From contig JAMAHW010000104.1 in NCBI GenBank assembly GCA_023627715.1, positions 1-64,000 of the forward strand: a stretch of DNA of 64,000 nucleotides, read 5' to 3'. The notes under the pieces are model-generated. The model saw nothing but the letters and a program-made list of their open reading frames with translations. It did not search any database and was not told where the DNA came from. Made by a program: the position numbers and the translations under genes. Below are positions 1 to 64,000 of this stretch, piece by piece (position 1 is the first letter of the stretch; the number at the start of each line of letters is the position of its first letter). This DNA is from Periconia sp. R9002 (lineage: Eukaryota > Ascomycota > Dothideomycetes > Pleosporales > Periconiaceae).

Positions 1-598
1 GCATACATGTAATTTCCTGGTGGATCGGCAGGCCTAAAGTTTGAATCCAGCCTTTACTACCTTTGACCGCCACAGCTATCGCTTTCTCGTATTCTTCGCT
101 CATGTAAAACACTCGGGAGATGTAGATCTACAGCATAAGGTCTCGGCAGTAAGAAGATGGAATCACGACACTACGCCTCACGTTGGCAATCCAGTCCCTA
201 GTATCACGCTCTATCACTTCTGCGCCTTCCAGCTCGTAGTAATCGACAAGAATTGCGATTTTTGCGAGCATCTCCAAATTTGCAATAGCTGGAACTTGGC
301 GTGTTCGGACGCGGAAAACGTTTAAAAGGATGAGCAGAGCTTCTTCGTCCCAGCCGCTAGCTTAAATATGGTATCGTCCGTCTGAAGGATCTTTCGAGGC
401 TTCAATGAACTCTTCTCTCGTTTGCGCGCCTAAACCATGGCGAAGCCAACATTAAGTGGCGAGACGAGACAAGATAGTGAATCTCGTCATCCTCCGACTT
501 GGTCGGCTTTGAGGCGGACTCGGCTGGTTCGAGGCTTAGGTTTTGTGCCCCGCCGTGCACTCTTAGTGCTGATTCCGGATCTTGAATAAATTCCTGCT
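1..598 (-). pseudogene. Decayed BTB/POZ-domain gene, running off the left edge
   Basis: Reading the minus strand in joined frames gives a recognisable fungal BTB/POZ domain: a VSSRHLMLASPWF stretch, then WDEEALLILLNVF, then VP-(x)5-LEMLAKIAILVDYYE, then an RDLML-stop-IYISRVF end. The order and wording match the common ascomycete BTB family (cullin-3 adaptor type or unknown role). The frame is broken near 420 by a one-base shift. It also has an in-frame TAA at 362-364 (expected residue before ASGWDEEALL) and a TAG at 128-130 where the family has tryptophan (RDLMLW). TGG-to-TAG and CAA-to-TAA are the changes RIP makes. No start codon is visible at the right side; the reading frame merges with the end of the neighbouring relic at about 600. 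Confident as a BTB relic, not as an expressed gene. Confidence 0.7.
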
Positions 599-599
599 C

Positions 600-1461
600 T
601 CCCTTGGAAGGTTCGGCGCGCTCGCCCTTGTTCGACGATTGCTCTTGCGATAGAGCGGATCGGCAAAGTAAGATGCTGCCGCATATCTCTGGTCCCGCCC
701 TCCATCGTCAGTCATTTCGCTCGACGTACGCGGTGCATGCTCATCGATGTTAACGTGAACTTGTGGATCGGTTCTTCTCTCCCTGTTTGCAGCGTCCTCT
801 TCGGCTTCCTTCTTCAAGCGCGCTGCGACCGTTTCGTACCAAGCCTCCATGGCATCGTCTGGTTCCTGGGGTAGGCATTCCTTTGGCAAAATCTTTGGAA
901 ACAAATTGCCCGTATGCGGATCCTTGATGTCAAATTGCTTGACTGCGTTCTGCAGTAATGGAACATGTTTCTCAGGGCTGAGAAGGAGTTGTATTGTCTG
1001 CCAAGCGACAAAGCCTTTTTCTTCAACGCGGGAACGGTAGGGTACGAGTAGCCGTCATCGTCGGGCGCAGGTTGAAGTGAGTGGAAGGCACCAAGCGAGC
1101 GGTATATGAAGGAGATGTCTGAGGCAGGGGTTTCGATGAAGAGGACGTCGTAGTTACCACCGACCGCACGGTAAAAAGCCGCAAGCCGTTGAGGGGTAAG
1201 GTCGAGGCACTCTTGGGCCGGCTCGAACTTTTGGCTCTGTAGGTCGTGCAATCAGCAAACCTGCACAATCTCTTGGCCTTAGGCAACGAGCGTGGTAGCA
1301 CTCACAACAACCTCCGCGATACCCTCCAGAAGTCTGTTCAAAATATCGGTGCCTTATTTGTCGTCCCTGATAAGATAACCCCAGTATTCATAAGCCTCCT
1401 TGTGCGCGGCCTCCTCATTCGCCTTGTCCTGTGCTTTCTGGTCCTTGACGTCGGGCGCCAT
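600..1461 (-). pseudogene. Decayed DUF7514-like hypothetical gene
   Basis: The start ATG at 1461 opens MAPDVKDQKAQDKANEEAAH followed by YWGYLIRDDK, then an in-frame TAA (1354-1356), then GTDILNRLLEGIAEVV. A GTGAGT intron follows, ending CTACAG near 1228. The next exon reads QKFEPAQECLDLTPQRLAAFYRA and so on to VPALKKK, where one base is missing (about 1013-1018). In the shifted frame the protein continues GFVAWQTIQLLLSPEKHVP and LFPKILPKECLPQEPDDAMEAWYE. This order (YW-LI, GTD-LL-GI, VPAL-GF-WQTIQLL-P, FP-LP-PD) is what I know as the DUF7514 family of ascomycete proteins, which has no known function. One stop and one frameshift make it a pseudogene. The family name is recalled, not searched. 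Confidence 0.6.
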
Positions 1462-2143
1462 TTCGCGACGTCCAATATACCTTGAATACAACTAAGCAAA
1501 ATATAGGCTACTGTTTTTTCTCTCGATTCCATGTACAGCTGAACCGTAACAATTAAATGCCGCTTTTCTCTCTGATTGATCAGTGTTGATGGGGTTGCTG
1601 TTTGCTTCAAGACGTCTGGTTGAGTGACATGCGGTGAGACACGGAGGTGTGCAGGGTCGTAGGAGGAAATCAACACACAGGGGAGGGCGCAGTATTAATT
1701 ATCGTAAATAAGGGTATTATGATTCAACAGGTGCAAACAAGCCAAAATAAAGAGTGGAAAATCAGACATAAAGGGTCAATAAATGGAAAGACGAATCGTG
1801 GCGCATTGCAGAAGGACGTGCTGATTGCGCCTTGGATGTTAAACACAGTTATACAGCGCTGCGCGTAACCGGGTCGGAGAGTGGCTGGCGGGGTACCGCT
1901 ACGTACATTCTAATTTCATATCATCTCGCGAGGTCATTACACTCATGTATTTTGAAGCTCTAGAACTCGATGTACTGTAGAAGGATCTCTAACATGAAGA
2001 ATCTGTAGTCCGTAGACTATTTAAAGCAGCACCTTAGGGGTGATACCATAACGGTATAGTGGGAGTGCAGCAGTTCGCCCACACCTCATCGTGAGATGTA
2101 GTCTGTGCGAGGCGGCACTTTATGTTGCCACCACACGTAGAAT
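1462..2143. other. No recognisable gene
   Basis: Short unconnected ORFs only. The base composition is mixed and I see no family motif, tRNA or clear repeat here other than the approach to the repeat at 2144. Confidence 0.5.
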
Positions 2144-2188
2144 GTTGGCTGACCCGCACCGTCCCTGACCTTGCGCCGATGGCAATAA
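2144..2188 (+). repeat. Dispersed inverted-repeat family, copy R1
   Basis: Left-type copy: reads CTGACCCGCACC, then GTCCCTGACCTTGCG. The same core is found at R2 (3836), R3 (11851), R4 (17045) and, less fully, R5 (20501). Confidence 0.6.
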
Positions 2189-2550
2189 TATATCAGTTTA
2201 GTGAAGAAGCGAAGCACGAAAGGACCATTCGTGACAAAGAGAGCTGAAGCTTACATATAAGGATAGTGGTTGTTGGTACAAGGTGTGGTAAGAGCTTCTT
2301 CAGGTTCTCCGATACGCGCTGGGTTCATGCTAGGCAGCCACATTAGAATCCACTGTCAGACCCACAGCGGGAGCTAGAGGACGGTCCCTTGGGGATTAGA
2401 ATAAGCTTCTGGGCACAAGGGCTGTTTCATTGCTGCGTGATTATGTCAGCAGAATTAGCTTCCTGAGTCAACCAGCACGTCTAGCGTCCATTTCCCGATT
2501 CTCTCTTGCAACGACCCGTACAACCTCACAATGCGGTACGACATGCGGCG

Positions 2551-3783
2551 ATGTCTACATCCGGGCCCTCCGTGACACAGGACCAAAATACCATACCGCC
2601 TTCAAGCTTCACAGAACGACTACTGACGCCGCCGCCAACCGACGAAAAGCAGTCCTCCCAAGTCACACGCGTCCTCGCGCTCTTCAAGCAAATACAGACT
2701 GGACGGCACACCAGGCGAGACCCGTGGACAGAATTTCAGCTTGCTGAAGAGGAGTATGATGAGATAGAGCGCCGGCTTCAGCAAGACGAAGGCTTGTGGG
2801 ATACGTTAAGGACAAGATACGGTGAGTGTGCATCAAGCACAGTGGACATCGCAGCTTAACAAGACTTGGGCAGGTATGATTACAACGGAGATACGTATCG
2901 TCTAGTCGTCCGTATGCCTACAGCTATACACGAACTATTCATTGCCCGCATCGAGGACAGCATATTGAGCCAGCTGAAGACAATTCGTGAAGGATCGGGT
3001 GACGCAGCGGCTTTCGCCAGGAAGGTGCAACCAGCACGGTCTACGGAGATATTTTTCCCGGTCGAAAACGCACCTTCCTCCAAGCAGTCGAAGTACGAGC
3101 CGGACGCATCTTTCTGGCATGAAGACGCAAAATACCCAGGGGTCATCATCGAAGTTGCATACTTGCAGAATAGGAAGAGACTGTATCGCTTGGCAGAAAA
3201 CTATCTTCTGGACTCTGACGCCAGCGTGCAGGTTGTTGTCGGTCTAGATATTGAGTATGGCAAGAAGTGTTCACGCAAAGCAGCGCTATCGATTTGGCGA
3301 ACCCGCGAGTTTCCTACTGACGATGGACCTGAGCTGCGCGCAGTTCAAGTAGTTGCGGACAAGGTAGGCCATGTTGTGTAGCACTTTCTGGCCGATGACT
3401 GACGGTCCCAACAGGTATTCCGTGACGATGAAGGGCGTCCCACCAGTCATACAGACCTGCGACTTGGACTTCGTGATTTTGGTCATCAGGAACTGGTGCA
3501 ACAGGAAATGGGAGACTGGGATCAAGAGCTGACCATTTCTTCCGAACAACTCTGTGAGTATCTTGCGGCAGCAGAGGCCAAGATGCGGCAAGCAGGATCC
3601 CTTGGTTAGCATTCTATTGCCCCAGGAGTCAAAAAGGGAAAAAGGTCGGAAACTCCTCCAGAAGAGATTACCGCAGGTGATGAGGCGGGATATATTGAGC
3701 GGGGGGAGAGAGCAGCTAAGCGTTTAGCGCAAAATGATCTCGATTACGAAGATGGGTTATCTATGAAGAGCTCGGCGGAGTAA
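2551..3783 (+). pseudogene. PD-(D/E)XK nuclease-like gene, broken
   Basis: The start MSTSGPSVTQDQNT is at 2551. The N-terminal region is followed by RYDYNGDTYRLVVRMPTAIH, a restriction-endonuclease-fold core with PDASFWHEDAKYPGVIIEVAY (the PD...(I/V)EV-x-Y pattern of PD-(D/E)XK/Uma2-like nucleases), then RLYRLAENYLLDSDASVQ. Introns are read at about 2851-2875 and 3366-3415. Damage: a base is missing near 2799 (DEGLW to GYVKDKIRYDY needs a shift), and there is an in-frame TAG at 3606-3608 after QAGSLG. Beyond the TAG the frame stays open for a Lys/Glu-rich tail to 3783. The TAG is a probable CAG-to-TAG change. It lies inside the TIR element and has a truncated relative at 8130-8470. Function as nuclease is inferred from motif only. 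Confidence 0.6.
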
Positions 3784-3835
3784 GACTGTAGGCTTGGTGA
3801 TAGCTGTTCTAGTACTTCTTAATCAACTCGATAAC

Positions 3836-3920
3836 TTATCGCCATCAGCGCAAGGTCAGGGCGGGAACGGGTCGGCCATCTCCCCTCCTACAGGTGGCAC
3901 TTTGCCACCTCAGCTGCCGC
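3836..3920 (-). repeat. Dispersed inverted-repeat family, copy R2
   Basis: Right-type copy, inverted relative to R1. It contains GCGCAAGGTCAGGGCGGGAA then CGGGTCGGCC, followed by CTCCCCTCCTACAGGTGGCA. The outer part matches copy R5 (20501) in the GCCAC-x-x-x-AGG-x-x-GGGAG segment. Confidence 0.6.
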
Positions 3921-5249
3921 CACGTGCTATAGTTATTACACTACACAGGAAGAGTTATTATTGCTATTATATTAACTAAGACTGGATGATTCCTAGATAA
4001 ACGCTGAGGGGCGCTGTATACAAAGTTTCTGCAGACAATGCGCAAAGAGGAAGTCGCGTGCAAGCGTATGTCTCCGTACACTGACGAGCATCTTGTTAAT
4101 AGGCTGAAGATCTGAAAAGAGCATGGATTGCCTGCGGCGAGTCCTGTCAGACATTTTAATGCGTGTGCGATTTGACTAGCAACAAGAATAGATGTAGAAA
4201 CATCTAAAAGTAAATTTGAAGACTATCTTACAAGAGGTTGCTATAGTAAAGCGATAGCACTCTCACAAAAGGGTTTGTGGGTATGGGCAGTTTTTTATAC
4301 AAAGTTGGGTGACCCTTGACCGTTGACCGATTGAACATCGACGTCGGCATATTCATGGATCTCATAGTCGGGATAGCCGGTCATGAGATGTTTGTCGAAA
4401 AGTACCATCGTGCTTTGGAGTGATTAAAGACTTAGTTTATTGAGCCGCAGCGACTACGACAAGGTATTGGAGGTTGAGATCTACTTCGTCTTTGGTGACT
4501 AACAGAGGCTTCACGATTGCCTTGCCTCCGTTGCGAATGAATTCTTGATACTCTTGGTCAAAAAATTGGGGTAACCTGTCCAGCAATCAGTTAACTGTCA
4601 AACTTTTGCGTCTAATTGATGAAAGTTCAATCGGAGAGACTAGGTAGTTGATGATAAGAGTGGGTCACGTAGGTATAATCAGGGGAAAGCCGATGTCGCA
4701 TTGTGAGCCGAGATTCGCAGATAAACTCAGCGTTGTGTCGATCATGCTAACATCGAGAAACTAGTCTCGGCACAATGCGGGGTCAAAGAAACTATTGGAG
4801 AGAGTTTACATAAATTGCGAAGAAACGTAGATCATATTGGCTGGCTTTGAATCGGCGAACTTTGATGACGTATACAGCTTGCCTCCGAACGTACAATGAT
4901 TTACCACCGTCTTCGTGTCAATTGGGACGATTTGTTTTGTATCAGAAGAAGTTAGTTATTTAATTTTTGTAACACATATGCTTCGCATATACTTCATTTG
5001 AAGTAGGATGATGCTGCAGGCGATGGGACATAATCGGAGTTTACAGATTTATGCTTTGTATTTACTCATACAGAACAATATAACAACATAGCGCTTTTTT
5101 AATACATGAGGTTACATATTTAGAGGATTGCTTCCTTTGAATACACCCTCGGCGTTTCGAGCGGTTATCGCAATCAAGAACGCTAGGATATGATGTTTAT
5201 AAACAGCACGCCCGCCGCATCACAAAATCATCATAAAAGACACAGACAA
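3921..5249. other. Intergenic, mostly AT-rich
   Basis: No complete gene seen. Exon-like minus-strand stretches at 4452-4960 are given separately. From 4930 to 5160 the DNA is AT-rich and presumably holds the promoter of the esterase gene. Confidence 0.4.
4452..4960 (-). pseudogene. Possible two-exon gene remnant, family unknown
   Basis: On the minus strand a stretch near 4945-4810 reads LTSSDTKQIVPIDTKTVVNH, then CTFGGKLYTSSKFADSKPAN, then MIYVSSQF, and meets a GTAAAC donor. After a ~235-base gap, a GGACAG acceptor leads into RLPQFFDQEYQEFIRNGGKA and then IVKPLLVTKDEVDLNLQYLV, ending VVAAAQ-stop at 4452. Composition and splice signals look coding, but no start is visible and I recognise no family. 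It could be the 3' half of a decayed gene or chance. Confidence 0.25.
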
Positions 5250-6318
5250 ATGATGCATCTTTTCAAACTTTCCAACATAGTTGCGGCGACCTACTCTCTG
5301 AGTGGCGCAGTCAGTGCAACCAAGCAAATGCACCGCTCCGTCAAATCCAACTTTTCAGATGTCGACCTTACCACCCCAGATATCCCACCCCCGTTCTTGG
5401 AATACGCGAAATTTGTTGGAGCTATTCCCCGTCGGAGCTTGCCCACCGATCCGCGTCTATCTTTTTCACTATACATCCCACCCAGTCTATACAACCCCGA
5501 CCCAAAGAATGTCTCCTATGCGCTTCCAAAACTCCCTCTCGTCGTTAACGTACATGGGACAGCTAGGGAGATGGCAAAAGCGGAGACGGGCCTTCAACAA
5601 TTTGCGGAAGAAATGCATTGTGCCATTCTTTTACCCTTGTTTCCTGCGGGATTAACGTCTTCATTTGACCTTGATTCCTACAAACTGTCAGATGCCACTC
5701 AGTTACGTTCCGATCTTTCGTTGATTGATATGCTCGATGAGGTTCAGCACCGATGGCCAGGTGTGGAAACAGAAAAAGTGTATATGATGGGATTCTCAGG
5801 CGGGGGTCAGTTCACTCATAGGTAAGTGATCCCGTATCACGTTATTCGTTAGCTAACGTTCTAGATTCATGTATCTTCATCCTGAGCGCCTGCTTGGAGC
5901 TAGTGTGGGAGCTCCCGGACATGTAACTTATATCAACGACACTGAGCCATGGCCGCGCGGTACCGCAGATATCTCTGACGTTTTTGGTATTTCGCTGAAC
6001 ACAAGTGCGATGGCTAAGATACCCACTCAAATGATTGTTGGAGACGATGATAACGAGGGGGACACCCCGGGGGGGTTCTGGGACTGGGTGCATGATACAC
6101 TGGGTGATCAGGAAGATCTGACGCCCCGTGTAGACGGAAGACTGGATGCCTTGAAAAAACTACAGCTCAACTGGGCGGAAAATGGGGTCAATGCAACGTT
6201 CGAAACCGTGGACAACATATCGCATGATTCAGACGGCGTCCGGGAGAAAGTGCTGGCTTGGCTGGGTCCTCTTGTCAAACAAAATATTGAAGTACCCATG
6301 GGACCGTCTACCATATAG
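5250..6318 (+). CDS. Secreted alpha/beta-hydrolase (PHB depolymerase/esterase-like)
   Basis: Exons 5250-5821 and 5865-6318; the 43-base intron has GTAAGT, a GCTAAC branch site and a TAG acceptor; 341 residues. An in-frame ATG exists at 5190, but the ATG at 5250 puts a signal peptide first (MMHLFKLSNIVAATYSLSGA), so I prefer it. The core reads LPLVVNVHG (oxyanion strand), an aspartate-rich helix, then GFSGGGQFTHR, the G-x-S-x-G nucleophile elbow exactly at the exon junction. Later IPTQMIVGDDDNEGDTPGGF supplies the acidic residue region and ISHDS a possible catalytic histidine. The layout fits an extracellular serine esterase of the poly(3-hydroxybutyrate) depolymerase/feruloyl esterase type. 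The substrate is unknown. It is the only intact gene between repeat-derived blocks. Confidence 0.75.
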
Positions 6319-7050
6319 GAGTAACATCGAGTATTTTTTGATTTTGCATTTTGCAGAGAGTAAAGAGGGCAAAGGTTAGGTTTAGGCCTAAGATACTAAG
6401 TTTCAAAACTAATATAACAGCTACAAATAGTACCTAAACTTTATATACTTTTTTCCTATTACTGTTAGATTCAATGTAAATTACAGTGAATTAGAGCTGT
6501 GTATTGTAAATTAATTAATTGTTGGTTGTAGCTATATATGTCAGATATTACCCCTAACCAAGGACGTTACCATGAGATTTCAAACCAGTGTTGATACCGT
6601 GACTGATTTCACCAATCAATTGCGAAGAAGAAGACACTTTAATGTCAGATATTACGTGTATTTGGTGCCCCGACTAATATATACTCGATATGAGCATATA
6701 TCAGTTGGTACTAGGTATCAGTCACGTGGAGGGCCCTAGGAGGGCAAATCACAAAGCAAATCACAAATCAAGAGTATTTCAAGAGTAACTCGAGAGTAAA
6801 TTTCCGGGACACCAGTACAGCTTGGCACACACCCAAGAAATCACCAGATACATCAAAGAACAAGTGAAGACGGAAATGCTGATTGAGACTTCACAATCTT
6901 CTGCGAAGAGCATCGTGTTCGACCATACCACATCTCGCCCAACTTTCTTCCGACTCCTTCCGCAGCATTTTACAGATTGCACCTACTCGTTCTTCAAGCT
7001 CAGATCTCGATCATCAGAAATATTCTCATAGTGGGGACAGCCTGGAATCC
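6319..7050. other. AT-rich intergenic with a SINE-like insert
   Basis: TpA-rich sequence at 6370-6540 looks RIP-affected. The insert at 6552-6641 with its flanking direct repeats is listed separately. 6780-7050 is probably the leader of the P-loop gene. Confidence 0.45.
6538..6655 (+). mobile_element. Short retro-type insert with 14-base flanking duplication, copy 1
   Basis: A 90-base insert (6552-6641) is flanked on both sides by the same 14 bases ATGTCAGATATTAC (6538-6551 and 6642-6655). A ~95% identical copy lies at 22132-22243, also flanked by its own, different ~14-base duplication. The two copies share the 3' end (GAAGAAGAAGACACTTTAAT) but begin at different points on the left, as 5'-truncated LINE or SINE insertions do. 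Confidence 0.6.
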
Positions 7051-7773
7051 ATGAGCAAGAACTTTAACGACATGGACTTTCTACTATCAAGGCATACTGA
7101 AGTCGGCGGCCACGAAAACATCCATGCAGACCAAGGAATGGCTTGGGTCCAGCACACGCCTTTGATAAACGCAGATGTAATTTCCAATGATACTCAACAT
7201 CTTATACCACAATATGGACTACTTGGTTCGTATGGCGACGCTCAAGGTGCTACTTCTAAACTTCATTTGAATACCAATGTTCCGTTTTCCGTGTTCATTT
7301 GCGGAGTGCAGGGAAGTGGCAAAACCCATACAACGTCCTGCATCCTTGAGAATTCATTGGTGCAATCCAAGTATTTGGGAACACTCCGGAGCCCACTTTC
7401 GGCGCTTGTGTTTAGTTACGGCCATTTCAGCGGCGATGGTGCTGGGTTCTGCATTAGTGAAGCCGCATTCCTAGCCTCTCCCGATCCAAGGGTGCATGGT
7501 GGATCACATGTCAAAAAAGTGCATGTATTGGTTTCTCCATCAAACTTTGTACGGATATCAAAATTATACATGCAGCTTCCCAATGTTTCCGTCACACCAT
7601 TCAAATTGAAGCCCTGCAATCTCGACATCGATACAATGCTCACATTGATGAACGTCAGCGAATCTGGTCGTGACGCAGGTGGAACCTTTACTACAGGCAC
7701 TAGTAAGATGATTAATGTCAACATCAGAAGAAGGATCACAAGTGATGGAGGACAATCTATAACGGCATTTTGA
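7051..7773 (+). pseudogene. P-loop NTPase-like fungal gene, C-terminally truncated
   Basis: The start ATG at 7051 gives MSKNFNDMDFLLSRHTEVGG. Then comes ADQGMAWVQHTPLINADVIS, and the Walker A GVQGSGKT at residues 85-92 within NTNVPFSVFICGVQGSGKT. After that: LSALVFSYGHFS, ISEAAFLASPDP, HVLVSPSNFVRI, LPNVSVTPFKL, LDIDTMLTLMNVSES. These blocks belong to a conserved family of ascomycete P-loop proteins of unknown role that usually continue well beyond this point with an ATPase C-half. Here, after NVSES, the sequence changes to GRDAGGTFTTGTSKMINVNI and stops at 240 residues. I take it as a truncated copy. It might still make a short protein. Confidence 0.5.
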
Positions 7774-8129
7774 GGCAGTCATATAGTCTATTGCCTTTCC
7801 AGCTACGATCAATTGTATTTAGTCACCTCAAAACTTGATATGATTACTTTTGCTGGCTTGTGCCGACTCGGAAGTCTTTTTGGTGACAGCCCTAGTACAT
7901 CCAGTCATTGAGACCTGCTTGTGTAGAGGTATTGAAATTAGCGTCAGCTATGCATGTGCTGGCTGTTTCCTCGTCTTGACCTTTTGCCGTTCTGCCATGG
8001 TGTTTGGTGTTTTGTAGTGCCGGTTTAGCTAGCTTTTAGGAATAGAAAGAATTACCCAAAGACCATAGCGATGCCGGGCAGACGGCTTATAGCAATACCA
8101 AATCACTTGATCACTCACTTGATGTGCCA
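7774..8129. other. No recognisable gene
   Basis: No ORF with family features; no repeat seen. Confidence 0.4.
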
Positions 8130-8470
8130 GTAGTATTCGTATAATACATCCTTCGCATTGCGTTGGCCTTCACTCTGGATGGGACCTGCTCGAAAAGCGC
8201 GACGACTCACTGGGCTCGGCGGCAGCGTTAAGGGGTACCTTGTAAAGCTCGAAGGTGGAGTAGTCTTTTGGTCTTGTGTCACGGAGGCCCAGGATGTAGA
8301 CATCGCCGCATGTTGTACCGCATTACGAAGTTGTACGGGGGTCGTTGCAAAAGAGGATTGGCAAATGGACGCTAGACATGCTGGTTGACTCAGCGACAAC
8401 CCTCCCCAGCTGCCAAGTCTGCTGACGTAACTGAACAGCACCGCTCCCAAGCAGGAGCTTTTCAGATCCC
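8130..8470 (-). pseudogene. Truncated second copy of the PD-(D/E)XK-like gene and its leader
   Basis: The minus strand matches 2430-2700 closely, roughly 80% at the DNA level by eye. Both have GAGTCAACCAGCA, GTCTAGCGTCCATTT, then CATGCGGCGATGTCTACATC, with ATG at 8302 giving MSTSWASVTQDQKTTPPSSF against MSTSGPSVTQDQNTIPPSSF. Similarity covers the leader as well as the coding start, so this is a genomic duplicate, not a processed copy. It ends soon after an ALFEQ-like stretch (about 8190-8130), and the nuclease core is missing. Confidence 0.65.
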
Positions 8471-11068
8471 CGCGGGCCATTTTTGGCTCCCACTAACGAC
8501 AACCGGTACCCCTACATGTAAGTTATCAGCCCTCTTTGTAAGTAAGCATTTTCACCAAAATGCGGAATAATTGCCATCAGTGCATGCGTAAATGACGATA
8601 TAGGTAGATGTGGATGAAAGGGAAGGCGATATGGAGCCCTTTGTGTAATACCTTGCTAAACACAACCACCATCAAATATCATCGTGGGCACAGCGGGCCG
8701 GAATCTGGAGATCAGTTCTGCCAGCTATCATCAGCCCTTTTGTGTCGTTCATACACCGAACCTGAACACCTATTCACAATGCTAATAATTGGAGTGCTGA
8801 TGCAAAAAACCGTTTGTTGTATAGCTGTGCGACAGCTGTATCCCCCAAAATATGTAGAAGCTTCCACATTCTTGTATACATGTAACCATGCCGTTCTTAC
8901 TACTGAATTATCTGTGACCAGCACTCTCATCTCACAGTGGCCAAAAGACAGTCGTCCTAAGTTGAAGTACCCTGCACTCATTGTCCAGATTGATTCTCAC
9001 CACACTAATCCTAGCACCACCGTCGACATATTTGCGAGCCTTTGTGGCGCCAGCGCCAATCTTCCACCTGTTACCCCATAGGCGCTGCTTTATTTGGCAT
9101 TGGAGTTTTTTGGGCCTTGGTTTCGCTTCTGGCTGCGTCTACGCCGGCGTTCTTTAGATTTATTTAGGTCACGGAAGGCAGTTTTGTCAGACCTAGGTTG
9201 TTAGTATTTTGCATGCTAAGCTCTGCGAACGTAAACTTGCTTGCGGTAAAACAGCCAACTCACTATGTTCGGAGTAAAGTATCCGAAATCCTATTATACT
9301 TGTCATTATCTTTGGATTTCGAGAAGAGATTACCAGGCGAGGGCTATAGAGGGCTAAACCATACGTTGTTGTTGCGGATTACCCTAGTCTGCAAACAAGG
9401 CAGCCATCTTTGAAATGTTGGCCGCCACAGTTTCTGTGACATAGATCTCGTAACCATCGTGAACAAAAGCTTCTTAGAGTGTCAAAAAATAAGTTCTGCT
9501 TTGTTGAGACTCGTCTAAACAGTAGAAGTTAAAAACTCCGCTAATACCATCACCTTCTTTTATCATCCAGATGGACTCAATTGTGGTTCATGTGCCAATG
9601 CTAGCATAATAACCGCACCAGCCACCAGCATTATTTGAGCCTTCGTTAGCCAACAAAACGTAAAGAAGGTGCAAGGCTGCGACAGTACTCTGCAAGCAGC
9701 CTCCTGCTCCATTAATAGAACAAGCTATTGTCTGGAAGCTGCAAACCAATACCGCGATCATAGGGTTGTGCTGATTTGTATACAGATAAGCTTCCGTTCA
9801 CAAAGGCGACAAGATATGGTAGCATCCACCCCACAGGAGTCTGTTACACAGCATCACCAGTGTGACGGGGCACTGAGTCAGCAGACCACGGGGATAAGAC
9901 CGTGCTGTGTGGAGACAAATCCAGCCTGCCAACGGTGATTTTGCAATCATCTTTGCTGAAGAACACTTATCTAGCAAACATAACCGTGCAGCAGTGCATC
10001 ATGGTATGAGTCGTTCAAAGTCTGGCTGTTTGCTTACCTAACAATCTCTCACTAAACCGTGCACGAACACTACGATGTCAAAAGTTTTCTATTGCTTTTC
10101 GCTACACAACACTGTATCAATCAAAAGGCGCAAGTTCCAGACTAATTTTCTAAAATTTAAATGTAAACGGGGCGTTGAGACATGGCGGTGATGGTGGTGG
10201 CAATCTAAGTAGCGAGGCGCATAGACGCTAAAGCCCCACACGTCACGCTAAGCTGCCAAGTACGCGGAAGGATTAGGTCAGATCATCCAATTGATCCGAG
10301 TATTGCTAACGGCTTCAACGCTTTGATCAATCTGCCTTGCAATTCATAGTGTACATTTGTTCTAATTCATGCCACCACTGTGTTCCCGCGGTTTCCTTTT
10401 TTTAGCTTCCCCTTACATGTTCTATTTAGCACCGTTGCCTTTTATGAATGTACGCAACCGTTTAAGATAAGTAATCAGGCCAAAGGAGAGCGACAAAGGG
10501 TGTTCTCGGCATATCGCAAAGTCTTCACGGGCAAGACTGCGCGGGTGCGAAAGAAGAAGGCTATCCATAATATTGTTCTAAAGCATTCATTATCATCCAA
10601 AATTTCGCTCAGCGATCGAGAAATCGAAAAACTAGTGCCCATCCTCAGGGCTCTTCTGCATAACCGCCTTTTCGAATCAGAAGAGCTGGCGACCAAAGAG
10701 TTTCCTAAGCTTGTGCCTGAGCTACCCAAAGTCATCGGCTCAGTAACACAAAAAAGAGTGACGGGCGTTAAAAGAGAGCAATCTAAAGAGCCTAAAGCAT
10801 GGCTTGAGCGACCAAGACAAGTAAAACACAAAGGGCTGCAGAACGCTCCAAGGAACCCTATTCCAGATATTTTGCATAGTGTGTTGTATGCCAAGAATCA
10901 AGTATGATAAGTATATCATCTCACATGTTTTATATATAGAAATTCCCACCTAGCGAGACCTCCGGTTTCCTTTCGAAACTCAGCATCGTATCTTAGCAAT
11001 AGTCCAAGAGCTGCTAGAAGAATCTTGTTTCACGTTCATGAAGAAATAGCTGCCTTCTGTAGTGCAGA
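8471..11068. other. Long stretch without a clear gene
   Basis: Many short ORFs, none with a family motif apart from the weak candidate at 10380-10907. I see no tRNA. It lies between repeat-derived fragments and is probably the debris of older insertions. Confidence 0.45.
10380..10907 (+). CDS. Lys/Arg-rich ORF, family unknown, doubtful
   Basis: A 175-codon ORF. From about residue 35 it is strongly basic and helical (KGERQRVFSAYRKVFTGKTA, then SLSDREIEKLVPILRALLHN), with a proline-spaced basic tail. I recognise no family. The first 25 codons are hydrophobic and could be chance extension. It may be the remnant of a larger gene. Confidence 0.22.
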   Translation: MFPRFPFFSFPLHVLFSTVAFYECTQPFKISNQAKGERQRVFSAYRKVFTGKTARVRKKKAIHNIVLKHSLSSKISLSDREIEKLVPILRALLHNRLFESEELATKEFPKLVPELPKVIGSVTQKRVTGVKREQSKEPKAWLERPRQVKHKGLQNAPRNPIPDILHSVLYAKNQV

Positions 11069-11673
11069 ATCATAGCTAGAACTGTGCAGCCGCATGCGAG
11101 CTTACAAAATGGCTGCGCATCCTGAGAAAGCATGCTAAGCACCTTCCCAGCGGTTGTATAGTCATTAACGGGCACGCTAAGCTTAACGGCGTGATCCGAA
11201 CTGTATCTAAACTACGCCACGCCGCAGTACATCGCCTACACCTCACATCAGAAGAATTTCTAGACCAAATCCATTCAGCACATACTCTAGTAGGACTACT
11301 GCATGACGATAAAACCGTAAAGAAATTACAAGACCTATACGCAATTGTAAACACAGAAGCTAGAAGAATAGAAGACAGCACGTTAGAGATTCAGGGAATA
11401 TACAACACGCTTGTTAATATACAGACACAGAAAGAGGCACTTGAAAAGCAGGAACGACAGCTTGTATCTTTTAGTGCACATAGAAAGATCGAAATCCTGA
11501 ATGCAGCGGGCCAAGTGTTAGAAAAATCAATCAGCACGCTGTTCGGCGATCAGGGGCCGGAGCTAGCGAGAGAGCAAATAGTAATGAGCAGTCCTAATAA
11601 AGATAGTTGTAAGGTAGCGATTGAGGAAGGCGATATCGAAAGCGATGAGGAGCGGCTACAGGCTGAGTTATAA
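11069..11673 (+). pseudogene. 3' fragment of a coiled-coil fungal gene
   Basis: The frame opens after a stop at about 11066 and reads ELTKWLRILRKHAKHLPSGC, IVINGHAKLNGVIRTVSKLR, HAAVHRLHLTSEEFLDQIHS. A helical, glutamine/lysine-rich coiled coil follows (LEIQGIYNTLVNIQTQKEAL), then an acidic end (IEEGDIESDEERLQAEL). I recall this 'PSG-IV-ING-AKLN-VIR-LRHA-VHR' block from the C-terminal half of a repeated ascomycete protein family of unknown role. There is no ATG in frame before the conserved block, so the 5' part is lost. It abuts repeat R3. Confidence 0.5.
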
Positions 11674-11850
11674 GAATGATGTAAGCTAACGTTGATCATC
11701 TCTTTTCCCGTGAAACACTGAGCCACAAACGACCATCGCGCTTGCGATAGCGTATCAGACCCGTTTTTGGTTCCCGCTGTGGAGCCCTGGTTCTGGTCTG
11801 TCTGTTGCTTATTGAAGCCCCTGCTGTACTCCACCAGCATCGCAAAACTA

Positions 11851-11953
11851 CCGCCTTCAGGGCAAGGTCAGGGCCGGTGCGGTTCGGCCATGCTGACGGA
11901 CACTAGTGGCGAGACAAGTAAATGCACTACCACCATGCTGACGCCTCCAGTAC
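11851..11953 (-). repeat. ~103-base inverted repeat, copy R3 (left of the NLR/lipase pair)
   Basis: The reverse complement aligns end to end with 17045-17149 at about 88% by eye. Shared blocks include GAGGCGTCAGCATGG, TGCATTTACTT, TCTCGCCACTAGT, GTCAGCATGGCCGA and GCCCTGACCTTG. Most differences are transitions. The NLR stop codon lies about 110 bases to its right. Confidence 0.75.
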
Positions 11954-12063
11954 CTTGATGTACTTTTCTGTACTCTATATCTAAGTTGCAACTATAGCTA
12001 TTTAAAACACATAACTAGCTAAAATACAATCCGGTAGCCACAACGATACGCATCTAGCTGCTA

Positions 12064-14293
12064 CTAACTGTCTAGATTTAGAGAGCTAACGTCGGCTTCC
12101 TCCGCCTCCCAGTTTGTGAGTGTGCTAAAAGAAGATATGTAGTGTGGATGGGTAGTACCAAGAACGTGACTTTTCAGGCGCACGCATTCCTTCATGAGTT
12201 CTATAGCTTCCGCGTCACGATGCTGACTTTTCCACGTAAATGCGAGATTGTTCATGCTGGTCAGCGTGTCAGGATGGCTATCTCCCAGCTTCGTCTTACT
12301 TGTCTCTGTCGCTTGTACGTCTAGCGCTTCGGCCTCTTTCCACCGGCCTTGGTTCCAGTACGTCGACGCTAGGTTAGCTATGCTAGTTAGCGTGTCAGGA
12401 TGGCTGTCTCCTAGCTTCGTCTTGCGAGTCTCCATCACTTGGACGTCTAGCGCTTCGGCCTCTTTCCACCGGCCCTGTTTCCAGTACGTCGACGCTAGGT
12501 TGGCCATGCTCGTCAGCGTCGAGGGGTGACTGTCTCCCAGTACCCTTTTCTTTGCTTCTAAGGCTCGTTGATGGACCAAACATGCCTCGCTGTACTGCCC
12601 TTGCCACTCTAGCACGAGTCCAACACTGTTAAGGCTGCTCAGTGTATCTGGGTGCTCTGCTCCTAAGATGCACTCTCTGACCTGGAGAGCGGCAGAACCC
12701 ATCTCGTGTGCCTTGCTGTACAGCCCTACCTCCCTTGCGTACCATGCTGCTTTGAAGAGCACTGACGCCCACGCCTCGAGCGCTGCCTCGTCCTTTGGCT
12801 GGTTGTCCGCCGCAGCTTGAGCGTGTGGGAATAGCGCCTGGCACACGGCCCAGTTCTCGTACTGTTCCACGGGATAGCTATCGTCTATGAGCATTGCATA
12901 GATTCCTTTCCAGCGTTCCAACTCCTTGTGCAGTTCGAGCCACTTCTTGGTCGAAAACTGTACTAGCCGATGCATTTCGAACTCATGCCCATTGCCATTG
13001 GTCTCAACAAGCGAGAAGCTCGTCAGTGTGTAGATGTCATCGTCGAAATCAGTCTCTCCATCAGCATCCTCACTATTATCTTCGCTCTCCCTCTCATTCT
13101 CTTCCCCATATCGATCGCGTAGCAGCGACTCCGGAATCCCCTGCCGGTCGAACAGGCTCATCAGCGACAGCAGCCGGGCGGCCGCCGGTGCGCTTGCTCG
13201 GATATAGTCAAACGAGATCTGCCAGGTCGCGATAATGGAGTTGGACGCACGCCCGTCCCTACGTCTATCTCCCACGTCCTTTTTCAGCAGCCGCGCCCGG
13301 TCACCATCGCTCCTGCGCACCTCCTCTACGTATTTTGAAACAGTCATGCGCGGCGCTCTCTGCTGAATAAAAGCTGCTGCCTGGGTTAGGGCGAGCGGCA
13401 TAAAGTCGAGGGCGCGTATCAGCTCTGCAGCCTCGTCTTCGTTAGCGATAGACCCGAGCTTCTTTTGGAGAAGGGTCAGCGCGTCGTCTTTGTTCATAGG
13501 CTTGACCTCGACAATACCCGCAGAGCTGCCGGTCAGCTTATATGCGGTGTCTCGGCTCCGTGAAGTGACGAGGATCGAGCCGTTAGGCGACTGCGGGAGG
13601 AAGTCGGAGAGCAGCTCAGCCGGCTGCTCCACGCTACCCACCGGGTAGCGTTGCGATGCGCTGTGGAAAAAAACACCCGCGTCGTCGGCGTTGTCCACCA
13701 CCATCGCCCACCGCCCGTTCGACTCGTCGCACAGCCAGCTGCGTAGAAGCCGCAGCACGTCCGCCTTGGGGTCGTCCCAGCCGTCCATCTTGATCGCTTC
13801 GGCGATCCTGCGGTACCCCTCTTCGAACCTTGCCCGAGTGCCCGCGTGCACCCAGAACACACACGTCGCCGGCGACTCGTCCCGCACGCGGTAGGCATAC
13901 TCGATGGCAATCTGCGATTTTCTAAGCCTGTAGTCAGTGCTGGCCTTTTTGTGGAGACCACACTACTCACCCAACGCCACCTAAGCCGACGAGCGCTGCG
14001 CAACCTGCTGGCCTGGCGCACAGCTCGCGCACCTTATCCAGGCTGTCGCGGTGGACGAAGTCGTCGTCGCGTCGGAAGGGTATTATCCACGATGGTGAGG
14101 GCTTTAGGTGGTGTTCGTGAATGACAGTGACCGGACCTGCATTATGCTGTTGGTTTAAATGTCTTTGGGTGCAACCAGCAGTATGCTTACCGTTGTAGAT
14201 GTCGCGCCCCGCGTTCCCAGCGCCCTGTTGGAACGTGTGTGCGGTGACGGAATCGTTGTGATGCGTGTCGCGAGTATCGGCGACGTGCGCCAT
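12064..14293 (-). CDS. Fungal NLR: amyloid-type N-terminal motif, NB-ARC, TPR
   Basis: Exons 14293-14191, 14136-13971 and 13921-12064; 708 residues. The N-terminus is a short region with QQGAGNAGRDIYNG (residues 22-35), encoded by exon 1. Then come a linker and NB-ARC: Walker A GLGGVGKS (85-92, split by intron 2), Walker B WAMVVDNADD (161-170), an ILVTSRSRD block, and the MPLALTQAAAFI motif. The C-terminal third is TPR repeats (about 480-690) with the fungal NLR signature GDSHPDTLTSMANLASTYW, three of them almost identical. There is no separate effector domain, so the motif would stand in for one. The matching motif is in the lipase gene 520 bases upstream on the same strand. In known fungal systems the NLR oligomerises on ligand binding and templates amyloid folding of the partner to trigger incompatibility cell death. 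That role is inferred here. Confidence 0.85.
12225..12570 (-). repeat. Near-identical TPR-coding repeats inside the NLR gene
   Basis: Three consecutive 126-base units encode 42-residue TPRs (QGRWKEAEALDVQ-x-x-ET-x-KTKLGDSHPD). Long DNA stretches such as CTAGCGCTTCGGCCTCTTTC recur between units with few changes. Such high internal identity is typical of fungal allorecognition NLRs, whose repeats undergo concerted evolution. Confidence 0.75.
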
Positions 14294-14813
14294 CGCATGT
14301 CTGGCAGCAAGTCAAGACAAAGAAGCCTAGCTACAGAGTTGATATGTGTGTTGTTGAAGGCAGCTTGATAAGATACGCTTGAGGTGGACAACACGAAGCC
14401 CGGCGCGATAGTTGAACAGGCTATTTATTTATAGCTTCTCAGTGCGGCTGAGATGCATGTGAAAGATTCGCACCCTGCCTTCTCATGGCATTTTCCCCTT
14501 ATCTGTCACCTAACGTGCTTGTCAATCGCGTGAACAGATGCCCTGATGTTTCTCGGCTATATTGGGAAGATTGGAGCTCAGTAATAAGATAACAGTTCTA
14601 TAATATATAGCAGTTGAAGCACCCCCCTGAATACAACTTGGTCATATGCATCACTACTAGATTAATCCGATTCTCTCATAGGTAGCTTGCACGATGGAGT
14701 GTATTTCAACAATACCATTCTCTTCCGTCCCAATATAACGAAAACGTATTCCAGCTCACTAAACGTCGCTCTGTATAGCGTTAGCACAGCAGGTCTTTCC
14801 CTCTTACATATCC
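14294..14813. other. NLR promoter interval
   Basis: 520 bases between the lipase stop and the NLR start, both on the minus strand. It is AT-rich at 14570-14660. No further gene seen. Confidence 0.4.
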
Positions 14814-16087
14814 TTAGCATTTGTTGATCCAGTCATGTCCTGCACTTTGGTTGGTTACATTTCCGTGAACGATATCTCTCGCCGCATTGCCAGAGCCCTG
14901 CTGAATTATGTCGGCGCATATGGAGCCATTGCTAAACGACATAGTTGCAGCAGGCGCAGTGCTCCGGGCCTGATTGTCCACCTCAGCCCCTGGCTGCTCT
15001 GCTCTCTGTTTTAGCCAATCGTCAATAACTGCTTTGAAGTTGATGAACCCGGCGTCGCGCGAGCTGGTGAATTTGGTCATGTCCATGTGGTTCGCGTCAA
15101 TCCCACAGTTGGGATGCGGCAACATTATCGCCGACTCTTCAGGTACCACAAATCCAACAACATCAACAGCAACCGTCTCGTAGAAACAGAATACCTTAAT
15201 GTGACTCAGTGATCCAGTAGCTGTTAATTGCCGCTGGAAGACCTCCTCGACTGCCTTGAGCACTTCGGACTTTTGCTTCAACAGCGAGAGTAGCTCCGTA
15301 TTCGCTCTCCAAACCCGATCTAAGAGCCTTGCGAGCGTATACCCCCATGTCGCCAGGTAGGAGCCTGAATGTGGAGTGCCCATGAAGACAATGCCGGCCG
15401 TACAGCTTGCAATGCTGCGCAGACGAGGATCGCTCGGCTCCAGGGCAACGAGCAGCGCCTGTTCTGTGACGAGGCCGCCGAGGCTATGTACGATGAAAAA
15501 AAGGGGTCGTTTAGTCTCGTTGGGTCGACTGTTCGAAATGGCATATGCAAGAGCTTTTCCATGCCCACGAAGCCCATTCCCGCTGGAATTCTTCCAGAGG
15601 CCTACGACGTTGGCGTCGTAGCCATACGTAATGATTCGCGCCGTTGGGAACTGTGCACGCATAAGATCTGGCGTAAAGGTGCCATTAGGATGCGTCCATG
15701 TTGACTGGCGATCTCCGGTTAAGCCGTGGATGAACCAGAGGCTATAATAGTTAGCAGCAGGCTCGCAACGCGTGCATGCAATCATACTCCATATCAGCAT
15801 TAGCCGGACTCGATATGGTCTGTATGCCAAACATGCCGTCTATTGTTTCACTGTGGGTGAATTATTAATGTGTTTACATAAAACAGTGGCTGAGCATACA
15901 GGGTCTCTTCTGGGAGACTCGTGGGCAAGGCCGATGCTGAAGCCCTAGCCATGGCAGGGGGTGGTTGAGTAGTGAGAGCTGTAGAGCCAGCTCCATCACT
16001 CACGTTGATGGCCGTAGGTTGGACATTGGATGATGTAGGGAACTTATCGGCGCGGCTTTTCAGAATGGAGAACGGAGAGCGGGGCAT
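14814..16087 (-). CDS. SesB-like serine lipase/esterase with C-terminal amyloid-type motif
   Basis: Exons 16087-15878, 15819-15788 and 15741-14814; 389 residues. The 46-base intron between exons 2 and 3 has GTATGA, a GCTAAC branch site and a TAG acceptor. The catalytic domain starts FIHGLTGDRQSTW (oxyanion region). It has GYDANVVG, the nucleophile elbow VHSLGG (Ser about 167), GIVFMGTPHSGSYLATWG, and a terminal ANHMDMTKF histidine. This is the layout of the fungal SesB / 'AB hydrolase, protein SERAC1-like' effectors found fused or linked to NLRs. After the hydrolase comes a short linker (about 300-350). The last 35 residues contain QQGSGNAARDIVHG (361-374), identical at 10 of 14 positions to the N-terminal motif of the adjacent NLR. 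I infer a membrane-damaging or lipid-cleaving cell-death effector switched on by the NLR. The first acceptor site is the least certain part of the model. Confidence 0.8.
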
Positions 16088-16180
16088 TGCATGGAAGCTG
16101 AAGGCCGACGCTGAAGAATGAAGTGATTCAAGTTCAGTGGGGTATAAATAAGAACGACTGGTTGTTAGTATATTGTCGTT

Positions 16181-16457
16181 TTCGAAAAAACATGCCCCCC
16201 CCCCCTACCCTCAGCCTGATTGAAAAGGAGAAGAGGGCTTACTAGAATAGGTAAGAACCTGTCAGAAATAGTACACATATGTCAAATTTTAGTATACTTT
16301 ACCCTAAAAGTGACAACCGTAGGGTGTTTTACAAGGAGGGGGACCAATAAGACTACACGGAGTATATGTAATATGAGGTAAAGTACATGTAGAGTGATGT
16401 AATCACTGATTTTTACATAATACGCCAGACAAGGCGAGGGGGGCATGTTTTTTCGAA
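16181..16457. mobile_element. MITE with perfect 20-base terminal inverted repeats
   Basis: 16181-16200 reads TTCGAAAAAACATGCCCCCC, and 16438-16457 is its exact reverse complement. The interior (about 237 bases) has no coding capacity. It sits 94 bases upstream of the lipase start codon, so it may affect that promoter. Target duplication is not obvious. Confidence 0.7.
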
Positions 16458-17044
16458 GAGCACCGATAAGGAATGGTGAGAGCGGCTGATAGTCTAGCCG
16501 ACCCACTTCAGTGCCGCTACGCACATCACCCGCCTTAAGATAAACATGGTAGGCTGCCTAGCTCATAAACTTCTCCTATATACCGAACTTAATTTGTATC
16601 TTACCTATGCGTATTAGTGGTGGTAAGACATGCGATGAGACATGTCGCGGTCGCTCGCCGGAGCATGTATAGCAACGACTCTGTCATCGCGCACACCTTT
16701 AGCAGGGCGCGGGGAACGCAAGGCGCGATGCCAACCACTATAGTGGTATGGCTACTCCTCGATTAAACCACGTAAGGCATATCTCCATATACAAATAACT
16801 GACGGTGTCGTGAAGCCCCCAGTGATCGTCGTGCGCAAGGACAACCCCAAAGTATCACCATCGTCAACAGTTCCCTCCTGGCGCAAGCCGAAGCTCAAAG
16901 CCGCTCATAAACTATATACCGCAATGCTAGAGCGGATCAGTTCTGATCACGACGCGCAGCAAAAACGCAGCGCTGCAGCCGGTGGAGCAGCGCGAGATTG
17001 TTGAAGTTGAGCCAATGAACGAGAGATGCACAAGTACATAAAGG
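16458..17044. other. Intergenic between MITE and repeat R4
   Basis: One short basic ORF (16810-17004, 64 codons, MKPPVIVVRKDNPKVSPSST start) is present. I recognise no family and do not claim it as a gene. Confidence 0.4.
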
Positions 17045-17149
17045 GTACTTGAGGCGTCAGCATGGGGATAATGCATTTACTTATATCTCGCCACTAGTAT
17101 CTGTCAGCATGGCCGACCCGCACCTGCCCTGACCTTGTTCTGAGGCGGG
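17045..17149 (+). repeat. ~105-base inverted repeat, copy R4 (right of the NLR/lipase pair)
   Basis: Inverted partner of R3 (11851-11953), about 88% identical by eye. In orientation it is a left-type end like R1. It therefore may also be the left boundary of the block that carries the next two genes and ends at R5. Confidence 0.75.
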
Positions 17150-17402
17150 CTGAAATTTTTAGGACATTTAAGGAGAGGTTGGAATAGACGTGGCGGCTAC
17201 AGAGTCGCAACGTCCCTCCCTGCAGGTCGAAACCCCACTGGTTCGAAAAATGCGAGCGTTACATCGACTTTCGACTACGACAACTCTGCCCAAATGTGAG
17301 AGCGACAAATTCAGTCTGAGCGAATTTATAGACGATGATGTCCCACAGGCTGATCAGCGTGTATCTTGAAGCTTCGCAATTTTTGAATACATTCGGTGCA
17401 AA

Positions 17403-18114
17403 TCAGTCGATTAGTATAAGAGAAAAAGATGACGTAGCGAATTTTCCTATCCCCCCCGTAGCTATGTTGAAACAAAACCCCTCTAAGTATGAATACTTTT
17501 TATCCTCTCTGTTCCACACTCTTAGATAGTCCCCCGCTTTCCATTCAACATGACCAAGATAATCATGGCTTTGATCTGATTTGGTCATGTATAATTTAGT
17601 ATCTGTAAATGGCTTTGAGCCTCCTTTTGCCAGAAGACGGGCTGGGACTCGGCCAACCGTTTTATTTCTTGAGTTATATGCTATAGCTTCTGTACGATTG
17701 CTGGTCCATGCGAACACAACAATCTGATCGCCAGAATTCGCCACGATATGCCGGTAATTCCCACAAAGGTATCCATCTTCAATGGCCATCGTGAGAGGAG
17801 GGTTCAAGGTCTCATGGGTGGGCGGTTGGGGTTTCGTTTGCGGTTGAGGGAGTGCTTTGGGGCGGTCGGGAAAGATGGCAACCACCTCCGATAATAGGTC
17901 CTCGATCTCGCCGGGCACAGAACTTGTTTCACGGAGAAAGAGCAGTTGCTGTTACGAGGTTGTTAGGTCACGCTAACCGTATAATGTAGATAAGCGTAGG
18001 ATGGCTTACTGCCCGAAGTATACGTATATGCATCTTCGCGCTGGACACGATAGATGTATGCTCATCATGAATCAGTTTGGAAACCATCTCATCCGCACTA
18101 GACGGAGTCGCCAT
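17403..18114 (-). CDS. SH3-like hypothetical protein
   Basis: Exons 18114-18010 and 17948-17403; 216 residues. The N-terminal ~70 residues are helical (MATPSSADEMVSKLIHDEHT, LRAQLLFLRE). A Pro/Gln linker (PKALPQPQTKPQPPTHE) comes next, then two short beta-rich segments. One is YLCGNYRHIVANSGDQIVVF with VGRVPARLL, resembling an SH3 fold with its terminal G-x-V-P. The other is VEWKAGDYLRVWN with GFCFNIATGGIGKF, a second SH3-like pattern. No catalytic motif. It lies between repeat copies R4 and R5 and could be cargo of that block. I do not recognise a named family. Confidence 0.55.
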
Positions 18115-18595
18115 AGTAAGTAGCAGAGGAGGAAAAGGTATAGGCTATACAGATAACAGTGACATGGGGCTAACTTGTAGTTAGTTAAAGAACTGAAGGT
18201 GCGGGGTCAAGTATTTGCTAGCCTTATTGCTACAACCTTGTGCAGACCGTTCAGCCCTTTAAGAGCGGGGTAACGTTCCGCTTCAGTGTCATAAATGGCT
18301 GCGGCGTAGGCCAGTAGAAGCTTGATTTTGGGGGTCTAGCTGTTTACAATATCATAGTGCAGATCTAACTACACTTTTAGAAGAGGAAAAAACGACAAGC
18401 CCCGACGACGATATCTTTGCTGAAAATTGTGGACGTGCCCTGTCAGTATTTCTGGGTGATGTACACGCCTGGCTTGGCGATTACGAGATGGTGTGTTGGT
18501 GCGGGGTAAAACTAAACTCCCATCCAAAGGATGACCATAATTGTCACCACGCTTCACGTTCGTTTTTCATTCTCTTCATTTCAACATCCGTCAAT

Positions 18596-20343
18596 ATGAG
18601 ACGCCTGCGACAGACTCACCTTGCTGGCACTGTTGCCAATTATCTCACCATTGTGGATATCCCATCGTCGGCAGTTCGAGCCGAAACTTCTGCACAACAG
18701 CCTGCTGGGAAACCGTATATTTTGCAGCTCCCAGATGAGCTCCTCATAGCTATCGTCGAATTTGCTGCCAAAAACACTTCTTCCAGCAGCTTGGATACAT
18801 GCAATGAATGCTTGGATACTTCCAGTGGATATGAGCACCCGACGCGCCCTTGGGATTATTTGAGTCTTAGAAAACTATCGCTTGTGTGTCGTAGATTTGC
18901 TGAAGTTGCTCAGCAGCAACTTTTTCGCACTATCTACTTCAATTCCTTAGTTACAACCGTTCCCCCTACTAGACGTATTCGAAGGCTCTACAATACTTTT
19001 GCGCAAGAACCACGCTTTCAAAAGCACTGCAGGTATGTATAAATTCGCCTTTATCAAACTCCACTTTACTTAAGCTAAAAAAAAATCTAATGGCAGATCT
19101 CTATTCATCTACATAAAGAATACAACGGTTGGGGACGATTTGCCCGATAACTATGTCGTAGCAAAGAATTTCGCTTGTTGTTTGAAGAGCATACGCTGTC
19201 TTAAGATATATGGCGGGTTCGAGAATAGGGGAAGCAGAAGCTGCAATGAGTCTACTTGGGCTTTAATCCGTCTTTTCGTTGCCCACTGTAGAGACATTGA
19301 GCATCTGCAAATTTCAAGATCGGGATTAGGTCTGCTGCATCTGGAAGCTCTCTTTAAATGGCTGGATTTCCCCAGATTGAAGGCGCTATCTGTGCACGGT
19401 ATATCCGAATGGGAGCATGGGAGGGTAGAGCTGGAGCCCCGGGTACGTATAATTCTCTTCTTCAACGGGTAGAGGGTCTACTTCATAGAAGCCTGATTAA
19501 ACCTAGTAGCTAATATCCGTGTAAATGCAGATGCGTCGCACTGCTCCATTCACATCATTAATAATATCGGATTATGAAGAAGGGCCTCAGGCTACGTCTC
19601 TACTAATCCAATGGCCCGCGGTACTTTCTCACTTCCATTTCAGTGGATATGTAGCGCGCACCCGTGTCATAGACTATTCTACGCTCGAGTCGTTACTACT
19701 GATACACAAGAATACTCTCAAGTACATTAATATATGGGGCCTTTGTCTAGAAGGAAATAGTCGACTTTTCAATGCTACTCTCTTTCCCAAACTTGGGTTT
19801 CTAGAATTGTCTAGATGGGACACACACGGCAACTCTGTCCAGTTTAGGGCCAGTGACACAAATATACTGGGTCTTAAGCTTGAGACTTTCTCCTGGAACT
19901 GTAGTGCTGGTGGGTGCGAACGTTGGACATCGTTTAATAAGGCTAATTGTCTCTGGATTCGCGATCTTGCAAATGCAGCTGTAGCCTGCAATGCTGCTCT
20001 TAGGAGGATTAAAATAAAATTTCGTCCAGACTACCCAGAACTGGAAGAAGAAACAATATATCCATGGGACTTGATGGATGACCTTAGAGATAAAGTACTC
20101 CGACCAAAGGGTATAGACCTGTCGTACAATGATCCGCCTGTCTCGAAGGAAAAGTGGATAGAGCATCTCAATGCTCCTAAGAGAGAAGAATTTTTAGTTG
20201 AAAGCGTGGATTACAGTGTCGTGAGTCAGGAAGATCAGTCAATCGAGTCCAGCGAGCAGATGGGGTGCAAAGGAGGATATGAAGGGGAGGATCTTCGAAA
20301 ATACTTCGTCCCCACTTCAAAGTCTCAAGAATCGAAGTCTTAA
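18596..20343 (+). CDS. F-box protein with leucine-rich C-terminal region
   Basis: Exons 18596-19032, 19097-19442 and 19531-20343; 531 residues. An in-frame ATG at 18488 exists, but the ATG at 18596 is closer to the domain and in better context. An F-box starts at about residue 42: LQLPDELLIAIVEFAAKN, then DYLSLRKLSLVCRRFAEVAQ and LFRTIYF. The rest has scattered leucine-rich strand-turn segments (LKSIRCLKIYGGFEN, CRDIEHLQISRS, LESLLLIHKNTLKYINIWGL) common in ascomycete F-box proteins, and an acidic tail. The family works as a substrate adaptor of SCF ubiquitin ligases; the substrate is unknown. It is convergent-flanked by R5 and next to the SH3-like gene. Confidence 0.75.
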
Positions 20344-20500
20344 AGACAAGTAGATGAAATTGAAGAAAACACATTTATACGGAGAGTTTTAGTAAGTTTA
20401 ACTTTTTCAGTGTTACATACCTCTACTACGGACTTTGATTAACATAGTATAGCCTACACTTCTTACACTCGCTTAAATCTACCGACGCCTCTCCCGCAAC

Positions 20501-20560
20501 CCTATGGCCGGAGCGGGTCGGCCGCCCTCCCTGCCTGTAGTGGCGGCATTCAGTACAAAA
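20501..20560 (-). repeat. Dispersed inverted-repeat family, copy R5
   Basis: Right-type copy containing GAGCGGGTCGGCC, then GCCCTCCCTGCCTGTAGTGG. It matches the R2 outer part and the R4 GCCACTA/GGCCGACCCGC blocks. With R4 it bounds a 3.5-kb block holding the SH3-like and F-box genes. Confidence 0.5.
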
Positions 20561-20599
20561 TCGCCTGTGTTCATGTTTATATTTCATTCATAAGCTTTG

Positions 20600-21230
20600 G
20601 TCGCTGCAGACTCGCCGAACAAAGAGGGGCTTAGGCAAGCTTGGCGGTGACGCAGTAGCAGGCCAAGAGTAGAGTTCTAAGCTCTCCAACCTCTACACTT
20701 AGATCTTGTAAGCTTAACTTTTATCTTAACTATATATATACTTATATAAAAATTAAAGCTTAAATATCTTATACAACTTTAGTATACTAATAGAGATCCT
20801 ACTATTTTTTCTCCTTAAAATCCTCTCGTATTACTATCCGCAACTAGAAGATTAATAGATATCTCCTATCTCCTATAAAATAAGATAGCTTTTTTACCTA
20901 TATTAAGTAGTAATAGAGCGTAATTAAATAGCTTAAATTATAAAGCTAGTAAATAGGATTCTAAAATTTACAAAACTTATAGCAACTTAGACTTTAGTAG
21001 CTAGAAGCAGAACCCGAGCTTCTCGTCTAAGCGAGAGTGGTGGACCTCACCGAAAGATCTCCTACGCAGTTCCTCGACCTGCATCATCTGCTCCATACTT
21101 TGTTGTACCTATCGTCGAATTATCATAGAGTGGGAGAGAAGAATTCTCTCCAATGAATCTCCTAGCTGGCCCCTTGAAGATCGTAATCCAGTACCGATGG
21201 CGGAGAGTGACGATGATATCTGGCTTTTAG
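20600..21230. other. AT-rich, RIP-like block
   Basis: 20690-21000 is dominated by TpA-rich sequence poor in CpA and CpG, with no coding frame. This is the appearance of an old RIP-mutated repeat. Confidence 0.55.
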
Positions 21231-22053
21231 AGATTGTTCAGGGCAAATCTCTTCACAACGACAACATTTCTCTCGATGGATTACAGTTCCAAACACGCGG
21301 CGATGCGATCTAGAGCTATCCGTACCCGGCGTTCTGGACTCAGATTCCAAGCTCTTCGTACGCGAAATACCCCTATACCTTCACCAAGTCTTTGGATGGG
21401 GCTTCGTTTCGACTTTAGACCATGTTTTCGAAGAATACCCTCTATTACAACGAGGCTGGGTGCTCCAAGAGCGAGCACTATCACAAAGACTTTTACATTT
21501 CACTAAACGGGAGATCGTGTTCGAATGCGAAGAATGTTTCGAATGTGAAAGCGAAGGAAAGCTCGATCTCTACAAAGGAAGTGGAAAAAGCCATTGGTCC
21601 ACGAATCATCGGAGCGCCCTCTTTAAATGGCTGCGGTTGAGGCCATCGGGCCATCTTAACACGTTTTACCCCGCGGATCACGCGAAATGGTCTGCCTGGC
21701 AGGACAAGGTTCGGATTTACACCAGTCTAAGCCTGACATACCATTCAGATGTCCTTCCGGCATTCTCGGCGGTCGCTCGAATTCATGCTGGTAAAGGCTA
21801 TATTGCCGGTTTAAGGGGACAACATATTATCCAAGATCTGGCTTGGTACACTCTAGGCAAAACCCGAGAGCGACCGTATAGGCCTAAAGAGTACTCCGCC
21901 CCTAGTTTCTCTTAGGCTTCTATTTTCGGACAAGTTCTGTGGGCTGTTACTAGAGATCGATGCTTTTATCGCCCCAAGTTAAAGGCTTTCTCTGTTGCGT
22001 CACGAAAGAAGGTGCTGTATAAACCAGGCTCGGAGGCAATAATGCAAACGTAA
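21231..22053 (+). pseudogene. HET-domain gene, 5' part lost, middle part decayed
   Basis: A frame from about 21290 reads LELSVPGVLDSDSKLFVREI, PLYLHQVFGWGF, then LLQRGWVLQERALSQRLLHF and TKREIVFECEE. That is the W-x-LQER-LS-R-LHF-x-x-E-(I/V)-x-x-EC core of heterokaryon-incompatibility (HET) domains. Next come YTSLSLTYHSDVLPAFSAVA and RHAGKGYIAGL-type sequence (SDxLPA(I/F)SG-x-A, Y-AGL), and YSAPSFS-stop-AS, where the family has APSWSWAS. The TAG there is a probable TGG-to-TAG RIP change at about 21913. The N-terminal ALSYxWG block is missing. The relic continues to FSVASRKKVLYKPG at 22050. Confidence 0.75.
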
Positions 22054-22117
22054 TTTTTAGGGAAAGATAGTTTATAGATATCTGGCATTAGATATAATAG
22101 ACTAATTTTATAGAATT

Positions 22118-22257
22118 ATAGAAATGTTTGTATCGTTACCTGTGTACACGTCCGAGCCACGGACGTTACCTTGAGATTTCAAACTAGTGTTGATACCGTG
22201 ACTGATTTCACCAATTAATTGCGAAGAAGAAGACACTTTAATAATAGAAATATTTGT
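22118..22257 (+). mobile_element. Short retro-type insert with flanking duplication, copy 2
   Basis: A 112-base insert (22132-22243) shares its 3' ~80 bases with 6565-6641. It is flanked by ATAGAAATGTTTGT (22118-22131) and ATAGAAATATTTGT (22244-22257), a 14-base duplication with one transition. It is longer on its left side than copy 1. Confidence 0.6.
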
Positions 22258-23515
22258 TGTGCGCATGGATTTTCCAGTTGCTGAAAGTCAACGTACCGAT
22301 GGTTTGTCCGGTCACAGGGGGTGTCCGGTAACCCAGGGAGGGATGTTACCCCTTTCGTTTTTCGGCACGGTGGGTTTTTCGCTTCGTATGGAGAGACGGT
22401 AGACCATTTTCGACTATATGATGAAGGGTTTCCTAGTCGCTCAAAGTCAAACTCCCCCTCATCTGGCTCGGCATGTAAGGTCAGCCAAACGCTAGCTAAA
22501 ACATGCCACCTGGAGTGATTGTATAATTGCATCCCAAGGAGGAACGAAGCGAGAGAAACGCATGGCATGGGAGGGCGCCAAAGAACACCGTGGACACAAT
22601 GAGCTGGGCATATTAGAATAATATAGTGCTTAGAGAGGTACAGTGGCTGGAATAATACTGGCTTAGTACAGTACTATAGAACTGCGCTAATCTCTATCAG
22701 ACCCATACCCTAAGGTCCATAACGCCGATAAAACTCCTTTCTACTCAGTCATGCTTAGAATACTCATTCTTTATAGATTATTATCTCTAAAGCCTGTAAT
22801 GATATTCTCTCAGAATAGAGCTCTCTTACTATAACCTTAGAATTTGTAGAATAGCGAAGAGTGGTAATTTTACAGGGGAGATTCGCTAAAGCGACTCTTA
22901 ACATTATTAATAGAATAATTAACAACATAGTGAAAACTATAGTAATTTTCTTATTACAAGCTAATTACTGCAGCGTAAATAGCTAGAATATAATTCTTTT
23001 ATGGCTATAACGTAACAGATTCGCGAGTGAAAAATTAACGTGTCTAAATACAACTTTAGTGCAGAAACATATAAGTAACGTGGCTGATGGGACCACATCA
23101 CCAAGGGTAGCATCCGCCCTTCTGCCCTTCGCGGCACAGTCACGCCCTTATTAACGTCCAAGACTTCTTCGACTGCTAACCCTTCGATGTGCACGTTGGC
23201 AAACATTGTGCTATTGACCACATGACGGGATATTCATACACTAAGCTACCTTGTCACAGATTTCCGCCCTTTCATGTACTCGTCTTTTATTTGTAGCTTC
23301 ACGCACATATATAAAGGTGCAATGCCCATGCACGTAGTTAGATATTTACATATTACTGTTTTATTATACCACCACTTATTAAGACCTTTTCCATATAAGA
23401 AGGACCACTTAATTGAAGATCCTGTCCTAATTTGATTTTACTGATCAACTCAACTCACGGGCCGTAATTTCCCAGCGGGCAGCCGCATCCCAAACGTCAC
23501 ACTTAGGCACACGCC
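22258..23515. other. AT-rich intergenic, RIP-like
   Basis: 22680-23050 is TpA-rich with no frames of interest. 23260-23515 is probably the promoter of the next ORF (TATATAAAGG at about 23310). Confidence 0.45.
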
Positions 23516-25039
23516 ATGTACTTCCCTCCCCCCAACACCCCGGCGGCTCTTGAGCACGCAGGTCGCTCGCCGACGCACCCTTTTAAAGACATCCGATCCG
23601 CCGCACATGCGAAATCGCGCACTCGAAAGCATTTTTACCGGTACAACCATTTCAAAGCTATCAATGTTGCACACCTGACACAGCACCCCAATCAGCAAGC
23701 GTACATTATCAAACCACACCCCGGCGGGCAGTACATTAATCCTTATAGACCCAGCGCTGCGCACCTGCCAACCAGACTTTTCACTAAACGCGAGACGTAC
23801 AACGAAGCGCAGTTCACGTACCCTTACGGAAATTGTTATTATCAGGGTTGCACAGTCACACATAAATGGGCCGAGGAAAGACGTAGGAAGCGTAAGAGTA
23901 TAGTGGTGAGGAAATCGAGGAGGTCATTGAGCTTGGAAGACAAGGACCTTATCTATAGACTGATAGGGACGAACGAGGGAAAGGACTGGCGGTGTTGCAG
24001 CTACCGTCAGGGTAACACACCACAGGTCAACGAAGACGGAAGTCTAGAGATCTGCGGGCATCTACAGTATGCAGATTGGGAGCGTATTCATGACGGAGGA
24101 ATATTAGAGTTACGGTGGCGTCATCGTATAGCGAAGGTGCTTCTCGCAAAAAATGACAGTTCGCCTTCGAGAGTAGCTCTCTCTCATTCCCAACATGCCT
24201 TGTCTACACAACAATCTACTCGTACCCAAAGGGGAGAGGGCAGTAAGAACACGGCTCTCATCGACCTGTCAACCATCACCACAAACTCTGCAGAGACTTT
24301 CCTCGCAAGCGAAGATTTCAACTATTCAACTTCTTGGCTCGCATTTTCAAACAAATCTCCCTCAGCATTACACGTGGACAAATCTACTTCCTATATCTGC
24401 AGTCGTACGTACCACAACTATATTCTCCGCGCTATCCGCGCCTCCCTCTTGTCGCGCTTCTGGTTTTCTAGGCCCGCACACATGCCCGTGTTCTGGTCCG
24501 ACGCGGTCGTGTACGCCCTTTCGCACGACAACGAGTACGAGGACTATAGTAATGGAAACGATAACGACAATAAATATAATAACGGAGAAGAGAATAGCGA
24601 TGAACCCGAAATACCCGACGATGATGATAGTAGCGGTAATGGTTCCGAAGTGCATGCTTCACTGCCACCACGACTTCGTCGAAATCTAACAGGATGCTGG
24701 GTCAACCCTTGTTACGATTACTTGTACGATGCTTGTGAGTGCCCATGGTGTGTTGATGGTGAGCGGGGAGGACATTGGGACCCAGAGGCGAGGACACAGA
24801 GGTGGTGGTTGTGGGCGTGGATCCGGACCGAGGGGTGGGAGAAGTTGAAGGAAAAGGACCAAGGGTGGGTTAATAAGAATCGGGATGAGAAAGATGAAAT
24901 TACTGTGCAGGAGGCGGAGAGGCGTAGGGATAAAAAACACTCCCAGGAACTAGAGTGGGAGTTCGTTCCCTCTACTTCTTCCCCTTCTTTGTCTATCTCA
25001 TCCTGGTCATTATTATCCTCTAAAGATATTATTGCGTAA
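23516..25039 (+). CDS. Orphan 507-residue protein
   Basis: A single uninterrupted frame. The N-terminus is basic and rich in Pro/His/Tyr. A region at about 170-215 has WRCCSYRQGNTP and EICGHLQYADWERIHDGGIL. A low-complexity Asp/Asn/Glu tract follows (EDYSNGNDNDNKYNNGEENS, IPDDDDSSGNGSE). A Trp/Cys-rich segment (GCWVNPCYDYLYDACECPWC and WWLWAWIRTEGWEKL) and a Ser-rich end close it. I recognise no family. The frame length, consistent codon look and a TATA-like element upstream favour a real gene. It lies exactly between the two halves of a HET gene, so it may belong to an insertion. Confidence 0.55.
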   Translation: MYFPPPNTPAALEHAGRSPTHPFKDIRSAAHAKSRTRKHFYRYNHFKAINVAHLTQHPNQQAYIIKPHPGGQYINPYRPSAAHLPTRLFTKRETYNEAQFTYPYGNCYYQGCTVTHKWAEERRRKRKSIVVRKSRRSLSLEDKDLIYRLIGTNEGKDWRCCSYRQGNTPQVNEDGSLEICGHLQYADWERIHDGGILELRWRHRIAKVLLAKNDSSPSRVALSHSQHALSTQQSTRTQRGEGSKNTALIDLSTITTNSAETFLASEDFNYSTSWLAFSNKSPSALHVDKSTSYICSRTYHNYILRAIRASLLSRFWFSRPAHMPVFWSDAVVYALSHDNEYEDYSNGNDNDNKYNNGEENSDEPEIPDDDDSSGNGSEVHASLPPRLRRNLTGCWVNPCYDYLYDACECPWCVDGERGGHWDPEARTQRWWLWAWIRTEGWEKLKEKDQGWVNKNRDEKDEITVQEAERRRDKKHSQELEWEFVPSTSSPSLSISSWSLLSSKDIIA

Positions 25040-25044
25040 ATATA

Positions 25045-25471
25045 ACGCCGCCAAGTCAAAAGCTTTCTCTGTCTCTCTTGAAAACCAAGATGATGCATTC
25101 GGACGCGTTACAAACGGTTGGATTCAAGTTTCTGGGCGATTCTATGGGACATAGCTATACACTGGCCGAAGAATGATCCCGACGGATTCGGCTGGCCCTT
25201 GCTTGGGGGGTTGAAAGGGATTTCCTCGGTCAAGGTGCACTTCGATGCCGTCGAGGACATATTGGCGGATAGGGTCCCCGTATCCATCCTTGTTCTTGGC
25301 TTAACTGGACAACTTTCTAATGAGAGCACATGGACTTATGATAACTATCACGGTGTTGTCCTCCGATTACGAGACGAACAATCTAGAACATATCAGCGGA
25401 TTGGGTTCGCAGATCATCTTCCGAAGGATTTGGTCAGAGGAGCTCTAAAGGGAACAGTTGTTGTTATCTAG
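25045..25471 (+). pseudogene. 3' end of a HET-family gene
   Basis: One frame reads AFSVSLENQDDAFGRVTNGW and IQVSGRF, then a stop. The adjacent frame goes on with GISSVKVHFDAVEDILADRV, PVSILVLGLTGQLSN, YHGVVLRLRDEQSRTYQRIG and FADHLPKDLVRGALKGTVVV. The 'DxFGxVxxGxI-x-x-xG', 'FD', 'LxLG', 'Y-G-VLR', 'Y-RIGF', '-T-V-I-stop' series is the usual C-terminal tail of long HET proteins. The frameshift lies near 25130. It begins with a stretch (25047-25073) very like 21972-21997 in the upstream HET relic. Confidence 0.6.
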
Positions 25472-25962
25472 AACCGAATTTATTATTTTGTCTGGTCTGT
25501 ATCCTTATGAAATTTCCATTGTCCATTACTCCTATGATAACAACTTGTTTGCCTTTTTGCGCCTGTGCCTGTGCCTTCACAGTAACTTCCCTATATAACA
25601 TCACTCTCCGTACGCTCGTATTGATAACATATAAGCGCAGTCGGCTCATTTATTTTATCTAAGTATAACTACTATTGTGATGATACAGTGCGTATATAGA
25701 AAAAAGAGAAGAGAAGAAAATCAGAAGAAATGAGAGACAAATTATGAAAATGAAAACAATACCCAACAAAATAATAGATATACGCTACATAATCAAACTA
25801 AACTCACACTATCCTCTCAAGATCTACCTCTACACCCCTTCCTCTTCTCCTCCCCTTTCACCCCTCTAAAAAGATAGACAGGAAAGGAAGGAAGAAGGGA
25901 AAAGGTTTCGGATACGGCATGAAAAATGTAATCTGTTTATTCCTTCTTTACTATGATATGCA
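25472..25962. other. Intergenic, probable GH31 3' region
   Basis: A/G-rich low-complexity sequence at 25690-25760. No gene seen. Confidence 0.4.
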
Positions 25963-28296
25963 CTATCCAATCATCTCCACCTCCCATTCCCCTCCCAAAA
26001 TATCCATTCCCAACAGCTCACCATTTCCATTGACCTCCAAAACACCTTGTTCCTTTCCTTTAGTATCCACCAAAACAGCCTTACCGCCCTCATGCACGCC
26101 ATACAACCTCACCGTCCCACCCGACTTCAACCAGTCATATCCAAATCCGCCCTCGCCCTCGGCCTGTCCAAGGACGAGAATTGTATTCTCCCTAACAAAC
26201 AAAGGCGTCTCGCAGAACCCATAGGTCGCCCTCAACCACCTTCCCCCTTGCACTTCCTCGCCTGTCCAGTAATTGAACCATCGTCCTGGAGGAAGATACA
26301 CTTCGCCGGTTCCATCTTGTTCGAAAACCGGCGCCGCGAGAATGGACGATCCGACCATGAACTCGCGATCGCAATACCACGCCGTAGGATCATCCGGGAA
26401 TTCCAACGCAACAGCGCGTGTGCTCGTTGGCCAGCCTTTCTCGACACTCTCGGTTGCCTGCGCGAATAGATACGGCATCAGACGCCGCTTGAACTGTACC
26501 CAATGCTTCAGCACATCCGTACAGTTGTCAGGCTCGGTCGACGAATCGTCAACCAGCCACGGCACACGGTACGAATTCGATCCGTGGAGGCGCGAGTGAC
26601 TGCACAAAAGCCCAAACGCCACCCATCGTTTGTAAATCCACGGCTGAGGTTTGCCTTCAAACCCTCCAATATCGCTCGTCCAGCTCGCAAAAGACGCGAG
26701 TCCTAGACTCAGTCCTCCACGAACCGATTCAGCAAGTGCAGCAGGCGTGCTCTCGCAGTCGCCGCCCCATTGCAGAGGAAACCTCTGTGTCCCTGCACAC
26801 GCTGTACGCGCGAAGAGCACCGCTTCGTTCTCGCCGTACCGCTCCTGCAGCGCCTCGTAAACGAGCTTATTGTAGATAAAGGCGTAGTAATTATGCATCC
26901 TGCTCGGATCCACATTCGCGTCAAACCACTTGACGCCCGTCGTAGGAATCCTCTCCCCAAAATCCGTCTTGATGGCATCGACGCCGGTGTCGAACAGTCC
27001 CCTCAAACAGCCCTTAAACCACTCTCTCGCCTCCGGGTTTGTGAAATCTACAATCCCCATCCCCGTCTGCCACAGATCCCACTGCCACACGTCGCCGTCC
27101 GTCTTCTTGAGCAAATACCCTCTCTCCGCCGCATACGCAAACACCGGGCTCGCCTGCCCGATATACGGATTCGTCCACACCGAGACCTTCTTCACCAACC
27201 CCTCCTCCTTCAACCTCTCAATCTGGCCCTTCGCGTCCGGAAAAAATGCAGGATCCCACACAAAATCCGTCCAATGGAACGCCCTCAACCAAAAACAATC
27301 AAAATGAAACACCTCGACAGGAATTCGCTGTTCCTTCATCGTACTAACAAAATGCCGCACTGTCTGCTCATCGTAATCCGTCGTAAACGACGTCGACAAC
27401 CAAAGCCCATAACTCCACGCAGGCGTCATCCCCGGCTTCCCCGTCAAAATCGCATACCTCGTCAACACCTCTTTCGGCGTCGGGCCGTAAATCACGTACC
27501 ACTTTACCCTCTGCCCCTCCACCGCCGTCTGCAGCCGCGAACACCGCTCGCTCCCCACCTCCAAATCCACCCGATCCGGCGTGTCGATGAAAACCCCGTA
27601 CCCCCTCGAACTCAAATAAAAAGAGATGTTCTTGTACGCCTGCTCGCTCGACGTCCCACCGTCTTCATTCCACAGCGAAATGTGCTGCCCGACTTTATTC
27701 CACGCGCCGAAGCGTTCGCCCAAGCCGTGAATCGATTCTCCAACGCTGATCTCCGTCTGCGTGAACATGAAGTGCTGCCGCCCCGTCAAATCCTCGACTT
27801 GTTTCGGCGTCGTGAGCGCGGGCGTGTACGCGAATCCTACGCTGCGGCTCTGCAGCGACGTCAACGTTTTCGCCTTCTCTCCTTCTTCTCCTCCCACGAA
27901 CGAAATCCCAAAATCCCCGCCTTCCTTCCCTACAACCGCACTTAACCCCCCACCCGCAACTAACCTCGTCCCCCCACTCCCCTCATCCTTCTCAATCCTC
28001 GCATTCGCAGCCTCCGGTCGGCTATCTGGGAAAAGCTCAAAGTCGGGTCCCCGGCGCTGCGCGCCTTGGAAGTGTGTGGCTTCGAGCGAGATGACGCCGT
28101 CAAAGACGGCGGAGAGGGTTATGGAGATGGTGGCGAGGTTGAGGGTGTTGCCGCGCGAGAGGATTTTGCGGGTTGGGCAGAGTAGTGTGAGGGATGGTGT
28201 GGAGGTGCTGGAGGAAGGGGTGATGGTGTGGATTTCTTCGGCGTAGGAGAGGGTGTGGGTTGGGCTGGGGAGCCACATTCCGTCGCGGAACTTCAT
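25963..28296 (-). CDS. GH31 alpha-xylosidase (intracellular type)
   Basis: An intronless frame of 777 residues with no signal peptide. An N-terminal beta-sandwich contains GESIHGLGERFGAWNKVGQH (186-205). The catalytic barrel follows with TPAWSYGLWLSTSFTTDYDE and HFDCFWLRAFHWTDFVWDP, then the nucleophile Asp445 in DAIKTDFGE and acid/base Asp513 in WGGD. The KTDFGE form and the FHFDCFWL block are those of YicI-type alpha-xylosidases rather than maltases. A complete C-terminal domain follows. It releases alpha-linked xylose from the non-reducing end of xyloglucan oligosaccharides such as isoprimeverose; acting in the cytosol requires imported substrate. A sugar transporter and a secreted GH3 enzyme lie within 9 kb. 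Specificity for xylosides over glucosides is inferred. Confidence 0.88.
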   Translation of the reverse strand: MKFRDGMWLPSPTHTLSYAEEIHTITPSSSTSTPSLTLLCPTRKILSRGNTLNLATISITLSAVFDGVISLEATHFQGAQRRGPDFELFPDSRPEAANARIEKDEGSGGTRLVAGGGLSAVVGKEGGDFGISFVGGEEGEKAKTLTSLQSRSVGFAYTPALTTPKQVEDLTGRQHFMFTQTEISVGESIHGLGERFGAWNKVGQHISLWNEDGGTSSEQAYKNISFYLSSRGYGVFIDTPDRVDLEVGSERCSRLQTAVEGQRVKWYVIYGPTPKEVLTRYAILTGKPGMTPAWSYGLWLSTSFTTDYDEQTVRHFVSTMKEQRIPVEVFHFDCFWLRAFHWTDFVWDPAFFPDAKGQIERLKEEGLVKKVSVWTNPYIGQASPVFAYAAERGYLLKKTDGDVWQWDLWQTGMGIVDFTNPEAREWFKGCLRGLFDTGVDAIKTDFGERIPTTGVKWFDANVDPSRMHNYYAFIYNKLVYEALQERYGENEAVLFARTACAGTQRFPLQWGGDCESTPAALAESVRGGLSLGLASFASWTSDIGGFEGKPQPWIYKRWVAFGLLCSHSRLHGSNSYRVPWLVDDSSTEPDNCTDVLKHWVQFKRRLMPYLFAQATESVEKGWPTSTRAVALEFPDDPTAWYCDREFMVGSSILAAPVFEQDGTGEVYLPPGRWFNYWTGEEVQGGRWLRATYGFCETPLFVRENTILVLGQAEGEGGFGYDWLKSGGTVRLYGVHEGGKAVLVDTKGKEQGVLEVNGNGELLGMDILGGEWEVEMIG

Positions 28297-29730
28297 TTTG
28301 GGTTGGTGGTGGTGGTGGTGAGTTTGTGGTTTTGGAGGTGTTCTTTGGAAGGCCTTGGGGTTTGGATGGTGGATGATGTACAGTAGAATGTCCTCCTAAT
28401 ATAATATATCTGTTTTTTTCTTTTCTTTTTCTTCCTTTATTTGACCAACAAACAGAACATTTGAAGAAAAAAATCTATGAGCTGTTGAAATCTTCCTTAT
28501 GTAGTCGCACGACCAACGTACAACTATCATCAACACCCCAAAAAACCATGGACAAACATATAAACCCCCCCCCCCTCTCTCTCAACAACTGTACAAAAAA
28601 AACTTATCTGATCCTTACGTAGTTGTGCATCCCTCTCGCGTGTCGTGAGTGGACGGAAGATATGCTCGGCGGTAATTCTTCCGAGCGAGCGGATGGGGTG
28701 GATTGGGATAGTTTACCCCACCAACTCGGGGAGGTACTCGTAGCGGCGGACCGTGCGTGTGCGTGTGCGTGAAAAGAGAGGGTGGGAAGGATTGTGCCAC
28801 CGTTTAATATTGAGTATGGATGGAGGTGCAGTGGAGGTGCAGTGTGGAGCGTTTGGGTTGGGATTGGGTTGGGGTTATTTTTAGTGGGTTAGGGGAAGGA
28901 GGAGGGGAAGGGGGGAGAGGGCTGGTTTCCAAAAGTTGGAGGACATCTTTGGGACACATTCTTTTTTTTGCTTACCTACTTGATTTTTATATTTTTCATT
29001 TTTTCGCTTTTCGGGCTATGGCTTTATATTTATTAGATATACGTGGAATTGAGTTATCTTCTGGGTTTTCGTAGTTTCAAGAGTTTTTCGTAGCATTGAT
29101 ATTCTAGGGGTATTCAAAAACAGCGAACAGAGGGAGCAACCACGAATCATAGGAAATGTTCACAGTTGAAGTTGAACGAGACTATGTTTACCAAGTACAG
29201 TGCAGCGATCTCGATTCCCCTGTTATTCGATTAGGGAAATTAAAGTTTCTTGCTCACCGTAAACGATTTCTCAGTATCAACTCAACGTACAAAAATCACA
29301 CGAAGCGTCCTTGTCTACATAGAACATACACACAGCTCTCCCGTAAGAGATATATATTACCTTGCCTGTGGGGGCGATGTCTCTTCCTGGGGCGAAAAAT
29401 CTGAGAGGGTGAGCAGTTCGTGATAAGTTTCATCTTTTTCATGCATTCCGAAAGTCCGTAACGTGTCAGGTTGTCTAGCCACTTACAAGCTACATGAAAG
29501 CTAGGACTTGGCACTCATTATGTTTCAAAAACCTGGCTGCTCAACCTTCTCGCAGATTGCGCAAGCTGTGCTACATCGGGTACAGCATGATATCTAAGTA
29601 ACGTTTTCCTTCGTCTTGAGGATCTAGCGAGGATTCATCTAAATGTCCTGCCTATTCACAATTTGATTTTTGAGTGTGTGTACATACAAAAAAGAATACA
29701 TCTCGATTCGTTTCACCATCTGCCCGCAAG
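28297..29730. other. Intergenic: promoters of GH31 and of the DUF3176 gene
   Basis: Divergent genes face outwards from here. It contains a poly-C tract (about 28567-28577), GT/GC dinucleotide tracts (28741-28770) and pyrimidine-rich runs. No gene recognised. Confidence 0.45.
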
Positions 29731-31657
29731 ATGGGCGTAGGAAAAAGACTTTACAATTTCTTCTCCGACACATGGGCGCTTGAACTGTTACTCCTCCTCG
29801 TATCATGGATGTCACTGTTGACAACGGTCGGTTTGCTCTTGCGCTACGACCAGAAGCCGATTTTCACGTGGCTTGACATTTCACTGAACGCCATGGTATC
29901 CATTCTCGGAATCGTCTTCAAGGCATCCTTAGTCTTTGTCTTATCATCATGCCTCGGCCAATGGACCTACATATCTTTTTCAAAGCCGCAGCGTCGACAA
30001 CTCTTTGACTTCGTTACATTCGACAGTGCTAGCCGAGGCCCGTTGGGAAGCTTGTTGCTACTCTGGAGGACGCGTCTGAGGTAGGACTGGCATTTTTCTT
30101 TCCTTCATGTTATTCGAGCGTGGATAAGACATAACCTGACATGTACTGCATAGTTCGTGGGCTGCGATAGGTGCTTTCACTGTTGTTATATCGTTTTTCA
30201 TCGATCCCACTCTACAACAAATCATCAGCATGGGCGAAAAGCAAACTGCGTCAGCACAGAACCCGTCAAGTATTCCTTTCGCCACACGTTATAATAAAGG
30301 TACATCGAGGCCGATTCCATCTCTGAAAAGCGAAGGGATTCTACAATCGTCTCCTGATCCCTCGATGCAAGCTGCCATCCTCTCGGGACTTTCTGGAAGT
30401 AAAGGAGTTCAATCCGTCGATTTGCGGTGTCCTACCGCGGTCTGCGAATGGGAATCATTCCACACACTCGCGATATGCTCGACCTTCTCAGACTTGACGA
30501 GCCAAGTATCCAAAATATCTGGTTCCTGGCCTTTACAATATGAAGATGCAGCCCGATACCAAGACAACTATGAAGACGATCCTGTAACGGCGGTCAAAAA
30601 CGGTACTTTCAGAGACTTTTATGCTTTACCCCATGACCTTCTCCACATCGAAGCCACTCAATTCGACGGTACCCGTTTGCTCAGTCTCACCTCCACAAAC
30701 AGAAGTAACACGATATCTTTCAAGGATCAAGATACGATGTTATGGTCCATTGCTGTTCTCCAGGACACTGCTAATATCAAGAAAAACACCGCCTTTAACG
30801 GATCTGCCCCTACTTTCATCGCGTATGAAATCAGCCTGTCGATCTGTGTTCAGCAGTTCACGTCGAAATCAACAAACGGAACACTAAACGAATCCACCCA
30901 AAACATCAACGCGACAATCATAAAAGGCGGAGAACCAAAGGACCAAGAACCCCAAAACGTGAACGCCGGACAACTCGCTCAATCAGCCGTAGAACCCAGA
31001 GACGATATCGAGTTCGAAGGCGGTATAACCATCTCCCAAACTTCACTCAACGGTATCGCAGGCGGTCTAGACATCACCTTCAGACCGACCGACAGGATCT
31101 ACGGCTTCTACGGCAAATTATCAAATCAAAGCGACACCATCCGATACAACCCCCCCTCCATGGAGCACATGTACAACGCGCCCGACCCTATGGCATTATG
31201 GGAAGATATTGCAGAGAGCATGACGAATAACATCCGTACCAACGATGCAGAAGGAAACTTGGCAAGAGGAACGCAAGGGATCATCGTATACCGTGTCAGA
31301 TGGGTGTGGATCTCCCTCCCCGCCGCGGCGCTGTGCGGCGGAACGGTATCGCTCTTTGTGGCTATGTACTTGACGCGCAAGTACCGCGCGCCGTTGTGGA
31401 AATCTTGCGCGTTGGCGATGTTGAAGTGTGGGGCGCTGTCTGGGGGTGTTTTTGAGGGGTGTGGGGATATTAGTGCGATGGAGGAGGTTGCGGAGAAGAC
31501 GATTGTGAGGATTGCGGGTGTGGGAGGTAAGTTATTACTCGGAACGGTTGTGACTGTGGACCTTTTCGTATAGATAGGTTAAGTGCTAATTAAAGCTATA
31601 GGTAGCAGAGCCAAAAATCAACCTACGGCAGTTATTCAGAAGAGTTTCTTTGATTAG
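29731..31657 (+). CDS. DUF3176-family membrane protein
   Basis: Exons 29731-30080, 30154-31526 and 31602-31657; 592 residues. An in-frame ATG at 29674 is less likely. The N-terminus reads WALELLLLLVSWMSLLTTVG, then WLDISLNAMVSILGIVFKAS, GQWTYISFSKPQ, FDFVTFDSASRGPLGSLLLL. A helix and FFIDPTLQQIIS follow. This is the DUF3176 signature (W-x-E, TLNA, LGQ-KW, DxASRGPxGS, DPxxQQ). A long extracellular loop has several N-glycosylation sites and conserved cysteines (LRCPTAVCEWE). A C-terminal membrane helix (WVWISLPAAALCGGTVSLFV) and short tail end it. The last intron (GTAAGT, GCTAAT branch, ATAG) adds GSRAKNQPTAVIQKSFFD. The role of the family is unknown. Confidence 0.8.
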
Positions 31658-31899
31658 GGTGGTTTTTGACTCTTGGCTTGATGACTAGCTCTTTGGGTTA
31701 TTGCTGCCACGAAGAAGAGCGCTAAGTTGAGGTCTCAATGAGAAAACTAGCTAGGATAATAACCATCGGTTTATCGTGAATTGATGCATTGTTTGGAATA
31801 TATCTTATATGTTTCTTGTACTGCATTTACGGTCCATCCTTTGTATAACAAGTTATACAGCAGAAGTAACTTAGCTAGCGTACCAGGGGGTGCTCACTT
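31658..31899. other. Convergent 3' ends
   Basis: Short interval between the stop codons of the DUF3176 gene and the sugar transporter. Confidence 0.4.
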
Positions 31900-33681
31900 C
31901 TACGCGTTATGCCTTTCAATGTGTTTCGACGCCGGCATTTCGTACGTTTCGACCCCTCCCTTCACTGTCCCCAAATCTTCCGGCAATGTGCCTAGAGCGC
32001 GCTCGCCGAAAAGGAGATCGATTTCTTCGAGCGTGAGTTGTTTCGTTTCCTAAGTTTCACGTCAGCGGACCAGAACATGATTACAGCCACTCAGAAAAAT
32101 CAAACATACCTTGAAAACGAAGTAGATCGTCGGCAGCGAAACGCAAAGATTAAAAGCGACAAAGATGAAGTAGAACTTGTACGTGATGGCTCCTAATCCA
32201 ATGGGAGAAACTTGCGACCACACCGTGCTAACCAACCAATTCCCAATACCAGTCGCAAACGCGGATCCCCTTCCTCGGATACTCAACGGCATAATCTCAC
32301 TGGCGTAGACCCACGAAATCGGTCCAAAAGATACGCTGAAAATCGCGCTCACGAGGAAGAGGAAGAACACGCCTGCGATGGAGAGACTGTCTTTGCGGGA
32401 CCCGGTGGCGCCGACGACTTGAGAACCGATGACTGCTTCGGCGATGAGGGCGCCGGTGATTGCGAGAGTGCCGAAGAGAAGGGGTTTGCGTCGACCTACG
32501 CGGTCGAGAAGGAACGTGATGAAGACGAGGTTGAAGAGTGGACCGACGATGTTGTAGATTCCGGCTACGAGGAGGTTGCGTTGACCGGTTATGCCGAGGT
32601 TTTCGTAGAGAATGGTTTGGTAGTAGCCAATTACGTTGATTCTGGGGTATAATGTTAGAGTTTCTGCAGAGGATAGGGATTCTGAATAGGAAGTGGTTCA
32701 GTGGGGAGAGGGAAACGGGAATGATAAAACATACCCTGTCATTTGCGTGAAAACCTGTACGAGCGTAGCATGCATCAAGCGCGTCCTCCACGCCTTGACC
32801 TTGAACATGATGCGCCATCCTGGTACGGTGATCGCTTTCTCAGCTTCAATGGTTGTTTTGATTTCGTGGAACTCAGCCTGGATCTCATCTTCATTTCTGC
32901 CGTTGAAGTGAAGCTTATGTAGCACCTCCAGCGCTTCGTCTGCGCGGTCTACCTCAACCAGATAACGCGGGGATTCGGGGAAGAAGAGAATGCCAAGGAT
33001 GAGGATCAAACAAGGGATGCATTGGAATGCAAGCGGGAACCTCCAGGAAAAGCTGCTACTATCAGGGACGTGAGAGGCGCCGTAGCCCACCCAGGTCGAG
33101 ATGATAAAGCCAACGCCTATCATCTGTTGTGTGATGCCGACTATGAGACCTAGATTCACATTATGTTAGAGTTTTAAGCCGAGAAAGTGTAGGAGGTTCG
33201 TGAAGTACCTCTTGTAGCAGGATGCGCGCATTCAGTTTGGTAGACGGGGACGGACATGGAAAGAATTCCCACTGCCCAGCCAGCCATGATGCGACCCACG
33301 AGGATCATGGCAAGACTCCGAGCGCCTGCCTGTAAAGCTGCTCCGATGAGATTGACAACTGCGCCAATGAATACAGTCTTCCTTCGACCGAATTTGTCCA
33401 TTGTGAAGCCTCCCCTACCAAAATCCCAATTAGCTTTTCATCCAGGTATCGAGCGCTTCGAGATGAAAAAGATGCAGCACTTACATCAACGAACCAAACA
33501 CGGCTCCACCAGAGAAGGTAGCATTGATGGCACCGATGATGGGACTAGTCTTGTCGGTGTTGAAGTACATCAAAAAGTTCTTCGAGTGAATCACATCCGT
33601 CATGACACCGCTGTCATACCCGAACAGAAAACTCCCCGTGCCAGCGAAGATGGCAAGCAGCAAATTGAAAGCGAGACCCAT
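31900..33681 (-). CDS. MFS sugar transporter (hexose/oligosaccharide type)
   Basis: Exons 33681-33485, 33414-33209, 33149-32735, 32641-32110 and 32049-31900; 499 residues. Sugar-porter signatures: GSFLFGYDSGVMTDVI in helix 1, DKFGRRK after helix 2, GRIMAGWAVGILSMSVPVYQ-x-E-C in helices 4-5, FPESPRYL after helix 6, GINVIGYY-type helix 7, DRVGRRKP in the C-half, and FGPISWVYASEIMP in helix 10. It has twelve predicted helices and a short cytosolic tail. The substrate cannot be read from sequence. Its position between a cytosolic alpha-xylosidase and a secreted GH3 enzyme suggests a plant-cell-wall sugar or oligosaccharide. It is divergent from GH3 over a 920-base shared promoter. Confidence 0.87.
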
Positions 33682-34603
33682 ACTGACGTTCTCAACACCG
33701 ATACCGACTCAATCGCAGAATGATCGTCCCTGGCTATCTATCACGAAGACGCGTGTGAAAGGTCTGCGAAAAACCCGGGGTACGGGGGTATAAAGCTCTT
33801 CCCCCAACCCATCACCATAACCAATCCAATGGCGACGGGCGGCCCTTCATTCCTTCTAAGCGACCCGCGCACGCACACACACACACGCGCGTGCACAACA
33901 ACCGTTCCAATAGTCTTCATGGCTGAGAGGATCGTGAGTTGTTCATCTGATCTGCTGGCCTACGAGCTATGTCTGCAGATCCGGGGTCGTCGAGGAGCGG
34001 GGTGCGTCGTCCTGGCTCGGAAATATGTTTCTCCTCCAATCAACGTCCACGTCGGATCTTCCTCACCAACGACATCGCGGTAATAAGCCCGGTGTAGAGG
34101 AGAAGGAATTCTTGCGCTATGCTCCGATGAAAGAGTTGGACGATGTGTGTAAGCAGACGCGGAGGTTATTACCTCACAGGATCCTTCGTGCCTGTTACTG
34201 CATTCTACCAAAGTTGGCTATTCAGCAGCAATTGGCCTAGTCATGCTTTTAGTAGCATACCCATCTGGATCATCGGTTATATCCAAAATCTGCATCCAAC
34301 TTTAACCCTCCACACACAACGACCGAATGACAGCACCCCTGACACGGCACCTCCGTGTTCGGAAGCATTGCACCTCTCACCCGGTATAGATAGATTGACG
34401 GTGATTAACTGATCCAATCGCTCGGACGGACCGATGAGCGACTTTCCCCCTCGCTGGTTATTGGTGTGCCTGGCACCGTCGAACCATTTCATCATAGACG
34501 GAGAATTTCGAATTACTCCTCGGATAACTCTCTACAATATCAACAATGACCCTCCCTTCATCTACACATTCCCAGTGTCAACACTGGAAGGGCGTAGCTC
34601 ACA
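33682..34603. promoter_or_regulatory. Divergent promoter between sugar transporter and GH3
   Basis: 922 bases with no gene. It contains a CA tract (33873-33888) and a pair of CreA-type GC boxes. Co-regulation of the two flanking genes is an inference from the layout. Confidence 0.45.
33981..34002 (+). promoter_or_regulatory. Paired CreA-type sites (SYGGRG)
   Basis: CCGGGG at 33981-33986 and GCGGGG at 33997-34002 are two close matches to SYGGRG, the carbon-catabolite repressor site, about 16 bases apart. Closely paired sites are the usual functional form, but the motif is short. Confidence 0.3.
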
Positions 34604-37017
34604 ATGGCGTCCTCAATTACTAAAGCACTTCTCTCGGTGCTGTTGATTACCACCACGCCTGTGACATCCTACGACCTCGTCCGTCGGCAGAATGCTGCGA
34701 ATGGCACCTACAAAAACCCCAATGCGACCGTCTCCGCACGTGTCGAGGACCTCTTGTCACGCATGACGATCCAAGAGAAAACCGCGCAGCTCGTACAAGG
34801 CGACTTTGGGAATTGGATCAACACCACAACCAACGCGTTCAACGCGTCCGGTCTCGCATGGAACATGGCGAACCGCGCGGGCCAATTCTACGTCGGGTTC
34901 CCGGTGCCGCAGTCGTGGATCGTAGAGGGTGTGCGCAAAGGGCAAGAGTACCTTGTGTACAATACCACTCTGGGAATACCGGCGTTTGTGCAGACGGAGG
35001 GGATTCATGGCTTGTTGATTGGAAATGCGACGATATTTAACAGTCCCATTGCGCATGCGTGTTCGTGGGATCCAGACATGGTTAAAGAGATGGCCGTGAT
35101 TACTGCAAAGGAGTCCAAAGCAATTGGTGTGAACCAGTTGTTCGCGCCTCTGGCAGATCTGGCACGAGAATTGCGGTATGGGAGGGTAGAGGAGACTTAT
35201 GGGGAGGATCCGTTCCTAGTGGGCGAGTTTGCGTATGCATACGTGAAGGGTGTTCAGGGGGAAGATGTAAGTGCTACGGTGAAGCATTTCGCGGGCTTCT
35301 CGGCGCCGGAGCAGGGTTTGAATACCGGGCCTGTTCATGGTGGCCCCAGAGAGCTGCGCACGACCTGGCTGCCACCATTCAAACGGGCCATCATAGATGC
35401 GGGGGCGTACTCGATCATGAGTTCGTATAATTCATATGACAGTGTGCCGACTATTGCCGATCATCACCTCATGACGGAGATCTTGCGCGAGGAGTGGGGA
35501 TACCAATACTGGTTGACCTCAGATGCTGGGGCGACGGATAGGCTCTGTTGCGCGTTCAAGATGTGCGCTTGTAAACCGATTGACTCGGAAGCCGTTACAC
35601 TATACGCTCTTCCTGCTGGAAACGACGTCGAAATGGGCGGTGGGAGTTATAACTTTCAGAATATCCCCAAGCTTGTGGAAGAGGGCAAGTTGGATATTGA
35701 AGTTGTGAATACGGCGGTTGCGAGGCAGCTACGCGCAAAGTTTGAAATGGGCCTTTTTGAAAACCCGTTCCCTCCAGCCTGGTCGAACGGAACAAATGGT
35801 ACCAGTCAAGTAATCCACACTCCGGAGGCTGTAGCGTTTGCAAGAAAATTAGATGCGGAATCTATCGTGCTTTTGGAAAACCACGACAGCATTCTACCGT
35901 TGAAGAAAGACGCAAACATCGCCGTCATCGGTCCCATGGCCGATTTTGTCAACGTAAGTCCTATTGCTATTATTTTAACACTTTCACTAATCCTCTTCAG
36001 CTCGGCGACTATGTCGTGTATCGTTCACAGTACAATCCCACGAATGTCACTCCTTTGCAAGGTATCCGCAACGCAACATCAGGCAAGGTCACTTACGCTA
36101 AAGGATGTGAGCGCTGGTCCAGCGATGAATCTGGTTTCCCCGAAGCAGTGACAGCTGCGCAATCTGCCGATGTTGCGGTAGTCTTGGTTGGGACATGGTC
36201 GCGCGATCAACAGGAGCTGTGGCAGGGTCTTAACGCGACCACCGGCGAACATGTTGACGTGGGCGACTTGAAGCTCGTCGGGGCCATGGGCCCGCTTGTC
36301 AAAGCCGTTATCGACACGGGGAAACCAACCATCGTAGTGTTTCAGAGCGGAAAACCTATCACTGAACCGTGGATATCAAATTCGTCTGCGGCGCTCATTC
36401 AGCAGTTTTATCCCGGAGAACAAGGCGGCAATGCGCTAGCGGATGTGCTATTTGGAGATGTAAACCCTTCGGGCAAGCTATCGGTGTCGGTGCCGCACGA
36501 TGTCGGGGCACTCCCGGTGTTCTACGATTATCTAAATTCAGGGCGCGGCAATGATCCAGATATCGGCGCTATCCTTCCAAATGGCACACTTCATTTCGGA
36601 CACCGCTACGTTCTGGATTCGCCGCAACCGCTCTACGAATTCGGTTATGGACTGTCCTACTCGAACTTCACATACTCGAACGTCAGTGTGTCTCAGACGA
36701 CGGCGTCGCCGACAGATACCATTACTGCGTCTGTCAGCATCACCAACACGTCTCCTACGGATGGAAAAGAGGTGGTGCAGTTCTACATCCAAGATGTCAT
36801 TGCCTCGGTTGCAGTTCCCAATATCCAGCTCAAGGCGTTCAAGAAGGTGCTAGTGAAAGCGGGGGAAACGGTCAACGTGCAGGTGGATCTCAAGGTCAGC
36901 GAATGGGGTCTGTGGGACATGAAGATGAAGTACGTGGTGGAGAAGGGGACGTTTGTCGTTTGGGCTGGAGCCAGCTCGGCGGATTTGAGGGGCAATGCCA
37001 CTGTCATTGTGTCATAA
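34604..37017 (+). CDS. Secreted GH3 beta-glucosidase/xylosidase
   Basis: Exons 34604-35953 and 36001-37017; the 47-base phase-0 intron has GTAAGT and CAG; 788 residues. The signal peptide is MASSITKALLSVLLITTTPV. The GH3 N-domain has SRMTIQEKTAQL, GIPAFVQTEGIHG, FAPLADLARELRYGRVEETY, GEDPFLVGE and ATVKHFAGFSAPEQG. The nucleophile is Asp307 in LTSDAGATD. The C-terminal alpha/beta domain contains SIVLLENHDSILPLKK and GKPITEPW. A fibronectin-III-like domain closes the protein (PLYEFGYGLSYSNFTYS, DGKEVVQFYIQD). Many N-glycosylation sites fit secretion. It cleaves terminal beta-linked glucose or xylose outside the cell; which one is not decidable here. Divergent from the sugar transporter. Confidence 0.88.
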
Positions 37018-38993
37018 ACTAAGTATCTTGGATGAATTCATTGGGTATCAACATGTATGTCACACGTGACAGTTCGTACATGCATCGTTTCAAGTAGGTT
37101 TACCAAAAGTCATTTGGAATGCAGGCGATATAGAAATGATGGTCATAATGACGGTGTAGCCGTAGATCTTTCACCCAGCGTTCTTCGCTGTCGGAATCGT
37201 CGTCTCTAGTGGTCCCAATGTTTTGTTTCAACAGTCAGGAAGGGCTTGCATGCTTATAGAGAAATTCCCGACGCGCGATCCAATGACGGCCGGCTATCTT
37301 TTGACAAAGTTTCGGGACGAATACGGACTTGGCTAGATCGTGCTGACCATTGCCGCGGACCTTGTTTCTGGCTTGCTGGCTCTACGGGCTGGAAGCATTT
37401 TGTATTTCCTTCGAACATTCTCCTCCAAACGGGAGGGACTCAGTCGATTCTGCGGACAGTGTTGGCAATAATATTGGAAAAAATAGCCCGATATTGGTAA
37501 TTAAATGAATGTTAATGCGAAAGGCGATGATGATGCCGTAAAGGGGAGGGAGAGAAAAAAGGGTCAATAAAAAAACAGGTAACGTCCCGCGTGGCAGAAA
37601 GAGGACACGTGCACCATTACGGCCCGTGCATTTTTCCGGGGGGCTCACCCACGGTCCTCGCTCCACGCCAACAACACAAGTGCTGAGGACAACATCTGCT
37701 ATCTTTCTAGCCACCATACTAGCCAGCTAGTCATCACCGAGATATGCGTTTCGGAGACGACAATCATACGTACTAACAGCCATCTTTCCAACAATGCAGT
37801 CCGGTACCCTAGGCGGCAGTGGCGGTTGAGTCGCGGTGAGGAGAGGGGAAGATTCGGATTCCTGCAGGACACCCACTTGTCATGACCGTTGCCAATTCGA
37901 TGGCATCCATGCCCGTCGTGCATGATCTTGGCACTGGAAAACACCGCGATTTGGTCGCTTGACTGGGAGTTGTCTGTGGCGAGCCGCTCCAAGGATTCAC
38001 TGGCCCGTCTATCAGAAAACGCACGCGCCTTACATACGGCACAAAAAACTGTTACCTAAGTAAGAGAGGGTAACAATCCCTCCCAACCCGCGTGGTGGAT
38101 TTCGTATTGTTATCGGCTGTACTGCTACGGGCAAAAGTAGCGACCCGGCTGTCCCTACTCGTGCTCAGATGGCGCAATATCTTGACTCGCAGGCGGCCGA
38201 CTACACTCGTACTATCCAAACCTAACATTTGCCATCAACACTCCAGCCTGACCCCGAGAGCACGCAGACCAGCTCTAGAAGTCGAAGTTCTGACGGCGAT
38301 CAAACGCAAGACTCGAAGTGATGGCTCCTCCGTACCTTGCATAATAGACGTTAGGACTATGCACATCTTTACTCGACTCAGCATCGTCGCATGCCGCACT
38401 ATTGTTGGCCAGGAACAAAACGCCCACCTCACTGGCCAATGCCGTCTCCCGCCATATGGGCTTGGGCCAGAGGGAACTGCATCCCCGTGGCTGACGTGCG
38501 CTGCCTAGTCTGCATTACCACGATGGCCAGAAAGGAGTACGTTTCGCTATGAAAATCATCCCTCCATTCCCTTTCGGGCTATGTCTATACTGCTTCAACC
38601 ACTAGTGGCGAGGTATGGACGACAGCACGTGTGTACCCAGTCTCATCACATTTCGGTAACAGGGAGTTGACAGGGTTCTTTTCCAGCATCCCGCATGCCG
38701 TATGCCCACTAAGGTGACGGTAAGTTTGGCTGCAGTTCGAGTCGTGAATCACTCCATTCGTGTTGCCCCCTCCCATAGCTGGGCCCATGCCAGTAGGTAG
38801 ATCGTTGATAACTAAGTCGTCTCCCCGAATAATGGGCCTTCTGGGAGGAAATCGATACCTGTCCGCTATTTGGGCATCTACACAGTAGATCTTCTCCTCC
38901 AACCGAAGATAGAGGTGTGATAACCTCAAGTGCTCTTGCATCGACTTCTTCATCGACCACCGGCGTGTGTGCTGGGCGACCCAGGCCATCGCC
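37018..38993. other. No recognisable gene
   Basis: Two kilobases of scattered ORFs on both strands without family motifs. The end is the promoter of the rhodopsin-domain gene. Confidence 0.45.
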
Positions 38994-40231
38994 ATGGCTG
39001 CATCTCCTGATTACCCCGATTATGATCGAGGACCAGCGCTGGCAGCTGTGTACATTGCAGGATGCGCGATATCATTCATCTTCGTATCTATGCGCTTGAC
39101 TGCGCGGTTCAGTATTGCTGGTGTTGGGGTCGACGACTGGCTTATGCTTCTCACTTGGGTATGACCGACAAGACCGCTGCTTGTTGAATTGGGATACTGA
39201 CTACCTATGTCTCAGTTTACTTTGGTACCACTGACGATCCTCCTTAGCATCATGTGTCTCCAGGGCGGTACGAGACACTTGATATATCTCGCCAACGACC
39301 CCTCGCATCTAGTCTACGTCTCCAAGTTGAACTGGATAGCCCAGCCCTTCGCCATCTTCTGCTTGGGTACGGGTAAAATGGCCATCGCGTTCCTTATCCT
39401 ACGTCTCCTAAATCGCGCTTCCGTCTGGCGTCGCTGGTCCTTATACATCGCCATCGTGTGGACGGCCCTTAACACCATCGGCATGATCACCATGACCTTC
39501 GCCCAATGCAAAAACCCGGCTGCCCTGTGGGACATGTCCTTGAAGGAGACGACCAAGTGCTGGAACCCTGAAGTGCAAAGCAACTTTTCCATCTATGGCT
39601 CTGCGGTGCATGTGCTGATCGATTTCTACCTCGCGGTTATTCCGATCACTCTGGTATGGAAGCTCAAGACTGATCTCCGCAAGAGAATCGGATTGTGCTG
39701 TTTGTTAGGCTGCGGTAGCATGTAAGTTCACCTACATCGATGCCCCGTCAAACCTGCCGACTGACTCATCAAAACAGTACCGGAATCTGCGCTGCCGTCA
39801 AAACCACCAAACTAAGCTCCCTCAACGCCCGCTCCGACATGACCTGGGAAACCTTCTCCCTCTTTCTCTGGACCGGTATTGAGATTATCCTTCTCATCAT
39901 TTGTGGCAGCATCCCCGCCCTCAAACCCATCTACGCAATCTGCATGGGCCATCGCCCGGGGAGCTACAACCGCACAGGCGGAAGCCGCGGTCCTACCGGA
40001 AATCACCACTCCAGAAAGAGCGCGTCGAGAGCGCGACTACGCGATGATAGCGAGGAGGCCGGGATCGTAATGGCGGGTATGGTACCCAACATGGGGACGA
40101 GCGGGGGCGCGGTATGCTCACGGATCAGCGAGGACGAAATGGAAGAGAACGTGGAGTTTGACAAGAGGAAAGAGTATGGCGGGGGCATACAAATCACGCG
40201 GACGGTGGCTGTTGAAACTACACGGGAATGA
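38994..40231 (+). CDS. Rhodopsin-domain (Pth11-like) seven-helix membrane protein
   Basis: Exons 38994-39158, 39216-39721 and 39778-40231; 374 residues. The start is in GCCATGG context. It has seven hydrophobic helices with the family motifs: RLTARFSIAGVGVDDWLMLL (helix 2 and the DD-W), YVSKLNWIAQPFAIFCLGTG-K (helix 3), FAQCKNPAALWD, CWNPEVQSNFSIYGSAVHVL-D, IPITLVWKL, LFLWTGIEIILLIICGSIPA-LKP. The cytosolic tail is polar and Ser/Arg/Glu-rich. There is no CFEM domain. Members are fungal orphan receptors or membrane sensors related to Pth11; ligand unknown. Confidence 0.85.
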
Positions 40232-42984
40232 TTGAACGATTATCTCTCCATGATTTTCTCTTTGTTGGTATTTCTAATGTTTATATCTCTCCCTACCTTA
40301 CCGCGGTCGGAAGATGTTGTTTCTCATATCGATCTGTGTCGACTCTTCTTTGGACTACGCTGCGTACACATTTTCCTGGCGTCCGTCCTCATGCCCGTCT
40401 GCCGCCTCGCGCAATGTCTCCTTCCATCTTCTTTCTCAATACATTCATCACGCACGCCTTTCAACTCACCAACTAACCAAACGGCATCCACCAAACTACG
40501 CCACCCTGCACCACATCTTACCACACTGTACAACACCCACACAATATACCCCGAGACACCACGTCCAAACTTTCGCGCGCTCAACTCACCCTCAGCTGGC
40601 GCTGTGATTTTCTATCCCTATTCCTTAGCCTCTCTCATCTCTATCTCAGCCTCGGCGTTCCCGCGCTCAGCCTCCATACTAGTCGATCCCCCACATGACT
40701 CGAACATGGGAAACCACGCCACGTTATTTTACATCGCGCTACTCCCTCCGCGGACCCTTTTAGGAACAAACTTTATAAAAATGAAGCAATATAAAAAAAA
40801 AAGGAAACATGGAAATCGGATGATGTTTGGAAAAGTTGTGCGCGTGGGAAGTGGCGAAAGAGCAAGGCGATGAATCAGGGGTTTGAAGGACCCATCGCGT
40901 GAATAGGATGGACACTAATGTTCCTTCCCACGCACACACGCGCACGTTTATATATTCCTTTCGCACGGACGACGAACTGATACATTTATCCTTTCTCTTT
41001 TTTATCCTCGCATGTTCTTTACCGGCGCGAGGATGCTACACACATGTACACACGTTCCGATCGGATCGGAGTTGACGGTCGCGGAGTCACGGTGTCACGA
41101 GGAGTCTGTACTGCGAGGTCATCAACATGATCAGGGAGTGGAGGAACGGAATGGAGATGCTGGCGCGCGCACTCATTGCTCAATACGTGTTCTAATGTAC
41201 TGATAACAAAGGGATGTAATGGAAATATGACTAGTAGTTCGGGCGTTGTGTAGGTAGGTATGAGATTCAGGGATCGATACATACGAGCACGGAATAGCTG
41301 GGAGTGGTGGTGAATGCAGGACATGTATTTACATACAAGTAGCATAACGATATTCTACTGATACGAGTTATATGGAAATGTGTGTATATGTGCACATGTA
41401 TGAATTTGGGTTGTGTTTTGGCTTCGAGTGTGCCGTTTAGCTGGTTAAGGATTGATACGACGGAGGGCAAATGCACGCACGAACGATCACCTACATACGT
41501 ACATAATACCTATACGATGCTCCAAAACCCTCCTCATCATCTCAGCAAACCACTCCCTCTTATCTATCTCCCTCTCCCCAAAAAAAAATCCACGACCCTA
41601 TCAAAATAACCCCTTCTTATTCCCCTTCTCCTCCCTCCTCACAAAAACACATAAATATCCCGCCCCCTTCACTCTACCTACCTACCCACCTAAAAAACCG
41701 CCAACCCCTAAAATAAAATAAATCAGATTAATATTAAACCCCCCATCCCGCCAATCCCACTCAATATATAAACTTCCAAATCCCACCCCACCCCTTAAAC
41801 CAACGCCATAACCAACGCAAGCCACACAGCCCACTTCAAAAACAAACCACTCGCTCGGGGAGGGCTCGGCTAGTATAGTATGCACAGTATAAAATAAATA
41901 AACCCCGCATCGCATGTGCGTGCGCCATGCGCGCAGGTCCGCGCAGGTACGGATTTGACACGTGGGAGTGGGATTTGGATTTTTTTTGGTTGTTGGGTTT
42001 GGGTTTGGAGGAAGGAGAGGGGGCGGGGGGTTTTTGGAAGGGGAGAAGGGGGAGACGGGGGTTTGAGGGTGCAGGCGCGTCAGAATGGGGTGTGCGAGGG
42101 TAGATGCTGGAGTGCAGTGCTGTGCAGTGCTGTGCAATGCTGTAGTTAGTGTTCGATTGATAGGTAACTGCAAGGAAGCGCATTACCTTGATTGATGCAA
42201 TTGATGTTATAACTGAACTACCATCAATATTTCCGATAAGATGACCCCTGTAAATTTAACGTACCTTCTTACCTATCTGCAACGGATTTATTTCGGCCGC
42301 GAGCGCCGTAGCATCATCGATCGACAATTAATAGAGAAGCTAGAAATAAGGTAGACGCGGCAGTTGTTTATCTCTCACGCTGTCTAAACGTAGTCCCAAA
42401 AGTGCTCTTTGTTTGGTAAAAGGGGAGCGACCGGCGAACGGTGGGTAAGGTAGGTGGGGCGCCCGCGCGCGCGCCATGGTACGAAAATCGGGTACGGGCA
42501 ACAACGGAGAACGAAGGGAACAAACGTGTTTGGGGATCGTCGCGACGGTGGGGTTTTAGTTCGTGATGGTTTGGATTGGATTCATGGATCGACACGGGGG
42601 GGCTTTTTGGGTGTGGGTGGGGATGGATGGATGGTGAAAGGAAGAGAACCTCGGAGAATACTTTGTTCATTCATTACTAACTACTCCTGGGTTCGGAAGA
42701 AAGGAAAATACTATTGGGTCAATGAATGTTAGGATTGACTGAGTGTCAAAACCTGTTCCATGTAGGAGGACCTTTCCACCGCGGATAGGAACCATTAGCA
42801 CGGAACTACTAGGAAAGGGAAAGTAAAGAGAGGAGTTCATATCCCATCGAAAAACAAACACCAAACACCAACCCCGCTTGCTCACTTCAATTCCACATCA
42901 CTTTCAAAACAATTTGCTCATATCAATCAATCCCTCCAACCTCCTTCTGACACCCATGTCCATCCATCTCCCCCCTCAGCCTCA
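40232..42984. other. Low-complexity intergenic
   Basis: Long pyrimidine-rich and purine-rich runs (41520-41720, 41980-42080, 42560-42640). ORFs here are Pro/Ser/Thr or Gly/Trp artefacts of these runs. No gene supported. Confidence 0.5.
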
Positions 42985-43341
42985 CTAAGACTGCGTCCCC
43001 TGCCCCGGGAACTTCCCAGCATTCTCGACCCTCTCCACAAGCTGCCTCATCTGCCTGATCCAAGTGTCCATTTCATTTTTGGCATTCTGCATCGCGGCTT
43101 CGGTGGTGTGGTCCAAGTTGTGCTTCATGCGCCAGTTCTGTGTCTCGGCGTCGTTGACCGCGCGCACTGTGTAGCAGATTTTGCGGATTTGGGGCTCGTA
43201 GAAGTTGACGAGGGAGATCTGGTAATTGAGGCGTTCGAGTTGTTCGTCGTAGGTTGGCGGGGATGTGGATGGTCTATTGGGAGCTCGTGGGGAGACTGGG
43301 AAGAAGTCGCGTGGGGGGCGGCGTGGGTACTGGTAAGTCAT
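42985..43341 (-). CDS. Small hypothetical protein (118 residues)
   Basis: I start at the ATG at 43341 (MTYQYPRRPPRDFFPVSPRA); the frame upstream is low-complexity leader. After a Pro-rich N-terminus it is helical: TYDEQLERLNYQISLVNFYE, IRKICYTVRAVNDAETQNWR, AAMQNAKNEMDTWIRQMRQL. It looks like a coiled-coil or four-helix fragment. I recognise no family. Confidence 0.5.
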   Translation of the reverse strand: MTYQYPRRPPRDFFPVSPRAPNRPSTSPPTYDEQLERLNYQISLVNFYEPQIRKICYTVRAVNDAETQNWRMKHNLDHTTEAAMQNAKNEMDTWIRQMRQLVERVENAGKFPGQGTQS

Positions 43342-46300
43342 TTTGCGAGGTGTTGGGGGGTTTGGTGGGAGGGAGATTGTTGGTGTTGTGTGTGTGTGTG
43401 TGTGGTGGGATTTGATGGAGAGATGAGTTGCTGGTGTGATAAGGCGACGGTGGGTGCGAGTCGACGGTTGTATGACCGATGGTGAGTCAAAGGTTGTGAG
43501 GGTAGTCGTGTTTGAGCCAGGCACCGTGTAGTCTGAGGACTTGTCTGGTTTTTCTAGCGGGGAATGTGGTGATGTGGTGAGGAGGAAGTAGAAGGACTTG
43601 AGCGTTGAAGGATGGTCTTTAAGTAGAGGAATGCGTAGCACTGCGAAGTCAAATCTGCGTACAAGGACAATCCTCTGAGGTCTCACCGTCTGCGACAAAT
43701 CTCTCATCGTGGCCGAGTGGATTCAACATGTTCAACATGCGATGGGCGTTATTGGAACGATCGTCCGACCGATGATATGGCGCGCCCTCTTTCCAGAAAG
43801 TTGGGACTGTGTCGCGGCAAATCCGGGCGGTGTGGATGCGCAGGGACGCACCGAAATGTTACACATCGTGGGAATCGCATCCACTAGGGAGAAAGTGGTT
43901 ATTAGAGGCGGGGCTGTGATGGAGATGTCCTCTGCTGCCTGGGAAAGCGGCCTCAGCAAGTCAACAGTCTTACATTCATCCCGTGAGTTCCATTCCGTCG
44001 GGTCTCAACTCATGACCATGGTGAGGGAGCACTATCATTCTAGGATGGGAGTTTCGTGACGTGTCGTGTTTGCTAGCTGGTGGGAACAGCCCATCTACAA
44101 CTCTGTTGTACGCGGTTGCAGGACGTAGCTCAATGTACGGCGAGCGTATACAAGCGGACAAGTGTTGATGTTGCTTGGGAGCATCGTGAGAATGGGGCGT
44201 GTTTGGAGAGGTCGGATGGTTCGTAGAACGCGTTCCAGTTAGTAGCCAATCCTTGCAGCAGATCCTTCTGTGTACCTCAGACCATGTTTTTAATGATCTA
44301 CTGCCGGTCTCGGACAACTGTGTATCTGATACGGAATCACTTCACAAGTTGCTGGAATCGGTGAGGTTTGAATGAGTCACCTCCTATCATTTTCTTTTTG
44401 GTGAAATCAATGACTAAGAGTCGCGATGCCACAGCAACATGTAGGGGGTGTGGCAAATGTCGACTGAGTACAGAAGCGCTTTTCCCCGCACAACTGTCAA
44501 TATTCTTGTAAGACCATTTGTGGTGAACGACTTCTGCATACGTTAGCTTTTTGGTAGCATCATATGTCGGATTCCCATAGGAAAGCACAAAGTTTGCTTT
44601 CTCGCCGATGTGAGCAGGAGCAGCATATTTAGTCATCTCAGATAGTCAACGCTGCTTCTGCACCGCAAAGAGGGTTGACAGATACAACGAGAGTTAGGTA
44701 GAATTGATATTGTGGATGCATTGCTAAAAGAGAGAAAATGGAGCATCTTTCTCGGTGCTGAACCATTGGAAAGTGAGGGCTCTGAAGGAACCAATCATTC
44801 TCAAATCCGACTGGATGCTGCACTTTCATGGATAGGTCTTGAAAAGCACAAATGTCGTGACATGCCCGGTCGTACGGAGATGAATGCCAAGTCAATAAAC
44901 AATAACCAATGGTTTTGACTGCAAAATTTCGTCATTACATTCAGACCAATGTGACTTCTTCGTTGCCTTTTCGATAGGATCATCTGACGATCCGATTTTT
45001 GGCGCATATCTTGGAGGTGACAAAGTCCATGTTGGGGAATGTGGAAACCTGGCGCTTTCTTGCATTGAAGTATTCTAACCTATCAACTGGGTGTGCTGGC
45101 TTTGCCATCGAGAAGGATGAAGACAGGTTTTCGAAAAAAAAAGGCCGGCTTCTAGCTCTGTGGTATACCAGCGTACTGTCAATCTGAGCGAGCACATTGG
45201 TCCATGCTGCTTATGGCATTCTGTCAATAAAACATAAATTTCTACGAGGTGTTTTCGAGAAGTATGCACCGCCATAACAGTATGACGTTGGGGAGAAAGT
45301 TCATCAGTTCTATCCTACGGGTTCGAATGTTTCAAAACATTTGTGTGAACGAAAAGGATAGTTAATGGTTCCGCATAGAGATATTGGTTATACAGGAGAC
45401 CCAAACAATGCTAATTCGATGCTTCATGGCAGTACGAATGCTCCCAAAATAGATACACTAAGAAATGCTGCTACTTCCTGAGATATCCTGTATATTTTTA
45501 CTGGCAGCTATTGGCTCGTAGTTTTTTCGCTTTGCCCATCTGATAAGATTCTTATGTCAAGTCACAAAGTCTTGTCCGACAACATATAAGGCTCTGGTCG
45601 ACACTGAAATAACCTTCATTGGTCTGCCCAATGCTTGGAAGCAAAGTTGGCGAGCTTAATGTAGAAATCAAAAGTGACCAAGCAGTAAAAAAAGCCATGA
45701 GAACATTGTCGTGATGCGGTCGGTGACTACCTGTGACCACCGAAAACGGTGTGTTGATAAATCGAGCGTGGACCCAACCATGACGTGGTCAGTGGATGGT
45801 CGTGAACGTTGCTCAAGTTGGAGGACGAGTTCCAATGATACTGTATACCACAACGCGACTGGTGAAACCAGCGGCCTACAGATAACGAATTAGAAAAAGC
45901 CATGGCTTCCCGGCGTCCTTGTCGCACTTGGTCTTGTGGCATGCGGCACACGGCTTGGCAATGAATTACCAAACATGCCAACACCAAGCGTGAGTCAAGA
46001 ATTGGAATCGTGTTTGTACTCGGTCTCCTAGTCCCTAATTTTGGGCCGATATATGAGAGTAGGACCTGAATAGGCATACGTGGTGTAACCAATGTTGGCC
46101 AGTGAGCAGTTCAGTGTAGAGTCAAACGCTGGAAACTATCGTGTGTACTATCGTTCCTCGGGCATGACTCCACCCCACAGCATAGTGGACGGAAGGACAG
46201 CTGAGCATATTGGTCTCTAGATTGGACAAAAGTTGGTAGCGTTGAAAGGTCTCTGGGGGTAGAGTGGAAAAGGAGGAGAAATGCCCAGAAGTCAAAGGTT

Positions 46301-46607
46301 CAACAGAGAACCTCTATGTTCAATGAGCTTTGCACCTCATAATTTTTGTGTGCTTTTATATGAGCTAGCTGTAGACGATTTATAAACATTAGAGCGTGTT
46401 AGATTATGATACAAACCTTGTTATTAACAATCTTTCGCGTACGGATTACATTACATTAAAACAGGTCATAGACATAAATAGAAATCAGACAAGTATCGAT
46501 CTATGTTCCGACACCCCATTCCCTTCTACAGCCGTAATAGAAAAGGATATGTCACTCAATAGACGTAATGAAAACCTTTTTTTTCATGACGCCATCGTGT
46601 TATTCCT
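43342..46607. other. Three kilobases without a recognisable intact gene
   Basis: A GT tract lies at 43388-43402. Minus-strand frames at 44337-46092 are short and interrupted; some stretches look as if they once coded (for example 44337-44636). None gives a family. Possibly one decayed gene. Confidence 0.4.
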
Positions 46608-48458
46608 TCAATACGTTTCGGCGAACTTGCTCCGCGCCCTGAGCTGTGGTCCATACGAATAGAGGACAACAAACAAAATGGCACACAATGCTGCGGCTCC
46701 AGCTAGGACAGCGCAGCCATTTCCGACGCCCAGATTACCAAAGAGGGGCTGCGAGAAATGGATGGCGCTACACGCTATAGCGCTACGTAAGAAACCATTT
46801 GCCGCGAATATACTAGCCACGTAGCGAGGATAGCTAATGGGCAGGTACACGAAGAGACAGTTTGTCAACTATTAATATTTAGTAAGCTGTGGTTGATAAA
46901 TTGCAAAATGAAATCACTCACAATAAACGATGTAGCTGCATAAAGCGCAATCCCAACAGTAGGAGCAACCCACGAAATGTCGGACTTGGACGCATAGCCG
47001 AATATGAACATGCCAGGTGGTATCAGTGCGGCGGCAAAGATTCCAGGTACGAGCCGATACTCAGGCTTTCCTATGCCGTTGGCCATTGTGTATGGTTCGT
47101 AGATGAAGTAGAGCAGGGCGCTATAGACGGCGAGCCCGATGCCCGCGCCAATAATGAGGGTCGAGAATACAATTCCCATGACCCCGATGGAAAAGCCGTA
47201 TATACCCATATACACCAGTGGGAAAGATTCAAAGAACGAGTAGTAAAGTCCATAAACAAGGGCTGTGTATAGGTTGATAAAGCCAATAGATGGGTCCAAG
47301 ATCGTGATTCGGAAGGGCATGGTGAAATGGTATGACAGAACCTTCACCCAATTCTTCTTATGAGCGCGACTCTCGACTTTGGAAAGGTAGCTGTCATCGC
47401 CTGTTCTCTTCCTTATGCGTTTAGCTCTTTGCGTGAGGATGTATTCTGCACTTGTCTCTGGCAAGAAGAAGAACAGTATGACGAAGGTTATGCCAGACAA
47501 AATCAAAGTCTCCCACATTCCCCATCTCCAATTATCCAGTGGAATCGAGAAGCCACTCAACACTGGGCCGAGTGCAGGGCCACCATATGCGAAGACTGTC
47601 CACGCAGAGATCGCGTAAGGGACCTTGTTGAATGGGAAGATGTTGGCTGCTGATGCTGCGCCGGTTGCTAGCACTGGGCCGCCGAAAAAGCCTTGGATGA
47701 ATCGGATGACGACGAGCCCCGGGAAGTTTGAAACACCGGATCCTATAGCTGTCATGACGATGAACAATGCGAAGGAGATCATATATGGGACATTGCGCCC
47801 CACCTTGGGCAATTCAGACATCGGACTAAAAAGCAGGGGACCAAATCCGTACCCCAGTACAAACATGGATAAGACGAGGGCAGATACCTCGCGAGAGACG
47901 CCCCAAATCTCTTGAAAGACACCTTCCGCAGGGGTTACTGGATTGAGAGTGAATGGTCAGTAAAGTTCGAGTGGAAATGTTGTGGCAACCAATGTAGAGA
48001 ATATACATACTGATAGAAGAGGCACTGTAGACTGCATCTATTATTAGCTGCTCGACGAGACCAAGAGTATAATACGTACTAGAGAAGGTCAAGAGACAGA
48101 TCTGCAAGAATGCAAACATTTTCTTCCTAGTGGACCAATTATGTGGGTTATCACGGTCTGCTAGGCTGAACGCGACCTCATTGGGAAGTGGGGGGCCAGA
48201 AGTATGCTCGTCCTTCGCTGTGACTACTCGTTCAAGATCTCTTTCCTCCTTGATGTATTCTAATGATTGTGGTCTTGAACCCTCTTCTTCCGATTGTGCC
48301 CTGGGTTCGTTTTTTGCCTGTGAATCTGTCTTCGTCTCCTTAGTGTGCGACAGTTGAAAGCCATCTCTCTCGTCTTCGTAGGGAGCTATTTTCCATCCAA
48401 GATAGGCACGAGCCAGCTGCCCCGCTGGCGCATCTCTGATAATTTCCGCAATGGTCAT
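46608..48458 (-). CDS. DHA1-type MFS exporter (drug/polyamine type)
   Basis: Exons 48458-48080, 48031-48011 (a 21-base microexon), 47937-46922 and 46868-46608; 558 residues. A long polar N-terminus ends in DNPHNWSTRKKM, the P-x-NW-x-x-x-xK entry motif of fungal DHA1 exporters. Then IYSASSI, FQEIWGVSREVSALVLSMFV-LGYGFGPLLFSPMSE, the motif-C-like GPVLSGFSIPLDNWRW, and LPETSAEYIL. The microexon restores the usual TF-IYSASSI joint. TNCLFVYLPISYPRYVASIF-AAN is the conserved end region of this family. It would export small toxic compounds, polyamines or metabolites by proton antiport. No biosynthetic backbone gene is close by. Confidence 0.83.
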
Positions 48459-50566
48459 GAGTACCGAAATGAAGACTGGCGTGTTGCGATGCTAATGTGC
48501 TCGTGAGATGATACCCAGGGTAGCAATACTCTGTGATGATCAAATTTGATTTCATGGGCTCGTGAGATAGCCGGTACCTGCCCTGAATTTTATAGGAAGA
48601 ATTTGTGCCACTGGGCGTTTGAATGACGGACCTTCCTAAGCACTATCATCTCCCTTATCGCCGTTTTTCGTCCTTCCATACACTCTATTACATTATTAAC
48701 TCCAAGAAATATTAGCATTGCCTCAAATCACAATCATCATGTACTCCTAGTTGACTCAAAGTTCTTAGTGATACGGCCTCTCCTAAAAAAGCAAATTATC
48801 CCATTCGTAAAGCCCGTGTGCCACCGTCTAGTGTTTACTATTCAGCTTTGTAATAATTAACAACTTAGTAAATATGCAGCGGTACAAAATGTACCGATCA
48901 ATAGTTTTTTATTGGCCGAACACCAAGCTATGGAGATCCGGCTTTAGGCGGAAATAGATACGCGAGCATTAGAGGTGTGCTACCGAAACCTGGATTAACA
49001 AAGTACATATGTAGCCCTCGTTTGGCTTACTTTAAGCCACACTGACCTGACGTGTGGTCAGACGGACACTTTGCAAATTGCTTATATGGATTTGGCGGGA
49101 CTTATTTCGAAACTCCGAGAAGATGCAGACTTAACGTTTGATAACTATACGGTGGCTATTTTCTGCGATCAACGTACGCCAATATACATATGACTCCACG
49201 ACGAAGCACAGTAAACCATATATGACACAGTGCATATTACTAAACATCGAAAGTTTTTTACTCTTCGCAATTGATTGGTGTAATCAGGCACGGTATAAGC
49301 ACTAGGTAGAGATCTATATTACTCAACATATCATAGTACCGTCCAGAGGACGTAGAAGCGCAGTTACTAAGACGCAGGTTCCCTTCCAATGCCGTCTTAA
49401 ATGAAAATCCGATTTTACCAATACATATATCAGAGGAAAACTAAGTCTAATGTACTGTTATACAACTTGCATAGATTAGAATAGAGATGTTTGGAACGAC
49501 TTCGCACGTGAAAGTTCGCGGTAACTGACTCTTGTCATGCAGGCTTCGGAGCCAGGATAATCGGCATCTAGTGAAAATCCAAAATATAGCTCCGAGACGA
49601 GCCTTACGAAGACGCTCGGCGCGTGTATAGTGGAACAAACTAGGTATAAGGCAAGTGCGTACATGTGTTATAACGATTGCGGCTTGGTCTTACCTTCTGC
49701 CGCGAAAAGCAGTGAGAACTACATATATTTATTCGTCCATTTCGGTTCTTATGAAGGACTGTTTCATATTTGTGTGTCAGGCTTCGCATGCCCTTTCACC
49801 AAAATATGGTACTTGAATTTTCAGGGCAACCGTTGTTGTTGACCAAATGACTGTGCCTCTTGTTCACATGCCCAGGGTCCTGGCTGGAACACTGCGCCGT
49901 CGGATCTGTGGCTATATCTTACCCTGGTAGTTGAATCCCTTGCTGCTCTGTTACTCTTTCGCGTTTTGTAAACCCAAGTCGTTGGTAGCAAACTGCGATT
50001 AGCATTAGATCCAGGCAGACTTACAATGTGACGATGGGTGTGTCCGAGTCAGTATTGGGCGGAGAAAGTGAAGCCTATCAGAATATCCTTCGCAAGACTA
50101 ACGCTTTTCAGTTTTGCTCAGTGCTTGGTATACAACTGAGATGAGAGCAACGTTAAAATCATTGCATAGCCATTACTATAAGTCCAAACCCTAAAAAACC
50201 TTAGCATACCCTAGCCTAACCCAAAACCTTTTCACTCCTCACTGTGCAAGATCACAAGGGGGGCATACCCCTTTGGGGGGAGGCCCCTAACAAATCCCGG
50301 CAGCACGTGTGATGGTTTGGTCTGCGCTTGACTTTGGCCCCAACCACGCCTCTGAAGCCCCGCAAAAACCTGGGGGCCTTAACTTTTGCATGACCATAGC
50401 AGTTTCATCAACATCAAAGCGAAAATCAATTCTGTCTTTAAGAAGGGAGGCATCAGTACATGTTGATCAAATCTTATGGTGCTTGCGCCAATCGCCACAT
50501 AGCCGAACCTTCACATAAGGTCAATTCCACTGTTGAATAGAGAAGGTTTGGACTCTAGTGCACACA
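48459..50566. other. Two kilobases without a gene
   Basis: AT-rich, with many stops in all frames. At 50180-50225 there is a run of CCCTAA/CCCTAG-like words (AAACCCTAAAAAACC, CATACCCTAGCCTAACCC). At 50258-50290 there is a GC-rich imperfect palindrome of GGGGGG and CCCC runs. Neither is a clear telomere array or terminator. Confidence 0.45.
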
Positions 50567-51762
50567 ATGAGGCGCTCGTCGATTTTGCGGAATATGCTCA
50601 TTTTCTCACTCGGTCTACCATTGTGCAGCGCAGAAGCAGATCCAGCAATACCAAGGCTTAGACCCGACAGTCTTCCAGGCAGACCAAAGCAGATACCTGA
50701 TAACCAAGGCTCTCCTCAAGTCCCTGATCAGAATTCTCCGGAACCAGGACGTTTGCCTGGGTCAGGGGACTCTCCAGAATCCCCAAGTCCAGGAAGATGG
50801 CCTGAAACGGATGCTTCTCCTCCACGTATAGGCTCAGGCTCTTCTACCGACAAGTCTACCGACGACAAGTCCCAAGCGCGCATACAATATAAGATGAGCA
50901 ACATGGAGGACAGGCTAGCAACTGAGAAAAAATACGGGATCGTACGCGAAGGCCTCGATCGAATGAAAGACGTCGCAGATCTTGTGTCCTCTGTTCTGGG
51001 AAAAGGCGACTGTCAAGATTCAGATGCACCAAGTGCGACGAATCCTTGTGCCAGCGCTTCCTGTAAGTTGCTTGCGTTGAAGAGTTGAGCAAGTAGAAAC
51101 GAGCATCTAATCATGCGACAGTTACACCCAATGCCACATTACCACCACAGTCTTTCGCGCAATGTTCCTCCTACGCCAAAATAATATCCTCATGCGCCTC
51201 TGCCACGCCATCTTTCTACTCGCTCAACGTTACCGCTCAAGCATCATGCGCGTGCTATGCAACTCCTGTCACATCTGCGTCAACCGGGCCCGTATGTACC
51301 GGTACCAAGCAAGCGCAAGTGACGGGAGCGCCAACGCTCGCACCGAAGAATTTCGATGGCAAAGCGAGTGCATGTTTCAGCTACTTCAGCGCTCAAGGAT
51401 ACAACAATTTGGCCGCTGTGCTCGGAGGGTCGAACAACCAGGCACTTCCGACCGGTTCGCCGAACAATCAACTAGCCCTGGGATCAGGATTCTGCAGTAA
51501 AGTGGACGCAGATGCGAAGAAGGGGAATGGGAGCACCGGCTTGGACCCCTCCCTAAAGAGTATGGAGTGGACGGATTGCAAAGGCCTTGTAAACCCAGGA
51601 GCGGAGGGATCAATCAAGAATGTGGGCGCCATTTCGAAGTTGAGCGATGGAATTTTACTGGTAAGTACGTCATCCCAGCAATGATGCGACCTATCTCTGA
51701 CGAAATTATAGCTTACATTTGTGCCTTTTGTTGCGGTACTTCCACTATTCATGTTTTGTTGA
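50567..51762 (+). CDS. Secreted Cys-containing protein, hydrophobic C-terminus
   Basis: Exons 50567-51062, 51122-51660 and 51712-51762; 361 residues. The signal peptide is MRRSSILRNMLIFSLGLPLC. A Pro/Ser/Gly-rich region (LPGRPKQIPDNQGSPQVPDQ) comes next. A domain with regularly spaced cysteines (FAQCSSYAKIISSCASATPS, QASCACYAT, VCTGTKQAQ, ASACFSYFSAQGYNNLAAVL, GSGFCSKVD) matches a recurring ascomycete secreted family of unknown role. The last exon encodes LTFVPFVAVLPLFMFC, a hydrophobic tail that could be a GPI-anchor signal or a membrane helix. Likely a cell-wall or secreted surface protein. Confidence 0.65.
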
Positions 51763-53192
51763 GTGTAGGATTGCTGCTTGGACTGCTTTCCTTTAATATC
51801 TAGGCATGGTGATATACCTTGATGAGCCAAAACTTTTTCTAGATCAGTGATACCCCCTCGTGTACCTTTTCATCGATTTCACCAGGAAGTTTAGCAAAAT
51901 AAACAATTCTTCGATGGCTCATTCAATCAGTGCTGATAGAATCTAAAATTCTCACGTAGCGGAAAATGCGCTCAACAAGGTAGTATTAAAAGAGAAAAAC
52001 AGAACTCGCAAAAATCATTAGGTGATCTGCAGTATCAATGGAAAAATCCATTTCTGGAAACGCTGTCGGCTGCGAAATGCGCATGTGTCTGAAGGTTCGC
52101 ACGTTGGCACGAATGTGTCGAAAGAGTCCTTCTCATTTGTTAGATACCGAGGATTCGAAGGACTAGATATCCACTATCAAAATCCACGATCATACGCGGA
52201 CCTACTATAGGTAATTTAATACGATCTATCTCATAGGAGAAGGTTCGTGATTACGACAATCTCATGTTAGAGTACCAATTGCAAAAATACCAACTTGAAA
52301 AGAAGAAGAACAAACAATCGCTAACAACACCGATAGTGGACCAGAAAATCGTCTTGACTGTGGATTTACACCCAATACACTGTTAATTCGGTGATTAAAG
52401 GAGTGTATTTCGGTAAATGGGTTTGAATTTCATTGTCTTCCCTTTCATATGAGATGGTGGTGGGACCCATATTTCCTACGCATGAGCTCAGAGTTTCCGA
52501 ATCTCAACAGCTTACATATATGTGGCCACGTTCTCTCGTATAACAACACTCCTCGATTTAAGGCCCTCTATTCCCTCTGCTGAACAACCTGACTCGTTTA
52601 ACGACGCATACGCCCCGTACATACATCCGCGCCAGATCGACACATGCGTACGGGAATGACTCGCGACGTGCGTCCCTACTTTCTCGGTTATCGGATTTGT
52701 TTAGCTGCATGGTTGATTGGTGCGTGGGGAGGAAATGCGGGGAGGGGGAGGATGAGTCAGTGTGGAGTGGGTTGTTGTTTTTGTTATTTCCGTATTTGGG
52801 TAGATTGGTTTAGGGGGAGGGGATTGGGTTGTGGGGTGACGACGTTGGATGGATGGTATTTATGGGGGGATCTTGGTTCGGGAAGAGGGGGTTTGGATGG
52901 GTGGGAAGGGATGGGTTGTTTGTGTTATGAGAATGGAGTTGTGTTGGGTTGAATGGTGTATGGAATTGCGCGTTGGTTGACTCGCGGGGATTCTGGGGAA
53001 CCGCGAGGTCTGTTAAGGTTCCTAAGGAGATCATGTATCATCTTAGCGTCCTGAACAACACCCAAAAAATGATTCGCAGAGTGGATTAACTTTATTTCAA
53101 AGTTCGATACGTAAGGGAAAGGCACTACTATATATCTAACAATTTACAACAGTCTAGATTCAGGCGCTCAGCTTAACCTTCGCAACAACCCT
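51763..53192. other. No recognisable gene
   Basis: Short ORFs only. G-rich low-complexity sequence at 52730-52930. Confidence 0.45.
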
Positions 53193-53813
53193 CTAACCCC
53201 AATACTTCTTAATCAACTTCTCCTCCCTCCCCGTAACCTTCGCAACAACCCTCAACCCCTTCAACACAGGAATCAACACCGTCCCCACTTTCCCCGCAGG
53301 CCACATATCCCCCACGGAGCAAATAACAGCCGTATCCAACAAGCTCTTCGCAACACCCGCGTTCCCACCCTTGCCATCCCTCGCCAGTCCATACATAACA
53401 TACAACGCCTTCTCAAACCCCTCATGCGCTGGGACAATCTTAGTCTCGAACTCGACCTCCTCGGCGCTCTCGTTGAAAAAGTAATGCGGCTCGCGCGGCT
53501 GCACCGTCACGCTCTCTCCGACCTGCAGCGTCTTCTTGCCGGTCGATTTCGAGTACACGCCCACAGCGCCCTTTGTCGCGGTGAAGGTTTCCGAGTACGA
53601 CCCGTGCCAGTGGGCGCCGTTGGCGCCGCCGGGTTCTAAGGAGCCTGTGCCGAGGCTGTAGGCGCCGTTGGTTTCGAGCCCGTATTTGGCGACTGCGGCC
53701 CAGTTCTTTTGGATGGGGTTGTAGATTTTGCGGAGGGACTCGTCGCGCATGCCTGGTGGGAGGACGGCATTGCCGCGGGGGCTGGGGCTTGGGGTGGTGG
53801 GTTTTTCGGTCAT
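53193..53813 (-). CDS. Cupin-domain protein
   Basis: I start at the ATG at 53813 (MTEKPTTPSPSPRGNAVLPP), giving 206 residues; the frame runs further upstream without a convincing start. The single cupin core is visible: SLEPGGANGAHWHGSYSETF (the G-x5-H-x-H-x3-4-E metal motif), KKTLQVGESVTVQPREPHYF-FN (second motif with its histidine), then ESAEEVEFETKIVPAHEG. Metal-binding residues are present, so an enzymatic or small-molecule-binding role is possible. Substrate unknown. The C-terminal quarter is helical with VLIPVLKGLRVVAKVTGREE. Confidence 0.7.
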   Translation of the reverse strand: MTEKPTTPSPSPRGNAVLPPGMRDESLRKIYNPIQKNWAAVAKYGLETNGAYSLGTGSLEPGGANGAHWHGSYSETFTATKGAVGVYSKSTGKKTLQVGESVTVQPREPHYFFNESAEEVEFETKIVPAHEGFEKALYVMYGLARDGKGGNAGVAKSLLDTAVICSVGDMWPAGKVGTVLIPVLKGLRVVAKVTGREEKLIKKYWG

Positions 53814-55259
53814 GTTGGGAGGGTGTTGTGGTGAGGTATTTGTTTTTTTTGGGTGGTGTTTCTTCTGGTTTAGGATGTAGAAAAGTGTAAGGTGGAGAAA
53901 GAGCGGTTCCCACAGTAGGATTGATTGTAGGTTATATTGGATGTAACGCTCACAAAGCGTATGATCTCTGTTCCGTCCTTCTTCTTGTATCAGCCAAATT
54001 GGCAAACCAATAACAAGAGAATCACAAATTCCCCTACAAAAGAAAAGATGGCGTGTTTGCCTGACCAGAAAAACAAAACAAAACGGTGTGGTCCAAAAAA
54101 CCAAAAACTTCTCTCTCCGCGGATGTGAAGCAAAAGAAAAGAATCAGGAACAAAAAAACTCACATTAGAAATTCATCCACTCAAAATCCTTGGCAGCGCA
54201 GGTCTCGGCGTTCATCCCTCTCCGTCCCATTCCTATCTTCCTTCTCCCTACATATGCACGACAACCACCTACCCAATTTCAACGGATCTAGGTCTCACTT
54301 GGGGCCAATCGTACCCCACTGGGGTGATCTAATCCATCTCATGTAATAATTATTTCCTCATTAGGGATGTGTAGGGGGCTATCACGCCACTCGATTCGAG
54401 AGAAACAATACTCTTTAGATCCCCAAGTGGTTAGATAGTGAAAAAGGGGGGGCGTTGAAAAAAAAAAGAAGCGAGACGTGTAAGAAATGCGCCGATGAAC
54501 CTTTAGCGTACGCCGTACGTGATTGACCGAACCAACTACATACCTACTCCAACACACCACGTTCGTACCACGTTACGAGTTTGGTTATGTCATGCTGCTT
54601 GATTGTGTATTGTATCCTTCATATGTGGAACTCTTATTAAAGAGGGAAAACAACGTGATTGGGTTTATGTAGATCTAATGACACCACCAAACGCTTATCC
54701 CCAACCAATGTAAAAGCCACGGGTTTCGGCGAATTATGCGATTCAGCCCCAACACCAACAACGCTGCAAAGTTCCCTTCGCCATCCATCCCATTCAGTTC
54801 CGCAAAACGGACGCCGCACCCAGAGGCGAATTTCGGAGCTTTACACGTAATGCGCTTGTTGCCATGCCCCCCGACGCTCACGCGCGGCGCGGACTACGTT
54901 TGAAACATTGAGGAGCTACTAGGTTGACCGGGAGGAACGGCCGGGTTGTTGTTGGTGGTGGGGCATGTTTTTGATTGTAGTACAGTTTGTTTGTGAGTAA
55001 GTGGGGTTCATAAGCTGCGATTTTGGAGGGGGGATTTGGGTCTTTTTTTTTCTTTCTAAACCTTGGTTGGAGAAGATTGATTTGGATTGTTTGTATGTTT
55101 TTATCCTTGCGTTTGGAGTAGTTTTTGATATTGCATTGATAGTGATATTTGACTTTTCGGATCATTCGGGATCTTTGTAACATACACATACACACCTACC
55201 TACACACTTTTTGATTTCCACGAGAAAAAGAAAGAAAAGAAGAACAAAGCAAAGCAAAC
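53814..55259. other. Divergent promoter region, cupin and monooxygenase
   Basis: 1.4 kb with no gene. The cupin and the FAD monooxygenase are transcribed away from each other across it. A purine-rich leader precedes the monooxygenase ATG. Confidence 0.4.
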
Positions 55260-56650
55260 ATGCCTCTCAAAGTTTTCGTCGTAGGCGCCGGTATTGCCGG
55301 TCTAACAGCCGCAACTGCCCTCCGTCAAGCCGGGCACGAAGTCGAAGTACACAAACTCACCCCCCTTCTCTCCTCTGAAGAATCTAACCCAACAGCACAG
55401 ATTTTCGAGCGCTCAGCATTCGCAACCGAAGTCGGTGCCGCCGTCGCCGTCTTCCCCAACGGGGCGCGCGTGCTCTCGCATCTCGGGTTTTCCTTCCCCA
55501 ATGCACGCGGCGTCCCCATGGAAAGCATCCAAGTGCTCAACGGCGAGAACCTAGGCTTCATCCAGCGAGGTCCATTTGGATCGGGCCACGCGCAGGGTAT
55601 CCACCGGGTGGATCTGCACACGGAGCTTCTGCGTCTTGCGACCGAAGAGGGCGGTAAAGGCGGTCCGGCCGCGAAGCTGCATCTCTCGAGCGAGGTTGTC
55701 GGCGCGGAGACCGACGGCACGATTGTGTTGAAGAACGGGGAGACGCGCAAGGCGGATTTGGTGGTTGGAGCTGATGGGTTGAAGAGCGTGCTTAGGAACG
55801 TCGTCACCAAGGAAGCTAAACCGCCTACGCCTACCGGGTTGAGCTCGTTCCGCTTTCTGATCGATACGAGCGTCCTTCTCGCGGATGAGAAGATGAAAGC
55901 GACGCTTGAGCAGAAGGACAAGGGTGCGGTTATGCTTGCTGACGTGAAGGATAGGGAGAAAGAGAGGCATATGATGTGGTACGCATGCCGCGGAGGTGAG
56001 GTGCAGAATTTCGTTGGTATTCATCCCACGAGGGATGTTGACGGTGACGATGCGGAGGCGGTCAAGGCTAGCATGCTGGAAGAATTCAGCCACTTTGCGC
56101 CCGAGGTTTTGGAGATTGTCAAGCATTCCTCAGCTGTCAAATGCTGGCCGTTGTTTGTGCACCAGCCGTTGTCGACTTGGTTCAACGGCCGTGTGGTACT
56201 CATCGGAGACGCCGCGCACCCGATGCTACCGTTCGCCGGGCAGGGGTCAAATCTGGCTATGGAGGATGGTGGAACTTTGGGTCATCTTTTCAGCGGTGTG
56301 GATGACGCTTCTGTTGTACCGGAACGCCTGGGGCTGTTTCAAAAAGCTAGACAGGCGCGTGCTGCGAGAGTACAGATCTTGAGTAGCGTCCGAGCTGGCA
56401 AGGAACAGGAAGTGGAGGAGCAGTTGAAAGCTTATAGTGATCCCCCGGGTTCAAGTAAGTTTGCCTCGTATCCCCTCGGCTGGAACTGGTCCACTCACAT
56501 TGAGAGTAGAAGTCCCTTCAAATTTGATCGAGCACACGATTCACGATCAGAGGTAAGTCGACAAAAAACTACGCCAGTTTTCTAAGCTGATGGTATTCAT
56601 GTAGCTTCGATGTGTTCAAAAAATGCGACGAGGTTCTCGGTGCTGCGTAA
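55260..56650 (+). CDS. FAD-dependent monooxygenase (salicylate hydroxylase-like)
   Basis: Exons 55260-56454, 56507-56552 and 56605-56650; 428 residues. The Rossmann FAD motif VFVVGAGIAGLTAATALRQA is at the N-terminus, followed by FERSAFATEVGAAVAVFPNG-AR. HRVDLHTELLRLA comes next, then the DG motif region ADLVVGADGLKS, and the GD motif VVLIGDAAHPMLPFAGQGSN-LAMEDGG. The two 46-base end exons replace an apparent read-through stop with a conserved-looking end FDVFKKCDEVLGAA. This is a group A flavoprotein hydroxylase acting on an aromatic acid or a polyketide-like substrate with NAD(P)H and O2. It is convergent with a Zn2Cys6 regulator. Confidence 0.87.
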
Positions 56651-57088
56651 ACTAGAGGCGGAGGGGCGCAAGGTGGCGAGTAGATACGGAAACTTTCGTG
56701 TTGCACAGTTTTTTCAGCTGAGGAGTGAAGAGTGTAACAGTAAAATGTTCTAGAAAATCTATTCATATACCTACGTGACAACCTCTTACGTCAGCTTCAC
56801 ATGTGCCATGTGTTCAAGGTTGTGTGCATGTAACGTTATCGCACGAAGGTATTCTGCATATTTCAAGCCTTAGTCATGACCGTGGTGATTCACGACAGTG
56901 GATTCTACAGTAGAGTGATTACGAAACTCTCCTATTCGTAAAGCTACCACGGAGGTTGCAACATCACGCTTCACCTATGTGTACGTTGGGTTGATAAATG
57001 AATGAGACAAAGAAATTTTATTAAATGAAAGTTCATACCTTTTAAAACGAAGGGATGAGCATAACTGGGTATCTGAGCGCTTTTCCAT
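56651..57088. other. Convergent 3' interval
   Basis: No gene seen between the monooxygenase and the regulator. Confidence 0.4.
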
Positions 57089-59367
57089 CTACCACCATTC
57101 CAGAGCTCCCATCATCATCATATTCATATCTTGATAGTCATCCTGATACTGAAGACCATCTCGGAATCCTTGCGCCCACTGGTCAAGGCTCTCCCAGTTC
57201 ATCTCCGTACTAAAGTCGTCGGCGTTGCCAAAAAATGGATCGCCGCTAATGAGAGCATCTTGAGCTAATAAATCAGCAATTTGACTTGGCTTTTCGGTGA
57301 CCTCGGGCGACATGTTATGGTTACTGATCTCATATTCAGTGTTCAATGTTGATGGTGTGCTTCCATCGGTTATTCCATACGAGTGAGGGGAGCACGAGGC
57401 GTCTCTCCTCACTTCCAGAGCCCGTTCTCGAAGTCGCAGCAACGGCTGCCATATCGAACGTTCTATTTCCTGCCCGGTCTTTGCACTTTTAGTTTTGGTA
57501 ATTCCGTCATCTTCCCAATCCTTGAAAGCAGCATCGATTGATGCCCATGCCCGTTCGACTGCAGGGCCTTCGGTGAATTTGCACATCTGGATCAACAGGT
57601 AGGCGACGGCATGCCATTGAGTGTACTTGCACCTGAAAAACCAGCCATGCCGCCTGTATTTCGAAGGCAACTGGTGGGCTATATCCAACACGTCTGCATT
57701 ATAGTAGATGAGTGGTTCTTGAATGCCGTCCGGATCGGATATCTCGTTTGTGGGTGGTGGTATGTTATCAAACTGTAGCTTCCACAACCGAGCCATGATA
57801 AGCTTCGTCCCGAGTGTGCACAATCGGTGAAGCTCTGAATTGTGATCAAAATACTTCAGCCATACGTTTTCGTATCGCTGTAACTGATCATTGGCAATCT
57901 GACGTCTCTCATCCGGGCTTGCGGACGATCTTTTGACGAGTAGATTGGTTTTGGCCATTTCGACCTTGATCAGACTCAGCGTCATCTCGGTGAATTCATC
58001 CCGTGGAGTGAGAACGGATTCGCCAGCCATGCATGCCAGATCAGAGTCGTTAATGTTCAACGGAAGCTTCGTGTTGGCGATGAAGGGCACATGGGACTGG
58101 AGGCCGCAATTCTCCGAGATTCGGACATCCAACTGGCAGAGCATCCACCAGACTCTCCGACGAATTTCGGTTTCTACGGGGCTGAGAGCGTACGATGTGC
58201 TATCTGTATGCATGCCCATTGCCTGCCCAAGGCTGAGCGCGATCCCGCTCAATATCCAGGTCGTTCGGGAATTCTCCGAGGAGAAGACCAAGTATAGCGT
58301 GAGACTCTGGAGCATGACGATATTCTGAGTTGTCATCCATCCGTTTTGAGTTAACGACTGATCGAGCGCATATCGATATCTCCGAATCAGGATGTTGCGT
58401 TCTTCTCGGTGAATTTTCAAGCACTGCTCTGGAGTCATACTTGTCACAGAAGCGAGCCTGCAGGAACGTTAGCAAGAATGCCATGTGGAGCATCGCCGTC
58501 GGAGCAGAATGAGAAAGATTAGAACTCACCAAATTGCGAACAAGAGCGGCTCTTCGTTTGATAGCGACGATGTGTCACGCGAAGCACGCTCGATCAGTGC
58601 AGCAACCGCTGGTTTGTACAGCACTTTGGCCATGATGTCGACGTTGACCAAGAAAAAGTCCCACAAAAGGAGCATGATTTCGGCCGGGGGGTGATAGAGG
58701 CGCAAATCTCTGTGTTCATGCGGCGCATTCAAAAGCGAACTTGCGTCAAGGCTGGCGCTAATATGCAGTTTAGATTTTGCAGGTTTTGCGTCTTCGTGCA
58801 GCGGGTGAGACAGTAACACCGTCTCGAAGAATTTCATCTACCAATGAAGTCAGAAGACGGAATACCGCAGAACGCTTCGTTAGTGCCTACCTGGTTTACT
58901 TTTTCACCGTCCACAAAGCGAGAATCGCCGTTTGAGTTGACCAGCAGTCGGTCGCCGCCATGGTTGCCACTCTTGACCTGGTAGGCCGCATCGCGAAACT
59001 CATGCGGCAGGATACCTTCCTGTTCATCCTCGTCGTCTTCATCACTTTGACCAGACGTTCTCGAGGCATAATCCACCGATGCATCAGTATCTATGCTATC
59101 CGTGTGGATGTCTGGATGAGTGACGGGCGAGACGCTGGCTGGTAGCAGAGCTCTAGGAGCGGCGTCTTCGCGACTCGCCTTCTGGGGTTTCCTAGGTCTC
59201 CGAGCAGAGTACACGCAAGGTTGACCATGGGAAGCACAGTTGGCACAACCAGTGAGGATCTTGTCGCACTTGACACGCCTCGAGCGACAGCGTAAACAGG
59301 CATACTGGTGAAGTGCTATGCTGCCATGTAGCTGGGGCTGAGGTTCATAGCCCGCCACTCGAGCCAT
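57089..59367 (-). CDS. Zn2Cys6 transcription factor with fungal-specific TF domain
   Basis: Exons 59367-58891, 58837-58530 and 58457-57089; 717 residues. An upstream in-frame ATG at 59430 would add 21 residues. The binuclear cluster has Cys24, 27, 34, 41, 44 and 51 (CX2CX6CX6CX2CX6C) with RSRRVKCDK basic residues, then a basic linker (RRPRKPQKASRE) and an acidic stretch (SDEDDEDEQE). The middle homology region is clear: ERNILIRRYRYALDQSLTQN, LQSLTLYLVFSSENSRTTWI-LSGIALSLGQAMGMH, EIRRRVWWMLCQLDVRISEN. The C-terminus is acidic and Met-rich. It is a nuclear DNA-binding regulator. Its place next to the monooxygenase fits a local pathway regulator but does not prove it. Confidence 0.85.
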
Positions 59368-60291
59368 GTCAGCGATGCGCGACGGCCTTCTACTGTTGAG
59401 AGGGAGGAAGTCAGTTGGCACTGGGCCCACCAGGGCGATCAGTTGGGTTGATAAGGGACAGCCACACGTTTCGCAACGCGTCCAGGACGTCGAGATGGAA
59501 TGGCCGTGGGGTTAGTTGAGGCCGGTGAATACGGTTTGCGAAGTTCGCTGAAGAGCGTAAGAGCGAGCGAGCTTTCGGCCGTTAATTGAAAGGATCAGCT
59601 GCTGCTGCATGGGGGAGGCCTCACTGCCGCCAAGGCGCTAAGGTCACTAGTGCGGTTTGCTTGCCTTGTCATCAAGGGTCAGACAGCCAAGCTGGATAAA
59701 GGCGTGATAAGACTGCAGTCAGTGGTTGCAGTGGCGCTGGCTGCAAAGCAAAAATTCCCTCGTTGCGTCAATTTTCCTCAAGTCCACTCCCACCACGCAA
59801 GCCCGCCTCTTCGTACTCGCTCTAAAGGAAGGACCCGAAATACGGCGGAAGCGAAATCCTTGCGCAAGGCATCCTTTATGACATCTACTTGCATTCACTA
59901 CCGCATCTCTCGTGTCTTTGCCTGGAAAAAAATCCCCATTGCAGCAAACCAACGACGTAATAACTGGGAATCGATGCAGAAAGCCCTACGTCGAATCCTA
60001 CAGAGTGTTGTCTCCGTTGCCCACGACCAGACAAAGAAGGTCCCCGAGAACGTCATTCCTATCAATCAGTTTATGCACTCCCCTGCACCCACCAACGTTT
60101 GTTCAACGGGGAGATCTAGGGGGCCGGCATGTCACCCCGCGCTGCTCGATCCCCCAATCCTGTATTCCAGCATCCCTTGTGCTGTATGGACAGATTCATG
60201 CACGCGAGTAGTCAGGAACGCTGCAAATAATAATCTGATCGTTCAAGGGTATATATCTGAATCTAAAATCTAAAACAAATCTAAAATCTAA
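59368..60291. other. Interval between two regulators
   Basis: An open frame at 59650-60273 has no family features. It is probably promoter of the 57089-59367 gene. Confidence 0.4.
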
Positions 60292-61640
60292 TCAGGTGCT
60301 GTTGAAGGAAGACTCTAGATCTTGTAATAATGTCGCTAGTGAATGTGTAATCTGCTGCGTATGAGACAGACTACTGGAAGCGTGATAATCGTCCACCCCC
60401 GCCGTCCGACCAGACGTCAATTCCAAAAGTTCCTGTTTCCTTTTGCCCTGTACCATCTGTAGAGAATGAACTACTTGCCGGACTCGCTGCACCGTCTTCT
60501 GGAATAACATACGATAAACAAAAATTCGCTCGTCATCATCGATCTCATGAGATCCAACCATCAACTTGCAAGGTTCCTTGGGGTGGGGTGCGCAGGAAGG
60601 GTCTTTGGACACGGAAATGCCCGAGTCGGCGCGTGGCCGTTCTGTATAACGTGGTGCTAGGCGTTGTAGGTAGCGAGCTACCGGACGGATGCTCATCAAA
60701 GCGAGAAGCATGGCTTCTTGATCGTTGCTGGTGGAGCATATGGGGCATGAGATCAAGTTATGCCATGCTTTGAATCCCTGCTTCGAGAGCGAGAGTAGTT
60801 TATCTAATGAAAGTGCACTGTCGTCATTGTTGCAGGCGTTCATCTGGGTTATCATGGGGCTGCTCAGAAGCTCTGCTTGTTGTTGGAGACATGTGCATGT
60901 GTTCGTTGTGCTTGTATTGATGGAGAAGGTGTCGCTTTTAGGTGGAGTGGGTATCGAGGCCGCAGCTTCTGTTACAGTCTTAACGAAGTCAGCTACCGTC
61001 GTATAGGGATGCCTGCGAAAGATCTACGAACCTTGAGAGCCTCTTGAGAATGTGTCATATCTTCCCACTGGAATGGGGCGTTATCGTTTGCTTCAAAATC
61101 GGACATGGAGAGATCTAGTGTGACGTCGAAGTGGTTGGGGAGCGGAGGTGTTGTCTGTCCCAAGACCGGAGTAGTTGATTCGGCGGGTGTAAAATAATCA
61201 AATCTAAAGTCGGAAGTCGCCATAGCGTCAGGAGCTTGAGCCCTACTGTCGCCGGGAAAGAACCACATGTTGTCGGTTGGTGTCTGGATGGTAGAGTCGA
61301 GGATAGTTTGAACGTCGATCTCCTCACACTCGGGAAGAGTGACGTCCATGCTCTCTGGCGGGGTCCAGTTTTCTTTTGTTTTGCGTCGTCGACTTGTGGT
61401 CTTTTGAGTTGCGGGTTGATCTTGAGAATTAGCGATGGCCTTCGACTCGTTGTTGGTCGTCGATGATGTCCGACGACGGGAGGTCTTGTTCTTAGTTCCA
61501 CGTGGTCGACCTAGGACATTGGAAACGGAGTAAAAGCACAAGCTCTTGGACAAGATACACCCTTGGCATGGCATGTCCCCACTACAACGCACTTTTGCAT
61601 CGTGACATCGATCACAGGCGGATCGAAATTTGGTTGACAT
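60292..61640 (-). CDS. AflR-like Zn2Cys6 transcription factor
   Basis: Exons 61640-61032 and 60978-60292; the phase-0 intron is GTTCGT to TTAAG; 431 residues. The cluster has Cys9, 12, 19, 25, 28 and 35 (CX2CX6CX5CX2CX6C): SACDRCHDAKVRCSGDMPCQ and GC-x6-C, followed by YSVSNVLGRPRGTKNK. That G-R-P-(R/K)-G-x-x-x-x basic tail is typical of AflR-type secondary-metabolism regulators. The C-half has CTCLQQQAELLSS, the SCPICSTSNDQEAMLLALMS block and LLFQKTVQRVRQVVHSLQMV, as in the AflR C-terminal domain. AflR-like proteins act inside biosynthetic clusters. No polyketide synthase or NRPS is in this window, so its targets may lie to the right or elsewhere. Confidence 0.85.
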
Positions 61641-64000
61641 GATCGGCGTCGGATGGTGGTTCTGATGCAGGGTTTCAGTGTTGATCTGGTGAGTTCACAA
61701 GAGACAACGGGAAGGGCTTGCTGGGTTGAATGAAAGATGTTTACAAAGAGTCGGAAGTAGTATATATGTGAGGGGAATAAGTGACCCTCCGAGCGTAACC
61801 TGGCTTCCGCCACTTTATTTGCCCAGCCAGCTACCGTAGATCACTCCCCGGCGATGCAGGGTAGGTGTTGCATAGATCCAAGGAGAGCGCGGGAGCCGTC
61901 CGTGATGTTTGATTTCTTGGTATGCAACACGTACGAGTTGGCCCGTTATCTTTAGGGTGAAAATCCTTTGGACTCACCAAAGTAGCTTAAAGGCAACCGA
62001 AAACAACATGCTTGGCCATGGCATGCACTAGGAGCCGGTTAGTCTGGCTAGTTGGTGTTTGAACACTCCCCCCGGCAATCCAATCCGTTCACGCTTACCC
62101 CATTACTCTATCCCACGTCAGATTGTAACTAGAAGCTGGGGATCCCTTCCCCCCTCCACACCGTTCTCAGCGTCCAGGTGGTTGGAAAGGAGATCGTCCC
62201 ACGCAGGGAGAGACACATATGCAGGTTTGAGAAGAAGCCAGTCTTTCGGAGCTACGGCCTGCCAGAGTGTAGCGTTGCTTTTGTGCAACGATTATCCAGG
62301 CGGTCAGGCAGCCCGGCCAAGCCAACTCACGGCGCTGCTGGGCGTATTCAATCTATCATCCATGGACCATGCATAAGTGTGAATGGCCAGGGGGGAGTAC
62401 GAAATTGAGAAAAGTCTAAACAAGCATGCTCATGTAACCCGAAGACCGATAGCGTGCCTGGGCTCCCGCAGGTAACAAGGGCTCAAACTTAGAGGCAGAG
62501 CTGTAGACAAGGGCTGTCGAGTTGGGGTATGGCTAGTACTAGATTGCGGTCAACGCCTCTTAGCGAGGTCCGGCCCGCTAGATGTCGGTTGGCGCTCTAG
62601 GCATCAAATCTTGGCCCCCTTGGGTCAGCGTCAGTCTAAAAAAAATCCCTGCTCCACGTTCAGCAGGATCACTGATGAACACGTTTTACTGCCACGCTGA
62701 CAAGTCCACTTGCGCCATCGACCAGTATGATCGCCCGTAGGACTGATAAGCTTCAAAGAATGTCTTGAAAATCTTAGTCATAAATGTTCTGCGGGAGTGC
62801 CCGGAAAGGGTATACGCCACACGGGTGCTTTCCAATTTGTATGACTTGGCCGGTGGTAGCGGTTTCTGTATCATCCGACTATTACATGATCGCGGCACGG
62901 AGTACATTTCCAGCCGGCAGATTTGACATGAAGAAACAATATCTGATTTAAAACTTCAGTTTTTCATGTTCTCTACAATGACGACCAGTACGTATAATTC
63001 AAAGTGGTAAAAGATGATTAGGGCGTTCTAAAGAAAAAACCAGGGTGTGTTTGCTGTTCACCCATTGATCTTTTGATGGAGCGACCGCAGCATCACGCAT
63101 CAAATCATTTGCAGTATACATGGCGGCTTAGTACCTACAGGGGTGACACATGGGGAGGTGACGATTGGGTCCTCTAGTGTGCATAGAAAAATTGCTACTA
63201 AATAGAGCAAAATCTGAAGGTCTGATTGACAAGACAATAGGCGGCCCGAATTGTCACGGCCCGAAGTTTCACCCTTCTGTACATAGATGCAAGTGATGAG
63301 ACTACTTTAATTCTCGACCCTTAAATAGGACCGACTTTCAAGTAATATCAATTGATACCTGAGAGGCTGAGACGGCCAAGTTAGCCCGATCCTTGTACTT
63401 AGTATACTTAGCCCCACTGAGCCAGTACACAAACACCCTTCTAGCGTCCTTCCAAATTGTACTCGCTTGTCTAATAGCTGAGTAGCCTAAAGTACTCAAT
63501 AATGCGCCGTGTAGCCCACCCCCCTGTAATAACGTAAGCCTTAGAGCCGCACACTGTGTGCCCCCACTATGTGTGTATCAGCTCGTGGTATCCTAACCAC
63601 CTAACCACCTTGCAGCTGAACCATGTTCAAAACGGAAGAACTTGGCGTGCGCCCATTTTCGTGCAGTTACAGAAGGCGTGCTTTATACTATATCCAAATC
63701 AAGCGTTGAGCAGTGCATATACGGATTGGAGGTGTCACACTTTCACGGAATTCATTATTATACGCGCACCACTTCGTATCAGCTTACGGACCTCAACGCT
63801 TTGGGATGCTGTTAGTGGAAATCTCCCCCAACCCCGAACACTCAGCGATACCGGCAACCAATCCGCGTGGAATATGCTCCAGGTCTGATATGCGGTCGCC
63901 TAAGCGGTGTAATTACAGCCGAAGATCTGCACGTTTTTTCGCAACACCGACATGATAACAACGAAAAGAGCTACGCCACAACGGCGCCACGCGCAAGGCG
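61641..64000. other. No recognisable gene to the right edge
   Basis: Probable promoter of the AflR-like gene at 61641-61900. Beyond that only short ORFs, with no family motif, tRNA or repeat that I can name. Confidence 0.45.

Follow-up and report, generated by a model that had tools for sequence, protein, structure and literature searches.

Analysis of a 64,000-nucleotide stretch of contig JAMAHW010000104.1 (the window), which belongs to a 43-Mb genome of 267 contigs, suggests that it encodes a cell-death pair of the HET-S/NWD2 kind, composed of an NLR and a SesB-like lipase, with templating by a motif shared between the two protein ends; the probability of this reading is put at roughly 0.7. 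The motif was named NAGRD in this analysis. The receptor-effector pairing is well supported by the sequences, and amyloid templating and cell death are suggested by analogy with described systems. Since the shared end motif fits no known signalling motif with which it could be compared, the two genes seem to form a new type of switch from receptor to killer enzyme.

Organization of the locus and the shared end motif

The two genes are encoded on the minus strand where a preliminary description of this DNA had placed them, the lipase gene (16087-14814) being followed by the NLR gene (14293-12064), and this order sets the C-terminus of the lipase beside the N-terminus of the NLR. The closest proteins among the database matches are from ascomycetes, mostly from what we take to be Pleosporales, among them Lentithecium, Pleomassaria, Karstenula and Kalmusia. 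The features of the locus are as follows.

14814..16087, minus strand: SesB-like lipase gene, 392 aa (intact spliced frame with one stop; 44 close orthologues; alpha/beta-hydrolase model)
15900-16087, 15788-15850 and 14814-15741, minus strand: lipase exons
15851-15899 (49 nt) and 15742-15787 (46 nt), minus strand: lipase introns
14853..14930, minus strand: C-terminal NAGRD motif of the lipase (residues 355-380)
12064..14293, minus strand: NLR gene, 708 aa (splicing; orthologue models)
14191-14293, 13971-14136 and 12064-13921, minus strand: NLR exons
14137-14190 (54 nt) and 13922-13970 (49 nt), minus strand: NLR introns
14126..14257, minus strand: N-terminal NAGRD motif of the NLR (residues 13-38), split by the intron 14137-14190
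12943..13191, minus strand: DUF7779 domain of the NLR, behind the NB domain (Pfam PF25000, E 5e-12)
12175..12843, minus strand: tetratricopeptide repeats of the NLR (Pfam PF13374, E 9e-53; PF13424, E 3e-45)

The lipase is an alpha/beta hydrolase akin to proteins named SesB and carries the nucleophile motif HSLGG, features that mark it as a SesB-like lipase; a comparison with NCBIfam gave nothing useful. The AlphaFold2 model of its last 316 residues displays a hydrolase (pTM 0.75) followed by a tail that is disordered from model residue 260 and contains the motif, and the isolated motif tail is given no fold (mean pLDDT 50). Solved relatives of the model, as also found by sequence, are lipases and a phospholipase. 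Ser94, Glu196 and His226 (model numbering) are invariant in 34 aligned proteins and are the probable catalytic residues.

Removal of the introns restores the P-loop GLGGVGKS of the NLR, and its P-loop NB domain, DUF7779 domain and tetratricopeptide repeats (TPRs) identify it as a fungal NB-domain/TPR NLR, with a region that is presumably of the winged-helix type. The exon of the window NLR matches NACHT of Pfam below the cut-off only, while its orthologues P0127 and P0123 pass the cut-offs of NB-ARC and NF040586, respectively. The TPR part is the presumed sensor.

The shared stretches QQGAGNAGRDIYNG and QQGSGNAARDIVHG, from which the preliminary description had proposed a link between the two proteins, are present and identical at 10 of 14 residues. 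The match extends beyond these 14 residues to 26 after the removal of two introns per gene: residues 13-38 of the spliced NLR (NDSVTAHTFQQGAGNAGRDIYNGPVT) align without gaps to residues 355-380 of the lipase (NGSICADIIQQGSGNAARDIVHGNVT), with 15 of 26 identical, and Gly, Asn and Gln abound on both sides. The Smith-Waterman score of the match is 74 as compared to shuffled means of 23.0 and 22.5, a value that no composition-preserving shuffle attained in 20,000 trials with the lipase tail and another 20,000 with the NLR head (p about 2.6e-7 by Gumbel fit). Profile-profile comparison of the lipase side with the NLR side gives a probability of 98.5-99.3%. The end of the NLR-side motif (PVT) sits behind the 54-nt intron, and the models of the orthologues P0122, P0123, P0124 and P0125 from other fungi show the same junction with no insertion. 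One motif is present on the N-terminus of the NLR and on the C-terminus of the effector next door, which is the arrangement of NLR/effector amyloid-signalling pairs in general.

Conservation of the motif and recurrence of the pair

A search with the whole lipase returned 227 matches, the best 120 of which were listed, and the 44 closest display 64-79% identity. The core motif is found in 40 of these 44 orthologues; P0024 and P0043 stop short of it, and P0042 and P0044 have another ending. The stricter form Q.G..NA[GA][RH][DN] occurs in 37 of 41 tails, that of the window included, and the consensus of 19 lipase tails is TFNNGPIKAxVFQQGxGNAGRDINHGNVTNQSAGRDWIN. Mean column identity over the 40 lipase orthologues is 0.81 for the hydrolase domain, 0.31 for the linker and 0.76 for the motif, with conservation of the tail extending past the motif to about residue 390. 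These values suggest that selection has kept the motif far better than the adjoining linker.

On the receptor side, NLR residues 1-440 as query yielded 3284 matches, the best 120 of which were listed; the motif is present in seven of these, namely P0122 and P0131 (Teloschistes exilis), P0123 (Xylographa), P0124 (Cenococcum), P0125 (Karstenula), P0127 (Pleomassaria) and P0129 (Epicoccum). Of the 120, 76 have a P-loop that is preceded by 40 residues or more, including six of the seven carriers, the model of P0131 being devoid of a P-loop; the other 44 lack either the P-loop or 40 preceding residues and mostly cannot be judged for the motif. When a profile built from 40 lipase tails, excluding that of the window, was run against 121 NLRs, it detected the window NLR (E 3e-14) and these seven carriers (range with the window NLR 3e-14 to 7e-10), and no further match below E 1, the next being at E 1.3. 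BLASTP of the lipase reached the same seven NLRs through their heads, along with four NLRs having a related lipase fused in cis (P0235, P0190, P0169 and P0219), the lipase part of which is 34-41% identical to that of the window. In other close relatives of the NLR this position is occupied by HET, PNP_UDP, SesA or lipase domains, which suggests that the N-terminus of the NLR is an exchangeable effector slot. A search of the protein database with NLR residues 1-60 gave no relatives (two candidates examined). The preliminary description had held that its proposal would fall if orthologues of the two genes did not conserve the motif; it is kept on both sides.

Recurrence of the motif beside NLRs in related genomes, which the same description had put forward as a check, appears to be borne out: elsewhere, too, lipase and NLR seem to share contigs. 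In six pairs of lipase and NLR matches the longest contigs are equal in size to the base: Pleomassaria (1,889,306 bases; locus tags K504DRAFT_468277 and K504DRAFT_468281), Karstenula (988,968 bases) and metagenome contigs of 85,838, 54,014, 17,407 and 9,706 bases. Each case probably represents a single contig, as judged from the sizes and not from gene distances; two more cases, 2 bases apart in size, were left out of the count. Of the 44 lipases 21 are on contigs over 5 kb, and the comparison covered the best 120 of the 3284 NLR matches. Conservation of the motif (40 of 44 lipases and seven of the best 120 NLRs) is thus accompanied by pairing repeated elsewhere on six apparently shared contigs. 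In three complete pairs the within-pair motif scores are not above the between-species scores, and there is therefore no sign of the pair-specific co-evolution that PMC3321046 reports for sigma clusters.

Within its own 43-Mb genome, queried with both forms of the motif, NAGRD was found only in the two window genes among the best candidates scored, the next match lying at E 0.32. The genome also contains a HeLo/PP pair (C15) and a second lipase/NLR pair (C2), each with its own motif, that of C2 being FN..I.GHNV. In these three pairs the motifs match within pairs and not between them.

Two further observations concern the surroundings of the pair. When all six frames of the window were searched with the tail profile, the one match besides the two genes was a weak one in an open stretch of the plus strand from 16703 (E 0.005), which is taken as chance, and no SesA-type partner carrying the motif was found within the window. 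The pair was also considered as a mobile unit; the arms of the flanking inverted repeats belong to a dispersed repeat present at 13 places in the genome, and mobility is not claimed.

Relation to described motif families and alternative explanations

The preliminary description had left undecided whether the motif is a sigma variant or a new family; patterns, profiles and Pfam now indicate that it fits no described fungal family among those comparable. None of the 41 tails and none of the eight heads matches the PP, sigma, PUASM or GDQN patterns. The PP pattern FxGx(x)NxGLQLxGxNxGxL with its central GxQxG is absent from this set, while the core is matched by three of five control sequences and the fuller pattern by two. 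The sub-motifs GxGxQF and GGTQN, which make up the three-fold array of sigma, are absent as well, only GGTQN being found among the controls, in P0092. The patterns for PUASM (FxGxGxQxxGxGxF; the effector here is a lipase) and GDQN (NxxxGxQYxxxGxGDQN...) gave 0 of 41 and 0 of 8, and these two, like GxGxQF, were matched by none of the five controls and so stand without a positive control.

Pfam Ses_B (PF17046) had no match in 19 tails, while the controls C15 and P0090 match it. NACHT_sigma (PF17106) had no match in the genome, in a search without a positive control that also left the sigma-like P0078 and P0104 unmatched; the label "sigma-like" for the group of P0078 is our assumption. The HET-s family, whose HRAM motif is a 21-residue unit present twice in the effector and once in the NLR, was not among the matches of the 19 tails at E up to 10, with HMMER filters on and without an HRAM control. 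The two termini match no Pfam family at E up to 10, and the 19 tails gave four single weak matches to unrelated families (E 0.11-0.24). Profile-profile probabilities of NAGRD are 0.0-0.2% against 10 sigma-like tails, at most 0.2% against the small PP (3) and sigma-like (10) sets together, and at most 0.3% when four other lipase-tail groups are included. A faint similarity is displayed by the Penicillium lipase P0072 (2-8% profile-profile; E 2e-4 with the tail profile). Prokaryotic genomes searched for the motif yielded 30 pattern matches, none of them confirmed at E 1e-3. The sole match to short NAGRD strings in literature text (outside figures, supplements and subscription journals) was a paper on fish-scale collagen. 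The motif is apparently undescribed, as judged from this text search and from sequence comparison with PP, sigma, PUASM and GDQN, NLR34 and the bacterial BASS1-10 lying outside that comparison; NLR34 is a 28-residue ascomycete motif given without a paired effector in PMC9815663.

A diverged branch of PP or sigma with an unchanged mechanism would explain the position of the motif, which is that of PP, just ahead of the NB-domain linker (P0090 as compared to the window NLR), and the nature of the effector, as SesB-type lipases are known PP and sigma partners (PMC3321046). It is held to be unlikely in view of the missing patterns, the low profile-profile values (at most 0.2%, though to small sets) and the lack of a match to Ses_B, NACHT_sigma or HET-s. 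That NAGRD is instead an amyloid-signalling family in its own right, having a fold of its own and a lipase as killer, and that this genome holds three or more prion-like channels that do not cross-talk (NAGRD, PP and FN..I.GHNV), is given an even chance. If so, further fungal signalling amyloids, beyond the few that are named, would be hidden undescribed in SesB-like lipase tails.

The tail profile, shuffles and conservation would be equally expected if the motif were a homotypic docking element, by which an oligomeric NLR recruits lipase tails through stoichiometric strand pairing and without a self-propagating amyloid; AlphaFold2 gives the lone tail no fold, and the amyloid of the main reading is an analogy. 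The docking explanation is nevertheless regarded as quite improbable, as the place of the motif, its length (26-40 residues) and its Gly/Asn/Gln-rich make-up are those of proven amyloid motifs elsewhere (PMC4344463 and PMC9815663). Fission of an ancestral lipase-motif-NLR fusion could have left matching ends as a functionless scar, which would agree with the gene order and with the existence of fused relatives (the four cis-fused NLRs above, and P0090 with a PP motif between). Such a scar would not be kept at 0.76 next to a linker at 0.31 in 40 orthologues, and this disfavours the scar to the point of being highly improbable. Chance or low-complexity similarity, to which the Gly/Asn/Gln-rich composition of both stretches might point, was rejected as having a negligible probability, as evident from the shuffles on each side, the tail profile and the mismatch between pairs of the same genome.

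Proposed mechanism and comparison with known systems

A SesB-like lipase thus adjoins an NB-domain/TPR NLR and is joined to it by a conserved matching end motif, as in described amyloid-signalling pairs and as the preliminary description had proposed. In the cell-death pair suggested here, the TPR part of the NLR would sense a ligand and the NB domain would oligomerise, clustering the short N-terminal NAGRD motifs, which may then nucleate an ordered, probably cross-beta (amyloid) assembly. This assembly would impose its fold on the corresponding motif in the flexible C-terminal tail of the lipase and gather lipase molecules, and the hydrolysis of membrane lipids thereby turned on would kill or arrest the cell. 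Oligomerisation, templating, amyloid nature, lipase activation and cell death are all drawn from the HET-S/NWD2 and PP systems; nucleation of the motif by NLR oligomerisation and templating of the lipase tail would follow the model of NWD2/HET-S (PMC4344463).

SesB-like domains are common on ascomycete NLRs, and the pair bears on the lipase branch of fungal NLR effectors. The link of these domains to cell death is called indirect in PMC9815663. Four fungal motif families are counted, and the GDQN pair added, in PMC12261475. One more family, with 41 effector-side and eight receptor-side natural variants and with two further pairs to compare within one genome, would allow a direct test of sequence against templating specificity and of the number of prion channels per cell.

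Like the NAGRD pair, HET-S/NWD2 of Podospora anserina (HRAM) has adjacent genes, one motif on the NLR head and effector tail, and an exchangeable NLR N-terminus; here, however, the effector is a lipase and not a HeLo pore-former, the motif sequence appears to be unrelated and the NLR carries TPRs rather than WD repeats. The sigma locus of Nectria haematococca (HET-eN, SesA and SesB) shares the SesB-type effector, neighbouring NLR and common Gly/Asn-rich tail, but GxGxQF and GGTQN are missing from the NAGRD set and a SesA-type motif partner from the window. The PP pairs (HELLP, SBP and PNT1) come close, as PNT1 is also an NB-ARC/TPR NLR, SBP a lipase and the motif in the same place (PMC5485727 and PMC12881547), whereas NAGRD is devoid of the GxQxG core and this genome has a separate, genuine PP pair whose effector is of the HeLo type. 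The PUASM family of PNP_UDP effectors was likewise defined by pairing (PMC9815663) and differs in that the NAGRD effector is a lipase and FxGxGxQxxGxGxF is unmatched. The GDQN motif of Fusarium oxysporum Fo5176 was also derived from one NLR/effector pair by sequence alone (PMC12261475), but its partner has a SesA domain and its pattern matches 0 of 49 NAGRD sequences.

Repeats and genes flanking the window pair

The lipase/NLR pair of the window is flanked on both sides by a dispersed repeat found at 13 genomic places; on contig C155 of the same genome, this repeat adjoins a 71% match to window 14682-14845, located at the 3' end of the lipase gene. A second, MITE-like inverted repeat is located about 100 bases 5' of the lipase start. 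Next to the pair lie an F-box protein and a 171-aa ORF, for which Pfam returned no match.

Window 11857-11954 and 17044-17143: dispersed repeat, two inverted copies
Window 16181-16206 and 16432-16457: 26-nt inverted repeat, arms 92% complementary, spacing 225 nt
Window 17403-17918 (-): 171-aa ORF
Window 18488-19042 (+): F-box protein

Repeated units and other lipase tails

The RDIN unit of the NAGRD motif is repeated in the NLR heads P0127 of Pleomassaria (RDINKARRDINNAGGDIHN) and P0129 of Epicoccum (RDIIHAGRDINN), and the AGRD unit occurs a second time in the lipase tails, which together hint at a repeat-built fold. Among the matches listed, the related lipases P0045-P0120 also carry Gly/Asn-rich C-termini of other recurrent types, forming at least four tail groups beyond the one we term sigma-like, with no clear match between these groups; they are candidates for further motif families.

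Two other pairs and an NLR in the same genome

G000:C2, about 30600-33800 (L013, L035): divergent lipase/NLR pair, matching motif different from NAGRD
G000:C15, 589181-591600 (L062): HeLo-domain effector and NLR, matching PP motifs
G000:C7, about 128250 (L033): NLR

The motifs of the C2 pair, FNAPVTGHNVVNGARF and FNGAIEGHNVFAGLRF, match each other and are of the same tail type as lipases P0048 and P0057 (Delitschia, Zopfia); stops are present within the reading frames of this pair. Both C15 partners exceed the Pfam Ses_B cut-off. The window NLR has an NGPV ending; the head of the C7 NLR, FGEGNRGFQARTINGPVHVEYH, is intermediate between this ending and the PP pattern.
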